NCBI RefSeq assembly: GCF_016342785.1
Contig: NZ_JAEINH010000009.1
Span: forward strand, 62,001-126,000
Direction: 5' to 3'
DNA length: 64,000 nt
Source of the DNA: Sanguibacter suaedae
GTDB lineage: Bacteria > Actinomycetota > Actinomycetes > Actinomycetales > Cellulomonadaceae
The position numbers were made by a program, and so were the translations under genes. Positions 1 through 64,000 of this stretch are shown one piece after another (the first letter of the stretch is position 1; each line of letters begins with the position of its first letter). Below the pieces are notes generated by a model. The model worked only from the letters and a program-made list of their open reading frames with translations, was not told the origin of the DNA and searched no databases.

Positions 1-1297
1 AGGACACGTTGAGGCGCAGGACGTTCCCCAGGTTGAGGAGGTTGGTGAGCGTCACCTCCTGGTTCACGGTGACGGTCGCCGCCCCGATCGCGGCGGTGAG
101 GGCCGTGGTCACCTGGGCGGTCCATGCGGTGAGCAGCGCCCGCACACGGTCGCCGATGCCGTTCAGGAGGGCGGCGTCGAGGACCACCTCGTGGTTGGGA
201 GGCAGGTCGTTGAGACCACGAGCGCCGTCCCCGAGGAGCGTCGCGAGGTTCACGCGCACGATGCCCGACGCGAGGTCGACGGTGACCCCACCGTCGGAGA
301 GCGGCGTGGTGAGCAGACCGCCGAGGGCCGCCGAGAGGTTGAGGTTGGTGACCGTCACGGTGCCCGTCACCGTGCCGATCCGGAGGAGGTTGGTCACCCC
401 GGCCAGGATGGAGCTGCGGATGGCCTGGCTGATGAGCCCGTTGGTCCCGGCGAGCGTCGGGACCGCGGAGTTCAGGGCGTTCACGGTGCTCGACACGCTC
501 GAGGTCAGCGAACGGACGAGCGGGCTGGCGACCTCGAGGTCGAGCCCGGCGATGCCGTAGGACCGGGTGACCCCGGTGACCGACCCGTCGCCCCACACCG
601 AGCTGCGCAGCGCACCGCACCAGTCGAGCGACGCGGACGACCCGACGGCGCCGACGGCGAGGCGCGCGTCGCTGACGTTCGCCACGGCGGGCAGCACCCC
701 CGAGAGGCTCACCCTCGCCCGGCCGGGGAGCGTCGCAGGCGGGGTGTCGCCCGAGACGAGGACGCCTCCGGTGTTGCTGACCAGACCTGACGCGGCGACG
801 GACCGCCCGGTGGACGTCACCTGGGTGTACTGGTTGGCGGGTCCCGCGGACCCGACCGGCAGCCCGACGGACAGCCCGGTGAGGTCGAGGCCCGCGATGC
901 CGCCGAGCGCAGACACGGCGAGCGGGTTGCCGAAGGTGTCGAGCGTCGGGTCGCCGTCGTTCACCCCGAGGTTCACGGCGTTGGTGGGCGTCGGGGCGGC
1001 CGCTGCGGCCCCGGGTCGCACGAGGTTCATGCCGCGCAGCGACGCGAGCGCGTCGAGGTTGGTCCGCAGGAGCGACCCGCTGAGGAACCGTGCGTCGGAG
1101 CGTGTCACGTACCTGGCGTCGGCGCCGCACACCAGTGAGCCCGTCCCCACCTGCCCGTGGACCGTCTCGGTGTCCGTCCACGACGCGACCGTGGGCACGG
1201 CCCGGAGGGCGCCGACGGCGAGCATGACGGTCGCCAGGACCACCGCGAGGACCGCGGTCAGTGCGGCGCGACGCTCCGCCCCGGGCAGCGCGCTCAT
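1..1297 (-). CDS. Choice-of-anchor-type surface protein, partial (C-terminus beyond window)
   Basis: The reverse strand is open from an ATG at 1297 to the left edge, about 432 codons, so the C-terminus is missing. The N-terminus carries a hydrophobic segment followed by VASWTDTE, which resembles the A-x-W-[ST]-D signal end seen in SipW-processed exported proteins. The rest is rich in Val, Thr, Leu, Asn, Ala and Gly, with repeated short TNL and TVT patterns that suggest an extracellular beta-rich fibre protein. The composition and neighbourhood fit the choice-of-anchor G family. The start overlaps the stop of the LAxTG gene (ATGA at 1294-1297), so it is the last visible gene of a coupled operon. 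The function is inferred from context only. Confidence 0.7.
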   Translation of the reverse strand, partial: MSALPGAERRAALTAVLAVVLATVMLAVGALRAVPTVASWTDTETVHGQVGTGSLVCGADARYVTRSDARFLSGSLLRTNLDALASLRGMNLVRPGAAAAAPTPTNAVNLGVNDGDPTLDTFGNPLAVSALGGIAGLDLTGLSVGLPVGSAGPANQYTQVTSTGRSVAASGLVSNTGGVLVSGDTPPATLPGRARVSLSGVLPAVANVSDARLAVGAVGSSASLDWCGALRSSVWGDGSVTGVTRSYGIAGLDLEVASPLVRSLTSSVSSTVNALNSAVPTLAGTNGLISQAIRSSILAGVTNLLRIGTVTGTVTVTNLNLSAALGGLLTTPLSDGGVTVDLASGIVRVNLATLLGDGARGLNDLPPNHEVVLDAALLNGIGDRVRALLTAWTAQVTTALTAAIGAATVTVNQEVTLTNLLNLGNVLRLNVS

Positions 1298-2223
1298 GCC
1301 GTCGCTCCCGAGGGGCGGCGGCCGCCGGCGAGGAGCAGCAGGCCTCCGCCGAGCACGACGAGCGCCGCGGCCCGCACCAGGCCGGCGACATCCGTGCCGG
1401 TCGTCGCCAGGCGGCCGGGTGGTGCGTCGGCGCGGGGTGCCGGGACCCAGCCCTGACCGTCGGGCACGGACGGAGCCTCCGGCGGCCCGGGGGTGCCTGC
1501 GCCGCCCCAGCCGTCAGGGTCCGGGCCGTCGGTACCGGGGTCTCCGGTACCGGGGTCTCCGGTACCGTCACCGGGGTCAGGGTCGGTCGGGCCCGGTGAC
1601 GGGGGCGTCGTCGGGCCGGGCGTCTCCGTGGGGGGCGGCGTGCCGCCGGGCAGGATGTCGTCCGCCTCGGCGGTGATCCCGATGCCCAGGGCGCCGGTGA
1701 GTCCCATGAGGCTCTGGTCGGCGCGCGCCTCGGGTGAGTCGTCGAGCGCGACGGTCACGAGCAGGTGGATCGGTTCCTGCTCGCCGCGGTCGGGGAGCAG
1801 GTACACGGGGCTGGAGTCCGCGAGGTCGTCGCTCGGTTCTGCGACGACCACCTCCGCCCCCGCCCCGGCGCAGAGAGGAGCATCGGGGATTCCCGTCCAC
1901 TCCGTGCTGCACCGCTCGACCGTGGTCGTGACCCCGCGGGGCGAGGTCATGAGCGTCCCGTCCTTGCGGAGCTCCAGCGAGAACGCGGCTCCTTCCACGC
2001 CGACCACCCAGGCGTCGACCTCCCAGTACGCCGGGCGGCCTGGTGCGATCGCGTCCAGTGGCGCCTGCGACCAGTCGGACCGGACCATCAGGTCGGGCTC
2101 GACCGCCGCCGGGGTGACAGCCCCGGGCAGGGCGCTCGCCTGCGCGGCGCTCACCGCCCCCGCGACCACGAGGACGGGCCCGACGAGGAGGCACACCGTG
2201 CGGGCGTGGCGTCGCGTCCTCAT
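1294..2223 (-). CDS. LAxTG cell-wall-anchored surface protein
   Basis: This 309-residue exported protein has an N-terminal signal sequence (hydrophobic residues 10-30). A globular part follows to about residue 190. A Pro/Gly/Asp/Thr-rich linker spans 195-265 and contains short GDPGTG repeats encoded by direct repeats near 1540-1565. The C-terminal sorting signal is LATTG at 272-276, a hydrophobic segment and a basic tail (GRR). LAxTG is the motif typically used by class E sortases of high-GC actinobacteria; no sortase is visible here. The start has a clear GGAGG seven bases upstream. It is the third gene of the SipW operon, 53 bases after the signal peptidase gene, and probably sits at the cell surface with the fibre proteins. 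Confidence 0.8.
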   Translation of the reverse strand: MRTRRHARTVCLLVGPVLVVAGAVSAAQASALPGAVTPAAVEPDLMVRSDWSQAPLDAIAPGRPAYWEVDAWVVGVEGAAFSLELRKDGTLMTSPRGVTTTVERCSTEWTGIPDAPLCAGAGAEVVVAEPSDDLADSSPVYLLPDRGEQEPIHLLVTVALDDSPEARADQSLMGLTGALGIGITAEADDILPGGTPPPTETPGPTTPPSPGPTDPDPGDGTGDPGTGDPGTDGPDPDGWGGAGTPGPPEAPSVPDGQGWVPAPRADAPPGRLATTGTDVAGLVRAAALVVLGGGLLLLAGGRRPSGATA

Positions 2224-2253
2224 GGGTCCTCCTCTCCGGTCGGTCGTGGTGGT

Positions 2254-2276
2254 GCCGCCCGCTCTCGCGGGACGGC
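2254..2276 (-). terminator. Hairpin directly after the signal peptidase stop
   Basis: GCCG-CCCGC, a TCTC loop, and GCGGG-A-CGGC form a nine-pair stem with one bulged base. It lies between the signal peptidase stop (2277-2279) and the downstream LAxTG gene. There is no T-run. It may partly attenuate the operon or stabilise the upstream mRNA. Confidence 0.35.
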
Positions 2277-2891
2277 TCAGCGGTGCGCGACGGCCGACCG
2301 GGCGGTCTGCGCGTCGTCGGTGGTGGTCGGGGTCTCAGGTGCGGCCCGCCCCTCGTCCGGTGCGTCGGGCTCCTCGCGGGCAGGCCACAGCATCCATACC
2401 GTGAGGAGGGCGACGAGGACCGTCACCACGAGGAGCGTCGTCGGCTGGGCGAGGACCGTCACCGCGTACCCGACGTACGGCACACCACCGACGATCTTCT
2501 CCGCGTCCCGCACCACGTACGGGTCACGGTCGTCGATCGCGTTGGCGTCACCCCGCAGCACCAGCTGCCGTGCTGCGGGGTCCGACGCCACCGGGGCCAC
2601 GTCCACGACCCGGTGGGTGACCGGCAGGCCGCCCTGCGCGCGCGGCACGGTCACGACGTCGCCGACCTCGATGTCCTCCGCGGACACCGGGACCGAGACC
2701 GCAGCCGCACCCGTGGGGTACGTCGGGGCCATCGACCCGGTCTTGAAGAGGACCAGCGACCACCCGAACGCGAGCGAGCACGCGAACCAGACGATCGACA
2801 GGGCCCCGACGACGCTCGCGACGGTGAGGCAGCGCTGACGGGCGCGGGCCGCGCGTCCCGCGCGGTCGCCCCGGCGTGACGCTCGGGTCAC
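2277..2891 (-). CDS. SipW-like signal peptidase I
   Basis: A 204-residue membrane peptidase. The N-terminal membrane segment (about 23-48) leads into GSMAPTYPTG with the likely nucleophile Ser53. THRVV around residue 93 carries His where classical bacterial enzymes have Lys, as in SipW and eukaryotic-type signal peptidases. GDANAIDD at 114-121 matches the conserved GDxN region. A second membrane segment lies near 140-168. The start chosen is the GTG at 2891, which overlaps the upstream stop (GTGA, 2888-2891); longer in-frame readings run through the upstream gene. It is expected to process the TasA-like protein and probably the 1-1297 product. Confidence 0.88.
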   Translation of the reverse strand: MTRASRRGDRAGRAARARQRCLTVASVVGALSIVWFACSLAFGWSLVLFKTGSMAPTYPTGAAAVSVPVSAEDIEVGDVVTVPRAQGGLPVTHRVVDVAPVASDPAARQLVLRGDANAIDDRDPYVVRDAEKIVGGVPYVGYAVTVLAQPTTLLVVTVLVALLTVWMLWPAREEPDAPDEGRAAPETPTTTDDAQTARSAVAHR

Positions 2892-3592
2892 TCGGAGACC
2901 GACGGGAAGTTCCACGCGGGAGCGGCGCTCCGGCCCTGGAGCTCGGCCAGCGGGAACCCGGTGGGCAACGTCGGCGCGTCGGGCAGGGTGATCTCGAAGC
3001 AGAAGTACGCCGTGTTCCCGCTGTCGGCGTCGAGCTCGACGACGTCCGAGGCCCCGGCGGTGGCCAGCGGGCCGTCGGCGACGATGGTGACAGCAGCACC
3101 GGTGAACGTCGTCGCGTCGCACGTGAACGTCGTCGTGCCGTCCCCCTCGAGCACGGCCACCCGCAGGTCCAGCGCACCCCAGAGGGCCTGGTCCGCGTCG
3201 GTCACCGCGATGCCGTCCGCGGGGACGGCCGGGTCGAGGGACAGGGTGCCGGCGATCGAGTCGTCGATGGTGCGCAGCGCGACCGGTGCGTAGACCGAGT
3301 CGCCGGGGGTGAGGCTCAGGGCGGAGAGCCCGAAGGTCATCGCCTGGCCCGGGTTCGCCTCGGCCTGCGTGAAGCCGGCCTCCGTGAACGGGGCGTCGAC
3401 GTTCTGCTCCACCTCGAAGACGGACGTCCCGATGCCGGGCCCGTCCCCGGCCGCGTTCCCACCGAACACCCACTCGGTGTCCGTCCACGCGGCGAGCGTC
3501 ACGGTCGCCCCGAGACCGAGGACCGCACCTCCCGCGAGAAGTGCCTTGAGCTTGGGGCTCCGTGCGGTCTTGGTCATCTGCGATGCGGTCAT
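2888..3592 (-). CDS. TasA/SipW-type alternate-signal exported protein
   Basis: A 234-residue exported protein. Its basic N-terminus (MTKTARSPKLK) and hydrophobic core end in LAAWTDTEWV, the hallmark of alternate-type signal peptides processed by SipW-like peptidases (TIGR04089-like group). The mature part is acidic and low in Lys, and looks beta-rich, like TasA-type fibre subunits. The start is the ATG at 3592, preceded by GGGGGAG; a longer in-frame reading would add an unrelated leader. It is the first gene of the operon, so it is probably the major secreted subunit. Whether it forms fibres cannot be judged from sequence alone. Confidence 0.82.
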   Translation of the reverse strand: MTASQMTKTARSPKLKALLAGGAVLGLGATVTLAAWTDTEWVFGGNAAGDGPGIGTSVFEVEQNVDAPFTEAGFTQAEANPGQAMTFGLSALSLTPGDSVYAPVALRTIDDSIAGTLSLDPAVPADGIAVTDADQALWGALDLRVAVLEGDGTTTFTCDATTFTGAAVTIVADGPLATAGASDVVELDADSGNTAYFCFEITLPDAPTLPTGFPLAELQGRSAAPAWNFPSVSE

Positions 3593-3600
3593 GCTCTTCT

Positions 3601-3621
3601 CCCCCTGCGACGGCCAGGGGG
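3601..3621 (-). promoter_or_regulatory. Shine-Dalgarno-sequestering hairpin upstream of the TasA-like gene
   Basis: On the reverse strand CCCCCTG (3621-3615), a seven-base loop and CAGGGGG (3607-3601) form a perfect seven-pair stem. The 3' arm is the purine-rich ribosome binding site of the gene starting at 3592, so folding would hide the ribosome site. This suggests control of translation at the head of the operon. Confidence 0.5.
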
Positions 3622-3639
3622 AAGTCATGGACGAGCGCG

Positions 3640-3661
3640 CGACCGGCACCCTCGCCGGTCG
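3640..3661 (-). promoter_or_regulatory. Perfect inverted repeat in the leader of the SipW operon
   Basis: CGACCGGC (3640-3647), six bases, then GCCGGTCG (3654-3661). It lies about 50-70 bases upstream of the first gene, just above the ribosome-site hairpin. It could be an operator or a second leader stem; no known consensus is matched. Confidence 0.4.
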
Positions 3662-3769
3662 ATCGCGTCCCCCCGGATCCGCGATCTGCGGGACGAGGTT
3701 AGGCAGGTGCATGAGAGGGACATAAGCCTTCGGGCCGGGTGAGATCGCAGCACGCCGCCATGACCTGCG

Positions 3770-4765
3770 GTGTCGTCGGTGATCTCACCCCACCTTCACC
3801 CACCGCGCGCCCGCACGGTCGCGCTGATTCACGGGGGATGGACCCCCGACACGTACGACCTCGACGCCCTGCGCACCGACATGCTCGCCGTGCGCGACGG
3901 CGAGGTCGACGACTCCATCCCCGAGCTCGAGGCCGCCGACCCGGACGTGTGCGGCATCGCCGTCGTCGACCACGACGGTGCCCTGCGTTCCACCGCCGAC
4001 GCGGACGTCGAGTTCTCCGTCCAGTCCGCCGTGAAGCCCTTCGTGTACGCCCTGGCGCTCGCGGACATGGGTGAGGAGGTCCTGGACCGGGTGGGGACGG
4101 AGCCGACGGGGGAGCCGTTCGACGCCGTGGTCCTGGAGAGCAGCACGGGCCGCCCGGCGAACCCCATGGTCAACGCGGGCGCCCTGCTCACCGCGAGCCT
4201 CGTGGACGGGGCGGCGCCCGACGCGCGCATCGAGCGCATCATGGCGGGGTTGTCGGCCTTCGCGGGCAAGGAGCTCACGGTCGACGAGGCGGTGAGCCAC
4301 TCGGAGCGCATGCTCGGTGACCGGAACCGGGCGCTCGGTCACCTCATGCGCTCGGCGGGCACGCTCCACGTGCCCGTCGAGGACGCCATCACGGTGTACG
4401 CGCGGGCGTGCTCCGTGCTCGTGAGCGCGGAGACCCTCGCGCTCATGGGGGCGACGCTCGCCTTCGGCGGCCGCAACCCGGTGACGGGGGAGCAGGTGGT
4501 GAGCGCGGAGGTGGTGACCACGGTCCTCAGCGTCATGGTGACCTGCGGCATGTACGACGGGTCGGGTCGGTGGTTGCGCCGAGTGGGGCTCCCCGCGAAG
4601 TCGGGCGTCGCCGGCGGGCTGGTGGCTGCGGCACCGGGGGTCGCGGGGATCGGCGTGTACAGCCCGCCGTTGGACCCCGTGGGGAACTCGGTGCGCGGGG
4701 TGCTGGCGTGCGAGCGGTTCTCGGACGACCTCGGGCTGCACGTCTTCGCCGTCGGCCGGGACTGA
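3770..4765 (+). CDS. glsA: Glutaminase
   Basis: A serine-dependent beta-lactamase-fold glutaminase that converts glutamine to glutamate and ammonia in the cytoplasm. The 331 residues cover the full family length. Seen are FSVQSAVKPF with the SxxK pair Ser86/Lys89, the substrate-site block PANPMVNAGA, GMYDGSG and PAKSGVAGG. The start is a GTG at 3770; a second GTG three codons later is equally possible. It stands alone, divergent from the SipW operon and convergent with the MFS gene. No nearby nitrogen-metabolism genes hint at its regulation. Confidence 0.92.
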   Translation: MSSVISPHLHPPRARTVALIHGGWTPDTYDLDALRTDMLAVRDGEVDDSIPELEAADPDVCGIAVVDHDGALRSTADADVEFSVQSAVKPFVYALALADMGEEVLDRVGTEPTGEPFDAVVLESSTGRPANPMVNAGALLTASLVDGAAPDARIERIMAGLSAFAGKELTVDEAVSHSERMLGDRNRALGHLMRSAGTLHVPVEDAITVYARACSVLVSAETLALMGATLAFGGRNPVTGEQVVSAEVVTTVLSVMVTCGMYDGSGRWLRRVGLPAKSGVAGGLVAAAPGVAGIGVYSPPLDPVGNSVRGVLACERFSDDLGLHVFAVGRD

Positions 4766-4786
4766 CGCCCCGGCCGAGGGGAGGAC

Positions 4787-6316
4787 CTAGCGGGCGTCGC
4801 GGAGGGTGCGGAACGCGACGCCTGCGGCGACGAGCATGAGCGCGACGCCGACGCTCGACGTGACGACCACCCCGGAGTCGAACGCGTGGCGGGCGGACTC
4901 GAGGAGCGCGTCGCCCGTGGCGGCGGGCAGGCCCGTGGCGACCTCGCTCGCCCCGCCCAGGGTCTGCCCCGCGGAGTACGCGTCGTCGGCGGGCAGGCCG
5001 TCGGGCACCACCACGCTGCCACGGTAGGACGCGGTGAGGATGCTCCCGAGGACGGCCGTGCCGAGGACCGCACCGAGCTCGTAGGCGGTCTCGGAGATGG
5101 CCGACGCGGCGCCCGCCTTGGTGGGTGGCACGCTCGACAGGATGAGGTCGTTGGAGATGGTCTCGGCCGCGCCCACCCCGGCGCCGAGCATCGCGAACGC
5201 GACGAGGAGCGCCACGTCGGACCCGGCGTCGCCGGTGGTGAGGACCACGACGTACCCGGAGGCGTTGAGGAGCAGGCCGCCGACCACCACCTGGCGCGGC
5301 GTGAAGCGCCGGACCAGGCGCACCGCGGCGAGCCCGGCGGCGATGGTGACGACGAGCCCGGGCAGCAGGACGAACCCGGCCTGCATGGGCCCGCGGCCGC
5401 TCACGAGCTGGAGGTGCTGGGAGATGAAGAAGAGGAACCCGACCAGTGAGAACACGCTGAGGAGGTTCGCGGAGACGGCCCCGCTGAAGACCGGGTTGGT
5501 GAAGAGCCGCACGTCGAGCATGGGGACGGGGCGACGCAGCTGGCGGCGGACGAACGTGGTGCCTGCGGCGAGCCCGACGAGGACCGCCGCGACCGCGGTG
5601 ACGGTCACGCCGGACTCGGCGGCGGCCTTGATGCCGTAGACGACGGGCACCATGGTGGCGAGGGACAGGACGATGCTCGTGGGGTCGAGCGGGCCGGGGG
5701 CGGGGTCCTTGGACTCGGGCACGAGCAGCGGGCCGGCCACGAGGAGCGGGACGAGCACGGGCACGGCGAGGAGGAACACCGAGCCCCACCAGAAGTGCTC
5801 GAGGAGGTACCCGCCGACGATGGGGCCGAGCGCCGCACCGCCGGAGAAGCCCGACGCCCAGATGGCGATGGCCGTCCGCCGCTCGACGGGGTCGGTGAAG
5901 ATGTTCCGCAGCAGGGACAACGACGCGGGCATGAGCATCGCGCCGAAGAACCCGAGCCCGGCGCGCGCCGCGATCAGGGTCTCGGCGGTGGGGGCGAAGG
6001 CCGCGACGGCGGAGACGGCCGCGAAGCCGACGCTGCCGACGAGCAGGAGACGGCGGCGGCCGATGCGGTCGCCGAGGCTGCCCATGGGGACGAGCAGTCC
6101 TGCGAGGACCAGCGGGTACACGTCGACGATCCACAGCAGCTGGGTGCCGCCGGGGCGCAGGGACTCGGAGATCGCGGGGATCGCGAAGCTCAGCACCGTG
6201 TTGTCGACGGCCACGAGGAGCACCGGGAGCATGAGGACCGCGAGGGCGGCCCACCTGCGGGCGGGGCTGGTGGTGGGGGCGGTCGTTTCCGTGGGTGCGG
6301 GACGGAGGGTGGTCAT
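4787..6316 (-). CDS. DHA2-family (14-TMS) MFS drug efflux transporter
   Basis: A 509-residue membrane protein of the QacA/SmvA type that exports drugs or other cations with proton exchange. VDNTVLSFAIPAI in the first membrane segment and GSLGDRIGRRRLL between segments 2 and 3 are the DHA2 and MFS signatures. Hydrophobic stretches continue to the C-terminus, consistent with 14 segments. The start is the ATG at 6316. It is transcribed divergently from a TetR regulator, with a palindromic operator between the two, so it is probably repressed by that TetR and induced by its substrate. The real substrate is unknown. Confidence 0.9.
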   Translation of the reverse strand: MTTLRPAPTETTAPTTSPARRWAALAVLMLPVLLVAVDNTVLSFAIPAISESLRPGGTQLLWIVDVYPLVLAGLLVPMGSLGDRIGRRRLLLVGSVGFAAVSAVAAFAPTAETLIAARAGLGFFGAMLMPASLSLLRNIFTDPVERRTAIAIWASGFSGGAALGPIVGGYLLEHFWWGSVFLLAVPVLVPLLVAGPLLVPESKDPAPGPLDPTSIVLSLATMVPVVYGIKAAAESGVTVTAVAAVLVGLAAGTTFVRRQLRRPVPMLDVRLFTNPVFSGAVSANLLSVFSLVGFLFFISQHLQLVSGRGPMQAGFVLLPGLVVTIAAGLAAVRLVRRFTPRQVVVGGLLLNASGYVVVLTTGDAGSDVALLVAFAMLGAGVGAAETISNDLILSSVPPTKAGAASAISETAYELGAVLGTAVLGSILTASYRGSVVVPDGLPADDAYSAGQTLGGASEVATGLPAATGDALLESARHAFDSGVVVTSSVGVALMLVAAGVAFRTLRDAR

Positions 6317-6382
6317 GTGGTGCTCCGGGGTGCTGTGTCGAGAGGCATCTCGGGTGGCGGTCCGGTGTGCCGGCCGACCGCC

Positions 6383-6408
6383 GACTATACCGTCCAGCCG
6401 GTACAGTC
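6383..6408. promoter_or_regulatory. Probable TetR operator
   Basis: GACTATACCG, six bases, CGGTACAGTC: ten-base arms with one mismatch, centred between the divergent efflux gene and tetR. TAGGGT at 6418-6423, eight bases ahead of the tetR GTG, could be its -10 element on a nearly leaderless message. Confidence 0.6.
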
Positions 6409-6430
6409 GTCGAGGGCTAGGGTGTGACCT

Positions 6431-6985
6431 GTGTCAGCCAGGGACCAGGTGCTCGACGCCTACGAGCAGCTCTTGATCACCGACGGCGAACGGGCCGCCA
6501 CCATGGACGCGGTGGCAGCCCTCGCAGGCGTGTCCAAGGGCGGGCTGCTCTACCACTTCAAGAGCAAGGACGCCCTCGTCGGAGGCCTCGTCGCCCGGCT
6601 CGAAGCCCTCGCCGACGAGGACATGGCCGCCATGCGGGAAGCACCCCAGGGGGCCTCCGCCTACTATGTGGGCGGCTCCGCGTACCTCGGCACCCCCTTC
6701 GACCGGGCCCTCGTCGCCACCGCCCGCCTCGTCCAGGACGCCAACCCCCAGGCCCGCGAGGCCATGCAACGCATCCAGGACACCTGGCACGAGATCATCC
6801 TCGCCGAGGTCGGCGACCGCCCCATCGCCCGCGCCATCGTGCTCCTCGGTGACGGCCTCTACTACAACGCGGCGCTCGCGGGCGGCCCCTGGGGCGAGGC
6901 CATGACGACCACCACCCAGGCCGACCTCGAGTCCCTCCTCGACGTCGTCGCCCTCCTCAAGCAGCAGGCCGCGGCCCGCGCGTAG
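6431..6985 (+). CDS. TetR-family repressor of the divergent MFS pump
   Basis: A 184-residue regulator. Its N-terminal helix-turn-helix covers residues 6-50, with MDAVAALAGVSKGGLLYHF as the recognition region. The C-terminal ligand-binding part is Ala- and Leu-rich. The GTG start at 6431 gives the usual TetR N-terminus. Its divergent layout with the DHA2 transporter and the shared palindrome suggest that it represses both genes until a drug-like ligand binds. The ligand is not predictable from the sequence. Confidence 0.9.
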   Translation: MSARDQVLDAYEQLLITDGERAATMDAVAALAGVSKGGLLYHFKSKDALVGGLVARLEALADEDMAAMREAPQGASAYYVGGSAYLGTPFDRALVATARLVQDANPQAREAMQRIQDTWHEIILAEVGDRPIARAIVLLGDGLYYNAALAGGPWGEAMTTTTQADLESLLDVVALLKQQAAARA

Positions 6986-7075
6986 GCCTCGTCGAGCCGG
7001 TCGTCCTAGCAGGACCGAGGGATCTTCACCCGGGACCTTCCTCAGGGCAGCGAGGCCACGGTCGATCTGGGCGCC

Positions 7076-8707
7076 ATGAGGACGAGCGCAACGAAGCGCC
7101 TTCGAGGCGGGTTCAACGACCAGAGCGTGCTGACGCGCGTGGCGGCGATCGTGCTCGTCCTCATGCTGGGGCTGCTGATCGTCACGGCCACAGCCCTCCA
7201 GGGCGCGCACAGGATCGCCTCCCTCCGGGCCGAGGTGGACGCTGCGGTGCAGGTCCAGACCGAGGTGGAGGCCGGCCGGTACGGCATGCTCTGGGCTGCC
7301 GACTACCTCGCCATCATGGCCTGGGCGTCCAGGGTCGACGGCGGGGCCGAGGCCGCCGCTGTCGACGGTGACAACATCGCCGGGTACCAGCAGGGCATCA
7401 CCGCCTTCGAGGACTCGGTCCTCGCCCTCGACCCGGCGTCCCTCAACGCGGACGGGGCTGCGGCCCACGCCGAGATCGTCGCGGCCTGGCAGGCGTACGC
7501 CGACGCCGACCAGCGGATCTTCGCCTCCTGGCGGGCCGGTGACCTCGACGACGGCGACGCCATCTGGGTGGGGGACCGCTGGGACGCGTACTTCATCGTG
7601 TCCGGCGCGCTCGACGACCTCCGCGACGCCGCACAGGCTCAGGTCGTCGACCTCAAGGCCCAGGTCGACGCCGCGGAGTCCCGGAACCGTCTCGTGACGG
7701 TCGCGGTGACCGTCGCAGCCCTCGTCGCCGGTGCGGCGCTCGCGTGGGTCGTCGCCCGGGGCATCGTCCGTCGACTGCACGCGGTGCGTGACGCGCTGCG
7801 CGGCCTCGCCGACGGTGACCTCACGGTCCGGGTGGACGTCGACTCCGCGGACGAGACGGGCCAGATGGGCGACGCCCTCAACGAGGCCACGACGAGGGTG
7901 TCGGCGCTGGTGCGCGACATCTCGACGACCACCACCACCTTGGCGGGGGCGAGCAAGGAGCTCGAGGCGGTCGCAGCATCCGTCGCCGAGGCGTCGGAAC
8001 GGGCGATGCGCCAGGCCGCGGAGGTCACGGCAGCGGCGTCGGGCGTCTCCTCGAACGTCGTGACGGTCGCGGCGGGGTCGCACGAGATGGAGACGTCGAT
8101 CCGGGAGATCTCCCGGAACGCGAACCAGGCGGCGGAGGTCGCTGCGACGGCCGTCCTCGCTGCGGAACGCACGGACGTGACGGTCGTCAGCCTCGCGACG
8201 TCCAGCGTCGAGATCGGCAACGTGGTGCGCCTCATCACGTCGATCGCCGACCAGACCAACCTGCTGGCCCTGAACGCCACCATCGAGGCGGCCCGCGCCG
8301 GTGAGGCGGGACGCGGGTTCTCCGTCGTCGCCGGTGAGGTGAAGGAGCTGGCGCAGGAGACGTCGCGGGCGACGGAGGAGATCGCCCGACGGGTCGACGC
8401 CATCCAGTCGGACTCGCGGGGCGCTGCGGACGCCATCCGGGAGATCGGGCAGATCGTGGCGTCGATCAACGACTACCAGATGTCCATCGCGTCGGCCGTC
8501 GAGGAGCAGACGGCGACGACCAACGAGTCCGGCCGGAACATCACGGAGGCGGCGGACGGGTCCGAACGGATCGCGTCCCACATCTCCGGCGTCGCCGAGT
8601 CGACGAACGAGGTCGCGGCCGGCATCGCGCAGGCGGGCGAGAACATCCAGGGTCTCGCGTCCCTCGCCCAGGAGCTCAGCTCCCAGGTCGCGCGGTTCAG
8701 GTACTGA
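7076..8707 (+). CDS. Methyl-accepting chemotaxis protein
   Basis: A 543-residue chemoreceptor. Membrane segment 1 is near residues 20-42. An extracellular four-helix-type sensor follows to about 203. Membrane segment 2 lies near 205-226. A HAMP region (VRDALRGLADGDLTVRV) runs to about 275, followed by a long coiled-coil signalling domain. Its hairpin tip contains TNLLALNATIEAARAGEAG near residues 393-411, the CheA/CheW contact site. No che or fla genes are in the window, so the rest of the pathway must lie elsewhere. No C-terminal CheR-docking pentapeptide is evident. The ligand is unknown. Confidence 0.93.
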   Translation: MRTSATKRLRGGFNDQSVLTRVAAIVLVLMLGLLIVTATALQGAHRIASLRAEVDAAVQVQTEVEAGRYGMLWAADYLAIMAWASRVDGGAEAAAVDGDNIAGYQQGITAFEDSVLALDPASLNADGAAAHAEIVAAWQAYADADQRIFASWRAGDLDDGDAIWVGDRWDAYFIVSGALDDLRDAAQAQVVDLKAQVDAAESRNRLVTVAVTVAALVAGAALAWVVARGIVRRLHAVRDALRGLADGDLTVRVDVDSADETGQMGDALNEATTRVSALVRDISTTTTTLAGASKELEAVAASVAEASERAMRQAAEVTAAASGVSSNVVTVAAGSHEMETSIREISRNANQAAEVAATAVLAAERTDVTVVSLATSSVEIGNVVRLITSIADQTNLLALNATIEAARAGEAGRGFSVVAGEVKELAQETSRATEEIARRVDAIQSDSRGAADAIREIGQIVASINDYQMSIASAVEEQTATTNESGRNITEAADGSERIASHISGVAESTNEVAAGIAQAGENIQGLASLAQELSSQVARFRY

Positions 8708-8734
8708 GGGACATATCGGGCCTAGGCTTGGCGC

Positions 8735-8992
8735 ATGGTCACCACGGTCGTGCTCTCCGTCCTTCTCGCGCTCGTCGGCCTCGCGGCGGGGACCTTCTCC
8801 GTCCACGCGGCGCGGACCCGCCGGTTCGCGCTGCGCGCGGTCGCGGCCCTCACTCTCGTCGGCCCGGTGCTCGTCGTGAGCGCGATGGACGCGTCCGTCT
8901 GGGTGATCGCCGCGTGGATCGTCGGTGTCATGGTGGGGTTCGTCGCGTGCGACGCGATCCTCGACCGGGTGGGCGTCCGCGACCCTGCGTGA
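8735..8992 (+). CDS. Small membrane protein of unknown function
   Basis: The 85-residue product has three hydrophobic stretches (about 3-22, 32-50 and 52-72), with an Arg-rich loop (HAARTRRF) between the first two. It begins 27 bases after the chemoreceptor stop and may share its transcript. No family was recognised. Confidence 0.6.
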   Translation: MVTTVVLSVLLALVGLAAGTFSVHAARTRRFALRAVAALTLVGPVLVVSAMDASVWVIAAWIVGVMVGFVACDAILDRVGVRDPA

Positions 8993-9010
8993 ACGGCGCG
9001 GCTCCGGGCG

Positions 9011-9541
9011 TCAGAGGTCCTTCGCGTACCAGCGGTCGGAGTACGGTTCGTCGTTGAACGCGGGGACCTGCGTGAAGCCTCGACGTTCGTAGAGCGTGCA
9101 GGCCTCGACGAGCTCCGCGCGGGTGTCGAGGCGGACAGCGCGGGGCCCGCGAGTCCGCACGATCGTCTCGATCTCGGCCAGCAGACCCGAACCGACGCCA
9201 CGTCCCCTCCATGAAGGCTGGGTGTAGACCTTCGTCAGCTCGGCGATGTCGTCGACGAACCGGGCACCGGCGCATCCCACAGGCTGCCCGCCGTCGAGGG
9301 CGACGAGGAAGATACCCGTCGTCCCCGCGAGGTCGTCGTACGGCTCGTCACGCAGCGCTTGGTCGACCTCGTCCGATGACGCCGGCCGACCGTAGTAGCG
9401 GGACGCGACCTCCGACATGTAATCACGCACGATCCGGTCGGCAGCAGGAGCTCCGGGACGGACGACCTCGATGATTGGCACAGGTCGTGACACTACGGTC
9501 GCAGGGCGGTCCGATGCTGTGAAGCCCTCGTCGGCGATCAC
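9011..9541 (-). CDS. GNAT-family N-acetyltransferase coupled to the RES toxin
   Basis: A 176-residue acetyl-CoA-dependent acyltransferase. VYTQPSWRGRGVGSGLLAEI holds the motif A pyrophosphate loop (RGRGVG), and TLYERRGF is the typical motif B end. The GTG at 9541 overlaps the stop of the RES toxin gene (GTGA, 9538-9541), so it is translationally coupled to that toxin. The substrate is unknown. It could modify a small molecule, act as an accessory protective enzyme, or be a second toxin like the TacT group; the sequence does not decide. Confidence 0.8.
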   Translation of the reverse strand: MIADEGFTASDRPATVVSRPVPIIEVVRPGAPAADRIVRDYMSEVASRYYGRPASSDEVDQALRDEPYDDLAGTTGIFLVALDGGQPVGCAGARFVDDIAELTKVYTQPSWRGRGVGSGLLAEIETIVRTRGPRAVRLDTRAELVEACTLYERRGFTQVPAFNDEPYSDRWYAKDL

Positions 9542-10353
9542 CAGGCCGAGCGCACCTGGAGGATCGGGAGTCCCCAGTCGCTGCAGATCTTCTGGAAGGC
9601 GGGCGTGAACACGTTGTCGCTGCGTCCGTCGAAGCTCGGGCCCTCGTCGGCAGGCAGGAGGTCGTCGTCCTCTCGCCGATTCCACCAGGCCAGGCAGCGG
9701 CCGTACTCCGTCTTCGACCGGAACGAGATCCCCAAGGGCAGCGAGCCATCCTCGAGTGTGAGTTCGCGGACGTGCTGCGCGATGAGTGTGGTCGCCGGGC
9801 GGTTCTCGCTCGTGGCGATGCTCGAGGTCAGGAGTCCGACCCCGAGCGTCCGTAGATCTGCGGCGAGCGCGTCGTTGAGGGCATTCAGGGTGTCTGGGTG
9901 GTCGATCTGCACCCACCATCCCTCGAGAGGCATGCGGATGTGGAGCAACGAGCGCGAGGCTTGCCAGTCGCCCGAGACGGCCCACGGGGGATCGATGTCA
10001 TTGCTCAGCGCATCGGCGGTGATGTCGTGCAGGTACTGATCAACGTCTTGCCCGGCGGCTTGGGCGTCCGCAGCCTGCATCTCCCTGCTCATACGGAAGC
10101 CTTGAAGGACCTCGGCGAAGCAGCACTCGGGCGAGTCGCCGAAGTAGACCGTGCGACCTAACGTGTCGAATCTGCCCCGAGACTCGTTCACATCGGGTGG
10201 AAGGCGGCCTACGTGCCTGTTCACGAGCGATGACAAAGGGCCCGAGCGCAGCGTGTAGCGGTCCTTCGCGACCCGGTAGGCAAGCTCTCCGGTGGCCGGT
10301 ATCAAGCGGACGCCTGTCGTGGAGCAGGTATGTCCTACCGGTGTATCTATCAC
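9538..10353 (-). CDS. RES-domain toxin (type II toxin-antitoxin)
   Basis: A 271-residue protein. GRFDTLGRTVYFGDSPECCF followed by AEVL carries the RES-family Arg and Glu positions, and LLTSSIATSE holds the likely conserved Ser. RES toxins (for example MbcT-like proteins) degrade or modify NAD+. The GTG start at 10353 overlaps the antitoxin stop (GTGA), the usual toxin-after-antitoxin order. It is longer than many RES toxins because of a C-terminal extension (residues about 190-271) that includes RKSKTEYGRCLAWWNRRED-like basic and aromatic residues. Confidence 0.82.
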   Translation of the reverse strand: MIDTPVGHTCSTTGVRLIPATGELAYRVAKDRYTLRSGPLSSLVNRHVGRLPPDVNESRGRFDTLGRTVYFGDSPECCFAEVLQGFRMSREMQAADAQAAGQDVDQYLHDITADALSNDIDPPWAVSGDWQASRSLLHIRMPLEGWWVQIDHPDTLNALNDALAADLRTLGVGLLTSSIATSENRPATTLIAQHVRELTLEDGSLPLGISFRSKTEYGRCLAWWNRREDDDLLPADEGPSFDGRSDNVFTPAFQKICSDWGLPILQVRSAW

Positions 10354-10718
10354 GCCGGGTTGTCGTTCACGAACGCCTCGGCGGCGCCCAGCACGTCGAT
10401 GGTTCGGAGCTCCCGGATGCAGGTGACGGGTGTCTGCTCTTCCAGGCGCGGGTTGGCGCCCACCATCCACGCGAGGGCGACGTGGCGTCCCTCGGCGTCG
10501 CTCAGGGTCCTCCACACCCGGTAGCCGAGGCGGAGGCGGTCCAGCTTCTCGGGGCCGGGCCGGGTGCCCTCGACCCATTTCTTCGGAAGAGATCGCGACC
10601 CGGCTCCCGACATCGCGGCGACGACCGAGGCGCCGAGCGCGTCGATGAGCGTCTGCACGAGATCCGGCACGTCCATGCGGATCGCGTCGGCGTGGGTAGT
10701 GACAGTTCTCGAGGCCAT
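10350..10718 (-). CDS. Xre/MbcA/ParS-type antitoxin for the RES toxin
   Basis: A 122-residue antitoxin. A Gly/Ser-rich segment and a helical Arg-rich region (KLDRLRLGYRVWRTL) precede the C-terminal toxin-binding segment (RTIDVLGAAEAFVNDNPA), as in MbcA/ParS/Xre antitoxins. It is the first gene of a three-gene operon with the RES toxin and the GNAT enzyme. The ATG at 10718 lies only six bases after a good -10 hexamer, so its message may be leaderless. A dyad between the -35 and -10 elements is a likely autoregulation site. Confidence 0.78.
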   Translation of the reverse strand: MASRTVTTHADAIRMDVPDLVQTLIDALGASVVAAMSGAGSRSLPKKWVEGTRPGPEKLDRLRLGYRVWRTLSDAEGRHVALAWMVGANPRLEEQTPVTCIRELRTIDVLGAAEAFVNDNPA

Positions 10719-10724
10719 GCCACC

Positions 10725-10753
10725 ACTATGCGCCCTGGTGATCCCAGGTTCAA
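10725..10753 (-). promoter_or_regulatory. Promoter and candidate operator of the antitoxin-RES-GNAT operon
   Basis: On the reverse strand TTGAAC (10753-10748), a 17-base spacer, then CATAGT (10730-10725). The spacer contains CCTGG, five bases, CCAGG (10734-10748), which fits an operator blocking polymerase. The start codon follows six bases after the -10 hexamer. Confidence 0.6.
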
Positions 10754-10789
10754 CCTAGATGAAACATGCATTAGACACATCGTGGCGAC

Positions 10790-10820
10790 TTGACCCTGAC
10801 GCGGCGTCAGGGAGGAAGCT
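10790..10820 (+). promoter_or_regulatory. tipA-like MerR-type promoter
   Basis: TTGACC (-35, 10790-10795), a 19-base spacer and GAAGCT (-10, 10815-10820). A perfect dyad CCCTGACGC-G-GCGTCAGGG (10794-10812) fills the spacer. An over-long spacer occupied by a dyad is the mark of MerR-activated promoters, and the layout closely follows the Streptomyces tipA promoter. It drives the VOC/TipAS-regulator operon. Confidence 0.7.
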
Positions 10821-10826
10821 CCTGTC

Positions 10827-11333
10827 ATGACCAAGTACGAGATGAACACTGCCATGAGCCCCGTGCCCGTCCCTGCGCTCGACGCCACGCCCCCGGACGT
10901 CTTCCGAGGTGTGTACGGAATGCCGATGTTCGCCACCCTGCCCACCTCCGACCTGGCGGCCTCGGTCGACTTCTGGACCCGGGGTCTGGGGTTCATCGAC
11001 CTCTTCTCGATCCCCGGGCGCCTCACACACCTGCGCCGCTGGGCCTTCCAGGACGCTTTGCTGGTACCCGGCGAACAGCACGCGACTGCTCCCACGAGCG
11101 GCTTGAGCTTCGCGTGCGTCCTGACCCAGATCGACGAGGTCCGTGCGGCCTGCGAGGACCTCCTCCCCGGCTGCACGTCCGGACCTCGCACCATGCCGTG
11201 GAACTCCGTGGAGCTGCAGATCATCACTCCGGAGAGGACCCGAGTGACGATGACCGCGGCCCGTCCCCTGGAACCTGGGAGTCTCGAGGAGCAGAACCTT
11301 CTGGACATGGGCATCGAGGTGCCCCGGGGATGA
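10827..11333 (+). CDS. VOC (glyoxalase/bleomycin-resistance fold) protein
   Basis: The 168-residue product contains a VOC repeat: MFATLPTSDLAASVDFWTRG is the classic first strand-helix of glyoxalase-fold proteins, and TPERTRVTMTAARPLEPGS is near the end. Members bind metals and act as enzymes or as drug-sequestering proteins. It is co-transcribed with, and overlaps by ATGA, the TipAS-type regulator gene behind a tipA-like promoter. A role in antibiotic binding or inactivation is therefore plausible but unproven. The ATG at 10827 follows GGAGG by 11 bases; an internal Met at codon 6 is an alternative start. Confidence 0.8.
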   Translation: MTKYEMNTAMSPVPVPALDATPPDVFRGVYGMPMFATLPTSDLAASVDFWTRGLGFIDLFSIPGRLTHLRRWAFQDALLVPGEQHATAPTSGLSFACVLTQIDEVRAACEDLLPGCTSGPRTMPWNSVELQIITPERTRVTMTAARPLEPGSLEEQNLLDMGIEVPRG

Positions 11334-12196
11334 CCATCCTGCCTGTCGCTGCCGTGTCCCGCGCTGCTGACACACTGGTCGCTGTGACGAGAGCGGCGAC
11401 CGACAAGACCCATCGGGGCATGACGATCGGCGAGGTTGCGTCCTCTGTGGGTGTGAGCGTGCGGACCTTGCACCACTGGGACGCGATCGACCTCGTCCGC
11501 CCGAGCGAGCGCACGCCCAGCGGCTACCGTTCGTACACACCGGCGGACGTCGCGCGCATCCACCGCGTGCTGATCTACCGGGAGCTCGGTCTGCCGTTGG
11601 GCGAGATCGCGAAGATCCTGTCCGCCCCCTTGATCGATGCGACGGGTTCATTGCGTCAGCAGCGTGCCCAGCTCCTCCAACGTATCGGCCGACTGCAGTC
11701 GATGGTCGGCTCCGTCGACCGCATGATCGAGGCGACCTCGTCAGGGATCCTCATGTCCCCGGAGGAGCAGAGCGAAGCCTTCGGTCCCGGGTGGGATCCC
11801 GGATGGGTGAGCGAAGCCCAGGAGCGGTGGGGGCAGAGCCCCCAGTGGCTCGAGTACGCCGAGCACGCCGCGCACCGCAGAGGCGAGGACTGGCAGGAGG
11901 TCGCGTCGGCCACCAAGGCTCTCGAGCAGGATCTGGCTGTCGCCAAGCGTGAGGCGATCCCGCCCGGAAGCGCCGCGGCGAACATCTTGGCGGAGCGACA
12001 CCGGGCCTCCATGGCTTCCTACTTCGACTGCACGCACGCGATGCATGTCTGCCTGGGGCGCATGTACGTCTCAGAGCCGAGATTCAATGCCCACTACGAA
12101 GCCCTCGAGCCCGGCCTGGCGCAGTGGGTGAGTGACGTCATCGACGCCAACGCCCGGCACCACGGTCTCGACCCCGCGACCGCTACCTGGGAATGA
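11330..12196 (+). CDS. MerR-family regulator with TipAS antibiotic-recognition domain
   Basis: A 288-residue regulator. The MerR helix-turn-helix (MTIGEVASSVGVSVRTLHHW, residues about 31-50) is followed by the dimerisation helix. The C-terminal TipAS domain spans residues about 150-280, with YFDCTHAMHVCLGRMYV and PRFNAHYEALEPGLAQWV. TipAL uses a Cys in this region to capture thiopeptides, and Cys in FDCTHAMH is in the corresponding place by eye. The ATG at 11330 overlaps the VOC stop; ATG at 11420 would give a shorter protein of conventional MerR length. It probably activates its own operon. Confidence 0.87.
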   Translation: MTILPVAAVSRAADTLVAVTRAATDKTHRGMTIGEVASSVGVSVRTLHHWDAIDLVRPSERTPSGYRSYTPADVARIHRVLIYRELGLPLGEIAKILSAPLIDATGSLRQQRAQLLQRIGRLQSMVGSVDRMIEATSSGILMSPEEQSEAFGPGWDPGWVSEAQERWGQSPQWLEYAEHAAHRRGEDWQEVASATKALEQDLAVAKREAIPPGSAAANILAERHRASMASYFDCTHAMHVCLGRMYVSEPRFNAHYEALEPGLAQWVSDVIDANARHHGLDPATATWE

Positions 12197-12228
12197 CGCC
12201 GGGGCGGTGATGGCCTGCGTACGGAGAG

Positions 12229-12894
12229 TCAGTCCGTCTGGTCGCGGTGCACGGGCCCGTCGAGGGCGCGCAGGGGGAGGCCTGAGGCGCCGGAGCGGAC
12301 GGCGATGATCTCGGCGAGGATCGCGACGGCCGTCTCCTGCGGGGTGGTGCCGCCGAGGTCGAGGCCGATGGGGGAGTGCAGGTGCGCGAGGACCTCGTCG
12401 TCGAGGCCCGACTCCTGCAGGGTGAGCACACGGGAGTCGTGCGTGGCTCGTGACCCCAGTGCGCCGACGTAGGCGAGGGGCAGCTGCAGGGCGGTGATGA
12501 GCAGCGGCACGTCGTACCTCGGGTCGTGCGAGAGGGCGCACACGGCGGTGCGCTCGTCGAGCAGGCCCTGCTCGTCCTGCATCGCCAGGTACGAGTGTGG
12601 CCACGCGACCACCACGTCGCGCGCGCCCGGGAACCGCTCCGGGTCCGCGAGCTCAGGGCTGGCGTCCACGACGGTCACGGGCCACCCGAGCAGCGCCGCC
12701 GCCTCCGTGAGCGCCGCACCCAGGTCGGTCGCCCCGCACACCACGAGCCGCGGGGGCGGACGGTGCGTCTCCCAGAGGGCCTCGAGGCCCTCGTCGAGAC
12801 CCGCGTCGAGCTCAGGTCCGGGCGCGACGTCCTGCGGCAGGTCGTCGGGGAGCGGAGCGCCCTGCGCGTCCGTGGAGTCGTCCTTCACACGCAC
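12229..12894 (-). CDS. XdhC-like Rossmann protein
   Basis: The 221-residue product matches the C-terminal Rossmann half of XdhC/CoxI maturation factors: LVVCGATDLGAALTEAAALL, then VTVVDASPELADPERFPGA, VGALGSRATH and HSPIGLDLGGTTPQETAVAI. XdhC proteins insert sulfurated molybdenum cofactor into xanthine dehydrogenase-type enzymes. The usual N-terminal Cys-containing domain is not visible and no molybdoenzyme gene is near, so the client is unknown. The GTG at 12894 has GGGTGG six bases upstream; other in-frame GTGs are nearby. It converges with the TipAS regulator. Confidence 0.8.
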   Translation of the reverse strand: MRVKDDSTDAQGAPLPDDLPQDVAPGPELDAGLDEGLEALWETHRPPPRLVVCGATDLGAALTEAAALLGWPVTVVDASPELADPERFPGARDVVVAWPHSYLAMQDEQGLLDERTAVCALSHDPRYDVPLLITALQLPLAYVGALGSRATHDSRVLTLQESGLDDEVLAHLHSPIGLDLGGTTPQETAVAILAEIIAVRSGASGLPLRALDGPVHRDQTD

Positions 12895-12983
12895 ACCATG
12901 CCACCCGGCCGCGCTCACGCCCACCCCTGACCGCACCGACACGCCCAACCTCACCGTCCAAAGGTCGGTGAGGAGGCTCCTGG

Positions 12984-13883
12984 TCAGCCGGCAGAACGAT
13001 CCGGGCCGCGCACCGCGACGCCGAGGTGCTCGGAGAGGAACTCCACCACCACACCCCACCCGAACGCCACCGGTCGTCCGGGCACGTCAGCCCCGGGTCG
13101 CCACATCGTCGCCCCACCGGTGGCATCGCCCGCGGCCCCGTCGGCGCCGACGGACCCGTCGAGGACGTCCGCCCACGGGCCGTGCCCCACCCCTGGCAGG
13201 GTCACCAGCCGCACGTCCGCCCCCACGGCCCCGAGGGCGTCGGCGAAGGTCGTGCTCTGCGCGTACGGGACGCTCTCGTCGCGCGTTCCGTGGACGAGGA
13301 GGACGGGCGGTGCGCCTGCCGCCGCGTAGGTGATCGGGCTCGCGGCGCGCGCCGCGTCGGGCACCTCCGGGAGGGTGCCCCCGAGGAGGCGCGACTCGCA
13401 CGACCCCGGGTCGTCGTGCCCCGGCGTCGAGACGCCGACCAGGCCGGGGAGCATCTGGGAGTCCATGGCGAGGAGGTCCGTCGGGGGGTACAGGGCGACC
13501 ACGGCGTCGGTCCGCTCACCGGGAGGCAGGGCGAGGCCCGCCAGGCACGCAGCCCAGCCGCCCGACGAGTCGCCCATGCTCGCCACGCGCGTCGCGTCGA
13601 TCCCGTACCGCGTCGCGTGCTCGCGCAGGTGCCGCATGGCCGCCGCCATGTCGTCGAGCTGGCGCGGGAACACGCCGCGGTGGCTCGGGCTGACGTCCAC
13701 GCCTGCGACCGCGAACCCGTGCAGCCCCAGGTGGCGGGCGACGACGTCGGCACCCCGGCGGGCGTCGTCCTCCTGCCAGCCGGACCCCCGCGTCCACACC
13801 ACCACGGGCCACGGGCCCGGCCCGTCGGGCACGTGGAGGTCCAGCAGCAGACCGTCACCGAAGGGGGCACCGAGGAGATCCAT
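12984..13883 (-). CDS. Alpha/beta-hydrolase (BD-FAE-like esterase)
   Basis: A 299-residue hydrolase without a signal peptide. GDSSGG holds the nucleophile Ser, HGTRDESVPY the acid Asp, and LPGVGHGPW the catalytic His, in the order expected for carboxylesterases of the BD-FAE/dienelactone-like group. VVWTRGSGW resembles the oxyanion segment. It starts at the ATG at 13883, just downstream of the secreted 463-residue protein on the same strand (36-base gap), so the two may be co-expressed. The substrate is unknown. Confidence 0.83.
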   Translation of the reverse strand: MDLLGAPFGDGLLLDLHVPDGPGPWPVVVWTRGSGWQEDDARRGADVVARHLGLHGFAVAGVDVSPSHRGVFPRQLDDMAAAMRHLREHATRYGIDATRVASMGDSSGGWAACLAGLALPPGERTDAVVALYPPTDLLAMDSQMLPGLVGVSTPGHDDPGSCESRLLGGTLPEVPDAARAASPITYAAAGAPPVLLVHGTRDESVPYAQSTTFADALGAVGADVRLVTLPGVGHGPWADVLDGSVGADGAAGDATGGATMWRPGADVPGRPVAFGWGVVVEFLSEHLGVAVRGPDRSAG

Positions 13884-13919
13884 GCCCCCAGCGTGCCACC
13901 CGGGGCGCAGGCCCCGCCG

Positions 13920-15311
13920 CTACGACGCGAGCGGGTTGACGCCCAGCTCCGCGAAGACCGCCCATGCCGTGGCACCGGTGTGCAGGGACGCGTAGATGGT
14001 CTCGCCGTACCCGTCGTCGAGGCCGTCCGACGACGCCGCGGGCACGCCCCGCCCGTCGGCGGCGCTCCCCGTCGTCTGCGCCGTCCAGATGCTCGCCCGG
14101 AGCGTCGCCGCCCGCTCGGCGTCGCCCGGCGCGCCGCGCGACACGAGCGCGGTCGCCAGCTGGCAGGTGCCCTCGACCCACACCTTCTGCTGCGTCGTGA
14201 AGAACACGCGCGGCCCGGTCACGGCGCCGTCGGTGGTCACGAGGTTGTCCCACGCCCAGTCCACCGACGCGCTGTGCGCGGTCTCGCCCAGGGCGAGCCA
14301 CGACCAGCTCTGCACGTCCTCGAAGATGGGCCACGTGTTGGGGGTGGTCCCGTCGTCGAGGGTGCCGACGTGGAAGTGCGTCCCCGCCCACATGGACCGG
14401 ACGAACCTCCGGGCCGACTCCGACGCCGCCGCCCAGCGGGCGTCGCCCGTGACGGACGCGAGCCGCCCGAAGAACGCCACGCAGTCGATGTTGTGCTCCG
14501 TGGAGCGCCACCCGATCTTCGCGCCGCCCGCGGTCCACCCGCCGGCGAACCCGCCGACGCCCCGCGTGTCGTACGTCGAGCCCAGGAGGAGCTCCGCGGT
14601 CCGCAGCGCGGCGGTGAGATAGCGGGCGTCGCCCGTGCGCTGGTGCAGCGCGACGAGCGCGAGCCCCACCCACGCCTGGTTCCCCGTCATGGTCGCCGCG
14701 TTCGCGACGTCCGCGCCACGCGACCCCACGGCGGGCGACGACATGTACGACGAGCGCACCCGTCCGTCCCCGGCGACGTCGGCCGACTGCACGGCGACGA
14801 GGACGTCGCCCACGCGTGCCGCACGCGCCACGTCGGCCTCGGTGCCGCGTGCGAGGTACGCAAGGACCACGAGCGCGCAGTCGTACACGAACGCCACGTC
14901 GTACCCGATGGACCCGAGGAAACCGCTCGTGTAGCTGCGCGGCAGGAATCCCTCCGTGCCCGGCGCGAGCGAGACCCGCTCGTCGAGGAAGGCGAACGCG
15001 GCGGCCAGGTTCGCGGTGAAGTCCGCGGATGCGGGGACCTCGGGGACGGGTACGGGTTCCGGGGCAGGTGCCGGTTCCGGCGCGACGGGCTTGCCCTTGC
15101 CACCACCCGGCTTCTTCGGGGCGGCACCCGCCCCGAGCGCCGTGCCCGCGACGACGAACGGCACGACGGCCGCGATCCCCGCAGCCCTGAGCACCGCTCG
15201 GCGGGGCACGCCCTGCGTGCCGTGGGCCCGCAGCAGCCCGCTGCCGCCCGCCGCGGAGCCCCCGCCCGTTGCTGTGGTCGCGCCCGCAACCGTGGGTCCC
15301 CGTCCGTCCAT
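13920..15311 (-). CDS. Tat-exported (alpha/alpha)6-barrel-like protein
   Basis: This 463-residue protein starts with a long N-region ending in PRRAVLRAAGIAAVVPFVV, a twin-arginine-type signal. A basic KKPGGGKGKP stretch and a Pro/Glu linker follow. The main domain (about 100-463) has repeated helical pairs, for example NAATMTGNQAWVGLALVALH, GWRSTEHNIDCVAFFGRLAS and DGLDDGYGETIYASLHTGA. These resemble six-hairpin glycosidases and lyases. Acidic residues are present but no catalytic pair can be assigned. GGAGG lies seven bases before the ATG at 15311; longer readings lack a ribosome site. A secreted carbohydrate-active role is inferred. Confidence 0.68.
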   Translation of the reverse strand: MDGRGPTVAGATTATGGGSAAGGSGLLRAHGTQGVPRRAVLRAAGIAAVVPFVVAGTALGAGAAPKKPGGGKGKPVAPEPAPAPEPVPVPEVPASADFTANLAAAFAFLDERVSLAPGTEGFLPRSYTSGFLGSIGYDVAFVYDCALVVLAYLARGTEADVARAARVGDVLVAVQSADVAGDGRVRSSYMSSPAVGSRGADVANAATMTGNQAWVGLALVALHQRTGDARYLTAALRTAELLLGSTYDTRGVGGFAGGWTAGGAKIGWRSTEHNIDCVAFFGRLASVTGDARWAAASESARRFVRSMWAGTHFHVGTLDDGTTPNTWPIFEDVQSWSWLALGETAHSASVDWAWDNLVTTDGAVTGPRVFFTTQQKVWVEGTCQLATALVSRGAPGDAERAATLRASIWTAQTTGSAADGRGVPAASSDGLDDGYGETIYASLHTGATAWAVFAELGVNPLAS

Positions 15312-15432
15312 GGTGGGTCCTCCGATCGTCCTGATCCTGATGTGCTCCTGGCCCCGCGTCCTGACGCCTCCACCGAGAGTCGCACGGCCACGCCCGGCGG
15401 TCTCGCTCAGGAGCGGGTGAGACCCCGGGGCG

Positions 15433-15472
15433 CGGACGAAGTCCACCCGCCCGGGCGGGTGGACCTCGTCCG
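15433..15472. promoter_or_regulatory. 40-base palindrome between divergent genes
   Basis: A loop-less palindrome of 20-base arms with a single A/C mismatch, centred on CGCCC/GGGCG at 15452/15453. It lies 121 bases upstream of the Tat protein start and 49 bases upstream of the 15521 start. Divergent promoters are expected here, not a terminator, so an operator or cruciform is more likely. Confidence 0.5.
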
Positions 15473-15520
15473 GTTCCTCCCTCGCTGACCGGTGTGGGTG
15501 CCCTCTGGGACCCTCGGACC

Positions 15521-16066
15521 ATGAGCATCGAGGAGTCCGGGACGAGCGTCCTGCCCCTGTGGGTCGAGTGGGTGTCGGCGCTCGCGCCGTTCGCCACCCT
15601 CGTCTCGGCGGTCATCGCCGGGACCATCGCGGTCCTCAGCCTCGCTCAACGCCGCCGGGCCGACGCGAAGGCCGAGTGGTGGCGCCGGTTCGAGTGGGCG
15701 GCCGACCACGTCCTCGACGACGACCCGCACGGCCAGGAGGTGGGTGTGGGCACGCTGCTCCTCCTCGCGCGCAGCGACCTTGCCCACGCCGAGGAGCTCG
15801 AGCTCGCCGACGCCACCTGGGGCGCGCTCCTCGACGAGGCCGCACCGACCGGCGGCCGACCCGCGGGCGACGCGCCCCGACACCGCACGACGGGCGAGGG
15901 CGACCAGCTCACCGCGCAGTCCGCACCCGGAGTCGCCGTCGTCACCCGTGCCCAGGTCCGGGCCGCGCGGGCGCGGCTCGAGATCGCACCCAGGCTGGGA
16001 ACGACGCCCGCGCCGTGGGTGCGCGACGTCGCGGGCGCCACGGACCCCGGCCTGCCCGGCCGCTGA
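15521..16066 (+). CDS. Single-pass membrane protein of unknown function
   Basis: The 181-residue product has one hydrophobic helix (about residues 14-40, VSALAPFATLVSAVIAGTIA) followed by a basic stop (QRRRADAKAEWWRRFEW) and a cytosolic tail rich in Ala, Glu and Arg. This topology is common in small actinobacterial proteins of unknown role. The start is the ATG at 15521. It is divergent from the Tat-exported protein gene across the 40-base palindrome. No family was recognised. Confidence 0.65.
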   Translation: MSIEESGTSVLPLWVEWVSALAPFATLVSAVIAGTIAVLSLAQRRRADAKAEWWRRFEWAADHVLDDDPHGQEVGVGTLLLLARSDLAHAEELELADATWGALLDEAAPTGGRPAGDAPRHRTTGEGDQLTAQSAPGVAVVTRAQVRAARARLEIAPRLGTTPAPWVRDVAGATDPGLPGR

Positions 16067-16110
16067 CCCGCCCGGCGCTGCGCACCCACGCCCCCACGTA
16101 CCCCCACCCG

Positions 16111-16137
16111 GTGCGTACCGGTGTGCCCGGTATGCAC
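16111..16137 (+). promoter_or_regulatory. Inverted repeat upstream of the polyester-hydrolase gene
   Basis: GTGCGTACCGG, five bases, CCGGTATGCAC: 11-base arms with one G-T wobble, 80 bases before the hydrolase start and 45 bases after the preceding stop. It could be an operator for the hydrolase or a terminator of the upstream gene; no T-run follows. Confidence 0.4.
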
Positions 16138-16217
16138 CACTGGTAGTTCCACCGATGCGTCACCCCACGGGGCGCGTTGAGAATCGGAGCACCAACGCCG
16201 ATCCGACGGAGGACCCC

Positions 16218-17135
16218 ATGTCACCCACCACCCACAGCGCACCGCGCACAGCGCCCGGCACCCGACCGGGCCTCGCCGCACGCATGCTCGGCGTCCTCGC
16301 CGCGTGCGTCGGCCTCGTCGGGGCGACCCTCGCGGGCGCACCCGCCCAGGCCGCCGACAACCCGTACGAGCGCGGCGGTGACCCGACCACCGCGAGCATC
16401 GAGGCCTACCGCGGCTCGTTCACCGTGTCCACCACCCGCGTCTCGTCCCTCGTCCGGGGCTTCAGCGGCGGCACCGTCTACTACCCGAACGACACCAGCC
16501 AGGGCACGTTCGGCGCCGTCGTCATCGCCCCCGGGTACACCGCCAGCCAGTCGAGCATGGCGTGGATGGGCGAGCGCATCGCCTCCCAGGGCTTCGTGGT
16601 CATGACCATCGACACGAACTCCCGCTACGACCAGCCCGCCAGCCGCGGCGACCAGCTCCTCGCCGCCGTCGACTACCTCACCACCAGCAGCGACACGGCC
16701 GTCCGCAGCCGCATCGACCCGACGCGCACCGCCGTCGTCGGCCACTCCATGGGCGGTGGCGGCACCCTCGAGGCGTCCGTCGACCGGCCCAGCCTCAAGG
16801 CCGCCGTGGCCCTCACCCCGTGGAACCTCACCAAGCGCTGGTCGCGCGACACCGTGCCCACCCTCGTCGTCGGCGCCGAGAATGACACCGTCGCGTCCGT
16901 GCGCTCGCACGCCATCCCCATCTACAACGGTCTCCCCGCATCCCCGGGCAAGGCCTACCTCGAGCTGAACGGCGCGAGCCACCTCGCACCCAACTACTCC
17001 AACACCACCATCGCCAAGTACACGATCTCCTGGCTCAAGCGGTACGTCGACGACGACACCCGGTACACCCAGTTCCTCGTCCCCGGACCGACGAACGACC
17101 GCAACGTCTCCGACTGGCGCAGCTCCGGCCTCTGA
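16218..17135 (+). CDS. Secreted polyester hydrolase (cutinase/PET-hydrolase type)
   Basis: A 305-residue secreted alpha/beta-hydrolase with a Sec signal ending in APAQA (residue 46). The mature part follows actinobacterial cutinases such as Thermobifida Cut2 almost throughout: NPYERG, GGTVYYP, APGYT (oxyanion Tyr107), GHSMGGGG (Ser177), TPWNL (Trp202), GAENDT (Asp223), NGASHLAP (His255) and DTRYTQFL. Family members split cutin, polyesters and sometimes poly(ethylene terephthalate). Both C-terminal disulfide cysteines are absent (Val288 and a Ser/Gly end). GGAGG lies seven bases before the ATG. A strong terminator follows. Activity on synthetic polyester is inferred only. Confidence 0.92.
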   Translation: MSPTTHSAPRTAPGTRPGLAARMLGVLAACVGLVGATLAGAPAQAADNPYERGGDPTTASIEAYRGSFTVSTTRVSSLVRGFSGGTVYYPNDTSQGTFGAVVIAPGYTASQSSMAWMGERIASQGFVVMTIDTNSRYDQPASRGDQLLAAVDYLTTSSDTAVRSRIDPTRTAVVGHSMGGGGTLEASVDRPSLKAAVALTPWNLTKRWSRDTVPTLVVGAENDTVASVRSHAIPIYNGLPASPGKAYLELNGASHLAPNYSNTTIAKYTISWLKRYVDDDTRYTQFLVPGPTNDRNVSDWRSSGL

Positions 17136-17153
17136 CACCACCCCGAGCGTCCG

Positions 17154-17198
17154 CGACGCCCGGCACCGCACCCTCACGGGTCACGGTGCCGGGCGTCG
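17154..17198 (+). terminator. Strong hairpin after the polyester hydrolase
   Basis: A perfect 15-pair stem (17154-17168 with 17184-17198) around a small inner ACCC/GGGT stem. It lies 19 bases after the hydrolase stop, with no clear T-run, as is common in high-GC genomes. Confidence 0.7.
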
Positions 17199-17258
17199 TC
17201 GCTGCTCCCCGACGTGCAGGTGCAGCGCCCGCCGGGAGCGCCGCATACTCGTGGGGCC

Positions 17259-20045
17259 ATGACACACGACGCAGCGGTCACGACCGCCATCCGGGGTCGC
17301 GACGCCGAGGTCGCCGCCCTCGAGCACCACGTGCTGAGGGCCACCCACGCCGACGGTGCCGCCCTGCGGGTGGTCGGCGACCGGGGCGCGGGCGCCTCGC
17401 TCCTCCTCGCTCATGCCCGGGACGTCGCCCGGACCGCGGGCGCGCGGGTGCTCTCCGCCGCGGGCGTGGAGGCCGAGCAGGACGTTCCCTTCGCGGCGCT
17501 CCACCAGCTCGTGGTGCCGCTCCTCACCGACGTCGGCCCCCTCTCCGCGGTGCAGGCGGCCGCCGTCCGCACCGCGCTCGAGGACGGCACCGGGACACCG
17601 TCATTCGCGCTCCGCGCAGCCGTCCGCACCCTCCTCGTGCACGCCGCCACCGAGCAGCCCCTCGTCTGCGTCGTCGACAGCATCCACCACCTCGACGACG
17701 CCTCCGCGCTGGTGCTGGGCTTCTGCGCCCGACGCCTCCAGGGCACCCGGGCCGTGATGGTCCTCGCCACCCGTGCCACGGCCTCCCCGCACACCCCCGG
17801 CCCAGACCCGTTCGACGACGTCCCGACCCTCCACCTCGGACCCCTCGACCGCGCCGCGGCCAGGCAGATCGTCGCGGACACCACCCGCGGCGCGGCGCCC
17901 GACGCGCTCGCCGACGACCTCCACGACGCGTCGGGCGGGATCCCCGGCGACCTCGTGGCGCTCTGCGCGACGCTCACGCCGGCGGAGCTCGCCGGGCACG
18001 CCCCGGTGCCCGAGCACCTGCCGTCGCGCAGCGTCCTGCGCCGCGACAGCCGGACGCGGGCCGGGCGGTTGTCGCCGGGCGCGCGCAGCGTCCTCGCGCT
18101 CCTCGCCTGCGACCCCGACCTGGAGCGTCACGACCTCGTGGCGTGCGCGGCGACCCTCGGTGCGGGACCGCAGGACGTCGCCGAGTGCATCGACTCGGGT
18201 CTGGTGCCGTTCCGCAGCCCGCTCGAACGGTCGGCGGTGCGCTCCGAGCTGCCTGCGGAGCTGCGGTCGGCCGCGCACGCCGTCGTCGCGGACCGCTTGG
18301 AGAGAGCCGGTGACCCCAGGCACGCGTGGCACCGTGCGCGGTCCGGCGCCAGGGTCTCCACGGCTGACCTCGTCGCGGCCGCGGAGACCGCGTCGCGTCG
18401 CGGCGCGCACGGGTGGGCGGCACTCACGCTCGAGGAGGCCGCCGGGCACAGCGCCGACGCGTCGGACCGGTCCCGCCTGCTGGTGTCCGCGGCCACCGCC
18501 GCGTGGTCCGGTGGCGCGACGGGCCGGTCGCGCTCCCTGCTGCGCCGCGCCGCGTCGGTCCCCGGGACGGCGCCGGACGTCGCGCTCCTCCTGCGCGGGG
18601 AGACCGAGCTGCGCACCGGGTCGCCGGAGGTCGCGGCCGCCGAGCTCCTCGTCGCGTCCGACCGCCTGGCCGGCCACGACCCCACGGCGTCCGCGCGCGC
18701 CCTGGCGCTCGCCCACGAGGCCGCGTGCATCGCCGGGGACGCCGGGCTGCGGGCCGACGCGCTGCGGCGAGCCCTCGCCACGTCGCGCGAGCACGGTGCG
18801 CGACCTGGGCCCGGTGCGCTCATGACGGAGCACGTCGTAGGGCTCGAGCTCTCCCTGCGCGGGGAGCACGACGAGGCCCGCGGGTCCCTGGTGCGCGTCG
18901 TCTCCGCGGCGCGCGACGCCGACGACGCGCACGCCCGGGTGCTGGGGAGCGAGGCGGCGTTCGCGCTGGGCGACGGGCGCACCGCCTACGACCTCGCCGA
19001 CGGGGCCGCGGCGGACGCCGAGGCGAACGGTGACCGTGCCGTCCTCGCCTGGTCCATGGTCTACCGGTCGATGGCGGCCCTCCTCCTGGGCCGGCACGCC
19101 CGGGCCGTCGCCAGCTCGCTCGACGGCCTCGCCCACGCGCAGGAGGACGGACGGCACAACACGGCCGTCGACCACCTGACGATCCTCGCTCTGCTGTCCG
19201 CCGTGGACGGCGACCGGGAGTCGGCGGCCGTGCGCGTCACGGCGGCGGCGGACGCGATCGCCCGACGTGGGCTGGAGCGCCCGCGGACCCTCGCGGGGTG
19301 GGCGCAGGCCTGCACGGACCTCGCGGTCGACCGCCACTCGGACGCGCTCGACCGGTTCCGCCTCATGGCCGTCGGCGGCCGGGCCCACCCTGCGCTGCGA
19401 CTCATGGCCGTGCCGCATCTCGTGGAGGCCGCTGTCCGAGGCGGCGAGCGCGAGCGGGCCGTGCGCGCGGTGCACATCTACGACCAGTGGGCGGACGGGA
19501 CCCAGGACGTCGCCCGACGAGCGCTCTCGCACAGGTGCCACGCGCTGCTCGCCACCGATCCCGCAGCGGTGCGCGAGCACTTCACGCACGCGATGGAGCT
19601 GCACGAGACGAGCGGTGTCGAGCTCGACCTGGCGCGCACCGAGCTCCTCTACGCGTCGTTCCTGCGGCGCTCCCGCCAGCCGGGGGCGGCCCGCCGGTAC
19701 CTGCGGGAGGCGCTCATGATCTACGAGGCCCACGGATCGGACTTCTGGGCGGACCGGGTGCGCGCGGAGCTGCGGGCGGCCGGTGGTACGCCGGACGGGC
19801 CGGTGCCCGACGGGGTGGTGGGACGGGTGAGCGCCCCCGTCGGGTCGGAGCACGGGCCGGAGGGTGCCCAGACGCTCACCGCGCAGCAGAGGCGCATCGC
19901 GGAGCTCGCCGCGGCCGGGGCGACGAACAAGGAGATCGCGGACCACCTGGTGGTGAGCCCGCGGACCGTGGAGCACCATCTGCGGAACGTCTTCAGCCGG
20001 CTGGGCATCCGCTCGCGCGTGGAGATCGCACGGTACCTGGACTGA
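17259..20045 (+). CDS. Large LuxR-family (LAL-like) transcriptional regulator
   Basis: A 928-residue regulator. An N-terminal ATPase-like module starts at about residue 12 (IRGRDAEVAALEHHV). The Walker A position reads GDRGAGAS (40-47), with Ala46 where the Lys of GxGKT should be. A Walker B-like VVDSIHHLDD follows near 135-145. The centre is a long helical, TPR-like region. The C-terminal LuxR helix-turn-helix is intact: LTAQQRRIAELAAAGATNKE, then IADHLVVSPRTVEHHL. These regulators usually switch on catabolic or secondary pathways in response to a small molecule. Its target is unknown. The start is the ATG at 17259 with GGGG upstream. Confidence 0.85.
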   Translation: MTHDAAVTTAIRGRDAEVAALEHHVLRATHADGAALRVVGDRGAGASLLLAHARDVARTAGARVLSAAGVEAEQDVPFAALHQLVVPLLTDVGPLSAVQAAAVRTALEDGTGTPSFALRAAVRTLLVHAATEQPLVCVVDSIHHLDDASALVLGFCARRLQGTRAVMVLATRATASPHTPGPDPFDDVPTLHLGPLDRAAARQIVADTTRGAAPDALADDLHDASGGIPGDLVALCATLTPAELAGHAPVPEHLPSRSVLRRDSRTRAGRLSPGARSVLALLACDPDLERHDLVACAATLGAGPQDVAECIDSGLVPFRSPLERSAVRSELPAELRSAAHAVVADRLERAGDPRHAWHRARSGARVSTADLVAAAETASRRGAHGWAALTLEEAAGHSADASDRSRLLVSAATAAWSGGATGRSRSLLRRAASVPGTAPDVALLLRGETELRTGSPEVAAAELLVASDRLAGHDPTASARALALAHEAACIAGDAGLRADALRRALATSREHGARPGPGALMTEHVVGLELSLRGEHDEARGSLVRVVSAARDADDAHARVLGSEAAFALGDGRTAYDLADGAAADAEANGDRAVLAWSMVYRSMAALLLGRHARAVASSLDGLAHAQEDGRHNTAVDHLTILALLSAVDGDRESAAVRVTAAADAIARRGLERPRTLAGWAQACTDLAVDRHSDALDRFRLMAVGGRAHPALRLMAVPHLVEAAVRGGERERAVRAVHIYDQWADGTQDVARRALSHRCHALLATDPAAVREHFTHAMELHETSGVELDLARTELLYASFLRRSRQPGAARRYLREALMIYEAHGSDFWADRVRAELRAAGGTPDGPVPDGVVGRVSAPVGSEHGPEGAQTLTAQQRRIAELAAAGATNKEIADHLVVSPRTVEHHLRNVFSRLGIRSRVEIARYLD

Positions 20046-20079
20046 GACGGTCGAGGCCAACGAGGATCTGGGCATGAAA

Positions 20080-20116
20080 AACGGCGCGCACCGCAGGGGG
20101 GTGGGTACGCGCCGTT
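20080..20116 (+). terminator. Hairpin downstream of the LuxR gene
   Basis: AACGGCGCG (20080-20088) pairs perfectly with CGCGCCGTT (20108-20116) around a 19-base G-rich loop, 35 bases after the LuxR stop. There is no T-run. The stretch from here to 20222 holds no gene and presumably contains the promoter of the lipoprotein pair. Confidence 0.5.
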
Positions 20117-20222
20117 GAGAACTAGTCTGCAGGTTCACATACTCAGAGTCAAACGTCGGGTAGGGGAGATTCTGTGAAGCCGCCCGGGTGCGCGTCATCA
20201 CCTGGTTTGGGAGGGTGGCCGC

Positions 20223-20948
20223 ATGACCCGATCCCTCACACTCGCCCTGTGCACCGTCGTCGCACTCACCCTCAGCGGTTGCGGCAGCGCGGACGACACC
20301 GACACCACCGTCGACCCGACGGGGACGGTGACGACCACCGTCCCCGAACCCACGGACACCGAGGAGCCGACCGTCACGGGGGAGCCGACCGACGACGGGT
20401 TCATGGCCCCCACGGACGTCCCGGCCGAGGCGATGCTTCCCGCCGAGGCGCTCGAGGCGCCGGAAGGCCCGCGGGAGGAGACCGAGGGCGTGGCCGCGTG
20501 GCTGATCAGCGAGACCTGCGAGGCCGGGACCCCTGAGTCGGCCTCCGCCATGCGGACGGTGGTCCAGGGCGACGGGATGTACGAGGCTCCCGTCGGCATC
20601 CAGCAGGTGGCCGCCTTCCCCGACGTGCAGGCTGCCGTGGACGAGGCGGACCGGCTCCGGTCGGTCGCCACGCAGTGCTCGGAGCTGGCGGCCGAGGAAC
20701 AGACGGGGTACTTCGTCGAGGACGTGGCCGTCGGCGCGCAGGGCCTCGGGCTGGTCACCGACTACTACGGCGTCGGGGACGACACCGCTCTCGGCGCCTA
20801 CGTGGCCGTCACGCGTCGCGGCAACGCCGTGACCCTCGTCGGCATCTCCGGTGGGGAGCACAACGTCGGCAAGGCCCGGGAGATCGCCACCGACGACGCC
20901 CAGGAGGCCTGGAACCAGCTCTGCCGGTACGACTCCGAGGGCTGCTGA
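20223..20948 (+). CDS. Lipoprotein, first of a tandem paralogous pair
   Basis: The 241-residue product has a lipobox signal peptide (ALTLSGC, lipidated Cys about residue 20). A Thr/Pro/Asp/Glu-rich spacer runs to about 58. A globular domain follows, with two spread Cys residues (about 99 and 153) and a Cys-terminated end (WNQLCRYDSEGC). Its C-terminal block DAQEAWNQLCRYDSEGC is identical in the next gene. No known family was recognised. It is probably a cell-surface lipoprotein anchored in the outer leaflet. The pair is likely one transcript ending at the 21779-21822 terminator. Confidence 0.72.
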   Translation: MTRSLTLALCTVVALTLSGCGSADDTDTTVDPTGTVTTTVPEPTDTEEPTVTGEPTDDGFMAPTDVPAEAMLPAEALEAPEGPREETEGVAAWLISETCEAGTPESASAMRTVVQGDGMYEAPVGIQQVAAFPDVQAAVDEADRLRSVATQCSELAAEEQTGYFVEDVAVGAQGLGLVTDYYGVGDDTALGAYVAVTRRGNAVTLVGISGGEHNVGKAREIATDDAQEAWNQLCRYDSEGC

Positions 20949-21038
20949 CCGCGGGCTTCGCCATGTCCCCCCAGGGTAGGCGTCGCGGTACGCCCGCGGG
21001 TGGATGTCGCGCTCCGGCCCTTCTGGGAGGGTTGCGGC

Positions 21039-21761
21039 ATGAGACGCTCTACCGCCTTGATCCTGTGCACCGTCACCGCCCTCACCCTCAGCGGCTGCGG
21101 CGCCACCGACGACGACGCCGCCGCGAACCCGACGACCGACACCACGACCGCCACCTCCGGGACGACCGGCCCCGCAGGGGAGACGGGTGATGCGGAACCA
21201 GCCGACCCGGACTTCGCTGCACCGACCGACATCCCTGCCGACGTCATGCTCCCCGTCGTGGCGCTCGAGCCGTCCGTGGGGCCCCGCGAGGAGACCGAGG
21301 GCGTGGTGGAGTGGCGCATGAGCGCCACCTGCGAGCCCGGGACCCCGGAGGCCGCTGCGGCCATGCGGACCGTCGTCCAGGGGGACGGCGAGTTCGAGGC
21401 GCCCGTCGCCGTCCAGCAGGTGGCCGTCTTCGACGACGCGCAGGCCGCCACGGACGAGTCGGACCGGTTGCGGTTCGTCCTCGCGGAGTGCGCGCAGTTC
21501 GTCTCCGACGACCGGACGGCGTACGCCGTCGAGGACGTGGAAGTCGGTGCGCAAGGAGTGGGCATGTCGACCGACTACTACGGTGCCGGTGGGGACGACG
21601 CCCTCGGCACTTACCTCGCGGTGACGCGCCGCGGGAACGCCGTCACCCTCGTGTCCGTCGAGGGCGGGGAGGGCACCGTCGGTGATGCCCGTCGCATGGT
21701 CACCGCCGACGCCCAGGAGGCCTGGAACCAGCTCTGCCGGTACGACTCCGAGGGTTGCTGA
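21039..21761 (+). CDS. Lipoprotein, second of a tandem paralogous pair
   Basis: The 240-residue paralogue of the preceding gene has the lipobox ALTLSGC, a Thr/Ala/Asp-rich spacer and the same domain (PREETEGVVEW, AMRTVVQGDG, AVTRRGNAVTLV, ending LCRYDSEGC). The spacers differ greatly while the domain is conserved, so the domain is under selection. GGGAGG lies about eight bases before the ATG at 21039. A 90-base gap separates the two copies. The function is unknown; duplication and divergence of surface lipoproteins is the simplest reading. Confidence 0.75.
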   Translation: MRRSTALILCTVTALTLSGCGATDDDAAANPTTDTTTATSGTTGPAGETGDAEPADPDFAAPTDIPADVMLPVVALEPSVGPREETEGVVEWRMSATCEPGTPEAAAAMRTVVQGDGEFEAPVAVQQVAVFDDAQAATDESDRLRFVLAECAQFVSDDRTAYAVEDVEVGAQGVGMSTDYYGAGGDDALGTYLAVTRRGNAVTLVSVEGGEGTVGDARRMVTADAQEAWNQLCRYDSEGC

Positions 21762-21778
21762 CGCACCACCCCGTCCAG

Positions 21779-21822
21779 CACGCAGCGAGCCCCGGTCGTC
21801 ACCGACCGGGGCTCGCTGCGTG
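21779..21822. terminator. Bidirectional terminator between lipoprotein and ABC permease
   Basis: A perfect 20-pair stem (21779-21798 with 21803-21822) and a TCAC loop. It serves the lipoprotein pair on the plus strand and the ABC permease on the minus strand, which converge here. Confidence 0.85.
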
Positions 21823-21855
21823 TTGGGTCCTGCTGCGCCTGGGAAGGGTGACGCG

Positions 21856-23112
21856 TCAGACCTCGAGCTTGAGGGCCTGGCGCCACGTGAGGGCGGTGCC
21901 TCCCTGCATGACGGCCCTCTGGTACACCTTCTCGCCGAGGCGGAGCAGGAGGTACGCGGTGACGACCGTGACGGCGAGCGACACGAGGGGCTCCCACACG
22001 GGGACGCTGCCGTCGAGGACCCGGATGGGCATGGCCACGGAGGACACGATCGGGACGTACGAGGCGATGGTGAGCCACATGCCGTCCGCGAGGAGGCCGA
22101 CGAACAGCGCAGCCATGATGACGGTCGTGATGGGCCCGGTGTTGGACTGGAGGTCCTCGCTCCGGGAGGCCAACGACCCGAGGACGGCCCACACGGCGGC
22201 GAGCGCCGTGAAGCCACCCACGAAGAACACGATGAACCAGCCGGACGCCCCGAGGAGCCAGCCGAGGTCGGACGCCACGCCGGTGATGTTCACCGCGACG
22301 AGCGCGACGATCGCGTAGATGGCGATCTGGCCGAAGGCGAGGATCGAGTTGCCGAGGACCTTCCCGTAGAGGAGCTGCCGGACGGGGATGGCGGTGGCGA
22401 GGATCTCGACGACGCGGTTCTGCTTCTCCTCGAGGACGGAGTTGGCGATGGCCATCCCGAAGATGATCGCGGAGAAGTAGAAGAGGAACGCGAAGATGGT
22501 TCCTGCCGCGTAGCGCAGCCCGGCCTGGCCCTCGTCGCCGGTGAGGAGCTCGGTGGTGACCTCGGAGCCGGCCATGAGCTCGGCCGTGGTGGTGCCGGCC
22601 TCGGTGGCGTTGGCCTCGAGGACGGAGGCCGCGAGGGTGTCGGTGAGGGCCCCGGCGAGCCCGGAGTCGACCTCCTCGTCCCCGACGATGACCCAGCCCT
22701 CGCCGGTGTCGAGGAGGGCCGCGTCGGCGTCGCCGTCGCGGACCGCCTGGCGGGCGGCGTCTTCGTCGGCGACCTCCTGGGCGGTGACGGTGTCACCGGA
22801 GTCGTCGGCCCCGACGATCGCCTGGCTCGCGTCGACCACCGCGGTGGCCTCGGTGGAGACCACGGCGACGGTGTGGTCCGCGGTGCGGTTCCCGAAGTAG
22901 GCGGAGGCACCGACGCCGACGATGATGAGGGCGAGGGTCACGAGGGTGGAGACGATGAAGTTCCGGTCGGTGAGCTTGACCACGACCTCGCGGGTGGTGA
23001 CCACGAGCCAGGGGTTCTTCACCACGCCAGGGGCGGCGGCGGGGGCGTGCGTGTCCTCGGGGGCCGGGGTGGGTGCGCCGGTGGGCGCCGTGGTGGACGT
23101 CGAGGTGCTCAT
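21856..23112 (-). CDS. ABC-2 type permease (Nat-type export)
   Basis: A 418-residue membrane subunit. After a long Thr/Ala/Pro-rich N-tail come one membrane segment (LVTLALIIVGVGASAYF), a large extracytoplasmic acidic domain, and five or six segments in the C-terminal half. These include the typical SAIIFGMAIANSVLEEKQNR with RVVEILATAIP, the NatB/YhaP signature. The gene overlaps the ATPase gene (ATGA, 23109-23112), forming one exporter. Relatives pump Na+ or peptides, or handle bacitracin- and nisin-type compounds. The substrate is unknown. It converges with the lipoprotein pair at a shared terminator. Confidence 0.86.
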   Translation of the reverse strand: MSTSTSTTAPTGAPTPAPEDTHAPAAAPGVVKNPWLVVTTREVVVKLTDRNFIVSTLVTLALIIVGVGASAYFGNRTADHTVAVVSTEATAVVDASQAIVGADDSGDTVTAQEVADEDAARQAVRDGDADAALLDTGEGWVIVGDEEVDSGLAGALTDTLAASVLEANATEAGTTTAELMAGSEVTTELLTGDEGQAGLRYAAGTIFAFLFYFSAIIFGMAIANSVLEEKQNRVVEILATAIPVRQLLYGKVLGNSILAFGQIAIYAIVALVAVNITGVASDLGWLLGASGWFIVFFVGGFTALAAVWAVLGSLASRSEDLQSNTGPITTVIMAALFVGLLADGMWLTIASYVPIVSSVAMPIRVLDGSVPVWEPLVSLAVTVVTAYLLLRLGEKVYQRAVMQGGTALTWRQALKLEV

Positions 23113-24005
23113 CGGGTGACCTCCCGGTAGATGTCGGTCAGGGACGGGACGAGGGGCGTGAACTCGGTGAGCCCGCGCGGGACGGCGCGCTCGAGGAGAC
23201 GGGCCTGGGTGCCTTCGCCCTCGAGCTCGAGGACGGCGTGGGCGCCGTCGACGTCGACCACCCGCACGCCGGGCTCGTCGCGCAGCCACCCGGCGTCGGG
23301 GGGCGTGGCGACGCGGTAGCGGCGGGGGCCGCGGCTCTTGAGCTCCTCGCGGGTGCCGGCAGCCATGATCTTCCCGTCGGACAGGACGACGAGGGAGTCG
23401 CAGAGCCGCTCGACGAGGTCGAGCTGGTGCGAGGAGAAGAGCACGGGCACGCCCTCGCGGAGGCGGTCGCGCAGGAGGTCGACCATCGAGTCCACCGCGA
23501 CGGGGTCGAGGCCGGAGAACGGCTCGTCGAGGACGAGGGCGGTGGGGGCGTGCAGGAGCGACGCGGTGATCTGCACGCGTTGCTGGTTGCCGAGGGACAG
23601 GGACTCGAGCTTGTCCTTGAGGCGGTCGCCGAGCCCGAAGCGCTCGAGCATGCGGGTGGCCTCGCGGGCCGCGTCCTTGCGGGTCATGCCGCGCAGCTGG
23701 CCGAGGTAGGTGAGCTGGTCGAGGATGCCCTGCTTGGGGTAGAGCCCGCGCTCCTCGGGCATGTACCCGAAGCGGGCGCGGTCGGCGGCGGTGATGGGGC
23801 GCCCGTCCCAGAGGACCTCGCCCCCGTGGACCACGAGGACGCCCATGATCATGCGCATGGTGGTCGTCTTCCCGGCACCGTTGGCACCGACGAACCCGGT
23901 CATCTTGCCGGGCTCGACCGTGAACGTCACGTCGTCGACCGCGGTCTTGTCCCCGAACGTGCGGGTCAGGTTCCTCACCTCGAGCGAGGCTGTCTGCTGG
24001 CTCAT
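23109..24005 (-). CDS. ABC transporter ATPase (NatA-like)
   Basis: A 298-residue ATPase. Walker A is GANGAGKTTT. The signature loop is LSLGNQQR, with Asn where Gln is usual in LSGGQ-type loops, as in many Nat-type proteins. Walker B is ALVLDEPFSGLDPVAV and the switch His is in LFSSHQLDL. The C-terminal extension (from about 220) is typical of the Nat/bacitracin branch. GGAAGG precedes the ATG at 24005. It powers the ABC-2 permease encoded downstream. A long hairpin separates it from the two-component genes upstream. Confidence 0.9.
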   Translation of the reverse strand: MSQQTASLEVRNLTRTFGDKTAVDDVTFTVEPGKMTGFVGANGAGKTTTMRMIMGVLVVHGGEVLWDGRPITAADRARFGYMPEERGLYPKQGILDQLTYLGQLRGMTRKDAAREATRMLERFGLGDRLKDKLESLSLGNQQRVQITASLLHAPTALVLDEPFSGLDPVAVDSMVDLLRDRLREGVPVLFSSHQLDLVERLCDSLVVLSDGKIMAAGTREELKSRGPRRYRVATPPDAGWLRDEPGVRVVDVDGAHAVLELEGEGTQARLLERAVPRGLTEFTPLVPSLTDIYREVTR

Positions 24006-24060
24006 GTGCTTGTCCCTTCCTGGCGTACCTCGAGCCTAGGGACGCAGGGTGCGCGGCGGT

Positions 24061-24112
24061 TCCCCCGCGCGGCGGAAAGTTCCGCTGACCAGCGGTTCCG
24101 CCGCGCGGGGGA
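24061..24112 (-). terminator. Long double-stem hairpin between two same-strand operons
   Basis: A 17-pair outer stem (24061-24077 with 24096-24112), perfect, plus an inner CCGCT/AGCGG stem around GACC. It follows the response-regulator stop by 65 bases and precedes the ABC ATPase start by 56 bases on the same strand. It is probably a terminator that insulates the operons; conditional read-through is possible. Confidence 0.65.
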
Positions 24113-24177
24113 CCTCCTCCTCGTGGGGGAGGTCGCAGAGGAGCCGACCGCGGGGGAGCGGCCTGCCGGAGGTGCCG

Positions 24178-24984
24178 TCAGGCGGTGCCGACGATGCCCG
24201 TGCGGTACGCGAAGACGACGGCCTGGACCCGGTCGCGCGACGCCGTCTTGGCGAGGACGTTCGACACGTACGTCTTCACCGTGGACTCCCCGAGGAAGAG
24301 GCGCTCCGCGATCTCCGCGTTGGACAGGCCCTCCGCGAGGAGCCCGAGGACCTCCCGCTCGCGGGGGGACAGCGTGTCGACGGTCTGCCGGAGGTCCGCC
24401 GGGACCGGTCCGGCACCGTCGGTCGGCGGTGCGGTGCCCGTGCTCCCCGCGACCGTCGTGCCGCCGCCCGTGCCCGCCGCACCGTTCGCGCCCTGCGCAT
24501 CGGGCCCCTGCGGTGCGCCGCCGGGCACCGGGCCGCCGGCCCCGCGCACCCCGGCCTCCGTGCCCACGAGCCGCGAGATGACCTTGAGCGTCGCCTCCGG
24601 GGCGAGGAGGGCGTGCCCCTCCGCGACGGCGCGCACGGCCTCCACGAGGTCGTCGGGGTCGGCGTTCTTCAGCAGGAACCCGCTGGCCCCCGCGGCGAGC
24701 GCGTCGAAGAGGTAGTCGTCGCGGTCGAACGTCGTGAGGATGATGACCTTCGCCAGGCCCTGCGCCACGATCTCCTGGGTGGCGGCGATGCCGTCCATGA
24801 CGGGCATCTGCACGTCCATGAGGACCACGTCCGCAGGGTGCGCGGAGAGGGCGTCGAGAGCCTCGCGGCCGTTGGCGGCCTGGCCGACCACCTCGACGTC
24901 GTCCTCGACGGACAGGACCATCGCGAACCCGGAGCGCACCAGCGCGTGGTCGTCGACGAGGAGCACACGGACCGGACCGGTCAT
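24178..24984 (-). CDS. NarL/LuxR-type response regulator
   Basis: A 268-residue regulator. The receiver domain (1-120) carries VLLVDDH with the acidic pair, phosphoacceptor Asp in VVLMDVQMPVMDG, Thr in ILTTFD and Lys in FLLKNAD. The output LuxR helix-turn-helix at the C-terminus is LSPREREVLGLLAEGLSNAE, then IAERLFLGESTVKTYVSNVL. An unusual Gly/Ala/Thr/Pro-rich linker of about 60 residues separates the domains. It overlaps the kinase gene (ATGA, 24981-24984), and adjacency suggests control of the ABC exporter downstream. Confidence 0.92.
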   Translation of the reverse strand: MTGPVRVLLVDDHALVRSGFAMVLSVEDDVEVVGQAANGREALDALSAHPADVVLMDVQMPVMDGIAATQEIVAQGLAKVIILTTFDRDDYLFDALAAGASGFLLKNADPDDLVEAVRAVAEGHALLAPEATLKVISRLVGTEAGVRGAGGPVPGGAPQGPDAQGANGAAGTGGGTTVAGSTGTAPPTDGAGPVPADLRQTVDTLSPREREVLGLLAEGLSNAEIAERLFLGESTVKTYVSNVLAKTASRDRVQAVVFAYRTGIVGTA

Positions 24985-26489
24985 GAGGGGGAGCCGTCCT
25001 TCGGATCGGGTTCGGGGGGAGCGGGGGAGTCGTCCGGGACCGGTGGTGCCGGTCGGGCGGGCGGTGCGGACGGGGTGGGGCTCGCGCCGTCCAGGGGGAA
25101 GCGGACGCGCACCCGCCACCCGGTGCCGGTGAGGCGCGGACCCACCTCGGCCTCGCCGCGGTGCAGCTGGACGCGCTCGCGGATGCCGCGCAGCCCGTAC
25201 CCGGACCCGGAGGTGCCGGGGCGCTGCTGCCCGTCGTCGAGGACCTCGGCCTCGATCCAGCGGGTCACGGTGGGCTGGGCCGCCGACGCCGGGTCGTCCG
25301 GGGCGGGGTGCTCCTCGTCCGTGACGGGGTGCGTAGTGGTCCCGGTGCGGACCGTGACGCGTGCATGGGAGGCGGTGGAGTGCCTGGCCACGTTGGACAG
25401 GGACTCCTGGACGGTGCGGAACAGGGAGAGGGCGACGGGCCCGGGGACGTCGGCGAGGGGCAGGGCGTCCTCGACGACGGTGAGGTCGACGTCCAGCCCG
25501 CCGGCGCGCTGGACCTCGACGAGGTCGGCGAGGTCCCCGAGGCCGGGTTCGGGGGCACGGCTGCCGTCGGGGCGGTCGGTGTCCGTCTCGCTGCGCAGCA
25601 CACCGAGGAGGGACCGCATGTCGCCGACGGCCTGGCGGCTGGAGGCCTCGATGGTGCGCAGGGCCTCGGCGGCGGCGTCGGGGTTGCGGGTGAGGACCTT
25701 GCGGGCGGCACCGGCCTGGACGCCGATGACGGACACGTGGTGGGCGACCACGTCGTGCAGCTCACGGGCGATGCGCAGGCGTTCGTCGACGACGGCGCGG
25801 CGGGCGAGCTCGCCCGCCTGCTCCCGTACCTGGACGGTCTGCTCGGCGAGGCGCTCACGCTGCAGGGCGGACCGCCACGACGCGCGCCCCGCGGCGATGG
25901 CACCGCCGAAGTAGGCGAGGTTGATGATGCTCGTGTAGAGGACGGCCGCGGCGAGCTGGGGGACGGGGCCGTCGGGCTCGAAGCGCTCGAACTGGTCCAT
26001 GAACCCCGTCGCCATGGTGAACGTCGAGACGAGCCACAGGGTCATGGTGAGCAGCACCAGAGACATGGCGATCCACAGCATGCGGCGGTCCCGCGCCCAG
26101 GCGACGGCGGCGTAGATGGCCGCGAAGTACGCGCCCTGGAAGGCGAGCTCGATCGCGGCGCTCACGCTCAGGTAGGTGAGGCCGAGGAACAGGGCGCTGG
26201 ACAGGACGAGCGCGGAGAGCGGGTGCGTGCGGCGCACCAGCAGCGGCAGGATCATCAGGGCGGTCGCGACGTACCCGCGCCACGTCGCCTCGTCGTCGCT
26301 CGCGCCGACGCTCTTGGACAGCAGCACCATGAGCAGCGCGACCACGAGGAACACGGCGGTCCCGATGACGTCGTTGCGGACCTGCGCCCGGGTGGGGCCC
26401 GGGCGTTCCCACAAGGGTTCGACGGGGTCGTTGAGCCACAGGTCGAGCCGCTCGGGCAGCCGCGGGCGTGCAGGTGCGGAGGAGGCCAT
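24981..26489 (-). CDS. HisKA_3-type sensor histidine kinase
   Basis: A membrane sensor of about 502 residues with five or six hydrophobic segments in residues 40-190, little extracytoplasmic sequence, and a coiled coil (ERLAEQTVQVREQAGELARR). The phosphoacceptor His is in RLRIARELHDVVAHHVSVIG, the DesK/NarL-partner type. The HATPase region carries SNVARHSTASHARVT (N-box) and GYGLRGIRERV (G-box). A Gly/Pro-rich tail ends the protein. ATG 26489 is chosen; GTG 26498 would add three residues. It senses an envelope or membrane signal and phosphorylates the coupled regulator. Confidence 0.9.
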   Translation of the reverse strand: MASSAPARPRLPERLDLWLNDPVEPLWERPGPTRAQVRNDVIGTAVFLVVALLMVLLSKSVGASDDEATWRGYVATALMILPLLVRRTHPLSALVLSSALFLGLTYLSVSAAIELAFQGAYFAAIYAAVAWARDRRMLWIAMSLVLLTMTLWLVSTFTMATGFMDQFERFEPDGPVPQLAAAVLYTSIINLAYFGGAIAAGRASWRSALQRERLAEQTVQVREQAGELARRAVVDERLRIARELHDVVAHHVSVIGVQAGAARKVLTRNPDAAAEALRTIEASSRQAVGDMRSLLGVLRSETDTDRPDGSRAPEPGLGDLADLVEVQRAGGLDVDLTVVEDALPLADVPGPVALSLFRTVQESLSNVARHSTASHARVTVRTGTTTHPVTDEEHPAPDDPASAAQPTVTRWIEAEVLDDGQQRPGTSGSGYGLRGIRERVQLHRGEAEVGPRLTGTGWRVRVRFPLDGASPTPSAPPARPAPPVPDDSPAPPEPDPKDGSPS

Positions 26490-26715
26490 GGACGGCACGC
26501 TACGTCATGGGTGCCCTGGTGAGCGCGACCGTGGACCCGCGCGTGAAGGGGGTGGTGGCGAACCGGGCGACAGCGCGGCAGGGCTGGCCGGTTCGCGGCC
26601 TCGCCGTATGGTTGACGTAGCTGCGCGGCCCCGGAGCTCTGCGAGATCAGGTGCGGGGCCGGCCAGGTCCCACCGCCACGTGTCGCCGTCACCTCAGGAC
26701 GAGGAGCACCGCATC

Positions 26716-27204
26716 GTGAAGTTCACCGTCTCGATCGAGATCGCGTCGCCCCGGGAGACGGTCGTGCAGCTTCTCGAGGACCCCGTGCACCGGCCGAGAT
26801 GGCTGCGGGGTCTGGTGTCGCACGAGACGGTGCGCGGCGAGGACGGCCAGGTCGGTACCGAGTCCAGGGTCGTGTTCCGGGCAGGGCAGCAGACCATGGA
26901 GTGCACGGAGACCGTGACGCGCCGAGAACCGGCCGACCTCCGCGACGTCCCGGCGGACCGCGTCATCCACTTCGAGCGGGAGATCGTGGCAGAAGGCATG
27001 TGGAACGCGGCCCGCGAACGTCTCACTCCGCGCGGCCCCGAGGGCACGCTGTGGGTGAGCGAGAACGAGTACCGCTTCACCGGGATGATGCGGCTCGTGG
27101 CGCCCCTGCTGCGCGGCTCCTTCAAGAAGCAGACACGGCAGCACATGGAGGACTTCAAGGCGTTCGCCGAGGCGGAGACCGACGTCCGTCGGGCGGAGGG
27201 CTGA
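26716..27204 (+). CDS. SRPBCC-family protein
   Basis: The 162-residue product shows the START/SRPBCC-like pattern: KFTVSIEIASPRETVVQLLE at the N-terminus, RPRWLRG, a beta-rich centre (SRVVFRAGQQTMECTETVTR), and a long C-terminal helix (RGSFKKQTRQHMEDFKAFAE). Members bind hydrophobic ligands; many are small polyketide-cyclase/dehydrase-like proteins. The start is GTG 26716 with GAGGAG about ten bases upstream. It stands alone and converges with the XRE/membrane pair. The ligand is unknown. Confidence 0.8.
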   Translation: MKFTVSIEIASPRETVVQLLEDPVHRPRWLRGLVSHETVRGEDGQVGTESRVVFRAGQQTMECTETVTRREPADLRDVPADRVIHFEREIVAEGMWNAARERLTPRGPEGTLWVSENEYRFTGMMRLVAPLLRGSFKKQTRQHMEDFKAFAEAETDVRRAEG

Positions 27205-27291
27205 CCGTCCACCCCTCCGGCTCTGCCGGGTGCCCTCGTGGTGCTCCGCACCGCGCGCTGGTCCGTGCCCTGGTGGCCGTCGCCGTCCGTC

Positions 27292-27507
27292 TCATCCGTC
27301 GCGCCCGGTTGTTTCCGCGTCCGGCGTGAAGAGGTCCTCGATGCGGCACGCGAACGTCTCGGCGAGGCGGAAGGCGAGGGCGAGGCGGGGTTCGTAGCGT
27401 CCGCGCTCGATGGCGTTGATGGTCTGGCGGGAGACGCCGGTCCGTGCCGCGAGATCCTCCTGGGAGAGTCCCGCAGCCATCCGTCTGCGGGCGAGCGTGT
27501 TCTCCAC
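27292..27507 (-). CDS. Small XRE-family regulator
   Basis: A 71-residue single-domain HTH protein. LARRRMAAGLSQEDLAARTG, then VSRQTINAIERGRYEPRLAL and FACRIEDLF, is the YozG/Cro-CI 70-residue type. It is preceded, nine bases upstream on the same strand, by a membrane-protein gene, a pairing seen often in Gram-positive genomes. GTG 27507 is chosen because it gives the family length. It probably represses its own operon through the GGAAACTTTCC-type sites in front of the membrane gene. Confidence 0.82.
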   Translation of the reverse strand: MENTLARRRMAAGLSQEDLAARTGVSRQTINAIERGRYEPRLALAFRLAETFACRIEDLFTPDAETTGRDG

Positions 27508-27515
27508 GGTGGCGC

Positions 27516-27893
27516 TCAGAGGTGCCGGGGCGCGCGGGCGTACTGGATCCAGAACGTCGCGAGCGTGAGGACCAGCGTGCCGTAGACGAGGGCTCCCGGG
27601 GCGAACCAGTCGTTCACTATGAGCCACGTGCCGACGACCGCGAGAGACACGATGGTGATCGGGAGGGTGTGCACCGCGGCGAAGCGCTCCTGATCCCGCT
27701 CGATGCTGTCCGGTTGGTCCGCCCGGCGTGCGCGCCGCCGACGCGTGGTGATGATGTTCACCGCGAGCCCAGCACCGACGGGCACGAGCCCGTTCAGCAC
27801 CAGGAACACCCCCTCGGGGACGTGGTCGTGAACCGCCGCGGCCGAGATCGCGGACGCGATCACGACGAGCCCAAGGACCAACCACGTACGCAT
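27516..27893 (-). CDS. Small multi-pass membrane protein paired with XRE regulator
   Basis: The 125-residue product has four hydrophobic segments (about 3-20, 27-45, 76-93 and 98-115). The loop after segment 2 is basic (TTRRRRARRADQ), which suggests an N-in topology. The start is ATG 27893. Relatives of this pair are commonly unannotated; a signalling or stress-linked membrane function is only guessed. It is the first gene of a two-gene operon with the XRE regulator. An AT-richer promoter with repeated GGAAAC motifs lies upstream. Confidence 0.65.
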   Translation of the reverse strand: MRTWLVLGLVVIASAISAAAVHDHVPEGVFLVLNGLVPVGAGLAVNIITTRRRRARRADQPDSIERDQERFAAVHTLPITIVSLAVVGTWLIVNDWFAPGALVYGTLVLTLATFWIQYARAPRHL

Positions 27894-27906
27894 CACGACC
27901 CCCGAT

Positions 27907-27958
27907 GGAAAGTTTCCTTTACGTGAGGAGTTTCCAGCGGGCACCAAGGGTGTGTCAA
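27907..27958 (-). promoter_or_regulatory. Promoter and repeated operator of the membrane/XRE operon
   Basis: On the reverse strand a consensus -35 TTGACA (27958-27953) has GGAAAC 17 bases on (27935-27930). GGAAAC recurs inside the palindrome GGAAAGTTTCC (27907-27917). Two sites 18 bases apart, one over the -10 position, fit autorepression by the small XRE protein. Confidence 0.5.
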
Positions 27959-28124
27959 GGCAACGTGCGTTCGAGACCCCGGGCAGACCATGTTCGTCCC
28001 GACGGGAGATGCAGGGGGCTGCAGAGCCTCGTCGCCCGCGCGACGACCGGATCGCGCGAGCACGTCGGCCGGGCCTGGGCACGATCACCGTCGACGCCTG
28101 CCTTTCCTGATACTGTCGGAGCAG

Positions 28125-28142
28125 ACCTTGACGACCTTGACG
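28125..28142 (+). repeat. Tandem 9-bp repeat in front of the second RES antitoxin
   Basis: ACCTTGACG occurs twice without a gap (28125-28133 and 28134-28142), just ahead of the ribosome site of the antitoxin gene at 28154. It could be an operator for autoregulation. The rest of 27894-28153 holds the divergent promoters and no gene. Confidence 0.45.
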
Positions 28143-28153
28143 GGAGGTGTGTG

Positions 28154-28672
28154 GTGACGACGCGTGAGGACTACCAGCAGGTGCTGCTCGCCGAGCTGAC
28201 CGACCAGATCGCCGACCGGCTGCGCTCCACGGACGTGAGCGGGCTCGCCTCCCCGGCCGACGTCGCGCGCCAGATGATGACGCAGCTCCCGCAGGCGCAG
28301 CCACACCCCTGGGCGCAGCAGATCGGCCCGTTCTACGACACAGCAGGCGTGGTCGCCATGATCGGCTCGAGCAAGGCCGCGGTGTCCGACCGTGTGCACC
28401 GCGGCACCCTCATCGGCGCGCTGACACGCAACGGGACCATGGTCTACCCGGCGTTCCAGTTCGAAGGGCGCGAGATGCACCCCGGCATCAAGAGCGTGCT
28501 CGGTGCGTTCAAGCGATCCGGGCTCGACGGCTGGGCGATCGCCTCCTGGTTCACCGTGCCCGCCGAGGACCTCGACGGGCAGACGCCTGCACAGTGGATC
28601 CGCGACGGCCACGACATCACGGTCGCCCGCGAGCTCGCACTGGAGACCGTCGCACGCTGGACGGCCCCGTGA
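28154..28672 (+). CDS. MbcA/ParS/Xre-type antitoxin of the second RES module
   Basis: A 172-residue antitoxin. A central HTH-like part (YDTAGVVAMIGSSKAAVSDR, about 59-78) is followed by the toxin-binding C-terminal domain (GWAIASWFTVPAEDLDGQTP, then AQWIRDGHDI), whose W-x-x-P...LDG-x-TP-x-x-W pattern is typical. GGGAGG sits six bases before GTG 28154, preferred over GTG 28151 (three bases). The tandem repeat ahead of it may be its operator. It is longer than the first module's antitoxin, and the two share only the general scheme. Confidence 0.78.
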   Translation: MTTREDYQQVLLAELTDQIADRLRSTDVSGLASPADVARQMMTQLPQAQPHPWAQQIGPFYDTAGVVAMIGSSKAAVSDRVHRGTLIGALTRNGTMVYPAFQFEGREMHPGIKSVLGAFKRSGLDGWAIASWFTVPAEDLDGQTPAQWIRDGHDITVARELALETVARWTAP

Positions 28673-29310
28673 GCGGAGTCGCTCGCACCGGTTCCACCCA
28701 GCAACCGCCCGACCCCCGGACGGATCTCACCAGGTTCCCCCAGCGCACGGTCACGAAGGGGACGCAGTGGTGCCGGGAGCACGGCCCACAAGGACCGTGG
28801 TACTTCGCCGCCGGACCAGGAGGACGGTTCAACCTCGACGAACCCCACGGCACCCTCTACCTCGCGAACAGGCCCGAGGCTGCGGCGCGCGAGAGGATCG
28901 GGCCCGACCACGTCCAGCACGGGGCGATCCCTCGTGCGATCGTGGAGAACCGGTGGGTCTCCACCCTCCCGCTCGCCGAGACCGTCTCGGCCGCCCACGT
29001 GACGCACGAGTCGGCACCGAGCTTTCGCGTGGTCCCCGAGCTCACGACCATGCGGCCCTACGACACCCCCCGCGCATGGGCCCGCGCGTTCTTCGCGGCA
29101 GGATTCACCGGCATCTGGGGGATGCTGCGCCACTCCAGCGCCACCTGCCGTGGCCTGTCGGTCTTCGGTCCGGTCGGCACCCGGGACTGGCCCCGCGACC
29201 CGACGCCAGTCCCACTGCGCGCTCTGCTCGACGAGATGCCCGGACTCACCGTCGTCGACCCGCCCCACACCAGCGATCTGGAGATCCTCAGACCTCCTGA
29301 CCGGGCGTAG
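28669..29310 (+). CDS. RES-domain toxin, second module
   Basis: A 213-residue toxin. GPGGRFNLDEPHGTLYLANR followed by PEAAARERIG carries the RES-family Arg and Glu positions, and the conserved Ser may lie in ATCRGLSVFG. RES toxins hydrolyse or modify NAD+ and arrest growth when the antitoxin is lost. The start GTG 28669 overlaps the antitoxin stop (GTGA). It differs in length and sequence from the first RES toxin in the window, so the two modules look unrelated rather than duplicated. Confidence 0.78.
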   Translation: MSGVARTGSTQQPPDPRTDLTRFPQRTVTKGTQWCREHGPQGPWYFAAGPGGRFNLDEPHGTLYLANRPEAAARERIGPDHVQHGAIPRAIVENRWVSTLPLAETVSAAHVTHESAPSFRVVPELTTMRPYDTPRAWARAFFAAGFTGIWGMLRHSSATCRGLSVFGPVGTRDWPRDPTPVPLRALLDEMPGLTVVDPPHTSDLEILRPPDRA

Positions 29311-29404
29311 CTGCACGCGGTGGAGAGCCCGCCGAGACCTCGGGAACGCATCCGATCAGCGGCCTTCCGCACACCGCCCCATCCCGTGAGCGAGACTTGC
29401 TGTC

Positions 29405-29755
29405 GTGGACGATCAGGATCTGGACGATGACGCTTCGTGGTCTGTGGTGTTCGAGGACTTCCGGAAGGCCGTCATCGCTGAGCTGTTGGCCGAGGTGGCG
29501 CCAGGGCATCCGCTCCACGGGCGGGAGATCGAACCTGTGATGCGCTGTGTCGGGTGTGACGACGTCCTCGTCCGGGTCGGTGCGAAAGGCGACGGTCTGG
29601 TGCATGCAACGTGGTCGCGCAAACGCGAATCGCTGCTCTTCCCGAGGTGCCCGCACACCCTTGATGACACGAGGCTGCGTGCGACGCACGCTCGATGGAG
29701 TGAATTTTGCATCGCAGAGGACCTCAAACTGGAGCTACCCGAGCAGCGAGGGTGA
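29405..29755 (+). CDS. Hypothetical acidic protein with CxxC motif
   Basis: The 116-residue product has a very acidic N-terminus (MDDQDLDDDAS), a helical stretch, then MRCVGCDD and FPRCPHT, which together could bind a metal. Cys residues sit at about 48, 51 and 82. The end is LELPEQRG. GTG 29405 is the start; no strong ribosome site was seen. It follows the second RES toxin by 94 bases and may be part of the same accessory patch. No family was recognised. Confidence 0.5.
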   Translation: MDDQDLDDDASWSVVFEDFRKAVIAELLAEVAPGHPLHGREIEPVMRCVGCDDVLVRVGAKGDGLVHATWSRKRESLLFPRCPHTLDDTRLRATHARWSEFCIAEDLKLELPEQRG

Positions 29756-30145
29756 TCTCCTCGCAACCGTCTCCACACGCGACGGGTAGCAGAGGTGCGG
29801 CCGAGCGAGGACGAGTTCGTGCAGCGAGCTGCTGCACGACTTCCTTGGGGCATGTGGTCGTCCTGTTGGACCGGATCCGCCCGGGGGCGCGCCGCTGGTA
29901 CGCCGCCCAGGCCGGCGACGCGGGCTTATCGTGTGCGGTGTTGGAGCGCGAAATCTGCGAACTGCTTGGTTCCTGGGTCTTGCGGAGACTCCCGGCAGAT
30001 CGTCGGCGGTAGCTGAGGCGGTGTTGTGGTCGTGGCTGTTGTTCTTTGTGCTCAGCAACGAGTCCCCCAACATTGCGGGACTCATCGCGCGTCCTCGAGC
30101 GCTCTTCTCCATCGGCGCGAGCGTCCGTGATGCCATCCTGAGGGT
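29756..30145. other. 390-base gap without a convincing gene
   Basis: Open frames exist on both strands but none has a ribosome site, family features or codon bias of a real gene. It holds one clean inverted repeat, GAGTCCC (30060-30066) and GGGACTC (30077-30083). The base composition is less GC-rich than the surroundings, as in the following gene. Confidence 0.4.
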
Positions 30146-31114
30146 GTGTCTTCCTTCGGCTCGCCCAAGCCAGCGCCCGCCACACCCATGCCTGATTTGG
30201 AGGGCCCCCACCTGGCGGGCCAGGCGCTGCACATGATGTGCCGGCTCCGCGACCACATCGAGCGCATCGACAACGGGGCGGCGTACGCTGCGGACGACCT
30301 CGCAGTGGTCCTGCGTGCGCTGCTCGCACCTGCGCATGGCAATGACGTCCTGCGACGCCTCGAGGACAGCTCGGGTATCGACCCGTCCAGGATTCTCGTG
30401 ACGCGGCAGGCTGACACGACGGCGAAGTTCTCCGTCGGCTCTCTGCCGACACGCCCCGGGGCTGAGGTTCACGGTGCGGAGTGGGTCCCGTGGCGTGACT
30501 GGATTCAGCGGCCCGTGGTGCACACCGAGTGCCAGGGCGCCTCAGTGACGTACTCGTGGGCGAAGTTCCTGAGTACGTACGCGAACAAGTGGGGAGGGGC
30601 GCACCTGGACCGGACCGTACCAACGCACCTGCAGTTGATCGACGGATGGTCGTTCGGTGGGTTACTCCTGAGCGGGTACCTTTTGCGCTCGGCAGGGCTC
30701 GTAGCTTGGGCGCATACTCACCGGGCGCTGTCACAGGGGAAGTTCCGTTTGGGAACTGCCTCGCTCTCTACCGAAGTGGACGAGAAGGCGCGCTTGGGTG
30801 TCCCCGGGAGTATCGCCACTGACCCGAGGGATCAGCTCGCGCTCGGCGAGCTCCAGTGGCTGACGCTGACGAGTGAGGAGTTGGCGTTTCACCTGTACGT
30901 AGACCCCAGCCAACCAGTCAGTGCACGCATGGCCCCAAGCGCGATTCCGTTTGAGATGACGTTCAAGCCCTCGGACGTCACCAGGGAGCCCCCAGTCCGA
31001 AACGAGGTCCGTCAAGTTGCACCGAAGAACGTGGTTGCGGCCGCCGACAGCTCTCGGTCTCTTCGGATGTCTGGGCGGATCACGGCCCCTCCGACGTCGA
31101 ATGTGACTGAGTAG
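30146..31114 (+). CDS. Orphan protein of unknown function in a lower-GC patch
   Basis: The 322-residue product starts with a short Pro/Ala-rich region. A helical part follows (ALHMMCRLRDHIERIDNGAA), then WAKFLSTYANKWGGAHLD at about 141-158, and a C-terminal beta-rich half. No known catalytic motif was recognised. GTG 30146 is the start; ATG 30188 would drop 14 residues. Codon use is visibly less GC-biased than in its neighbours (for example TTG, TTA and TTT codons), suggesting recent acquisition. It is flanked by stretches without genes (29756-30145 and 31115-31332). Confidence 0.55.
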   Translation: MSSFGSPKPAPATPMPDLEGPHLAGQALHMMCRLRDHIERIDNGAAYAADDLAVVLRALLAPAHGNDVLRRLEDSSGIDPSRILVTRQADTTAKFSVGSLPTRPGAEVHGAEWVPWRDWIQRPVVHTECQGASVTYSWAKFLSTYANKWGGAHLDRTVPTHLQLIDGWSFGGLLLSGYLLRSAGLVAWAHTHRALSQGKFRLGTASLSTEVDEKARLGVPGSIATDPRDQLALGELQWLTLTSEELAFHLYVDPSQPVSARMAPSAIPFEMTFKPSDVTREPPVRNEVRQVAPKNVVAAADSSRSLRMSGRITAPPTSNVTE

Positions 31115-31332
31115 TGGTCGCGGAGAGCGGTCTGTCTGCCGGGTCTTGAGGGCGCCTCGCTTGTACAGGGCGCGCTGTGCGCTGACTCCGGCCTGCGCGT
31201 GAAGGCAGGAGATCGGAGCATCGCGGTGGCCACATCGAGGCGCCGAGGTCCCGCATACGGCACGTCGCGCGCTTGGGCCCCTGCACGATCCTTTACGTCT
31301 AGCGCCTTGCCGATTCCCGTTGAGCGCTCCCC

Positions 31333-31581
31333 TCACCGCCGGGTGATGGCCGACGCCCACACCCACACGTACCCCTCGCGGCCGTGCTCGTCGGCGTAGT
31401 GGACGTACCCGGCGCGGGGCGACCAGGCGACGGCCTCGCCGGTGACGAGGACGTCGCGGCCGCGCGCGTCGGTGATCCACGCCTGCACGGGCACCGACTC
31501 CGTGGGGCGCGTGATCGGCTGACCCACGGCCTTGGGGCCCAGGCTGCGGGCCATGTCGCGCACCGGGATCTTGTCCACCAT
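31333..31581 (-). CDS. 82-residue protein behind a LexA (SOS) box
   Basis: The 82-residue soluble protein begins MVDKIPVRDMARSLGPKAVG. It has a strand-rich middle (PVQAWITDARGRDVLVTGEA) and ends YVHYADEHGREGYVWVWASA, then ITRR. It has six aromatic or Trp-rich positions in the last half and no Cys. It looks like a small beta-barrel or SH3-like fold, but no family was recognised. The perfect LexA site lies 13 bases upstream of ATG 31581, so the gene should be DNA-damage inducible. Its role, for example as an inhibitor or repair accessory, is unknown. Confidence 0.75.
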   Translation of the reverse strand: MVDKIPVRDMARSLGPKAVGQPITRPTESVPVQAWITDARGRDVLVTGEAVAWSPRAGYVHYADEHGREGYVWVWASAITRR

Positions 31582-31593
31582 GCACCCAGGGTA

Positions 31594-31609
31594 TCGAACA
31601 GGTGTTCGA
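31594..31609 (-). promoter_or_regulatory. LexA (SOS) box
   Basis: TCGAAC-AGGT-GTTCGA is a perfect match to the Gram-positive LexA consensus CGAACRNRYGTTYG and to the longer TCGAAC-N4-GTTCGA used in actinobacteria. It sits in the promoter region of the 82-residue protein gene, ending 13 bases before the start. Confidence 0.88.
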
Positions 31610-31668
31610 ACGAAGCTCGAGAAGGTCGAGCGGGGGAGAAGATCACCCCCGCGGGCGGTGCTCGAGAC

Positions 31669-32055
31669 CTACCGCTGGATCCGCAGAGGTGTCTCGCTCA
31701 CGAAGGCGACGGCGACGCCGTGCAGTCTCCCGAGGCGCTCGAACTCGCCGCGGACGGCCTCGGCCTGGCCCCACGACGCCGCCGCGTAGACGAGGTCGCT
31801 CCCGATGGAGTAGTCCGTCAAGCGGTCCTCCAGGTCGGGGTCCTCGACGAGCTGCTCGTCGCTCGGGGCGTCGGGGCCGTTCATCGGAGGGAACGCGCGG
31901 ATCAGGTCACGGTAGAACGCCTGCAGCGCCGGAGTGGTCACCTGCGGGTCCGCGTACGAGTGGCCCTCCGTCCACTGCGACCGGTCGTCCCACCACCTCT
32001 CGAAGCCGTCATCGGTGGTGGCCTCGGGGTCGAAAGCGAGGATGTCGTAGCTCAT
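31669..32055 (-). CDS. Conserved hypothetical protein
   Basis: The 128-residue acidic cytosolic protein has MSYDILAFDPEATTDDGFER at the start, WTEGHSYADPQVTTPALQAF, IRAFPPMNGPDAPSDE and AAASWGQAEAVRGEFERLGR. Similar small proteins occur in many bacteria, often near immunity-like or accessory genes. No catalytic motif is present. The start is ATG 32055. It lies upstream of the SOS-boxed gene on the same strand but is separated from it by 87 bases that contain the LexA site, so they are probably separate transcripts. Confidence 0.7.
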   Translation of the reverse strand: MSYDILAFDPEATTDDGFERWWDDRSQWTEGHSYADPQVTTPALQAFYRDLIRAFPPMNGPDAPSDEQLVEDPDLEDRLTDYSIGSDLVYAAASWGQAEAVRGEFERLGRLHGVAVAFVSETPLRIQR

Positions 32056-32120
32056 GGGGCACAACGTACTGGTCGCCCCTCGTTCACCTCCGACTCACCC
32101 GTGGTCGTTACGGTCCCGGC

Positions 32121-32525
32121 ATGACAGCACGAGCCCTCACCGCCCTCACGTCCGCAGCGCTCCTCGTCGCGCTCGCGGGATGCTCCTCGGACGCGCCGCC
32201 CACCGACGCGAGCGTCGACGCCTACTGCGACGCGTACACGGAGTGGGCCCTCACCACCGAGGGCACCGACTGGGAGGCGTACTCCGAAGCGGCAGGCCGC
32301 CTCGTGGAGGTGGGCACCCCGGAGGGGACGCCCGACGCGGAGCGTCACGCCGTCGAGCTGTTCGCCGATTGGGTTCGGAGCGAGGCGCCCGGCGAGCGCC
32401 TGAGCATCGCGCAGTGGGCACCCGAGGAGGACCGGGCCGGCATCTACGGTCTGATGGACTGGTCCCAGGTCACCTGCGTGACCGGCGAGGTCGCGGAGAC
32501 GGGCGCGAACCCCTTGGGTCGCTGA
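32121..32525 (+). CDS. Small lipoprotein
   Basis: The 134-residue product has a lipobox signal (LLVALAGC, Cys about 21). It is followed by an acidic domain with three Cys (about 21, 35 and 119) and several Trp residues (EWALTTEGTDWEAYSEA, LFADWVRSEAPGE). No family was recognised. It is expected at the outer face of the membrane. It is divergent from the preceding conserved hypothetical gene. Confidence 0.7.
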   Translation: MTARALTALTSAALLVALAGCSSDAPPTDASVDAYCDAYTEWALTTEGTDWEAYSEAAGRLVEVGTPEGTPDAERHAVELFADWVRSEAPGERLSIAQWAPEEDRAGIYGLMDWSQVTCVTGEVAETGANPLGR

Positions 32526-32537
32526 CCCCACCGCGCC

Positions 32538-33842
32538 TCAGGAGAGCACGGCCCACTCGTGCCCCGGGACGCTCCAGCGGCCGCCCTGCCCGCCGTCCGC
32601 GTCGTGCGCGGTGCCGGCGAGCACGGTCGACGCCGTCGCGTCGACGGTCGCGTCGTCGTCGGAGACGTTGAGGAGCACCACGAGCCGCTGGTCGGGGACG
32701 CTGCCGACGCTCTCGTACGCGTAGACGGTGTTGGTGAGCGTCAGGGTGCGGGTGGTGGCTGTGTGCAGCCACGGGTGCCGGCGGCGCAGGCCGACGAGCT
32801 CCTGGTGCAGGGCGAACGTGTCCTGCCCGGCCGGATCGAGGTCCGCCGGGGTCGCCGGGTACGCGGGGCGCACCGCGTCGTCGCCGCCCGCCCGGTCCTC
32901 CTTGACGCCGGTGAGGCCGCGCTCGTCCCCGTAGTACACGGACGGCGTGCCGCCGACGGTGAGGAGCACGACGAGGGCGTGCGCGCGGTGGCGGGCATCG
33001 CTGATCTGGCTGGCGAGGCGCGTGACGTCGTGGTTGCCCACGAACGTGTACGGCACGAACGTCGCGAGGAGGTCGGTGTGCCGCTGGAGGGTCCAGTCGA
33101 GCTCGAAGAAGTTCGCGGACTCCAGCGCGCTCCACGTCGCCTTCCACAGCTCGTACTGCGTCACGGAGTCGACGGTGCTGCGGGTCACGAAGTCGGCGTA
33201 GTCGCCGTGGAGGACCTCCCCGAGGACGTACGCGTCGGGGAACTGCTCACGCACGCGGGGCAGGACCGACGCCCAGAACTCCGGGGGCACCGCGTAGGCG
33301 GCGTCGAGGCGCCACCCGTCGACGCCGCGCGCCAACCAGTGCGTCATGACGGACACGACGAGGTCCGCGACGGCGTCCGTGGAGTGGTCGAGGGCGACGA
33401 GGGCGTCGTGCCCCTCGAAGGTCGCCAGCGCGCCCGACGCGTCACGGCGGAACAGCGACGCGTCGGGCGACGACAGGTCGTCCTGGGCGGTGCGGAACGG
33501 CCCGAACTCGCGGCCCACGTGGTTGAACACCCCGTCGAGGAGCACCCGGATGCCGCGCGCGTGCGCGGCCTCGACGAGACGGTCGAGGTCGGCGTCGTCC
33601 CCGAGGCGGGGGTCCACCCGGAAGTAGTCGATCGTGTCGTACCCGTGGGTGCTCGACTCGAACACGGGTCCCAGGGCCAGGCCGTTCGCCCCCAGGTCCA
33701 CCACGTGGTCGAGCCACCGCTCCAGGTGGTCGAGGCGCCGGACCGGCGTGCGGTCGGCCCCCGTCGTGTCGGCACCGACGAACCCCAGGGGGTAGACGTG
33801 CCACCAGATCGCGTGCTCCACCCAGTCCCGCATGCGCCTCAC
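32538..33842 (-). CDS. GH13 alpha-amylase family glycosidase
   Basis: A 434-residue enzyme without signal peptide. The GH13 regions are present: I DGVFNH (103-108), II GWRLDAAYA with nucleophile Asp180, III YVLGEVLH with acid Glu209, and IV FVGNHDV with Asp272. The compact (beta/alpha)8 barrel starts directly at the N-terminus, without the extra N-domain of cyclomaltodextrinases. The C-terminal beta-domain is short. It probably cleaves intracellular alpha-glucans or maltodextrins. ATG 33842 and ATG 33833 are both possible. It is next to a DUF1697 gene but not overlapping. Confidence 0.88.
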   Translation of the reverse strand: MRRMRDWVEHAIWWHVYPLGFVGADTTGADRTPVRRLDHLERWLDHVVDLGANGLALGPVFESSTHGYDTIDYFRVDPRLGDDADLDRLVEAAHARGIRVLLDGVFNHVGREFGPFRTAQDDLSSPDASLFRRDASGALATFEGHDALVALDHSTDAVADLVVSVMTHWLARGVDGWRLDAAYAVPPEFWASVLPRVREQFPDAYVLGEVLHGDYADFVTRSTVDSVTQYELWKATWSALESANFFELDWTLQRHTDLLATFVPYTFVGNHDVTRLASQISDARHRAHALVVLLTVGGTPSVYYGDERGLTGVKEDRAGGDDAVRPAYPATPADLDPAGQDTFALHQELVGLRRRHPWLHTATTRTLTLTNTVYAYESVGSVPDQRLVVLLNVSDDDATVDATASTVLAGTAHDADGGQGGRWSVPGHEWAVLS

Positions 33843-33843
33843 C

Positions 33844-34383
33844 CTAGCCGTGGGCGGGCGTGCCCGCAGCGAGGTCGTCGACCATGCCCACCAGGCGGCG
33901 GATCGTGTTCATGTTCCGTGCCGTGACCACCCCCAGCGTGCTCGGGAGACGCAGCCGGGACCGGCCCATGCCGTTCGGGTAGTGGACGTACACCTCGCGC
34001 TCGCCGCACACGACCTCCTCGCCGTCGGGTGAGACGACGGCCTCGACGTCGGCCCTGGGGACCGGGTCGTTGCCGACGAGCACCGAGACCCTGGCGCCGT
34101 CCGCGTCGGGGAACGGGATCGCGTCGGCGAGCGCCCGCAGCTCGTTGCCGGTCCGCACGACGACGTCGACGGGCGCACCGAGGTGCTCCCGGAGCGCGGT
34201 CTCGAGGTCCTGGCGCACGGTCGCCGGCGGGTCGTCGGTGCGCAGCACGAGGTTGCCGCTCTGGATGTACGTCCGCACGTCCTCGTACCCGAGCCGGGTG
34301 CACAGGGTCCGGAGGTCGGCCATGGCGAGCCTCCCCGTCCCGCCCACGTTCACGGCGCGCAGGAGCGCCACGACCGTCCCCAT
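33844..34383 (-). CDS. DUF1697-family protein
   Basis: The 179-residue product matches DUF1697: VALLRAVNVGGTGRLAMADL at the start, RTYIQSGNLVL, and GVVTARNMNTIRRLV near the end. The family is cytosolic, of unknown function, and common in actinobacteria. ATG 34383 overlaps the stop of the UraD-UraH fusion by one base (TGATG, 34381-34385), so the two are translationally coupled. Confidence 0.9.
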   Translation of the reverse strand: MGTVVALLRAVNVGGTGRLAMADLRTLCTRLGYEDVRTYIQSGNLVLRTDDPPATVRQDLETALREHLGAPVDVVVRTGNELRALADAIPFPDADGARVSVLVGNDPVPRADVEAVVSPDGEEVVCGEREVYVHYPNGMGRSRLRLPSTLGVVTARNMNTIRRLVGMVDDLAAGTPAHG

Positions 34384-35255
34384 CAGAAGGCTCGGTGGGT
34401 CGAGTACCCGAACGGGGCGAGCAGCACGGGGACGTCGTACCGCGACGTGGCGTCGTCCACCCGGAAGGTCACCGTGACCTCCGGGTACCCGCTGGTGCGA
34501 CCGGTCGCCGCGAAGTAGGTGTCGGTGTCGAGCGTGAGCCGGTAGACCCCGGCGTCGAGGCGCTCGGGCCCGAGCACGGCGGTCCCGTCGTCACCGGTGA
34601 CCGTCCGCCCGAGCGGGCGCCACGCAGCGGTGCCGTCCACCTCGGTGGTGCGCTCGTCGAGCCGTACCGGGACGCCCACGCCGGGCGTGCCCAGCGCGGT
34701 GTCGAGCACGCGTGTGGTCAGGGCACACGGTCCGTGGTCCGTCGGGGACCGCGGCTGCTCGGCTCGCGCCTCCTGGCGGGCCAGGGCCGCCGGGGACCCC
34801 GGCTCCTCCCACATCTGCCCGAGGCGGACCAGGGCGTTCTCCCGGAGCTGCTCGGCGACGTGGGCGGCCTCGGTGTCCGGGTCGAGGCCCAGCCGGCGGT
34901 GCAGCTCGGCGAGGATCTCCTCTCCGGACCGTCCCGCGGTCCGGACGAGGAACACCCGGCCGAACCGTTCTTCGTAGGTGGCGCAGGCCCGCTCCAGCTC
35001 CTCGGCGACGGGCCCGCCCGTCCCGGTGCTCCGTAGCCGCGGGTGCCCGACGAGCGCCTCGTCGACCTCGGCGGGGGTGAGGCCGTCGCCCGCGGCGGCG
35101 GCCGCGTCGAGCAGGTGCACCATGCTCGGGAACGGGGCGTGCGCGGCCACGGAGTCGACCCAGCGGCCCACCGGGAGGGCTGCGGCGAGGGCGGGCCGGG
35201 CGTCGTCGGGTCCGACGTCGGGGCCCAGGTGCAGGGAGGAAGGGGTGTCTGTCAC
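34383..35255 (-). CDS. UraD-UraH fusion (OHCU decarboxylase plus HIU hydrolase) with eroded active sites
   Basis: A 290-residue fusion. The N-terminal OHCU-decarboxylase-like domain (25-150) has GHPRLR (His71) and YEERFGRVFLVRTAGRSGEE, but the stretch that normally holds WSRxEQ between them is missing. The C-terminal transthyretin/HIU-hydrolase domain spans 178-290. It reads LTTRVLD where the family has THVLD, GDDGT for DGR, YDVP for YHVP, and STHRAF for YRGS. Four of the key hydrolase positions are thus altered. GTG 35255 has GAGAGG nine bases upstream; ATG 35264 is too close to it. It probably does not catalyse both ureide steps. Confidence 0.72.
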   Translation of the reverse strand: MTDTPSSLHLGPDVGPDDARPALAAALPVGRWVDSVAAHAPFPSMVHLLDAAAAAGDGLTPAEVDEALVGHPRLRSTGTGGPVAEELERACATYEERFGRVFLVRTAGRSGEEILAELHRRLGLDPDTEAAHVAEQLRENALVRLGQMWEEPGSPAALARQEARAEQPRSPTDHGPCALTTRVLDTALGTPGVGVPVRLDERTTEVDGTAAWRPLGRTVTGDDGTAVLGPERLDAGVYRLTLDTDTYFAATGRTSGYPEVTVTFRVDDATSRYDVPVLLAPFGYSTHRAF

Positions 35256-35331
35256 GGCACCCATCCTCTCGGGAGGGCCGCAAGATGTCGCGCGCAGCGA
35301 ACCCCTGGTCCGCAGCACGGCAGGCATGGTC

Positions 35332-35350
35332 TAAGGTGAGGCTTGCCTTT
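35332..35350 (+). promoter_or_regulatory. DtxR/IdeR-type iron box
   Basis: TAAGGTGAGGCTTGCCTTT matches the TTAGGTTAGGCTAACCTAA consensus at 13 of 19 positions and keeps its dyad. A second, weaker AAGG/CCTT repeat follows at about 35352-35365. It lies about 55 bases ahead of the siderophore-binding protein gene, so the operon should be iron-repressed. Confidence 0.82.
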
Positions 35351-35403
35351 GTAAGGATCACCTTGCAAAGGTCCACCTCTCCCATCGATCCACGGAGTCA
35401 CCC

Positions 35404-36405
35404 ATGCGCGTGCAGTCAGGTCGCCGGTCCGGCGCCCTCGTTCTCCTCACCACCGCCACCCTCGCGCTCGCCGCCTGCAGCGCGGACGCGGACGCGACGT
35501 CCGACGGGGCCACCGGAGCGTCCGACCCCGCCGCCGGCACGGTCGAGATCGAGGACAACCACGGGACGGTCGAGGTGCCTGTGAACCCGGAGCGCGTGGT
35601 CGCCCTGGACAACCACGTCTTCGAGACGCTCAGCGCCTGGGACGTCGACCTCGAAGCCGCGCCCAAGCCGATCATGGGAGACCTGTGGCCGGAGTACCTC
35701 GAGGACTCCGTCCTCGACGTCGGCAGCCACCGCGAGCCGAACCTCGAGGCGATCATCGAGGCCCAGCCCGACCTCGTCATCGGCGGGTACCGCTTCAGCG
35801 ACTCCTACGAGGACATCAAGGCCCAGAACCCCGACGCCACCGTCATCGAGATCGCGCCCCGCGAGGGCGAGGACGCCTCCGACGAGCTCGTCCGGCAGAT
35901 CGAGATCCTCGGGAAGGTCTTCGACCGCGAGGACGACGCCGCGGCGCTCGTCGAGGCCTTCGACGCCGCGGTCACCTCCGCGAGCGACGCCTACGACGAC
36001 AGCGAGACCGTCGTCGGCCTCATCACGTCCGGCGGGGAGATCGCGTACAGCGCGCCCGTGACCGGCCGCAGCATCGGGATGCTCTTCCCGACGCTCGGCC
36101 TCACCCCCGCCATCGAGCAGGAGGCCGAGGACGTCTCCCACGGCGACGACATCAGCGTCGAGGCCATCGCCGCCGCGAACCCCGACTGGATCATCGTCCT
36201 CGACCGGGACGGTGCCGTGTCCGAGGAGGGCGGGTACAGCCCCGCGGCCGAGCTCATCTCCGGTTCCGAGGCCCTGTCGTCCGTGACGGCCGTCGTCGAG
36301 GACCAGGTGATCTACCTCGACCCGAGCTTCTACCTCACCGAGGACATCCAGGCGTACACGGCGCTCTACGAGCAGATCGCTCAGGCGTTCGCCCAGGCGT
36401 CCTGA
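35404..36405 (+). CDS. Iron-siderophore ABC substrate-binding lipoprotein
   Basis: A 333-residue lipoprotein of the FecB/FepB group (periplasmic-binding fold, class III). The signal ends at the lipobox TLALAAC (Cys about 25). EIEDNHGTVEVPVNPERVVA is the typical mature start. NLEAIIEAQPDLVIGGYRF and GSEALSSVTAVVEDQVIYLD mark the two lobes. It binds a ferric siderophore outside the cell and delivers it to the two permeases encoded next. The iron box upstream fits iron repression. The start is ATG 35404. The exact siderophore is not predictable. Confidence 0.92.
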   Translation: MRVQSGRRSGALVLLTTATLALAACSADADATSDGATGASDPAAGTVEIEDNHGTVEVPVNPERVVALDNHVFETLSAWDVDLEAAPKPIMGDLWPEYLEDSVLDVGSHREPNLEAIIEAQPDLVIGGYRFSDSYEDIKAQNPDATVIEIAPREGEDASDELVRQIEILGKVFDREDDAAALVEAFDAAVTSASDAYDDSETVVGLITSGGEIAYSAPVTGRSIGMLFPTLGLTPAIEQEAEDVSHGDDISVEAIAAANPDWIIVLDRDGAVSEEGGYSPAAELISGSEALSSVTAVVEDQVIYLDPSFYLTEDIQAYTALYEQIAQAFAQAS

Positions 36406-36412
36406 CGCCCGC

Positions 36413-37441
36413 ATGACCACGCACGCCCCGGCCACCACCACCACGGCCGACACCCCGACGACCGCCGCACCCGCCGCACCCGTGCGGCGGCGGTCGTGGG
36501 CGGCGCGGGCCGCCCTGCCCGCCGCGACCATGCTCGTCGTGGGCCTCGTGCTCCTCTCGCTCGCCGTCGGCGTCTACGACGTCGTCGGCGGGGAACGGGG
36601 GACGGAGATGTTCTTCATCACGCGCGTCCCGCGGACCGCCGCGCTCGTCCTCGCCGGCGTGGCCATGTCCCTCAGCGGGCTCGTCATGCAGATGCTCACC
36701 CAGAACCGCTTCGTGGAGCCCACGACGAGCGGCACCACCGAGTGGGCCGCCCTCGGGCTCCTCGCCTCCGTGATCCTCCTGCCCGACGCGAGCCTCACCG
36801 TCCGCATGCTCCTCGCCAGCGCGTCGGCGTTCGTCGGGACCATGGTCTTCCTCGCGTTCCTGCGCCGCGTCGCCGTGCGCTCGACCCTCGTGGTGCCCCT
36901 CGTCGGCATCATGATGGGTGCGGTCGTGAGCTCGTTCACCACGTACGTGGCGGTGTCGACCGACCACCTGCAGATGCTCGGCACGTGGTTCATGGGCAGC
37001 TTCACGAGCGTGGTGCGCGGCCGCTACGAGGTCCTGTGGGTGGTGGCCGTCATCGTCGTGGTCGTCTACGTCGTCGCCGACCGGCTCATGGTCGCCGGCC
37101 TCGGGAAGGACGTCGCCACCGGCCTGGGCGTGAGCTACGAGACGGTGCTGCTCGGCGGGACGGCGCTCGTGGCCGTCGCCACCGGGGTCACCACGGTCGT
37201 CGTCGGCTTCCTGCCGTTCCTCGGCCTCGTGGTCCCCAACGTCGTGTCCATGCTGCGCGGTGACGACCTCCGCTCGAACATCCCCTGGGTGTGCCTCGGG
37301 GGAGCGGGCCTCGTCATCGTGTGCGACCTCGTGGGGCGGACCGTGCGCATGCCGTTCGAGATCCCGGCGTCCATGGTGCTGGGGATCGTCGGGGCGGCCG
37401 TGTTCGTGTCGCTCGTGCTCGGGTCGAGGCGTCGTGGCTGA
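36413..37441 (+). CDS. Iron-siderophore ABC permease 1 (FecCD family)
   Basis: A 342-residue permease with a Thr/Ala/Pro-rich N-tail and about nine membrane helices. VPRTAALVLAGVAMSLSGLV and MLTQNRFVEPTTSGTTEWAA resemble YclN/CeuB/FatD-type permeases of catecholate siderophore importers. It is separated from the binding protein gene by seven bases and overlaps the second permease by eight. GFLPFLGLVVPNVVSMLRGD contains the coupling region that meets the ATPase. It forms a heterodimer with the next product. Confidence 0.9.
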   Translation: MTTHAPATTTTADTPTTAAPAAPVRRRSWAARAALPAATMLVVGLVLLSLAVGVYDVVGGERGTEMFFITRVPRTAALVLAGVAMSLSGLVMQMLTQNRFVEPTTSGTTEWAALGLLASVILLPDASLTVRMLLASASAFVGTMVFLAFLRRVAVRSTLVVPLVGIMMGAVVSSFTTYVAVSTDHLQMLGTWFMGSFTSVVRGRYEVLWVVAVIVVVVYVVADRLMVAGLGKDVATGLGVSYETVLLGGTALVAVATGVTTVVVGFLPFLGLVVPNVVSMLRGDDLRSNIPWVCLGGAGLVIVCDLVGRTVRMPFEIPASMVLGIVGAAVFVSLVLGSRRRG

Positions 37442-38483
37442 GCGGGCCGGGGCCGGCCTCGCACCCGCAGCGGTGAAGGCGGCGCCCGCCACCGCCGGGG
37501 TGCGGACCGGGTGGCGCCCTTCGCGTACGACCGTCGGGTGGGTGGCCGGCGGCGTCCTCGTCATCGCCCTGGTCCTCGCGACCGTCCTCTACGACAACCG
37601 CCTGCCCGTGGGGTCCGCGGGGTTCCGCACCATCGTCACGATGCGCCTCGAGTCCGTGGCGACCATCGTCGTCGTCGCGTTCTGCCACGGCGTGGGCACG
37701 GTGATCTTCCACACCGCCACCGGGAACCGCATCCTCACCCCGTCGATCCTCGGGTTCGACGCCCTCTACCGCCTCATGCAGACGTCCCTCGTGTTCGTCC
37801 TCGGCGGCACCGCCGTGGCAGCCACCGGCGGCCTTGGGGCCGTGGCCGTCCAGACGGTCCTCATGGTGGGCTTCGCGACGCTCCTCTACGGGTGGTTGTT
37901 CTCGGGACGCCGCGCCGACCTCCATGTCCTGCTCCTCGTGGGCGTGGTCCTCGGGATGGGCTTCGCGTCCGTGTCCACGTTCATGCAGCGCATGCTCACC
38001 CCCAGCGAGTTCGACGTCCTCTCCGCACGCCTCTTCGGCAACATCAGCGGGTCCGACGCGTCGTACCTGCCGTGGGCGGCCGCAGTGTGCGTCGCCGTCG
38101 GGGCCGTCCTGTGGCGGCGCCGGCACGTGCTCGACGTCGTGGCCCTCGGGCGCGACGTCTCCACCAACCTCGGGCTGAACCACCGGCGCGAGGTGCTCCT
38201 GCTCCTCGTCCTCGTGGCGCTCCTCGTGTCCGTGTCGACGACCATGGTCGGTCCCATGACGTTCTTCGGGTTCGTCGTCGCGACCCTCACCTACCAGGTC
38301 GCCGGGGCCGCGACGCACGCCCGGCTGCTGCCGCTCGCCGCGCTCGTCGGCACGTGCGCCCTGCTCGGCGCGTACTTCGTCCTCCGCCACGTCTTCTACG
38401 CCGCCGGCCTGGTCACCGTGATCATCGAGCTCGTCGGCGGTCTCATTTTCCTCGTCCACCTCCTGCGGAAGGGCCTGCGGTGA
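37434..38483 (+). CDS. Iron-siderophore ABC permease 2 (FecCD family)
   Basis: The second, 349-residue permease has GNRILTPSILGFDALYRLMQ, typical of YclO/FatC-like subunits, and the coupling region STTMVGPMTFFGFVVATLTY. The N-terminal tail before the first helix is about 35 residues. GTG 37434 overlaps the first permease by eight bases and the stop overlaps the ATPase start (GTGA). Import pore of the DtxR-regulated operon. Confidence 0.9.
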   Translation: MAERAGAGLAPAAVKAAPATAGVRTGWRPSRTTVGWVAGGVLVIALVLATVLYDNRLPVGSAGFRTIVTMRLESVATIVVVAFCHGVGTVIFHTATGNRILTPSILGFDALYRLMQTSLVFVLGGTAVAATGGLGAVAVQTVLMVGFATLLYGWLFSGRRADLHVLLLVGVVLGMGFASVSTFMQRMLTPSEFDVLSARLFGNISGSDASYLPWAAAVCVAVGAVLWRRRHVLDVVALGRDVSTNLGLNHRREVLLLLVLVALLVSVSTTMVGPMTFFGFVVATLTYQVAGAATHARLLPLAALVGTCALLGAYFVLRHVFYAAGLVTVIIELVGGLIFLVHLLRKGLR

Positions 38484-39238
38484 TCCGCCTCGCCGACGTC
38501 TCCAAGTCCTACGGGTCCGTGCGGGCCCTGGGCCCCGTCGACCTCGACATCCCCCGGGGCGGCATCACCGCCCTCGTGGGGCCCAACGGTGCGGGGAAGT
38601 CCACGATGCTCACCGTCGTCGGCCGCCTCCTCGACCCCGACACCGGCCAGGTCCACGTCGGGGGGCTCGACGTCGTGACGGCGCGCTCCAAGGACCTCGC
38701 GAAGGTCCTCGCGGTGCTGCGCCAGGAGAACCACTTCGTCACCCGCCTCACCGTCCGCCAGCTCGTGTCCTTCGGCCGGTTCCCCCACTCCGGCGGGCGT
38801 CTCACCGCGGAGGACCACGCGAAGGTCGACGACGCACTCGAGTTCCTCGACCTCGCGCCCCTCGCGGCGCGGTTCCTCGACGAGCTCTCCGGCGGGCAGC
38901 GCCAGCGCGCCTACGTGGCGATGGTCCTCGCGCAGGACACCGACTACCTGCTCCTCGACGAACCGTTGAACAACCTCGACGTGCGGCACGCGGTGTCCAT
39001 GATGAAGCAGCTGCGGAGGGCCGCCGACGAGCTCGGCCGCACCGTCGTCATCGTCATCCACGACGTGAACTTCGCGGCCGCGTACGCCGACCACGTCGTC
39101 ATGATGGTCGACGGCGGGGTGCACCTCGCGGGCCCACCGTCGGAGGTCATCACCTCCGAGGTCCTCACCGAGGTGTTCCGCACGCCCGTGGACGTCCTCG
39201 AGCACCACGGCAGGCCGCTGGCCGTGTACTACAGGTAG
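38480..39238 (+). CDS. Iron-siderophore ABC ATPase
   Basis: A 252-residue ATPase. Walker A is GPNGAGKST, the signature ELSGGQRQRA, Walker B YLLLDEPLNNLD, and the switch His is in IVIHDVNFA. It drives iron-siderophore uptake through the two FecCD-type permeases. GTG 38480 overlaps the permease stop. Twelve bases downstream an MFS gene begins. Confidence 0.94.
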   Translation: MIRLADVSKSYGSVRALGPVDLDIPRGGITALVGPNGAGKSTMLTVVGRLLDPDTGQVHVGGLDVVTARSKDLAKVLAVLRQENHFVTRLTVRQLVSFGRFPHSGGRLTAEDHAKVDDALEFLDLAPLAARFLDELSGGQRQRAYVAMVLAQDTDYLLLDEPLNNLDVRHAVSMMKQLRRAADELGRTVVIVIHDVNFAAAYADHVVMMVDGGVHLAGPPSEVITSEVLTEVFRTPVDVLEHHGRPLAVYYR

Positions 39239-39250
39239 TGTCGCCGGCAC

Positions 39251-40753
39251 ATGAACACCACCGTCGCACGCCCCTGGGCGGCACTCTGGGCGCTCGTCGT
39301 CGGGTTCTTCATGATCCTCGTCGACACGACCATCGTGTCCGTCGCCAACCCCAGCATCATGCGTGGCCTGGGGACCGACATCAACGCCGTCATCTGGGTG
39401 ACGAGCGCGTACCTCCTCGCGTACGCGGCGCCGCTCCTCGTCACCGGGCGCCTCGGTGATCGGTACGGGCCCAAGCCCGTGTACCTCGTGGGCCTCACCG
39501 TGTTCACGCTCGCGTCCGCGGCGTGCGGCCTGTCGTCGTCCGTGGAGGCGCTCGTCGGCGCGCGTGTGGTCCAGGGCCTCGGCGCCGCGATGATGACCCC
39601 GCAGACCATGGCCGTCATCACGCGGGTGTTCCCGCCCGACGGGCGCGGCAAGGCCATGGGTCTGTGGGGTGCCGTGGCGGGCGTCGCGACGCTCGTGGGC
39701 CCCCTCCTCGGTGGGGTCCTCGTCGACGGCCTCGGCTGGGAGTGGATCTTCTTCGTCAACGTGCCCGTCGGGGTCGTGGCGTTCGTCCTCGCCTGGCGGC
39801 TGGTGCCCACGCTGCCGACGTCGGCGCGGCGCATCGACGGTGTCGGTGTCGCGCTGAGCGCCGTGGGCATGGTGCTCCTCGTGTTCGGCATCCAGGAGGG
39901 GCAGACGTACGACTGGGGGAGCATCGAGGGCGTCGTGCCCGTGTGGGCCGTCATCGTCTCCGGCGCGGTGGTCCTCACCGTGTTCGTCGTCCACCAGGCG
40001 CGGACCCGCGCCGAGCCGCTCCTGCCGCTCGGCCTGTTCCACGACCGCAACTTCTCGCTCGCCAACGGTGCCATCACGGCCGTCGGCTTCACGGTGACGA
40101 GCCTGTCGCTGCCCCTGGTCTTCTACTACCAGCTGGTCCTCGGGTTCTCCCCGACCCGCTCCGCGCTCATGCTCGTGCCCATGGCGGTGCTGTCCATGGT
40201 CCTGGCGCCCGTCGTGGGCAAGCTCGTCGACCGCGTGAACCCGCGCGACATCGCCGTCACGGGCCTCGTCCTCATGGCCACGTCCCTCGTCTGGTACTCC
40301 GTGTGGCTCGTGCCCGACGAGTCCCAGTGGTGGCGCCTGCTCCTGCCGAGCGCCGTCCTCGGCGTCGCGAACGCGTGCACGTGGTCGCCCGTGTCGAGCA
40401 CCGCGACCCGCAACCTGCCCCCGGCGCAGGCCGGCGCCGGGTCGGGGGTGTTCAACACGACGCGGCAGGTCGGGTCCGTCCTGGGGTCCGCCGCGGTGGC
40501 GGCGCTCATCCAGGCGCGGCTCGCCGCCGAGCTCGGCGCCGGCACCTCCGTGGACGACGCGCAGGGTGGTGGCCAGCTGCCCGCGGCGCTGCACGACGGG
40601 TTCGCGGCCGCCATGTCCCAGGCGCTCCTCCTGCCCGCCGCCGTGGCCGTCGTCGGCGCGGTGACGGTCGCGTTCTTCGCACGGCCCGACCGCACGGCCC
40701 ACGTGGTCGCGGTGCCAGCACGGAAGTCGGACGAAGCGCATCACGCTCGCTGA
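39251..40753 (+). CDS. DHA2-family MFS transporter, possible siderophore exporter
   Basis: A 500-residue membrane protein with 14 predicted helices. VDTTIVSVANPSIM, GRLGDRYGPKPVYLVGL and GLWGAVAGVATLVGPLLGG match EmrB/QacA-type exporters. It begins 12 bases after the ABC ATPase gene and is probably co-transcribed under iron control, so export of a siderophore or a related compound is a reasonable but unproven reading. It is clearly different from the other DHA2 pump at 4.8-6.3 kb. Confidence 0.87.
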   Translation: MNTTVARPWAALWALVVGFFMILVDTTIVSVANPSIMRGLGTDINAVIWVTSAYLLAYAAPLLVTGRLGDRYGPKPVYLVGLTVFTLASAACGLSSSVEALVGARVVQGLGAAMMTPQTMAVITRVFPPDGRGKAMGLWGAVAGVATLVGPLLGGVLVDGLGWEWIFFVNVPVGVVAFVLAWRLVPTLPTSARRIDGVGVALSAVGMVLLVFGIQEGQTYDWGSIEGVVPVWAVIVSGAVVLTVFVVHQARTRAEPLLPLGLFHDRNFSLANGAITAVGFTVTSLSLPLVFYYQLVLGFSPTRSALMLVPMAVLSMVLAPVVGKLVDRVNPRDIAVTGLVLMATSLVWYSVWLVPDESQWWRLLLPSAVLGVANACTWSPVSSTATRNLPPAQAGAGSGVFNTTRQVGSVLGSAAVAALIQARLAAELGAGTSVDDAQGGGQLPAALHDGFAAAMSQALLLPAAVAVVGAVTVAFFARPDRTAHVVAVPARKSDEAHHAR

Positions 40754-40770
40754 GGACGAGCCTGTGCACC

Positions 40771-40796
40771 ATGTACGCTCTGTACATCACGTACAT
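40771..40796 (+). promoter_or_regulatory. Operator with three GTAC half-sites (third TA module)
   Basis: GTAC starts at 40773, 40782 and 40791, an exact nine-base period. The sites form two overlapping palindromes: ATGTAC-GCTCT-GTACAT and TGTAC-ATCAC-GTACA. They lie directly upstream of the antitoxin ribosome site, so autoregulation by the Phd-like protein or its toxin complex is likely. Confidence 0.65.
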
Positions 40797-40808
40797 CTGG
40801 AGGTCGAC

Positions 40809-41243
40809 GTGTCCACCATCCATCCGGTGCCGACCGCTCTGCGGTTCCCGACGGCGGCGCAAGGGCGCAGCCACTTTCGCGACCTGTTGGACGCTGCGGT
40901 CGACGGCCGTACCGCCACGGTGCAGCGCGAGGACCAGCAGGTCGCCGTCGTCGACGCTCGACGCCTCCGTGCTGCCCTGGAGAGGCTCGTCGACGTGCTC
41001 CCCGTCGTGGTGCACGAGGAAGGGGAGTGGTCAGCCTTCCTCCCTGGCGTGCCGTTGACCGCATCGGGGGCGACGGTCGACGCTGTCATCGATGACCTCG
41101 TCGCTGCGTCGCGGGAATATGCGGAGGACTGGAACGCTCGTCTGCGTGCCGCTCCCAACCACGAGGAGAACTGGGGATTCGTCCAGCTCGTCGACCTCTC
41201 GACCGACGAGCAGCTGCGGACGTGGATGACTCGTCTCGCATGA
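40809..41243 (+). CDS. Phd/YefM-like antitoxin of the third toxin-antitoxin module
   Basis: A 144-residue antitoxin. The N-terminal DNA-binding half (LRFPTAAQGRSHFRDLLDAA, VDGRTATVQRED, VVDARRLRAALERLVDVLP) is of the prevent-host-death type. A HicB-like or partner-binding half follows (GEWSAFLPGVPLTASGATVD, then DDLVAASREYAEDW). GTG 40809 has GGAGG upstream. The stop overlaps the toxin start (ATGA, 41240-41243). Confidence 0.8.
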   Translation: MSTIHPVPTALRFPTAAQGRSHFRDLLDAAVDGRTATVQREDQQVAVVDARRLRAALERLVDVLPVVVHEEGEWSAFLPGVPLTASGATVDAVIDDLVAASREYAEDWNARLRAAPNHEENWGFVQLVDLSTDEQLRTWMTRLA

Positions 41244-41674
41244 GCAGGCGTCCTGCCCCGACACGCGATGACCATGACACGTTCTGCACCGTCGAGGGGT
41301 GGGAGCTGGTCCGAGGTGCTACGGGTCGACCTGTCGCCCACCATCGGACGTACGAGCTCCCTCTGACCGACGGCAGGGTGCTGCGCACCCGGATCAGCAA
41401 GCCCGTCGACTCGTCTACATACGGCGCGAGCATGTGGTCCGCGATCCTCCGAGACCAGCTCTGCGTCACGTCGGACGAGTTCTGGCGCTGCGTCCAGGAC
41501 GGCGAGGTCCCCGCGCGTGACGTCCGAGTGACCGAGCCCCCGGTCGCAGCGATCCCGCTGGGGGTCGTCGTGCAGCTCAAGCGCCTCGTCGGGCTCGACG
41601 ACGCCGAGATCGCCGAGATGACGAAGGACGAGGCGGTAGACCGCCTCAACGCGCACTGGGGCGACCCCGGGTAG
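41240..41674 (+). CDS. Putative cytotoxic translational repressor (toxin)
   Basis: A 144-residue toxin. RRPAPTRDDHDTFCTVEGWE, VAHHRTYELPLTDGRVLRTR, SKPVDSSTYGASMWSAILRD and QLCVTSDEFWRCVQDG resemble proteins annotated in actinobacteria as cytotoxic translational repressors of toxin-antitoxin systems. His-His at about 34 and the conserved Arg of RVLRTRIS could be functional. Whether it cuts RNA or blocks ribosomes is unknown. ATG 41240 overlaps the antitoxin stop. Confidence 0.75.
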   Translation: MSRRPAPTRDDHDTFCTVEGWELVRGATGRPVAHHRTYELPLTDGRVLRTRISKPVDSSTYGASMWSAILRDQLCVTSDEFWRCVQDGEVPARDVRVTEPPVAAIPLGVVVQLKRLVGLDDAEIAEMTKDEAVDRLNAHWGDPG

Positions 41675-41684
41675 ACCGACCCTT

Positions 41685-41710
41685 GCAGGCTCGGCGTCGC
41701 CGAGCGCCTG
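41685..41710. terminator. Terminator hairpin between toxin gene and frameshifted gene
   Basis: GCTCGGC (41689-41695), GTC, GCCGAGC (41699-41705) plus flanking CAGG/CCTG pairs with one bulge. It lies between two convergent genes and can act in both directions. Confidence 0.65.
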
Positions 41711-41714
41711 AGTC

Positions 41715-42661
41715 TCAGCCGTCCGTCTCCTCCGCGAGGCTGAGACCCGGGACGGTGCGCAGGTCGTCGAGCGTGAGGACGTCGTGCATGCCGTGCGCCC
41801 CGGGTGGGAGGGCGGTGGCGCGCAGGGCGACGGCCGCCGTGACGCGCCCCGTCGCGAGGGACTGCGTGACACCGGAGGCGACGAGCGTCGCGCCGGCGGC
41901 CTGCGCGAACACGACCCAGTCCTCGCCGCCGCTCACGGGTGCGAGGTGCGCGACGCGACGTGCGCCGGGGACCACGTGGCGAAGGTCAGCGTCCGGGTGG
42001 CCGCGGGGTCGTCGAGCCCGAAGTAGGTGCGGACGGGGCTGCCGAGCTCGCGCGTCATGGTGTGCTGGTCCGCGAAGTCGGCGCGGACCAGGTGGTGCCG
42101 TGTCCCGGCGACCTCGAACGTCCGGGCGCCCGTGTAGTTGCGGACCCGCCGCCCTGTGGCGGGGTCGACGAACGACCGGCCGAGCATGTCGAACGTCCAC
42201 CTCGTCGCGGCCTTCCCGTGGTGCTCGCCCGCGCCGAGGACCACCCCGACGTCCACCGGCCCGGGTGAACGACGGTGGACCTCGGCGGCGAGGACGTTCG
42301 AGACGCCGGGGGCGATCCCGACGTCCGTGACGAGGACGCCCGGCGTCCCGCCCGTGGTGAGGCCCGCGCGGAGCACCTCCAGGTAGCCACCGGTGGCACT
42401 GATGTCGACGAAGGGCACCCCGCGGGCGTGCGCCACGGCGGCGACCCGCACCTCCTCGAGGCCCGACGCGTTGACCACGGCGTCGGCGCCGTCGAGGGCG
42501 TCGCGCCACCCGTCGGGATCGCGGACGACGTCCACGGCCACGTCCGCGCGGGCCGGGTCGCGCCCGACCGTCACGGCGTCGTGCCCGAGGCGGCGCAGCT
42601 CGCCGACGACGGCGGACCCGACGGCCCCGGAACCGCCGAGGACCACGATGCGTTGCGTCAT
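41715..42661 (-). pseudogene. Saccharopine-dehydrogenase-like gene with a frameshift
   Basis: The N-terminal frame starts at ATG 42661 with a Rossmann motif (IVVLGGSGAVGSAVVGELRR). It continues through VVNASGLEEVRVAAVAHARG and DVGVVLGAGEHHGKAATRW, then runs into TWSPAHVASRTSHP and a premature stop. The expected continuation lies in another frame, starting VAHLAPVSGGEDWVVFAQAA and ending LSLAEETDG at 41715. A tandem GCGAC-GCGAC at 41950-41959 sits at the switch. Removing one copy restores an in-frame protein of about 313 residues reading SPAHVAHLAPV. It may be dead, a sequencing artefact, or phase variable. Confidence 0.8.
41950..41959. repeat. 5-bp tandem duplication causing the frameshift
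   Basis: GCGAC twice in a row. Deleting one copy fuses the two frames of the saccharopine-dehydrogenase-like gene exactly at the place where the conserved sequence switches frame. Confidence 0.75.
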
Positions 42662-42670
42662 GCCAATCTC

Positions 42671-42684
42671 CAACCGTCTAGTTG
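42671..42684. promoter_or_regulatory. TetR operator copy 1
   Basis: CAACCGTCTAGTTG, a 14-base dyad with one mismatch, just upstream of the frameshifted gene. A near-identical second copy lies 52 bases away. Confidence 0.6.
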
Positions 42685-42722
42685 TAATTGCTCGGACCCT
42701 ACGCCCGGTCGGCAGCAGACCG

Positions 42723-42736
42723 CAACCATCCGGTTG
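42723..42736. promoter_or_regulatory. TetR operator copy 2
   Basis: CAACCATCCGGTTG, a perfect CAACC/GGTTG dyad, 14 bases ahead of the tetR start. Together with copy 1 it gives the consensus CAACCRTCYRGTTG for the divergent TetR. Confidence 0.65.
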
Positions 42737-42749
42737 GTAACGTGGTCCC

Positions 42750-43346
42750 ATGGCATGGGACACCGAGCGCACCCGCAGGGTCATCCTCGAGGCCGCCGTC
42801 GAGGAGTTCGCCGCCCGCGGCCTCGCCGGCAGCCGCGTCGACAGCATCGCCGCCCGCGCAGGCACCAACAAGGAACGCCTCTACCGGTACTTCGGCAGCA
42901 AGGAGAAGCTCTTCGACCACGTCCTCGCCGTCGAGCTCGACGCCCTCGTCACCGCCGTCCCCGCCACCGGCACCGGGACCGACGGGCTCGCCGACCACGC
43001 GGTCGCCGTCCTCGACTTCTACGCCACCCACCCCCACCTGCCCCGGCTCCTCTTCTGGGAAGGCCTCGAGCGCGACGGCGCCGCCGCCGAGGTCGCCCGG
43101 CGCTCGCACACCTGCCAGGAGCAGGTGGACCGCCTCCGCGTCGTCGAACCCTGCCTCACCGACACCGAGGCCCGCGGGGTGCTCCTCACCATCACCACCC
43201 TCGCCGCCGCCTGGTCCGTCCTCCCCGGCCTCTCCCGCGCCGTCCTCGGCGACGGTGACGCCGCCGACCCCCGTGCCGTCCTGCGCGCCACCGTCACGGC
43301 CATGGTCGCGACCGCCTGCGCGGCCGCGCCCCCGGCGATACCGTGA
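42750..43346 (+). CDS. TetR-family regulator
   Basis: A 198-residue regulator. Its HTH region (VEEFAARGLAGSRVDSIAAR, AGTNKERLYRYFGSKEKLFD) covers residues about 15-56. The C-terminal ligand domain is Ala/Leu-rich with two Cys (about 126 and 137). It is divergent from the frameshifted reductase gene, with two matching operator copies between, and followed 34 bases on by an SMP-30-type gene that is probably in the same transcript. It is likely to repress both sides until a small ligand binds. Confidence 0.88.
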   Translation: MAWDTERTRRVILEAAVEEFAARGLAGSRVDSIAARAGTNKERLYRYFGSKEKLFDHVLAVELDALVTAVPATGTGTDGLADHAVAVLDFYATHPHLPRLLFWEGLERDGAAAEVARRSHTCQEQVDRLRVVEPCLTDTEARGVLLTITTLAAAWSVLPGLSRAVLGDGDAADPRAVLRATVTAMVATACAAAPPAIP

Positions 43347-43380
43347 GGGACGCACCCACCCCCTTCCCGCCGGAGGACGC

Positions 43381-44223
43381 ATGAGCGACGTCGAGCAGAT
43401 CACCGAACCCCTCGCCTACCACGCGGAGGGCCCCGTCTGGTCGCCCACCTGGGGCGGGCTGCGCTGGGTCGACATGCTCGCCGGCGACCTCCTCACCCTC
43501 CGCGCCGACGGCACCGTCGACCGCCTCCACGTCGGCGACGTCGCCGCGTTCGTGCGGCCCCGCGTCCAGGGCGGCTACGTCGTGGGCACCGAGCGGGGCA
43601 TCGCGCTCGCCGACGACCCCCACGGCGAGCCCACCCCGTGGACGGAGCTGTGGACCGACACGTCGGTCCGCATGAACGAGGGCGGCTGCGACCCCGACGG
43701 CAACCTCTACGCCGGCTCCATGGGTTACGACCAGACGGTCGGCGCGGCGGCCCTCTACCGGGTGACGCCCGACGGGAAGGTGCGCGTCGTCCTCGACGAC
43801 GTCACGGTCTCCAACGGAATCGACTTCTCCCCGGACGGGTCGCTCGCCTACTACAACGACACGCAGACCCGCCGCACGGACGTCTTCGACGTCGTCGACG
43901 GCGAGCTCACCGGCCGCAGGCCGTTCGTCACCGACGACGACGCGCACCCGGACGGTCTCACCGTCGACTCGGCGGGCAACGTGTGGATCGCCCGCAACCA
44001 CGCGGGCATCGTCCGCTGCTGCTCGCCCGACGGCGAGGTCCTCACCGAGATCCGCCTGCCCGCGCACCTCGTCACGGCCTGCACGCTCGGCGGCGACGAC
44101 CTGCGCGACCTGTACATCACCACGTCCAGGGAGAACCTCGACGACCCCGAGCCGGAGGCGGGTGCAGTGTTCCGCGTCCGTGTGGACGTACCGGGCAGGC
44201 CCGTGCTGCCCTTCGCCGGCTGA
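43381..44223 (+). CDS. SMP-30/gluconolactonase-like lactonase
   Basis: A 280-residue six-bladed propeller enzyme. The metal-site residues of the SMP-30 family can be read off: Glu in YHAEGPVW, Asn in RMNEGGCDPDGNLYAGSM, Asn in VSNGIDFSPDG and Asp in HPDGLTVDSAGNVW. Members hydrolyse sugar lactones such as gluconolactone. ATG 43381 has GGAGG eight bases upstream. It follows the TetR gene and probably acts on the substrate sensed by it, perhaps the same compound handled by the divergent reductase. Confidence 0.88.
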   Translation: MSDVEQITEPLAYHAEGPVWSPTWGGLRWVDMLAGDLLTLRADGTVDRLHVGDVAAFVRPRVQGGYVVGTERGIALADDPHGEPTPWTELWTDTSVRMNEGGCDPDGNLYAGSMGYDQTVGAAALYRVTPDGKVRVVLDDVTVSNGIDFSPDGSLAYYNDTQTRRTDVFDVVDGELTGRRPFVTDDDAHPDGLTVDSAGNVWIARNHAGIVRCCSPDGEVLTEIRLPAHLVTACTLGGDDLRDLYITTSRENLDDPEPEAGAVFRVRVDVPGRPVLPFAG

Positions 44224-44260
44224 CGTCCCCGTCGAGGCCGCGCCCGAGCCCGGCCGTCGG

Positions 44261-45325
44261 TCAGGCGGTCCCACACCCCTGCTCCACGAGCCACGCCCGT
44301 GCCGCGTCCGGCGCGTCCTCCGGCGTGGTCGGGTGGTCCGCCGCGACCGGTTCCTCCGCGAGGTCGACGCCGTCCCGGTCCACGTAGGTGCTCTGCGTGA
44401 GGACGATCTGCGCACCGTCGTAGAGGCGTCGCACCGAGTTCGCCGACGTGTACCCGGCGCTGTCCGCCCCGAAGGACTCGACTCCGTCGAGACCACGGAA
44501 CGCCGTGAGCACGGCCTCGCCGCTCGACGCGGTCCGCCCGTCCTGGAGGACGGCCACCGGCTGCCCGGAGACCTTCGGCACGGCCTCGATCACGACCGTG
44601 GTGCGGCCGCCGACCCCTGCCCCGTCGTCCTGCACGGTGACCTCGACGCCGTCTCCGGTCCGTGACCGGAAGGACATCGCCGGGCCGACGGGCAGCAGCG
44701 GGGACACCCCCGAGAGCATCGGGTACATGGTGCCCCCGGTGTTGCCCCGCAGGTCCACCACCCAACCGCACGTGCCCGGTGCGGCCTCAGCGATCCCCCG
44801 GGCGAGGACGTCCGCGTACCTCTGCTGCAGCTCCTCCGACACGCTCCCCACCTCGGGGACGGTCACCGTCGTCACCCCGTCCTGCGTCGTGACGGTCGGC
44901 TCGACGAAAGCGCTGGTGGCGCCCTGCTCGGACGCCGTCGTCTCCTCCGGGGTGAGGAAGGACGAGTGCTTGCCCCCGGCGAGAGACGTCGCCTCCGCGA
45001 GGACCCCGTGGAGGTCCGCATAGTCCGACGCGCCCTCCGCGGCGGCCACCACCCGTGCGCGCTCCGCCTCCCACGCCGGGCCGTGGGCGTCGTACCCGGA
45101 CTCCAGGACGTCCAGCGCCACCTCCGCGTACCGCTGGGGTGACGGCGGGACGAGGTACAGACCGAACCTCGGGCCGTAGGCGTGCACCGCCCACGCACCG
45201 CCCGCGACGACGACCACCAGGGCGCCGCCCAACCCGATGAGGACCCGACGGAGGACGGGGCGCCGCCGGGGCCCGCCTCCCCGAGGGAGTCGGGCGGGAC
45301 GGGAGGAGGAACGGTCGGCCGGCAT
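44261..45325 (-). CDS. Membrane-anchored S41-family peptidase
   Basis: The 354-residue product has an N-terminal basic region and one membrane helix (29-47). The TSPc-type peptidase domain covers 60-354. WVVDLRGNTGGTMYP (188-202) and VLQDGRTASSGEAVLTAF (259-276) hold the oxyanion and catalytic Ser267/268. The general-base Lys of CtpA enzymes is not seen, as in the non-PDZ S41 branch with a TASSGE motif. It acts outside the membrane on unknown proteins. It converges with the SMP-30 gene. Confidence 0.86.
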   Translation of the reverse strand: MPADRSSSRPARLPRGGGPRRRPVLRRVLIGLGGALVVVVAGGAWAVHAYGPRFGLYLVPPSPQRYAEVALDVLESGYDAHGPAWEAERARVVAAAEGASDYADLHGVLAEATSLAGGKHSSFLTPEETTASEQGATSAFVEPTVTTQDGVTTVTVPEVGSVSEELQQRYADVLARGIAEAAPGTCGWVVDLRGNTGGTMYPMLSGVSPLLPVGPAMSFRSRTGDGVEVTVQDDGAGVGGRTTVVIEAVPKVSGQPVAVLQDGRTASSGEAVLTAFRGLDGVESFGADSAGYTSANSVRRLYDGAQIVLTQSTYVDRDGVDLAEEPVAADHPTTPEDAPDAARAWLVEQGCGTA

Positions 45326-45468
45326 GACCTCACGGTACGTCGGCGCTGCTCAGCGACTCGTCCACCCGAGGGCTGAACCCGAGCCGGGCATCGCCCACCC
45401 CAGGGGGCACGCCCTGGTCGGCCGGTCTCCACCCTCCGGTCGCGGGGGCCACGGCCACGGGGGAAGGT

Positions 45469-46629
45469 ATGCGGGTGAACGACTCGGACAGACCGCGGGA
45501 CACCGACGCCACGACCCGGCGCGCGACGCTGCGCCGCGCCGTCGCCACCGCCCGCACCACGTGGAACCGCCACCCCCGCTGGGGTCTGGCCGTGCGGGCC
45601 ACGGTCGCCGCCGTCATCGCGTTCCCCGTCGCCCTGCTCGTCCCCGAACCGTGGTCCGCCTACCCCTACTACGCGCCGCTCGGGGCTGTGGTCGCCACCT
45701 CCGTCACCCTGGCGTCGTCCGCCCGTGAGTCCGCGCAGGCCGTCGGGGCGATCCTCCTCGGTGCCGCCGTCGCCCAGGTCGTCGACCTCCTCGTGCCGTG
45801 GACCCTCCCGTCGCTGGCGCTCGTCGTCCTCGTCGGAGTCGCCCTGTCCGGGCTGCGTGTCCTCGGCGGCCTGGGCAGCTGGGTGCCGACCTCCGCGCTG
45901 TTCGTCCTCATCGTCGGGGACGCCGACCCCGTCGGGTACACCGGTGCGTACATCGGACTGACGTTCGTGGGCGCCGTCATCGGGATCCTCGTCAACGCGG
46001 TGAAGCCGCCCCTGCCGCTGACACCTGCGACGTTCGCACTCCACGACCTGCGCAAGGCCGTCGTGGCACAGCTCGACGACCTGGGTGACGCCCTCGTCGC
46101 CGAGGAGAGACCGGGCCCCGACGAGTGGCTCGGGCACCAGCACGACCTCGTGACGGTCGCCCGGCAGGTCGACGACGCGGTCGCCCGCGCGACGGAGGCT
46201 GCCGAGGCGAACTGGGCGGCCCGGCGGCACGCGGCGTGGCGGGCACACCAGTCCCGGCAGTCCCGGCTGTTCGTCGACCTGACCCATCGGGTCGCCGAGC
46301 TCACCGGGCTCGTCGTCGAGTCCGAGCGGTCGCGGCTGCGCTCGGACCCCCTCGACGGTGACCTGCGCACCGTCACGGCGCGCACCTTCCGTGACGTGGC
46401 ACGGGCCGTCGAGGCCGCGGACCGCTTGGACGGTGACGCCGACGCGTACGACGCCGCCCGCCGCGCGGTCGACGACCTCGAAACGACCGTCGGGCGGGTC
46501 CGCGTCGACCCGTCGAGGGAGCCGGGGGCCGCCGTGGGGATCACGCTCGCGCTGAGCCGGGTCGTCGACACCCTCACGGAGCACTACGAGCGCCTCGCGG
46601 CGGACGACCTGGACGGCAACCGCGGCTGA
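45469..46629 (+). CDS. FUSC-family (aromatic acid exporter-like) membrane protein
   Basis: The 386-residue product has about six membrane segments in the first half (TVAAVIAFPVALLVPEPWSA, PLGAVVATSVTLASSARESA, GIGTLVNAV-type end) followed by a long cytosolic coiled-coil-like region rich in Ala, Arg, Asp and Glu (residues 185-380). The N-terminal half is typical of FUSC/ArAE exporters of aromatic acids or toxic compounds. ATG 45469 follows GGGGAAGG closely; GTG 45475 is an alternative. It is divergent from the S41 peptidase. Confidence 0.8.
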   Translation: MRVNDSDRPRDTDATTRRATLRRAVATARTTWNRHPRWGLAVRATVAAVIAFPVALLVPEPWSAYPYYAPLGAVVATSVTLASSARESAQAVGAILLGAAVAQVVDLLVPWTLPSLALVVLVGVALSGLRVLGGLGSWVPTSALFVLIVGDADPVGYTGAYIGLTFVGAVIGILVNAVKPPLPLTPATFALHDLRKAVVAQLDDLGDALVAEERPGPDEWLGHQHDLVTVARQVDDAVARATEAAEANWAARRHAAWRAHQSRQSRLFVDLTHRVAELTGLVVESERSRLRSDPLDGDLRTVTARTFRDVARAVEAADRLDGDADAYDAARRAVDDLETTVGRVRVDPSREPGAAVGITLALSRVVDTLTEHYERLAADDLDGNRG

Positions 46630-46665
46630 CCTGCCCGTCGTCGACGGCGCAGGCATACTCGTCGC

Positions 46666-47790
46666 ATGGATCTCCTCGACGTCGCACGCATCGTGGCCGG
46701 TCTCGTCCTGCTCGTGGGCGGTGGCGAGCTGCTCGTGCGGGGTGCGTCGTCCCTCGCGCGCCGTGCCGGGATCTCGGCGCTCGTGGTCGGGCTCACCGTG
46801 GTGTCCGCGGCGACGTCCGCCCCCGAGCTCGCGGTGAGCGTGGGAGCGGTCTTCTCCGAGGAGTCGGGGCTGGCGGTCGGGAACGTCGTCGGGTCCAACA
46901 TCGCGAACGTCCTGCTGATCCTCGGTCTCTCCGCGCTCGTGGTGCCCTTGCTCGTCACCCGGCAGGTGGTGCGGTTCGACATCCCCGTCATGGTGGGGCT
47001 GTCCGTCCTGCTGCTCGTCATGGCCCTCGACGGGGGGATCAGCACCCTCGACGGGGTCGTGCTCCTCGCGGCCGTGGTCGCCTACACCGTCCTGACGATC
47101 GTGGTGGGCCGCCGACGCACCGCGGCCCCCATCCCCGTCACGGGAGGCGCCGGTGACGTCGCGACCGACGACGCCGGGGACGACGACCCGCCGGCACCTG
47201 TGCTGCGGTCCGTCGCGTTCCTCGTGGTGGGCGTGGGGCTCCTCGTCCTCGGGGCCACGTGGCTCGTGGACGGGGCGGTGAGCATCGCCACCGGGTTCGG
47301 GGTGAGCAGCCTCGTGGTGGGTCTCACCGTCGTCGCCATCGGCACGTCGCTGCCCGAGCTCGCGACCTCGATCATCGCGGTGCGCCGCGGCGAGCGCGAC
47401 ATGGCCGTGGGGAACATCGTGGGCAGCAACATCTTCAACATCGGACTCGTCCTGGGCCTCCCGGCGATCCTCGCCGGTGACGGCATCCCCGTGCCCGACG
47501 CCGCCGTCGCCCTCGACATCCCCCTCATGCTCGCGGCGTCCGTCGCTCTCCTGCCCGTGGCGTTCACCGGGTTCGCGATCGCCCGCTGGGAGGGGGGCGT
47601 CTTCCTCCTCCTCTACGTCGCGTACACGGCGTTCGTGGTCCTCGCCGCCACCGAGCACGACGCCCTCGACGGGTTCACCACCGCCATGGCGTGGTTCGTG
47701 CTCCCCCTCCTCGCCCTCACCCTCGTGGTGTTCACGGCCTACGAGGTGGGCCTGCGCCGAGGGCGAGCGCAGATGCACGGGCAGGTGTAA
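46666..47790 (+). CDS. Na+/Ca2+ antiporter (CaCA family, YrbG-like)
   Basis: A 374-residue exchanger with ten or eleven helices. The two inverted alpha-repeats are clear: GLTVVSAATSAPELAVS with VGNVVGSNIANVLLILGL, and GLTVVAIGTSLPELATS with VGNIVGSNIFNIGLVLGL. The Pro-Glu and Asn residues in each form the ion site. The cytosolic linker between the halves is short. It starts 36 bases after the FUSC gene. It controls intracellular Ca2+ or related ions. Confidence 0.93.
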   Translation: MDLLDVARIVAGLVLLVGGGELLVRGASSLARRAGISALVVGLTVVSAATSAPELAVSVGAVFSEESGLAVGNVVGSNIANVLLILGLSALVVPLLVTRQVVRFDIPVMVGLSVLLLVMALDGGISTLDGVVLLAAVVAYTVLTIVVGRRRTAAPIPVTGGAGDVATDDAGDDDPPAPVLRSVAFLVVGVGLLVLGATWLVDGAVSIATGFGVSSLVVGLTVVAIGTSLPELATSIIAVRRGERDMAVGNIVGSNIFNIGLVLGLPAILAGDGIPVPDAAVALDIPLMLAASVALLPVAFTGFAIARWEGGVFLLLYVAYTAFVVLAATEHDALDGFTTAMAWFVLPLLALTLVVFTAYEVGLRRGRAQMHGQV

Positions 47791-47846
47791 CGCTCCGCGG
47801 GGTCACGGACATGTGTGGGATGACGGACCTCACACGAAAGGCCACC

Positions 47847-48461
47847 GTGAACTCACCGGACGAGCGGTTCACCGCACTCTTCGAACGCACCTACCACCCC
47901 CTCCTCGCCTACGCCCTGCGTCGTGTCTCCGCCCCGGCGGACGCCGCCGACGTGGTCGCCGAGACCTTCCTCGTCGCCTGGCGACGCCTCGACGAGATGC
48001 CCACGGGCGACGACGCCCGACCCTGGCTCTTCGGCGTCGCCCGGCGGGTCCTCGCCAACCTCTACCGGGGTGACCTGAGGCGCACCGCGCTCGCCGACAG
48101 GCTCCGCGAGACGCTGCCCGACGTGGTCCCACCGCGGCCCGACACCTCGCCGGTGGAGATGGCCATGTCCCGGTTGAGGGCGGACGACCAGGAGATCCTG
48201 CGCCTCGTCGCCTGGGATGAGCTGGCCCGCGACGAGATCGCCGTGGTCCTCGATGTCCCGCGTGCCACGGTGCGCGTGCGCCTGCACCGGGCGCGACGAC
48301 GCCTCCTCGAGCAGATGAGGGTGCTCGCGGATGCGGAGGAGCTGCCTCGCCCCACGGATGCCGCGGGCTTGCGCCCTGAGCGGCGGGAGCGCACCGCGGT
48401 ACCTGGTTCGGTCATGGACATGCGGGCTGCTGCCCGCCTCGGCGCGGAGGAGTCACGATGA
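47847..48461 (+). CDS. ECF-type RNA polymerase sigma factor
   Basis: A 204-residue sigma factor. Region 2 is FTALFERTYHPLLAYALRRV with DAADVVAETFLVAWRRLDEM and the RPWLFGVARRVLANLYRGD segment. Region 4 is the SRLRADDQEILRLVAWDELA, RDEIAVVLDVPRATVRVRLH helix-turn-helix. GTG 47847 has GAAAGG six bases upstream; an upstream ATG at 47820 lacks a ribosome site. The stop overlaps the next gene (ATGA), whose membrane product is the likely partner. Confidence 0.9.
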   Translation: MNSPDERFTALFERTYHPLLAYALRRVSAPADAADVVAETFLVAWRRLDEMPTGDDARPWLFGVARRVLANLYRGDLRRTALADRLRETLPDVVPPRPDTSPVEMAMSRLRADDQEILRLVAWDELARDEIAVVLDVPRATVRVRLHRARRRLLEQMRVLADAEELPRPTDAAGLRPERRERTAVPGSVMDMRAAARLGAEESR

Positions 48462-49456
48462 GGAACGACGACGTCATGGCCCGGTTGCGCGCGGCGGACC
48501 CGCTGCGGGGGGTGGACCTCGGGACGACCGGTGTGCCTGGTAGTGACCTTCGTGAGCAGATCCTCGGGACTGCGCGGCCCGGGGGAGGGCAGGCTGCACG
48601 CCGCCGGGGGCCGCGGAGAGCGGTCGTGTCAGGGGTCGTGGCCCTAGCCTTGGTCGGTGGAGGTGCCGCCTACGCGACCTACGCGGCGAACCAGGCTCGA
48701 TTCACCGGCGGTGACGGTGACGCTCCGACGTGCCTGACCGAATGGGCGGCGGAACCCCGGGGGGAGCCGGTCCCGGAGACGGATGGCGTCGCGCGTACCG
48801 GCGACGTCGTCGCCGACTGCCAGTGGTACCAGGCGCAGAGCGGCCTACCGCCGATCGAGGACCCGGTCGCCTTCCGGGCCGGTGCAGGAGGGCGGATCTA
48901 CGTCGCCCCCGCAGATCAGGTGCCCGACGGTGCCACGGTCTTCCCTCCGGCGGCGGCGGAGGATGATGCGGCGATGCACGAGCTCGAGCTGACCACCTAC
49001 GACGTGGTCGACGGGACGCGCTCTCGGTGCATGCCCGAGGAGGAGGCCGTGGCCGCGGCTCGTGCTGATCTCGAGAGGCTCGGACTGACCGGGTGGGACG
49101 TCGTGACCCGAGCCCCCGTCCCCGCCGACGTCCCGGGCCCGTGCGCGCGGGGGTATCTGGACCACGAGCTCTCCCTCGTGACGATCACGGTGGGCATCGA
49201 GGACCCGGACGTGCTGTGGGAGGAGCCGAAAGCCGTTGTCCTGCGAGACGCGCTCCGGGAGGGGATCTCTGAGCAGTGTGTCGGCCTCGCCGAGGCCGAG
49301 CAGGTCGTGGCGCGTGCCCTCGAGGTCATCGACGAGGACTGGGCGGGCCCGCCTGTCGTGATCGCCGACCCGGACGCCGGGTGTGCTCGGGTGGACATGC
49401 TCGTGGGGGGCGGCATCGAGATCACCGTTCACGGCCCCGCCGTCGCCTCGCCGTAG
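48458..49456 (+). CDS. Membrane protein coupled to the ECF sigma factor (anti-sigma candidate)
   Basis: The 332-residue product has a short N-terminal cytosolic part (about 1-55, basic GPRRAV end) and one membrane helix (57-75, VVALALVGGGAAYATYA). A large extracytoplasmic domain follows, with Cys at about 91, 120, 188, 228, 267 and 310. No zinc-anti-sigma HxxxCxxC motif is seen. It starts within the sigma-factor stop (ATGA, 48458-48461), the classic placement of an anti-sigma or sensory partner. The C-terminal domain may sense an envelope signal. Confidence 0.75.
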   Translation: MRNDDVMARLRAADPLRGVDLGTTGVPGSDLREQILGTARPGGGQAARRRGPRRAVVSGVVALALVGGGAAYATYAANQARFTGGDGDAPTCLTEWAAEPRGEPVPETDGVARTGDVVADCQWYQAQSGLPPIEDPVAFRAGAGGRIYVAPADQVPDGATVFPPAAAEDDAAMHELELTTYDVVDGTRSRCMPEEEAVAAARADLERLGLTGWDVVTRAPVPADVPGPCARGYLDHELSLVTITVGIEDPDVLWEEPKAVVLRDALREGISEQCVGLAEAEQVVARALEVIDEDWAGPPVVIADPDAGCARVDMLVGGGIEITVHGPAVASP

Positions 49457-49457
49457 G

Positions 49458-50999
49458 TCAGTGCCCGCCGCCGAGCTTCCCGGCGAGACGCTCGTGGCGC
49501 TCGGCGCTGGTGGCGTCGAGGCCCACGATGGTGACGTTCTTGCCCTTGCGGTGGTACTTGGTGGTGATGGCGTCGAGGGTCGCGACGGTGGACGCGTCCC
49601 AGATGGTCGCGCCGGAGAGGTCGATGACGATGTTCTGCGGGTCGCCCGCGTAGTCGAACTGGGTGAAGAGGTCGTTGGACGACGCGAAGAACAGGGCGCC
49701 GGTCACGGCGTAGACGCGCTCGCCGTCGTCGGTGGCGTCGAGGCGGGTCACCTCGGTGAGGTGCGCGACACGGCGGGCGAAGAGCACCATCGCGACGAGC
49801 ACACCGACACCCACGCCGATGGCGAGGTTGTGCGTCCACACGGTGACGATGACGGTGGCGAGCATGACGATGGTCTCGCTCCTGGGCATCCGCTTGAGGG
49901 TGTCGGGGCGGATCGAGTGCCAGTCGAAGGTGCCGACGGCGACCATGATCATCACGGCGACGAGGGCGGCCATGGGGATGATCGCGACGACGTCACCGAG
50001 CCCGACCACGAGGACGAGCAGGAACACGCCGGCGAGGAACGTGGAGATGCGGGTGCGGGCGCCCGAGGCCTTGACGTTGATCATCGTCTGACCGATCATC
50101 GCGCAGCCGCCCATGCCACCGAAGAACCCGGTGATGATGTTCGCGACGCCCTGGCCCCACGACTCGCGGGTCTTGTTCGAGTGGGTGTCGGTGACGTCGT
50201 CGACGAGCTTGGCGGTGAGGAGCGACTCGAGGATGCCCACGAGCGCCATGGCCAGCGCATAGGGCGCGATGATCTGGAGGGTCTCGAGGTTCAGGGGCAC
50301 GTCGGGGAGGAACAGGGCGGGCAGGCTGTCGGGGAGCTCGCCCTCGTCGCCGACGGTGGGGACGGCGATCGCGGCGGCCACGGTCACGATCGTGAGGAGG
50401 ACGATGGCGACGAGCGGTGCCGGAACCACCTTCGTGAGGCGCGGCATGAACACCATGATCGCGATCCCTGCGGCGATGAGCGGGTACACGACCCAGGGCA
50501 CGTCGACCATGTGCGGGATCTGCGACGTGAAGATGAGGATGGCGAGGGCATTGACGAACCCGACCATCACGGAGCGCGGGATGAAGCGCATGAGCTTGGC
50601 GATGCCGACGACCCCGAGGACCACCTGGAGCACCCCGGCGAGGATGACGGTGGCGATGAGGTACTCGACGCCGTGGTCGCGCACCACGGGCGCGACGACG
50701 AGCGCGACGGCGCCGGTCGCGGCCGAGATCATGGCGGGCCGCCCGCCGAGGAACGCGATGGACACGGCCATCGTGAAGGACGCGAAGAGCCCGAGGCGGG
50801 GGTCCACGCCGGCGATGATCGAGAAGGCGATGGCCTCGGGGATGAGCGCCAGGGCGACGACGAGGCCGGCGAGGACCTCGACCTTGAGGCGCCTGGGGGA
50901 GCGGAGCGCGGCCATGACGGAGTGGACCTCGTCGGCCTCCGGCGGTGCGACGGGCCTGGGTGTGGGGGCGGGCGTGGGGGCGGCGTCGGGTGACGACAT
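49458..50999 (-). CDS. SulP-family anion transporter with STAS domain
   Basis: A 513-residue transporter. About 10-12 helices carry [20 protein letters not shown] and [20 protein letters not shown], the typical SulP start, and [20 protein letters not shown] at mid-protein. The C-terminal STAS domain (about 420-513) includes [20 protein letters not shown]. It moves sulfate, bicarbonate or dicarboxylate. It is divergent from a MerR regulator across a symmetric promoter dyad and ends two bases from the anti-sigma candidate gene. Confidence 0.92.
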
Positions 51000-51134
51000 G
51001 GGTGTCCGTTCGGTCGGCCCGCGTCCTGGTCTCCGGGACGGCGGGCATGTGCAAGGTCGGGTCGCGCGGCGCGAGGTGTCACGCAGGCGCGGAGGCTGGT
51101 GTGTCGCAGCACGATCTGACGGCGCAACACGTCA

Positions 51135-51160
51135 GACCCTACCCTAACGTGAGGGTAGGG
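51135..51160. promoter_or_regulatory. Symmetric operator/divergent promoter of SulP and MerR
   Basis: ACCCTACCCT, six bases, AGGGTAGGGT: perfect ten-base arms. Each arm supplies a TAGGGT -10-like hexamer pointing outward, so the dyad could hold both start sites and be bound by the MerR protein. The plus-strand gene would be almost leaderless (ATG eight bases after TAGGGT). Confidence 0.6.
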
Positions 51161-51167
51161 TTGCGGG

Positions 51168-51593
51168 ATGAACGCGAGCCCCACGACCGCCGCCCCGCCG
51201 AGCGACACCGCGCCTGCACCGCACGAGGACCGCGCGACCATGCACATCGGCGCCGTCGCGGAGCGCACCGGGCTGTCCCTGCGGACGCTGCGCCACTACG
51301 ACGACGTGGAGCTCGTCCGGCCCTCGGAGCGGACCGAGGGCGGCTTCCGCCTGTACACCGAGGGCGACGTGGACCGCCTCCTCCTCGTGCGGCGCATGAA
51401 GCCGCTCGGGTTCAGCCTCGAGGAGATGGCCGACCTCCTGCGCGTGGTCGACGGCTCGGCCGCCGAGGGCGAGGACCTCGACGTCCGCCTCGCGGGGTTC
51501 GTCCAGGCCGCGCGCGAGCGTCGGGAGAAGCTCGCCCGGACCCTCGCGATGGCCGACGAGTTCATCGACCTGCTCGAGGCCCGCAGCCGCTAG
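51168..51593 (+). CDS. MerR-family regulator
   Basis: A 141-residue regulator. After a 25-residue Pro/Ala-rich tail comes the winged HTH MHIGAVAERTGLSLRTLRHY, DDVELVRPSERTEGGFRLYT, then a dimer helix. There are no Cys residues for metal sensing, so an organic or stress ligand is more likely. An internal ATG at 51240 would give the conventional start. It is divergent from the SulP transporter and likely controls it through the shared dyad. Confidence 0.85.
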   Translation: MNASPTTAAPPSDTAPAPHEDRATMHIGAVAERTGLSLRTLRHYDDVELVRPSERTEGGFRLYTEGDVDRLLLVRRMKPLGFSLEEMADLLRVVDGSAAEGEDLDVRLAGFVQAARERREKLARTLAMADEFIDLLEARSR

Positions 51594-51617
51594 CCCGCAC
51601 GGTCCTCGATGCGGCCG

Positions 51618-52544
51618 TCAGACGAAGTCGGCCGCGCCCTGCGCGAGGAAGTGGTCGGCGACCTCCACGCCGAGCCCGCGGGCGACGTCGTGCGCCGTCT
51701 CCGTGACCTCGACGGACCCGGAGTGCACCAGGTGCTCGCTGCCGTCGGGCCGCGCGACCACGGCGGCGAGCGAGAGGAGCCCGTCGACGAGGCGTGCGTG
51801 CGTGCCCACCGGCGCGGCGCACCCGGCCTCGAGCCGGGCCAGCAGGGCCCGCTCGGCGAGGACCGCGAGGTGCGTCGGTGCGTCGTCGAGGGACTCGAAC
51901 GCCTCACGGAGCGACTCGTCGGACTCGAGGTCCGCGGCGCGGCACTCGACGGCGAGCGCGCCCTGCCCCGGGGCGGGGGCCATGACGGCGAGGTCGATGA
52001 GCTCGGTGATCGCGTCCGACCGCCCCAGGCGGTTGAGGCCTGCGGCGGCGAGCACGACGGCGTCGAGGTCGTCGGTGATGCGCGCCAGGCGCGTGTCGAC
52101 GTTGCCGCGGATGTCGACGATCTCGAGGTCGGGGCGGGCGAGCCGGAGCTGCGCGGCGCGCCGGGGTGAGCCGGTACCGACCTTCGCTCCGTGGGGGAGG
52201 TCCGCCAGGCGGAGGCCGTCGCGCGCGCAGAGCGCGTCGCGGGGGTCCTCCCGGAGCGGGGTGACGTGGGTGAGCCCGGGGAAGTCCGCCGTGGGCAGGT
52301 CCTTGAGGGAGTGGACGGCGACGTCGCACCGGTCCTCGAGGAGCGCGTCGCGCAGCGCGGTGACGAACACACCCGTGCCGCCCATCTGGCTGAGGGATCC
52401 TCCGCGCACGTCGCCCTCGGTTCGGATGCGGACGATCTCGACGTCGCGCCCGGTGAGCTCGCGGAGCTCGTCGGCGACGAGGCCGGTCTGGGTGAGGGCG
52501 AGGGCGCTGCCGCGCGTGCCGACGCGCAAAGGGCTTCTGGTCAC
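51618..52544 (-). CDS. hemC: Hydroxymethylbilane synthase (porphobilinogen deaminase)
   Basis: A 308-residue enzyme joining four porphobilinogens into hydroxymethylbilane. The conserved blocks are RVGTRGSALALTQTG, FVTALRDALLEDRCDVAVHS with LKDLPT, VGTGSPRRAAQLR, and the dipyrromethane-anchoring Cys in LEAGCAAPVGTHA. The start is the ATG at 52544. It is separated from hemY on the same strand by 138 bases that contain two inverted repeats, so it may have its own promoter or attenuator. Confidence 0.96.
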   Translation of the reverse strand: MTRSPLRVGTRGSALALTQTGLVADELRELTGRDVEIVRIRTEGDVRGGSLSQMGGTGVFVTALRDALLEDRCDVAVHSLKDLPTADFPGLTHVTPLREDPRDALCARDGLRLADLPHGAKVGTGSPRRAAQLRLARPDLEIVDIRGNVDTRLARITDDLDAVVLAAAGLNRLGRSDAITELIDLAVMAPAPGQGALAVECRAADLESDESLREAFESLDDAPTHLAVLAERALLARLEAGCAAPVGTHARLVDGLLSLAAVVARPDGSEHLVHSGSVEVTETAHDVARGLGVEVADHFLAQGAADFV

Positions 52545-52603
52545 AGGTCCAGTGTGCTCCCCGGATGCCCGTTTCGTCGAAAGGTGTGCCCCGTCACAAG
52601 CGG

Positions 52604-52672
52604 TTCTGACAAGCGGTCAGAATCGACCGGGTGAATACGGCACAAGAATGTTGTCGAAATGACAGGTCGACA
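52604..52672 (-). promoter_or_regulatory. Two inverted repeats between hemY and hemC
   Basis: TTCTGAC-AAGCG-GTCAGAA (52604-52622, perfect) and TGTCGA, nine bases, TCGACA (52652-52672). They lie in an unusually AT-rich patch between hemY and hemC. Either may be an operator of a hemC promoter or a terminator after hemY. Confidence 0.4.
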
Positions 52673-52682
52673 TTTCCGATGT

Positions 52683-54158
52683 CTATTTCAGGGCGTTTTC
52701 CACGGACTGTGCCACGGAGCGCGCGTGCGGCACCACGGCCGCCAGGCCCGTGCCCGCGACCCATGCCCCGGTGACCTCCAGCCCGGGCACCTCCGCGACG
52801 TCCGAGGTCAGGCGCGCGGCGCGCTCCCGGACCGCCGGGGTCGGCGGGGGCAGCGCGTCGTCCCACCGCGTCACGACCGACCCCTCGACGGCGGGACCCG
52901 CGACGTCGATCCCGTAGAGCGCCTCGACGTCGCGCAGCGCACGGGCCACGAGAGCGTCGTCCGTCGCGCCCCGCACGTCGTCCTCGTCGAGGCCCCCGCC
53001 GCGCCCGTAGCTCAGGCGCACCACGTGGGCGTCCGCCCCGAGCGTGTCCGTGACGATCTGGCGCAGCCACGGCCACTTGGCCGTCGCGTGGGTCGACGCC
53101 TTGGCGCCCACACCGGAGCCGGGCGCGACCAGCAGCCCCGTGCCTCGCGGGGCCGCGTCGAGCGCCGGTGTCCGCAGCAGCAGCGTCACCAGCCGGATGT
53201 CCGTGCCCCGGGCTGGCTCTGCGCCCTCGACGTCCACGAGGCCGTCGAGCAGGCGGGTGGCGGCACGCCCCGTCGTGGCGACCACGACGGCCCGCGCCCG
53301 CACCTGCGACCCGTCCGCGGTGCGCACCACCCAGCCCACGCCGTCGCGCTCCACCCGTTCCACCGGCGTCGACAGCCGGACCTCGCCGCCCTGCTCCACG
53401 ACGGACCGCGCAAGCGCCGACACGAGGCCGTGCAGCCCGCCCGCGATCCCGCGGACGGCGGAACCCGCCGGAGCCTGCGCGCGCAACGAGCGCACAGCAG
53501 CGGTGAGCGACCCCGTGCGCTCGTAGGCGGCGCGCAGACCGGGCGCCACCGAGTCCACCGACAGCAGCGCCGGGTCCGACGAGTGCACACCGCCCGCGAC
53601 GGGCGTCACCAGCCGGTCCAGGACGCGACGGCCCAGGCGCGAGCGGACGAACGCCGCGAGGTCCGAGGTGTCCACCCTGCTCGCGGGGAGGACGGTGTCG
53701 AGGCTCGCCCGCAGGGCACCGAGCACGCCGATGGCCCGACGCGTGTCCGCGGCCCACGGCAGGCCCGGGATGCCGAGGACCCCCGTGCCCGGTAGCGGGA
53801 ACGCCCGGCCTGCACCGCCTCGGCCGCCCATGCCGCTGCGGTCCGGCACGTAGCCCCACGCCGACAGGCTGCTCGGCGTCACCGGCTCCAGCCCCAGCTC
53901 GGCGACGAGCTCCGCGACCGCCGTGCTCCGCACGGCGTACGACTCCGCGCCCACATCGACCGGCACACCGGCGAGCTCGCCCGGCGCGAGGTAGCCGCCC
54001 GGCACCGGCGACGCCTCGAGGACCAGCGGGCGCCGCCCGGCGAGGGAGTGCGCCACCGTGAGGCCCGCGACTCCGGCCCCCACGACGACGACGTCCACGT
54101 CGTCCACGTCGTCCGTGCCTCCCGGTCGCCCCGCCCCGTGCTCCGCGTGCTCGGTCAC
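52683..54158 (-). CDS. hemY: Coproporphyrinogen III oxidase (HemY/CgoX type)
   Basis: A 491-residue FAD protein. DVDVVVVGAGVAGLTVAHSL is the dinucleotide-binding fold, VPGGYLAPGE the second FAD contact, and VTGAWVAGTGLAAVVPHARS the C-terminal FAD motif. In actinobacteria this enzyme acts in the coproporphyrin-dependent branch, oxidising coproporphyrinogen III to coproporphyrin III. GTG 54158 has GAGAGG seven bases upstream. It ends with Lys then TAG at 52683-52685. It follows hemE by 11 bases. Confidence 0.92.
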   Translation of the reverse strand: MTEHAEHGAGRPGGTDDVDDVDVVVVGAGVAGLTVAHSLAGRRPLVLEASPVPGGYLAPGELAGVPVDVGAESYAVRSTAVAELVAELGLEPVTPSSLSAWGYVPDRSGMGGRGGAGRAFPLPGTGVLGIPGLPWAADTRRAIGVLGALRASLDTVLPASRVDTSDLAAFVRSRLGRRVLDRLVTPVAGGVHSSDPALLSVDSVAPGLRAAYERTGSLTAAVRSLRAQAPAGSAVRGIAGGLHGLVSALARSVVEQGGEVRLSTPVERVERDGVGWVVRTADGSQVRARAVVVATTGRAATRLLDGLVDVEGAEPARGTDIRLVTLLLRTPALDAAPRGTGLLVAPGSGVGAKASTHATAKWPWLRQIVTDTLGADAHVVRLSYGRGGGLDEDDVRGATDDALVARALRDVEALYGIDVAGPAVEGSVVTRWDDALPPPTPAVRERAARLTSDVAEVPGLEVTGAWVAGTGLAAVVPHARSVAQSVENALK

Positions 54159-54169
54159 CGTCCGGCCTC

Positions 54170-55231
54170 TCAGAGGGAGTGGACGAGCTCGACGACCCGC
54201 GTGAGGACGTCGGGGTCCGTCTCCGGCGGCACCCCGTGCCCGAGGTTCACCACGTGCGCCGGAGCGGACCGGCCGCGCTCCACCACGTCGCGCACGTGCG
54301 CCTCGAGGACCGGCCACGGCGCGCCGAGGAGCGCCGGGTCGACGTTCCCCTGGAGCGGTGCGCGCCCACCGAGGACGGCGTTCGCCTCGTCGAGGGGCGT
54401 CCGGTAGTCGACGCCCATGACGTCCGCCCCGACGTCGCGCATGGCGCCCAGGAGGTGCCCCGTGCCCGTCCCGAAGTGGACGACGGAGACCGGCAGGTCC
54501 GCGACGTGCGTGAGCGCGCGTGCCGACGACGGTGCGACGTGCGTGACGTAGTCCGCGAGCCCCAGGCTGCCCGCCCAGGAGTCGAACAGCTGGGTGGCGC
54601 TCGCCCCGGCGAGGGCCTGCCCACGGAGGAACCGGCCGCTCACGTCCGCCGCCCAGGTGGTCAACCGGGCCCACGACTCGGGGTCCGCGTGCATCATGGT
54701 CCGCGCTGCGAGGTGGTCGCGCGACGGGCGCCCCTCGACCATGTACGCCGCGAGCGTGAAGGGTGCACCGGCGAAACCGATGAGCGGCGTGCCGCCCAGC
54801 TCGGCGACCGTGAGCGCCACGGCCTCGAGCACCGGGGCCATCGCCTCGTCGGTGAGCTCGCGCTCGACGAGCCGGTCCACCTGCTCCGGGGTGCGCACGG
54901 CCTCTCCGAGGACGGGCCCCACACCGGCCGCGATGTCGACGTCCACGCCCGCCAGGCGCAGCGGCACGACGATGTCCGAGAAGAAGATCGCCGCGTCGAC
55001 CTTGTGCCGGCGGACGGGCTGGAGTGTGATCTCGCTCGCAAGCGAGGGGGTCAGGCAGGACTCGAGCATGCCCGTCCCGCGGCGCGCCTCCCGGTACTCG
55101 GGGAGGGACCTGCCGGCCTGTCGCATGAACCAGATCGGCGTGATCTCGGGGCGCTCGCCCCGAAATGCGCGGACGAGCGGTGCGTCGGTGGTGCGACCGT
55201 CGACGAGCGGGTGGCTGCTGGGAAGATTCAC
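54170..55231 (-). CDS. hemE: Uroporphyrinogen decarboxylase
   Basis: A 353-residue enzyme that removes four carboxyls from uroporphyrinogen III to give coproporphyrinogen III. IWFMRQAGRSLPEYRE near the start is the family signature, and IGFAGAPFTLAAYMVEG is the second block. GTG 55231 is the start. It is divergent from hemA, with 48 bases between, and upstream of hemY. Confidence 0.96.
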   Translation of the reverse strand: MNLPSSHPLVDGRTTDAPLVRAFRGERPEITPIWFMRQAGRSLPEYREARRGTGMLESCLTPSLASEITLQPVRRHKVDAAIFFSDIVVPLRLAGVDVDIAAGVGPVLGEAVRTPEQVDRLVERELTDEAMAPVLEAVALTVAELGGTPLIGFAGAPFTLAAYMVEGRPSRDHLAARTMMHADPESWARLTTWAADVSGRFLRGQALAGASATQLFDSWAGSLGLADYVTHVAPSSARALTHVADLPVSVVHFGTGTGHLLGAMRDVGADVMGVDYRTPLDEANAVLGGRAPLQGNVDPALLGAPWPVLEAHVRDVVERGRSAPAHVVNLGHGVPPETDPDVLTRVVELVHSL

Positions 55232-55271
55232 ACGGTCGATTCTGCCTTTCCCGGGGCTGAATGATTAAATC

Positions 55272-55286
55272 GAACCGCTGTGGTTC
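55272..55286 (+). promoter_or_regulatory. Inverted repeat over the hemA start codon
   Basis: GAACC-GCTGT-GGTTC, five-base perfect arms, overlaps the GTG at 55280. A possible -10 (TTAAAT) lies a few bases before. It could be a repressor site in the hemE-hemA divergent region, or chance. Confidence 0.3.
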
Positions 55287-56722
55287 TCATGTCGATGACT
55301 GCAAGCCACCACGAGCTCGACCTCGAGGCGCTCGAGCAGCTGTCCACCGGCGCGCACTCGATGGGCACCTCGGCCGTGCAGGCTTGCGAGATGATCACCG
55401 GTGCCGTCGTGCTCGCGACGTGCAACCGGTTCGAGGTGTACCTCGACGTCGCCGAACCCCCCGCGCCCCGCCCGGCCGTGACCGAGCGCGAGCTCCAGCA
55501 CGCGGCCGACGAGATCGCCCGCCTCATCGCCGACGCGTCCGGCGTGCGCCCGGACGTCGCCCGCTCCGCCTTCACGGTCCGCAGCGGGACCGCCGTCGCC
55601 GAGCACCTCTTCTCCGTCGCCTCCGGCCTCGACTCCATGGTGGTCGGGGAGCGCGAGATCTCCGGGCAGGTGAGGCGCGCCCTCGACTCCGCGCACGACG
55701 CCCGGACCACGAGCGCCCGCCTCGAGCGGCTCTTCCAGCGGGCGTCGCGCACCTCCAAGCGCGTGGGTCACGAGACCCACCTGGGCGCCGACGGGCGTTC
55801 CGTCGTCTCGGTGGGCCTGGACCTCGCCGAGGCGAGCCTCCCGCCGTGGCGCCAGGCAGGCGTCGTCGTCGTCGGGACCGGGGCGTACGCGGGGGCGACC
55901 GTCGCCGCGCTGCGCGCCCGCGGCTGCACCGACATCTCCGTGTACTCGGCGTCCGGGCGCGCCGAGCAGTTCGCCGTCGCGCGCGGGATCGAGCCCGTCA
56001 CGGACCTCGTGGACGCCCTGGGGTCGGCCGACCTGGTCGTGTCCTGCAGCGGCGCCGGCACGCGGCGCGCCCTCGTGGACGCCACCACCGAGGGGCCGGC
56101 CGCCGACGACGCCGAGCCGTCCGCCCTCGACTACATCCTCCAGACCGCGGCCGTGGTCACCGCCCGCGAGCGGGCCGCGGAGCGCGCCGGTGACGAGATG
56201 CCGGAGCGCCCCCTCGTCATCCTCGACCTCGCCCTGCACCGTGACGTCGACCCGCGGGTGGGTGACATCGACCACGTGCTCCTCATGGACCTGGGGACCG
56301 TGCGTGCGCACGCCCCCTCGACGAGCTCCGAGCCGGTGCGCCTCGCCCGCGGGATCGTCAGCGACGCGGTGCGCGACTTCGAGGACCGTGAGGCCATGCG
56401 CGCCGCGGACCGCGTGATCGTCGCCCTGCGTCAGCGCATCGAGAGCGAGGTCGACGCCGAGGTGGCGCGCTCCGCGTCGACGTTCTCCAGCGAGGCCGAC
56501 GTCCGCGCCCACGAGAAGTCCCTGCGGCGGCTCGCCGGGGTGCTGCTCCACCGCGGCATCGTGCGGGTGCGCGACGCTGCCCGGCAGGGAGAACCCCTCG
56601 ACGACGTCGCTGCCGAGGCGGCGCGCATCGTCACCCTCCGGCCGGGGTCGGCCGCCGTGGCGGCGTCCGCGCCGACCGGGAACCCTGCCCGGGACGAGAG
56701 CCGGGAGCGGTCGGCGGGCTGA
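55280..56722 (+). CDS. hemA: Glutamyl-tRNA reductase
   Basis: A 480-residue enzyme that makes glutamate-1-semialdehyde, the committed step of haem synthesis by the C5 route. LMSMTASHHELDLEALEQLS is the typical start, VVLATCNRFEVYL carries the catalytic Cys48, GEREISGQVRRA is the substrate block, and VVVVGTGAYAGATVAAL is the NADPH site. The C-terminal dimer helix follows. The GTG at 55280 is the start. It is divergent from hemE, whose product acts later in the same pathway. Confidence 0.95.
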   Translation: MVLMSMTASHHELDLEALEQLSTGAHSMGTSAVQACEMITGAVVLATCNRFEVYLDVAEPPAPRPAVTERELQHAADEIARLIADASGVRPDVARSAFTVRSGTAVAEHLFSVASGLDSMVVGEREISGQVRRALDSAHDARTTSARLERLFQRASRTSKRVGHETHLGADGRSVVSVGLDLAEASLPPWRQAGVVVVGTGAYAGATVAALRARGCTDISVYSASGRAEQFAVARGIEPVTDLVDALGSADLVVSCSGAGTRRALVDATTEGPAADDAEPSALDYILQTAAVVTARERAAERAGDEMPERPLVILDLALHRDVDPRVGDIDHVLLMDLGTVRAHAPSTSSEPVRLARGIVSDAVRDFEDREAMRAADRVIVALRQRIESEVDAEVARSASTFSSEADVRAHEKSLRRLAGVLLHRGIVRVRDAARQGEPLDDVAAEAARIVTLRPGSAAVAASAPTGNPARDESRERSAG

Positions 56723-56738
56723 CAGCGCCCGCGTCCCG

Positions 56739-57248
56739 TCAGCCCGTGCCGAACTCCCCGCCCACGCGGTACTGGCCGGCGTCGTTGAGCACCACTACGG
56801 GCACCGACAGGTCGGCGCCGCCGGAGCGGAACGTGCACTCGAACTCGTCGCCCTTGCGGGCCACACGGTCCTCCGGGCACTCCACGCGCGTCGCGTCGGT
56901 GACGCCCAGCTCCTCGGTGAGCACCTCGGCCACACCGGCCTGGAGCGCGTCCCGGTCGAACGGTGCCGGGCCCGTGAGGGTGCCGGTGGCAAGGAGTGTC
57001 GCCAGCACGGACACGGTGGCGGTCGCGGCTGCGGTGACGAGCACGGTCCGCGCGCGGCGCGGACGCGGTCCTCGTGGGACGGGCGGAGCCGCAGCGCCCG
57101 GTCCGCCGTACACCCCGGGCTGGACCGGCACCCCGTACGCGGTGGGCTGGGAGGGCGCACCGTACCCGCCCACGGCCGGAGCCGGTGGAGCTGGCACGGC
57201 GTGCTGGTCGGGCCGTGGGGGTGGGCCCTGGCCGTAGGGGGTGCTCAT
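56739..57248 (-). CDS. DUF4333-domain membrane protein
   Basis: The 169-residue product has a Pro/Gly/Tyr-rich cytosolic N-tail (1-60), a membrane helix (about 68-86), and a small extracytoplasmic DUF4333 domain with the Cys pair in VECPEDRVARKGDEFECTF. The family is of unknown function and common in actinobacteria. ATG 57248 overlaps the preceding lipoprotein stop by one base (TGATG), making it the last gene of a three-gene operon with the lipoprotein and the trypsin-like protease. Confidence 0.83.
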   Translation of the reverse strand: MSTPYGQGPPPRPDQHAVPAPPAPAVGGYGAPSQPTAYGVPVQPGVYGGPGAAAPPVPRGPRPRRARTVLVTAAATATVSVLATLLATGTLTGPAPFDRDALQAGVAEVLTEELGVTDATRVECPEDRVARKGDEFECTFRSGGADLSVPVVVLNDAGQYRVGGEFGTG

Positions 57249-58183
57249 CAGAGGTCTCCCATCCGATCGTAGAAGTCTTCAGTGCCGCGGGCCGGGATGA
57301 CGGTGACGTCGTCCGTGGCGGGCAGGTCGGGGAACGCTCCGGGGTCGGCGGCACCGGTCACCTCGAAACCCACCTGGACGGCCAGGTCCTCGGCGCCGTC
57401 CGTCCCTGGGACGGTCCCGTTCATCTCCATCTTCACGAGGTTGCCGTCGGGGTCCTGCCACAGTGCGACGGGGATGAAGGTGTCGAGCATCGTCGGGGAC
57501 AGCTCGTCGACGATGTCCTGGGGGAGGTGGACGAGGGAGTTGTCGACGAGGACGGCGGCGAGGGTCACCTCGGTCCTCGTGAACACCGTGCCGTCCGGTT
57601 CGACGTCCACGGAGCGGCGGGCGTCCCCACCCACGGCCGAGTCTGCGGTGTACGTGATGGCGTCGCGGATCTCGCACATCGTCTGGAAGCCGTCCACGAA
57701 GCACATCGACCGCAGGCCTGCGACGAGCGGGTCCTCACCGGGGTGGCCGTACACGGTGGGGACCTCCACCCAGGGCGTGGGCGCCAACGACGAGTAGCCG
57801 TCGCCGAGGAGCAGGTAGTCGACGTCCTCGCCGCTCACGTGCAGGGTGTCGACCGTGAAACCGGGGTCGGCATCGGTCTGCTGGATGAGGACGGACGCCG
57901 GGTTGCCGTGCAGCGAGACCACGGACTGCTGGCCGCTGTCCCGGTCACCGTAGGTGGCGTGGACGTAGGACACCCCGGTGATCGACGGTTGCGCGTCCGA
58001 CCTGAACGGGTCCGACGCGTCGATGGCCGCGTCGAGGGCGGCGAGCTGTGCGTCGAAGCGTTCCGAGGCGAGGGCGTCGGCGTGGTCCCAGTCGGGGAAC
58101 GCCTGCCCGTCGACCGGTTCGGGGGTGCACGCCGCGAGGAGCAGGAGCGTGGTGAGCGCGGCAAGCGCGCCACCGGCCCTCAC
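57248..58183 (-). CDS. Lipoprotein of unknown function coupled to a serine protease
   Basis: The 311-residue product has a lipobox signal (LLLLAAC, Cys about 19). It is followed by a large acidic, beta-rich domain with a Cys pair in SMCFVDGFQTMCEIRDAI, MEMNGTVPGTDGAEDLAVQV and PARGTEDFYDRMGDL at the end. GTG 58183 overlaps the trypsin-like gene stop (GTGA) and the stop overlaps the DUF4333 start. It could be a partner, substrate or inhibitor of the protease. No family was recognised. Confidence 0.7.
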   Translation of the reverse strand: MRAGGALAALTTLLLLAACTPEPVDGQAFPDWDHADALASERFDAQLAALDAAIDASDPFRSDAQPSITGVSYVHATYGDRDSGQQSVVSLHGNPASVLIQQTDADPGFTVDTLHVSGEDVDYLLLGDGYSSLAPTPWVEVPTVYGHPGEDPLVAGLRSMCFVDGFQTMCEIRDAITYTADSAVGGDARRSVDVEPDGTVFTRTEVTLAAVLVDNSLVHLPQDIVDELSPTMLDTFIPVALWQDPDGNLVKMEMNGTVPGTDGAEDLAVQVGFEVTGAADPGAFPDLPATDDVTVIPARGTEDFYDRMGDL

Positions 58184-59295
58184 AGGCCACCCGCATCGGT
58201 GTAGAGCTGGAGGGCCGACGCGCCGAGCGGGATCCCGCCCATGGACCCGGACGCCCCGAAGGACGTGGTGGCCACGAGGTAGCCGGAGCCGCTCTGCGGG
58301 TCGTAGTCGGTGAGCCATCCACCGCCGGACGATCCTTGCGTCATGGCGCAGTCGATGCCGAACGCCCCACGCAGGGACGTGAAGTACCGCGAGCTCGAGC
58401 AGTATCGCTGCGACCTGCCGTCGAAGGGCGGTGCCGAGGGATAGCCGATGACGACGAGCTCCTCGGTCGGTGTGCCGAAGGTGATGCCCTGGCCCCCGGT
58501 GACGTCCTGGATCTCCTGCCCGGAGTCGTCGGGGGCCATGGTGAGGAACGCGAAGTCGTACGCCCACCCCTCCCCGGTGATGGAGCCGTCGTCGGCGATC
58601 TTCGCGAGGTCGGCGAACTCCTGGGGACCGAAGGCTGCCTCCGCGCTCCAGTAGCCGTACGGTGCGGACGCCATGTCGTCGGCGTCGTCGGGCACGAAGA
58701 GCACCATCGCACCCCAGCCCGCGTCGCCCGTGAAGTCCCACAGGCAGTGGGCGGCGGTCGCGACGACGTTGCGCCCGGCGGCGCTCACGACGGTCCCGGA
58801 GCAGACGTAGTCGCCGTCGGGGAAGCTCACGTACAGGCGTCCCTGGGTGGACTCGGCGAGGCCGGTGGCGTCGAAGACGTCGCCCGCGTCGGAGTCGGGC
58901 AGCTGGGGTCCGTCGGGGCTCACCGCCCCGCTGGTGGGGTGGACGACGACTCCGGTGGCCGGGTCGGGCCGGCCGTCGAGGCCGTCGGGCTGGTCCGTGC
59001 CGCCGTCCGCCCGTCCGTCACCGGGGGAGGGGTCGCGTCCTTCGGCGTCACCGCGGCGTTCGTCCGTCCAGTAGTCGTTGACCTCCTGGGGGGTGGAGTC
59101 GTAGTCGTGCCGCAGGGACACGGTGTCGGTGGAGATCGGGGCGCCGATGGACGAGTTCTTGGCGCCTGCGACGGCGTCGCCCGTGACGGCGGGGGCGCAT
59201 CCCACGACGAGGAGCCCGAGGAGTGCGCTCAGAGCGGCCGTCGACCGTGCGCGCGGACGGGCGCGCGTCGAGGAGCGTGGGGAGCGAGTGCGCAT
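58180..59295 (-). CDS. Secreted trypsin-like serine protease (lipoprotein)
   Basis: A 371-residue S1-type protease. The signal ends at the lipobox LLVVGC. A Pro/Asp/Gly-rich spacer runs to about 150. The catalytic triad is His in VVATAAHCLWDF, Asp in GWAYDFAFLTM, and Ser in MTQGSSGGGWL. Cys pairs (SGTVV...AAHC and YCSSSR...DCAMT) resemble the usual disulfides. The ATG at 59295 has CATATT nearby, which could be a -10 element. It is the first gene of a three-gene operon. Confidence 0.85.
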   Translation of the reverse strand: MRTRSPRSSTRARPRARSTAALSALLGLLVVGCAPAVTGDAVAGAKNSSIGAPISTDTVSLRHDYDSTPQEVNDYWTDERRGDAEGRDPSPGDGRADGGTDQPDGLDGRPDPATGVVVHPTSGAVSPDGPQLPDSDAGDVFDATGLAESTQGRLYVSFPDGDYVCSGTVVSAAGRNVVATAAHCLWDFTGDAGWGAMVLFVPDDADDMASAPYGYWSAEAAFGPQEFADLAKIADDGSITGEGWAYDFAFLTMAPDDSGQEIQDVTGGQGITFGTPTEELVVIGYPSAPPFDGRSQRYCSSSRYFTSLRGAFGIDCAMTQGSSGGGWLTDYDPQSGSGYLVATTSFGASGSMGGIPLGASALQLYTDAGGL

Positions 59296-59434
59296 GGCGA
59301 GAATATGCCACGGATCCCGGTGGCGCCGGGAGGACCTGTGGACGGCCGCAGGGACGACCGCGTGCCGGGAACGGTGTGTGAAGCGTTTAACTTCGGCCTG
59401 ATCGCTGGCGAACTGCGTATCTTGGCTCGTCTGG

Positions 59435-59450
59435 TGGGGAGGACTCCCCA
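59435..59450 (+). promoter_or_regulatory. TGGGGAG/CTCCCCA inverted repeat
   Basis: Seven-base arms with a two-base centre in the 183-base gap between the divergent protease gene and the small plus-strand gene. No regulator can be assigned. Confidence 0.3.
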
Positions 59451-59478
59451 TGAGCTCGACGACGCGCAGGGGACGCAC

Positions 59479-59700
59479 GTGACGATCAACGAGGACGCCC
59501 ACGGACCGACCGACGGGGACCTGGGGGGTGGGGTGCCGGGGATGCCGGTCGTCGGGGCCGCCGCGCAGCCCGTCCCGGTGGGGAGCGAGGAGGCGCGGGC
59601 ACGATACGACGCCCTGTTCGGGGACACCGCTGCGTCGACGTTCGCGGACCCCAACTACATCTGGGGAGAGATGAACGGGGCTCCCTACGACCCGACGTGA
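59479..59700 (+). CDS. Small hypothetical protein (73 residues)
   Basis: The 73-residue acidic protein has a Gly-rich N-terminal half and an end RARYDALFGDTAASTFADPN, YIWGEMNGAPYDPT that looks like a folded or recognition segment. GTG 59479 has AGGGG about six bases upstream. The stop codon lies in the loop of a 14-pair terminator. Codon bias supports coding on this strand. No family was recognised. It is divergent from the protease operon and convergent with purB. Confidence 0.55.
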   Translation: MTINEDAHGPTDGDLGGGVPGMPVVGAAAQPVPVGSEEARARYDALFGDTAASTFADPNYIWGEMNGAPYDPT

Positions 59701-59714
59701 CGGGTCGTAGGGAG
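59681..59714. terminator. 14-pair hairpin with a stop codon in its loop
   Basis: CTCCCTACGACCCG (59681-59694), loop ACGTGA (59695-59700, containing the TGA of the small gene), CGGGTCGTAGGGAG (59701-59714). It is perfect, and placed between convergent genes, so it can end transcription from both sides. Confidence 0.8.
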
Positions 59715-59735
59715 CAGGCCAGAGGTGGCCACCGC

Positions 59736-61202
59736 TCAGAGGTGGTCGGCGACGAGCTTCTCGGCGAGGCCGACGTAGGAGCGCGGTGACATGCCCGCGA
59801 GGCGTTCCGCGACGTCGTCGGGCAGGCCGAGCCCGGCGACGAACTCGCGCATCTGGTCACCGGTGAGGCGCTGCCCGCGTGTGAGCTCCTTGAGGCGCTC
59901 GTACGGGTTCTCCATGCCTGCGACGCCCGCGACGGAGGCGGCGCGCATGGCGGACTGGATGGCCTCCCCGAGGACCTCCCAGTTCTCGTCGAGGTCCGCG
60001 TCGAGGAGCGTGGTGTTCACGGCGAGGGCCGTGAGGCCGCGGCGCACGTTGTCGATGGCGAGGAGCGAGTGCCCGAACGCGGGGCCGATGTTGCGCTGCG
60101 TCGTGGAGTCCGTGAGGTCGCGCTGCAGGCGGCTGGTGACGAGTGTCGCGGAGAGCGTGTCGAGGAGCGAGCACGAGATCTCGAGGTTGGCCTCGGCGTT
60201 CTCGAACCGGATGGGGTTGACCTTGTGGGGCATGGTCGACGACCCGGTGGCGCCCGCGACGGGGATCTGGGTGAAGAACCCGAGCGAGATGTACGTCCAC
60301 ACGTCGGTGGCGAGGTTGTGGAGGATGCGGTTGAAGCGCGCGACGTCGGCGTAGAGCTCGGCCTGCCAGTCGTGGCTCTCGATCTGCGTGGTCAGCGGGT
60401 TCCACGTGAGGCCGAGGCCCTCCACGAAGCTCCGTGACAGCGCGGGCCAGTCGGTGGTGGGCACGGCGGCGAGGTGCGCCCCGTACGTGCCGGTGGCCCC
60501 GTTGAGCTTCCCGAGGTACTCGGCGCCCTCGATGCGCCGCACCTGACGGCGCAGGCGGTGGGCGAGGACGGCGAGCTCCTTGCCGAGCGTGGTGGGCGTC
60601 GCGGGCTGGCCGTGGGTGCGGGACAGCATGGGGACGGCGGCGTGCTCGCGCGCCATGTCCGCGATCTGCTCGACGAGGGCCCGTGCGGCGGGCAGCCACA
60701 CCTCGGTGACGGCGCCGCGGACCATGAGCGCGTAGGACAGGTTGTTGATGTCCTCGCTGGTGCACGCGAAGTGCACGAGCTCGCCCACGCCGGGCAGCAC
60801 GGTGTCGTCGCCGAGCATGCCGGGAGCCGCCGCGAGGCGACGCTTGAGGAAGTACTCGACGGCCTTGACGTCGTGCACGGTCTCGCGCTCGATCTCCGCC
60901 ATCTCCGCGATGCCGGCCCCGGCGAAGTCGGCGACGACGCCCCGCAGGTACGTCTTCTCCGCGTCGGACAGCCGGGGCGCGCCCGGGACGGCAGGGCCGT
61001 CGGGGGTGCCGTCGGTGAGCGCGACGAGCCACTCGACCTCGACGTGCAGGCGCTCACGGTTGAGGGCCGCCTCGGAGAGGTGGTCGACGAGCGGGGACAC
61101 CGCGGCGCGGTACCGGCCGTCGAGGGGGCCGAGGGCGATGGGCGGCTTCACGTCCGCGAGGCTGGCGCGCTCGGACGACGGGATGGGCTGGCTCGTGGGC
61201 AT
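59736..61202 (-). CDS. purB: Adenylosuccinate lyase
   Basis: A 488-residue enzyme of purine synthesis, splitting SAICAR and adenylosuccinate. ALGPLDGRYRAAVSPLVDHL is the usual start, TSEDINNLSYALMVRGAV and MLSRTHGQPATPTTLGKEL hold active-site residues, and GSSTMPHKVNPIRFENAEAN is the fumarase/lyase signature loop. ATG 61202 is chosen; ATG 61211 is too close to its purine stretch. It is convergent with the small hypothetical gene. Confidence 0.95.
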   Translation of the reverse strand: MPTSQPIPSSERASLADVKPPIALGPLDGRYRAAVSPLVDHLSEAALNRERLHVEVEWLVALTDGTPDGPAVPGAPRLSDAEKTYLRGVVADFAGAGIAEMAEIERETVHDVKAVEYFLKRRLAAAPGMLGDDTVLPGVGELVHFACTSEDINNLSYALMVRGAVTEVWLPAARALVEQIADMAREHAAVPMLSRTHGQPATPTTLGKELAVLAHRLRRQVRRIEGAEYLGKLNGATGTYGAHLAAVPTTDWPALSRSFVEGLGLTWNPLTTQIESHDWQAELYADVARFNRILHNLATDVWTYISLGFFTQIPVAGATGSSTMPHKVNPIRFENAEANLEISCSLLDTLSATLVTSRLQRDLTDSTTQRNIGPAFGHSLLAIDNVRRGLTALAVNTTLLDADLDENWEVLGEAIQSAMRAASVAGVAGMENPYERLKELTRGQRLTGDQMREFVAGLGLPDDVAERLAGMSPRSYVGLAEKLVADHL

Positions 61203-61383
61203 GCCCCGCATTCTTCCACGGGCGGTGCACGCGGCGGGGGCCGCGTCCGGCCACGAGACGCCCTCCACAGGGGGTGCTTCCGGGCGTCGCCGCACAGATC
61301 GCGGGAAGCGGCGCCCGTCGTGCCCGCGCCCCGTCCTACGGTCCTCGACATGCCCATCCATCTCGACCCGCCGGAGGTCACCC

Positions 61384-61608
61384 GTGTCGCTCGCCGCCGA
61401 CCTGAGCACCCTGCACTCGCGCCTGTCCCAGATCGAGGACGACGTGGCCGACGCGGTCGCGGACCTCGCGAGCGCGCACACGGCGGAGTGGGTCTCGACG
61501 GCGGCCGACGCCTACCGGTCACGCCTGACGACGGCGCAGCAGGCGCTGGCCGGCGTCGACCCCACGATCGTGCTCGCACGCAGTGCGCTGACGAACATCG
61601 ACCTGTGA
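61384..61608 (+). CDS. WXG100-like small protein
   Basis: The 74-residue helical protein starts VSLAADLSTLHSRLSQIEDD. At mid-length it has AEWVSTAADAYRSRLTTAQQ (34-53), a W-x-[GS] turn between two helices like WXG100/ESX proteins, with Ser instead of Gly at position 38. The second helix ends LARSALTNIDL. GTG 61384 is the start. It precedes the 493-residue hydrolase gene by 43 bases. No ESX secretion genes are in the window. Confidence 0.65.
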   Translation: MSLAADLSTLHSRLSQIEDDVADAVADLASAHTAEWVSTAADAYRSRLTTAQQALAGVDPTIVLARSALTNIDL

Positions 61609-61651
61609 GCACCGGCCCGGCCCGCTGCGCCCCACCTCGCAGGAGGGTCGC

Positions 61652-63133
61652 ATGAATGACGACGACATCATCATCCAGGTCATCGGCGGTGTCGGGGGGA
61701 TCGCCGCGAGCACCCAGGACATGGAGTCGGCCGCGGCGCTCGTCCGGTCCGCGGTCCAGCACCTCGACGACGCGCGCAGTCGCTGCGCCATGATGGTCGC
61801 CGACCTCGCCCTCCTGCGCTTCCGCACCGTCCTCACGCCGTCCGCGGACGGCGACGGGAGCATGACGCGCCTGTACATCGACTCCGCGATCGACACCGTG
61901 AGCTCGCTGTCCTCGGCGCTCTCCCTGCAGGTCGCCGACCTCGAGACGCTCGCGTCGGGCGTCCTGAACGCGTCGGTCGTGTACGGGTCGGCGGAGGCGA
62001 GCGTCCAGCACCAGTACCTCGACCTCCTCGGCGGCACCTCCAGCTGGAACCCCATGCTCCACGGGCTGACGATCACCTCGGGGATCGTCCAGTCCTCGGG
62101 GACCTCGTGGAAGGACAAGGCCGCGGGTGGGCTCGGCGCGTGGATCGGCAGCTACAACCTCTTCCGCAACCCTTTCACCACACCGGGCGTGGACGACGCG
62201 GCGCGCGTCCTCAAGCCGGCGTACTCGCTCCCGACGTTCCTCGGACGCCTCGGGAGCTTCCGCCCGGGAGACTCGTGGACCACGCTCAAGGCCCCGCCGT
62301 CCGTCCTCGACCTCCAAGCCGGGCACCTCACCGAACGCCGCACCCTCGAACCGCCCGTGACGTCCGTGACCCAGGCGGCCCAGCAGATCGGGACCCTCGG
62401 CCCCGGTGGGGGCGTGCACCCCCCGGGGACGGTGAAGGTGCAGCGCATCGACCAACCCGACGGGTCCGAGACCTGGAGCGTGCTGATCCCCGGCACCGAC
62501 GACTGGACGCCGGGAGCCGACAGCGTCTTCGCCGGTGAGGCCAATCTCGACCTCATGGGCTACGGGGAGGGGCGCGGCATGGATCTCGTCGAGTCGGCCC
62601 TGATGCAGGCAGGCGCGCCCGTCGGCGCCACCGTCGGCCTCTACGCCCACAGCCAGGGCGGCATCGTCGCCATGGAGCTCGCCGACGACGACACCTTCCG
62701 CCGCCGGTACACGCTGAGCAACGTCACGACCTTCGGGTCGCCCGTCGCGCACATCACGCCCGCCCAGCCCGTCCCCACCCTGCACGTCGAGAACAACCAG
62801 GAGCTCGTGTCCAGCCTCGACCAGGGCGTCTCCCCGGACCTTCTCGACCGTGTCACCGTGAGCGCCGACGTCCCCACCTCCGACGTCCTCGAGGCCCACA
62901 GCCCGTTCACCCACGCCACCGTCCTCGACACGGCGATCGCCGGCGGCGACCCCTCCGTCCTCGCGGCCGTCGAGCAGCAGGAGGCCGTGCTCGGCCGGAC
63001 CCCCGGGAGCGTCGGTGCCACGAGCCTCCCGCAACGGCAGGTGGAGACCTTCTACCTGAGCCCCGGGTTCACCACGGCAGCGACCGACCCGTCAGGGGCA
63101 CCGGTGTGCGTGGCGCCGCCCGGTTCCGGCTGA
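61652..63133 (+). CDS. Large alpha/beta-hydrolase (lipase-like), possible secreted effector
   Basis: The 493-residue product's N-terminal third is helical (MNDDDIIIQVIGGVGGIAAS, MESAAALVRSAVQHLDDARS, ALSLQVADLETLASGV), like the LXG/WXG targeting regions of type VII effectors. The C-terminal half (about 260-480) is a lipase fold. WSVLIPGTDDWTPGADSVF precedes GLYAHSQGGIVAMELADDD, with Ser334 in an A-H-S-Q-G elbow (Ala for the first Gly). VTTFGSPVAHITPAQPVPTL matches class 3-like lipases. There is no signal peptide, so type VII-type export is plausible. The substrate is unknown. Confidence 0.72.
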   Translation: MNDDDIIIQVIGGVGGIAASTQDMESAAALVRSAVQHLDDARSRCAMMVADLALLRFRTVLTPSADGDGSMTRLYIDSAIDTVSSLSSALSLQVADLETLASGVLNASVVYGSAEASVQHQYLDLLGGTSSWNPMLHGLTITSGIVQSSGTSWKDKAAGGLGAWIGSYNLFRNPFTTPGVDDAARVLKPAYSLPTFLGRLGSFRPGDSWTTLKAPPSVLDLQAGHLTERRTLEPPVTSVTQAAQQIGTLGPGGGVHPPGTVKVQRIDQPDGSETWSVLIPGTDDWTPGADSVFAGEANLDLMGYGEGRGMDLVESALMQAGAPVGATVGLYAHSQGGIVAMELADDDTFRRRYTLSNVTTFGSPVAHITPAQPVPTLHVENNQELVSSLDQGVSPDLLDRVTVSADVPTSDVLEAHSPFTHATVLDTAIAGGDPSVLAAVEQQEAVLGRTPGSVGATSLPQRQVETFYLSPGFTTAATDPSGAPVCVAPPGSG

Positions 63134-63139
63134 GGGCCG

Positions 63140-63529
63140 TCAGCGACGGTCGTCCTTGTCCGGGAGCAGCCCCGACAGGACGAGGTTCACCACCGAGACG
63201 ATCAGGGCCGCGACCACCGCCCACCAGAAGCCGTCGACCCGCAGGCCCCAGTCGGTCTGCCCCGTGATCCACTCGGTGAGCAGGATCATCAGGGCGTTCA
63301 CCACCAGCGTGAACAGCCCGAGCGTGACGATGTACAGGGGGAACGCGAAGAACTGGACCACCGGCTTGACGACCGCGTTCACCAGACCGAAGACCAGGGC
63401 GACGGCGAGGAAGACGACCACCCGCCCGCCCGTCGTGTCACCACCCAGGACCTCGAGGTGCTCCCCGAGGGCCATGGAGGCCACCCAGAACGCGACAGCA
63501 CTGATGACCACCCGCAGGAGAAAAGTCAT
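63140..63529 (-). CDS. Holin-like (phage holin superfamily IV, PF04020-type) membrane protein
   Basis: The 129-residue product has four hydrophobic segments. VFGLVNAVVKPVVQFFAFPL with YIVTLGLFTLVVNALMILLT is the PF04020 signature. The protein ends in a charged DKDDRR tail. Despite the name, chromosomal members are ordinary membrane proteins of unknown function in actinobacteria. ATG 63529 is the start. It is divergent from the hisC-type gene. Confidence 0.82.
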   Translation of the reverse strand: MTFLLRVVISAVAFWVASMALGEHLEVLGGDTTGGRVVVFLAVALVFGLVNAVVKPVVQFFAFPLYIVTLGLFTLVVNALMILLTEWITGQTDWGLRVDGFWWAVVAALIVSVVNLVLSGLLPDKDDRR

Positions 63530-63569
63530 GACCACGATCCTGCCACGCAGGGATGGGACACTGAAGCAC

Positions 63570-64000
63570 GTGACCTCGCGACGCGTACCCCTCCGCCCCG
63601 CCATCGACGCGCTCCCCGCGTACGTCCCCGGGGGCCGCGCCCCCGTCGGCGCCGCCGCGTTCAAGCTCTCCTCCAACGAGAACCCGTACCCGCCGCTCGC
63701 GTCCGTCCAGGCCGCCATCATCGACGCCGCGTCCGACGTCAACCGGTACCCCGACATGTTCGCCACCGAGCTCACCGAGGCCATCGCCACCGAGCTCACC
63801 GCGACCCTCAGCGACGCCGCCCGCGACGGGGACGGCGACATCGGCCCTGACCAGGTCGTCGTCGGCAACGGGTCGGTCGCCGTCCTCGGGCACGTCGTCG
63901 AGGCTGTCGTCGACGCCGGCGACGAGGTCGTCTTCCCCTGGCGGTCGTTCGAGGCCTATCCCATCGTCGTGAGCGTCGCCGGTGGCACCTCCGTCCAGGT
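63570..64000 (+). CDS. hisC: Histidinol-phosphate/aromatic aminotransferase, partial (C-terminus beyond window)
   Basis: The first 143 residues and part of codon 144 of a PLP aminotransferase. VPLRPAIDALPAYVPGGRAP, FKLSSNENPYPPLASVQAAI and DVNRYPDMFATELTEAIATE are followed by VVVGNGSVAVLGHVVEAVVD and VVFPWRSFEAYPIVVSVAGG. These match HisC, but also the paralogous aromatic-amino-acid aminotransferase (Pat), and the visible part does not separate them. GTG 63570 is the start. The PLP Lys lies outside the window. Confidence 0.85.
   Translation, partial: MTSRRVPLRPAIDALPAYVPGGRAPVGAAAFKLSSNENPYPPLASVQAAIIDAASDVNRYPDMFATELTEAIATELTATLSDAARDGDGDIGPDQVVVGNGSVAVLGHVVEAVVDAGDEVVFPWRSFEAYPIVVSVAGGTSVQ

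Follow-up and report, generated by a model that had tools for sequence, protein, structure and literature searches.

A gene on the reverse strand of a 64,000-nucleotide stretch of the Sanguibacter suaedae genome (contig NZ_JAEINH010000009.1; hereinafter, the window) encodes a UraD and a UraH domain in one chain and raises the question of whether its product is still an enzyme of urate breakdown, a decaying relic, or a protein that is kept for another use. An earlier note on this DNA described the gene as a UraD-UraH fusion whose two active sites look eroded. The fusion is real, since the open reading frame, its coordinates, and both Pfam domains were all verified (Table 1). There is no frameshift or stop inside the gene, and its GC content at the three codon positions is 0.84/0.54/0.94 in one half and 0.73/0.58/0.93 in the other. 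The protein has the plan of an allantoin synthase, UraD and then UraH in one chain, without the two active sites of that enzyme. The cutoffs of the NCBIfam models TIGR03180 for UraD (97.9 versus 139.4 bits) and TIGR02962, an equivalog model, for UraH (81.6 versus 87.45 bits) are both missed. By descent and fold, the window protein is a derivative of a bifunctional UraD-UraH enzyme; by its defining features, as read from the alignments, it falls outside both of the enzyme families, UraH and UraD.

Table 1. Features of the fusion gene and its surroundings in the window
Feature	Position	Strand	Evidence or remark
UraD-UraH fusion gene	34383..35255	(-)	GTG start at 35255, TGA stop at 34383-34385; 290 aa (P0001)
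UraD (OHCU decarboxylase-like) domain	34821..35207	(-)	Residues 17-145; PF09349, 81.6 bits (cutoff, 24)
UraH (HIU hydrolase/transthyretin-like) domain	34392..34721	(-)	Residues 179-288; PF00576, 83.8 bits (cutoff, 25.3)
GAGAGG, ribosome-binding-site-like	35265..35270	(-)	9 bases before the GTG of the fusion gene; read directly
Codon 182, Arg at first catalytic His	34710..34712	(-)	H in 63/63 other nonredundant relatives
Codon 225, Thr at active-site Arg of DGR	34581..34583	(-)	R in 63/63 other nonredundant relatives
Codon 274, Asp at second catalytic His (HVP)	34434..34436	(-)	H in 63/63 other nonredundant relatives
HRAF replacing YRGS, residues 287-290 (H287 at Tyr)	34386..34397	(-)	Others: Y in 62/63, G in 62/63, S in 61/63
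Shortened loop, HPR to YEERF, residues 74-93, S-x-x-E-Q segment missing	34977..35036	(-)	Alignment, column counts, loop lengths
DUF1697 gene	33844..34383	(-)	PF08002, 128.5 bits; ATG overlaps the fusion TGA by one base (TGATG)
DtxR/IdeR-like iron box, divergent intergenic region	35332..35350	.	13/19 matches to a consensus

The UraH half has lost its catalytic columns. All four changes claimed earlier, namely, Arg for the first catalytic His (LTTRVLD), Thr for the Arg of DGR (DGT), Asp for the His of YHVP (YDVP), and HRAF for the C-terminal YRGS, are borne out by the alignment, and the first three fall at columns that are invariant in the relatives; the sole relative that lacks the YRGS Tyr is a sequence truncated where its locus ends. 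Beyond the catalytic set, the alignment columns also show the losses H272R and F256G. In kpHIUH, the lytic water sits between His7 and His92, the carbonyl is bound by Arg41, and the ring is held in place by Tyr105 together with the backbone of Ser108 (PMC8272043). The accessible part of a study on transthyretin-like protein reports that the H6A, H95A, and Y108F mutants gave no rapid HIU hydrolysis (PMC4324301). The lytic-water, carbonyl-binding, and ring-holding residues of UraH (His, Arg, His, and Tyr) are all replaced in the window protein.

In UraD, the His of HPR and the Glu of the S-x-x-E-Q segment are the residues that we take to be catalytic, following published UraD structures. As claimed for the decarboxylase half, HPRLR is retained, with the His (His71) and several conserved Arg residues in place, and the segment with the Glu is missing. 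The loop from HPR to YExxF spans 20 residues in the window protein, compared with 32 to 49 (median, 39) in 68 intact relatives, which puts the deletion at at least 12 residues, or about 19 by the median. The Glu and Gln are present in 68 of the 69 other UraD sequences, the exception being L041, described below. Further losses in this half are I140N and the replacement of a loop Asn by Cys91. The alignment with relatives, which had been suggested as a check, does not place the missing motif elsewhere in the protein. An Ala-Glu-Gln in the linker (Glu166-Gln167) was considered as a displaced catalytic motif and is taken as chance, since 33% of shuffled linkers contain an EQ pair and the AlphaFold2 model shows little order at this stretch.

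Relatives were sought in 221 genomes of the family, 396 of the order, and 394 of the class, giving matches in 84 (at 1e-3), 57 (at 1e-20), and 18 (at 1e-25) of them, respectively, the window's own genome being included each time. Among the matches listed, the best besides the gene itself reaches 165.9 bits (G167). Ninety-four fetched loci were read residue by residue, the remaining matches being judged by score; 81 UraD and 82 UraH segments passed length filters, and dropping near-duplicates left 69 and 63. UraD and UraH share one open frame in G167, G350, G039, G030, G292, and G673 and lie in separate frames in many other genomes. The fused relatives have the same gene plan as the window protein, at 44 to 57% identity in local matches. 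Unlike the window protein, the UraD and UraH enzymes read keep H/DGR/HVP/YRGS and HPR..S.xEQ apart from single-residue exceptions, for example, HPP in L062 (with the loop otherwise intact), YRGT in L068, and, in four UraD sequences, an Ala at the Ser position. Both lesions together occur in none of the sequences at the 94 loci. A fused UraD-UraH gene from the family (G165, L006) has a frame break in UraD around His-Pro, for which a sequencing error or a mutation is possible, and its UraD was excluded from the UraD set. Within the genus (six genomes), one other genome (G001) carries an intact UraD and an intact UraH in separate frames, together with uricase, an above-cutoff allantoinase, and a PF02738 domain, and the other four have no match at 1e-3.

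The search for orthologues with the same substitutions, also suggested earlier, came back empty in both genome searches and pattern scans. A protein-pattern scan of genome contigs gave 55 pattern matches, none of them a relative. A DNA pattern for the short HPR-YExRFGRVF loop, which demands exact His-Pro-Arg and FGRVF codons and would miss an L041-like UraD, gave eight stretches, each from a UraD gene with its S-x-x-E-Q in place (8/8); these had matched out of frame, with the HPR of L107 outside the displayed reading frame. The collection scanned may leave out the window's own genome or close ones. In the joined and UraD trees, the window protein lies near family relatives (supports of 0.73 and 0.31, respectively), and in the UraH tree it is placed elsewhere (support, 0.44). 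Of the 61 terminal branches of the joined tree, only one is longer than that of the window protein.

The exceptional UraD, L041, is the single UraD of G579, a genome from another family of the order. This orphan (L100:9502-9951, reverse strand) is without the HPR His and without the S-x-x-E-Q segment; it has lost 12 of 28 conserved columns, and its HPR-to-YE loop has 26 residues. Its variable columns score 1.07, inside the range of intact UraD. No UraH is present within the 20 kb read around it, where its neighbors encode a DsbA-like protein, a DUF4328 protein, and a heliorhodopsin (309 bits), and the same-genus relatives of G579 (G262 and G228) have intact UraD. Like the window protein, L041 is a UraD scaffold without its active-site segment; unlike the window protein, it has also lost the HPR His, has no UraH nearby, and belongs to a different family. 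The loss in L041 is probably an event independent of that in the window protein, and the UraD active-site segment has probably been lost at least twice.

A decaying gene and a retained one should differ in where the losses fall. At conserved columns (≥90%), the window protein has lost 19 of 58, 16 by substitution and 3 by deletion. The other UraD sequences, L041 apart, have lost at most 3 of 28 or 29 such columns, and the largest losses among the other UraH sequences are 6/31, in a truncated row, followed by 5/32 and 5/31. The UraH losses are enriched at catalytic columns (4/4, versus 6/26 of the others; p = 0.008). In UraD, all six loop columns are lost versus 3 of the 22 others (p = 0.0002), for a column set chosen after the data had been seen, and the His and Glu taken alone give no enrichment (1/2 lost; p = 0.55). 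At variable columns, the mean log-odds is 1.30 for UraD (others, 1.48, with an sd of 0.30; rank 17/69 from the bottom) and 1.60 for UraH (others, 1.74, with an sd of 0.29; rank 22/63), both of which lie inside the spread of the intact enzymes. The core hydrophobic columns are all still hydrophobic (19/19 and 17/17, or 36/36).

These values were set against a neutral simulation that introduced substitutions only, starting from the present coding sequence, and stopped once changes had reached 16 of the 55 conserved codons. Three mutation biases were used, with 400 runs apiece, under a simple assumed mutation model. Neutral decay that reaches an equal loss costs 0.9 to 1.0 bits per domain, so the ancestor would have started about 2.5 to 3 sd above the intact mean. 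All 36 hydrophobic columns are preserved in only 0.25 to 1.5% of neutral runs, and the GC3 of the gene is 0.938, versus an average of 0.79 to 0.885 across five neutral settings. The absence of stop codons was also considered as proof of selection and was rejected as too weak (P = 0.04 to 0.23 under neutral decay). In this single lineage and against this simple mutation model, the erosion is selective, with the active sites gone and the scaffold kept, and such a pattern fits a pseudoenzyme better than a pseudogene, constraint being judged against the simulated neutral model. An enzyme fold with lost catalytic residues, as expected of a pseudoenzyme, is present, and the constraint seen relative to the neutral model comes from one sequence. 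Against retention, I140N and F256G alter conserved sites radically; moreover, as the searches turned up no orthologue of the altered form, the new state cannot be shown to be conserved.

The AlphaFold2 model of the window protein (78 rows) has a mean pLDDT of 85.7 and a pTM of 0.59, with 195 of the 290 residues at 90 or above. The last two UraH strands are missing from it, the pLDDT being 74 for residues 271 to 280 and 36 for residues 281 to 290, compared with 94 and 82 in the intact control L036, which was modeled with the same rows and forms both strands. The control also has a helix in the UraD loop segment (its residues 77 to 86) that is missing from the window model. The last UraH strands normally provide the dimer edge in the tetramer, an edge that would be altered in the window protein if the model is right. 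In Foldseek searches, the best full-length match is (S)-allantoin synthase 5z5m, with a TM score of about 0.4 and a whole-chain rmsd of about 16, so the two domains are arranged differently with respect to each other; taken one by one, the domains match OHCU decarboxylases (3o7i among others) and structures of HIU hydrolase/transthyretin.

The claim that no uricase gene is near extends to the whole genome. In this 99.59% complete genome, the only transthyretin-family domain is that of the fusion, and there is no uricase (PF01014), no PF02738 domain (xanthine-dehydrogenase type), no allantoinase above the cutoff (best, 218.7 versus 357.85 bits), and no HpxO above the cutoff (best, 195.9 versus 500 bits). 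The subcutoff allantoinase matches are probably other cyclic amidohydrolases. An HpxO-like FAD monooxygenase (G000:C17:133389-134390, L138) scores higher with PRK06753, a hypothetical protein model, where it is also below the cutoff; this flavoprotein was considered as a urate oxidase and rejected on its HpxO score and the better fit of the other model. In a survey of 1,689 species, as far as the available text goes, there were only twelve in which no known urate oxidase accounts for the UraH and UraD present, and the authors blame most of these twelve on gene identification errors (PMC4562309). An orphan UraD-UraH pair would be unusual in itself, if PuuD and HpyO, which lie outside the searched set, are also absent.

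The surroundings of the gene were read for hints of a new role. The one-base overlap with the DUF1697 gene suggests, from the sequence, translational coupling of the two genes. The DUF1697 proteins of five genus relatives have only 37 to 42% identity to that of the window. A FecB-type iron-siderophore operon is located upstream in divergent orientation, and the putative iron box between them is the only site in the window with more than 11 matches, one strand having been scanned; the best sites before the FecB relatives have 14 (G001), 16 (G004), 13 (G005), and 12 (G002) matches. On its side away from the FecB operon, the box stands some 77 bases before the GTG of the fusion gene. It fits that operon, with a possible but uncertain effect on the fusion gene, which is not beside the FecB relatives in G001, G002, G004, and G005. 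As the FecB operon is conserved without an adjoining fusion gene, no weight is placed here on control of the fusion gene by iron.

Several known systems help to place the protein. It shares its domain order with (S)-allantoin synthase (plant TTL; 5z5m), which hydrolyzes HIU and has OHCU decarboxylase activity according to the accessible part of PMC2834698; TTL is active on both substrates, whereas both active sites are lost in the window protein. Transthyretin (TTR) and the window UraH are alike as HIU hydrolase folds minus the catalytic His and YRGS, and they differ in that the window protein is fused to UraD and has no known ligand. The suggested parallel with transthyretin holds for the loss of His and YRGS and fails for the replacing residues: the window protein has Arg/Thr/Asp/His at the HIU hydrolase His/Arg/His/Tyr columns, which do not match the TTR channel residues Lys15/Glu54/Thr106/Thr119, as given in the part of PMC2834698 available, and its C-terminal strands, on which two of these positions lie, are not confidently modeled, unlike those of the intact control. 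The resemblance, on the aligned residues, is in the kind of change and not in the residues. The reptilian cysteine-rich uricase CRUOX, in the text of PMC10517255 available, is a uricolytic enzyme kept and repurposed after the loss of urate breakdown; the window protein would likewise be kept after the loss of the pathway, but CRUOX is a different enzyme and has kept weak activity.

Taken together, it is probable that the window protein is a retained pseudoenzyme, a former UraD-UraH enzyme with both active sites dead that is kept as a folded scaffold. Its ancestor would have been a bifunctional enzyme of the allantoin synthase type, in a host whose genome is now without a detected uricase and the other purine breakdown genes searched. 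At the level of sequence, the erosion claimed for both active sites stands, with invariant UraH columns replaced and the UraD segment bearing the Glu-Gln pair deleted, and no turnover of HIU or OHCU would be expected as both sites are gone. The protein, presumably expressed, would be kept as a folded pseudoenzyme whose well-predicted helical UraD half is most likely the working part, with small-molecule or protein partner binding proposed as its task, and the UraH half would be a transthyretin-type sandwich with altered C-terminal strands and so probably an altered tetramer. The earlier suggestion of a new binding or structural role gains indirect support from the scaffold retained relative to neutral decay and from coding signals that are still intact; neither a ligand nor a partner nor an orthologue was found. 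A more specific version, in which both sites were lost under positive change after the loss of urate breakdown to give a ligand or partner binder, with the two His residues around the lytic water becoming Arg and Asp and the UraD half retained, would repeat in a bacterium the way in which transthyretin arose and is rather unlikely. That the UraH half carries an aromatic or iron-related small molecule as transthyretin does, perhaps coregulated with the siderophore operon via the iron box, is very unlikely: the fold and the altered positions are those of TTR and the box is close upstream, but the residues are not those of TTR, the C-terminal strands lack confident folding, and the neighborhood, not found beside the FecB relatives, may be chance.

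The main competitor of the retained pseudoenzyme is a recently orphaned relic, in which the pathway was lost, selection lapsed, and a functionless open frame is decaying by chance. The genome without uricase, PF02738, or allantoinase, the singleton status of the fusion among what was searched, the 19 lost columns with their three deletions, the long terminal branch, and the unformed C-terminal strands all speak for such a relic, but its scaffold columns are uneroded, its GC3 is still high, it has no frameshifts or stops, and its losses are concentrated at active-site columns, and we regard it as a serious though doubtful possibility. It is most improbable that the protein is a working enzyme that handles HIU and OHCU by substitute residues, or another substrate, via a cluster of Arg182, Asp274, and His287 together with His71. 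His71 and several conserved Arg residues are kept, the linker has its Glu-Gln pair, and the distant HpxO-like flavoprotein could in principle make HIU; however, the His and Tyr mutants of transthyretin-like protein, in the portion of that study noted above, gave no rapid HIU hydrolysis, the flavoprotein falls far below its cutoff and fits another model better, the PF02738 domain is missing from the genome, and the Glu-Gln in the linker has probably arisen by chance.

A limited term search of the open-access literature found no description of a bacterial UraD-UraH fusion that is dead as an enzyme. The textbook example of this fold giving up catalysis is transthyretin, and if the scaffold is truly constrained, the bacterial fusion would be an independent and experimentally easy example of transthyretin's route out of catalysis. 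In addition, urate breakdown should not be annotated from UraD and UraH Pfam matches alone, because PF00576 and PF09349 are passed here by wide margins.
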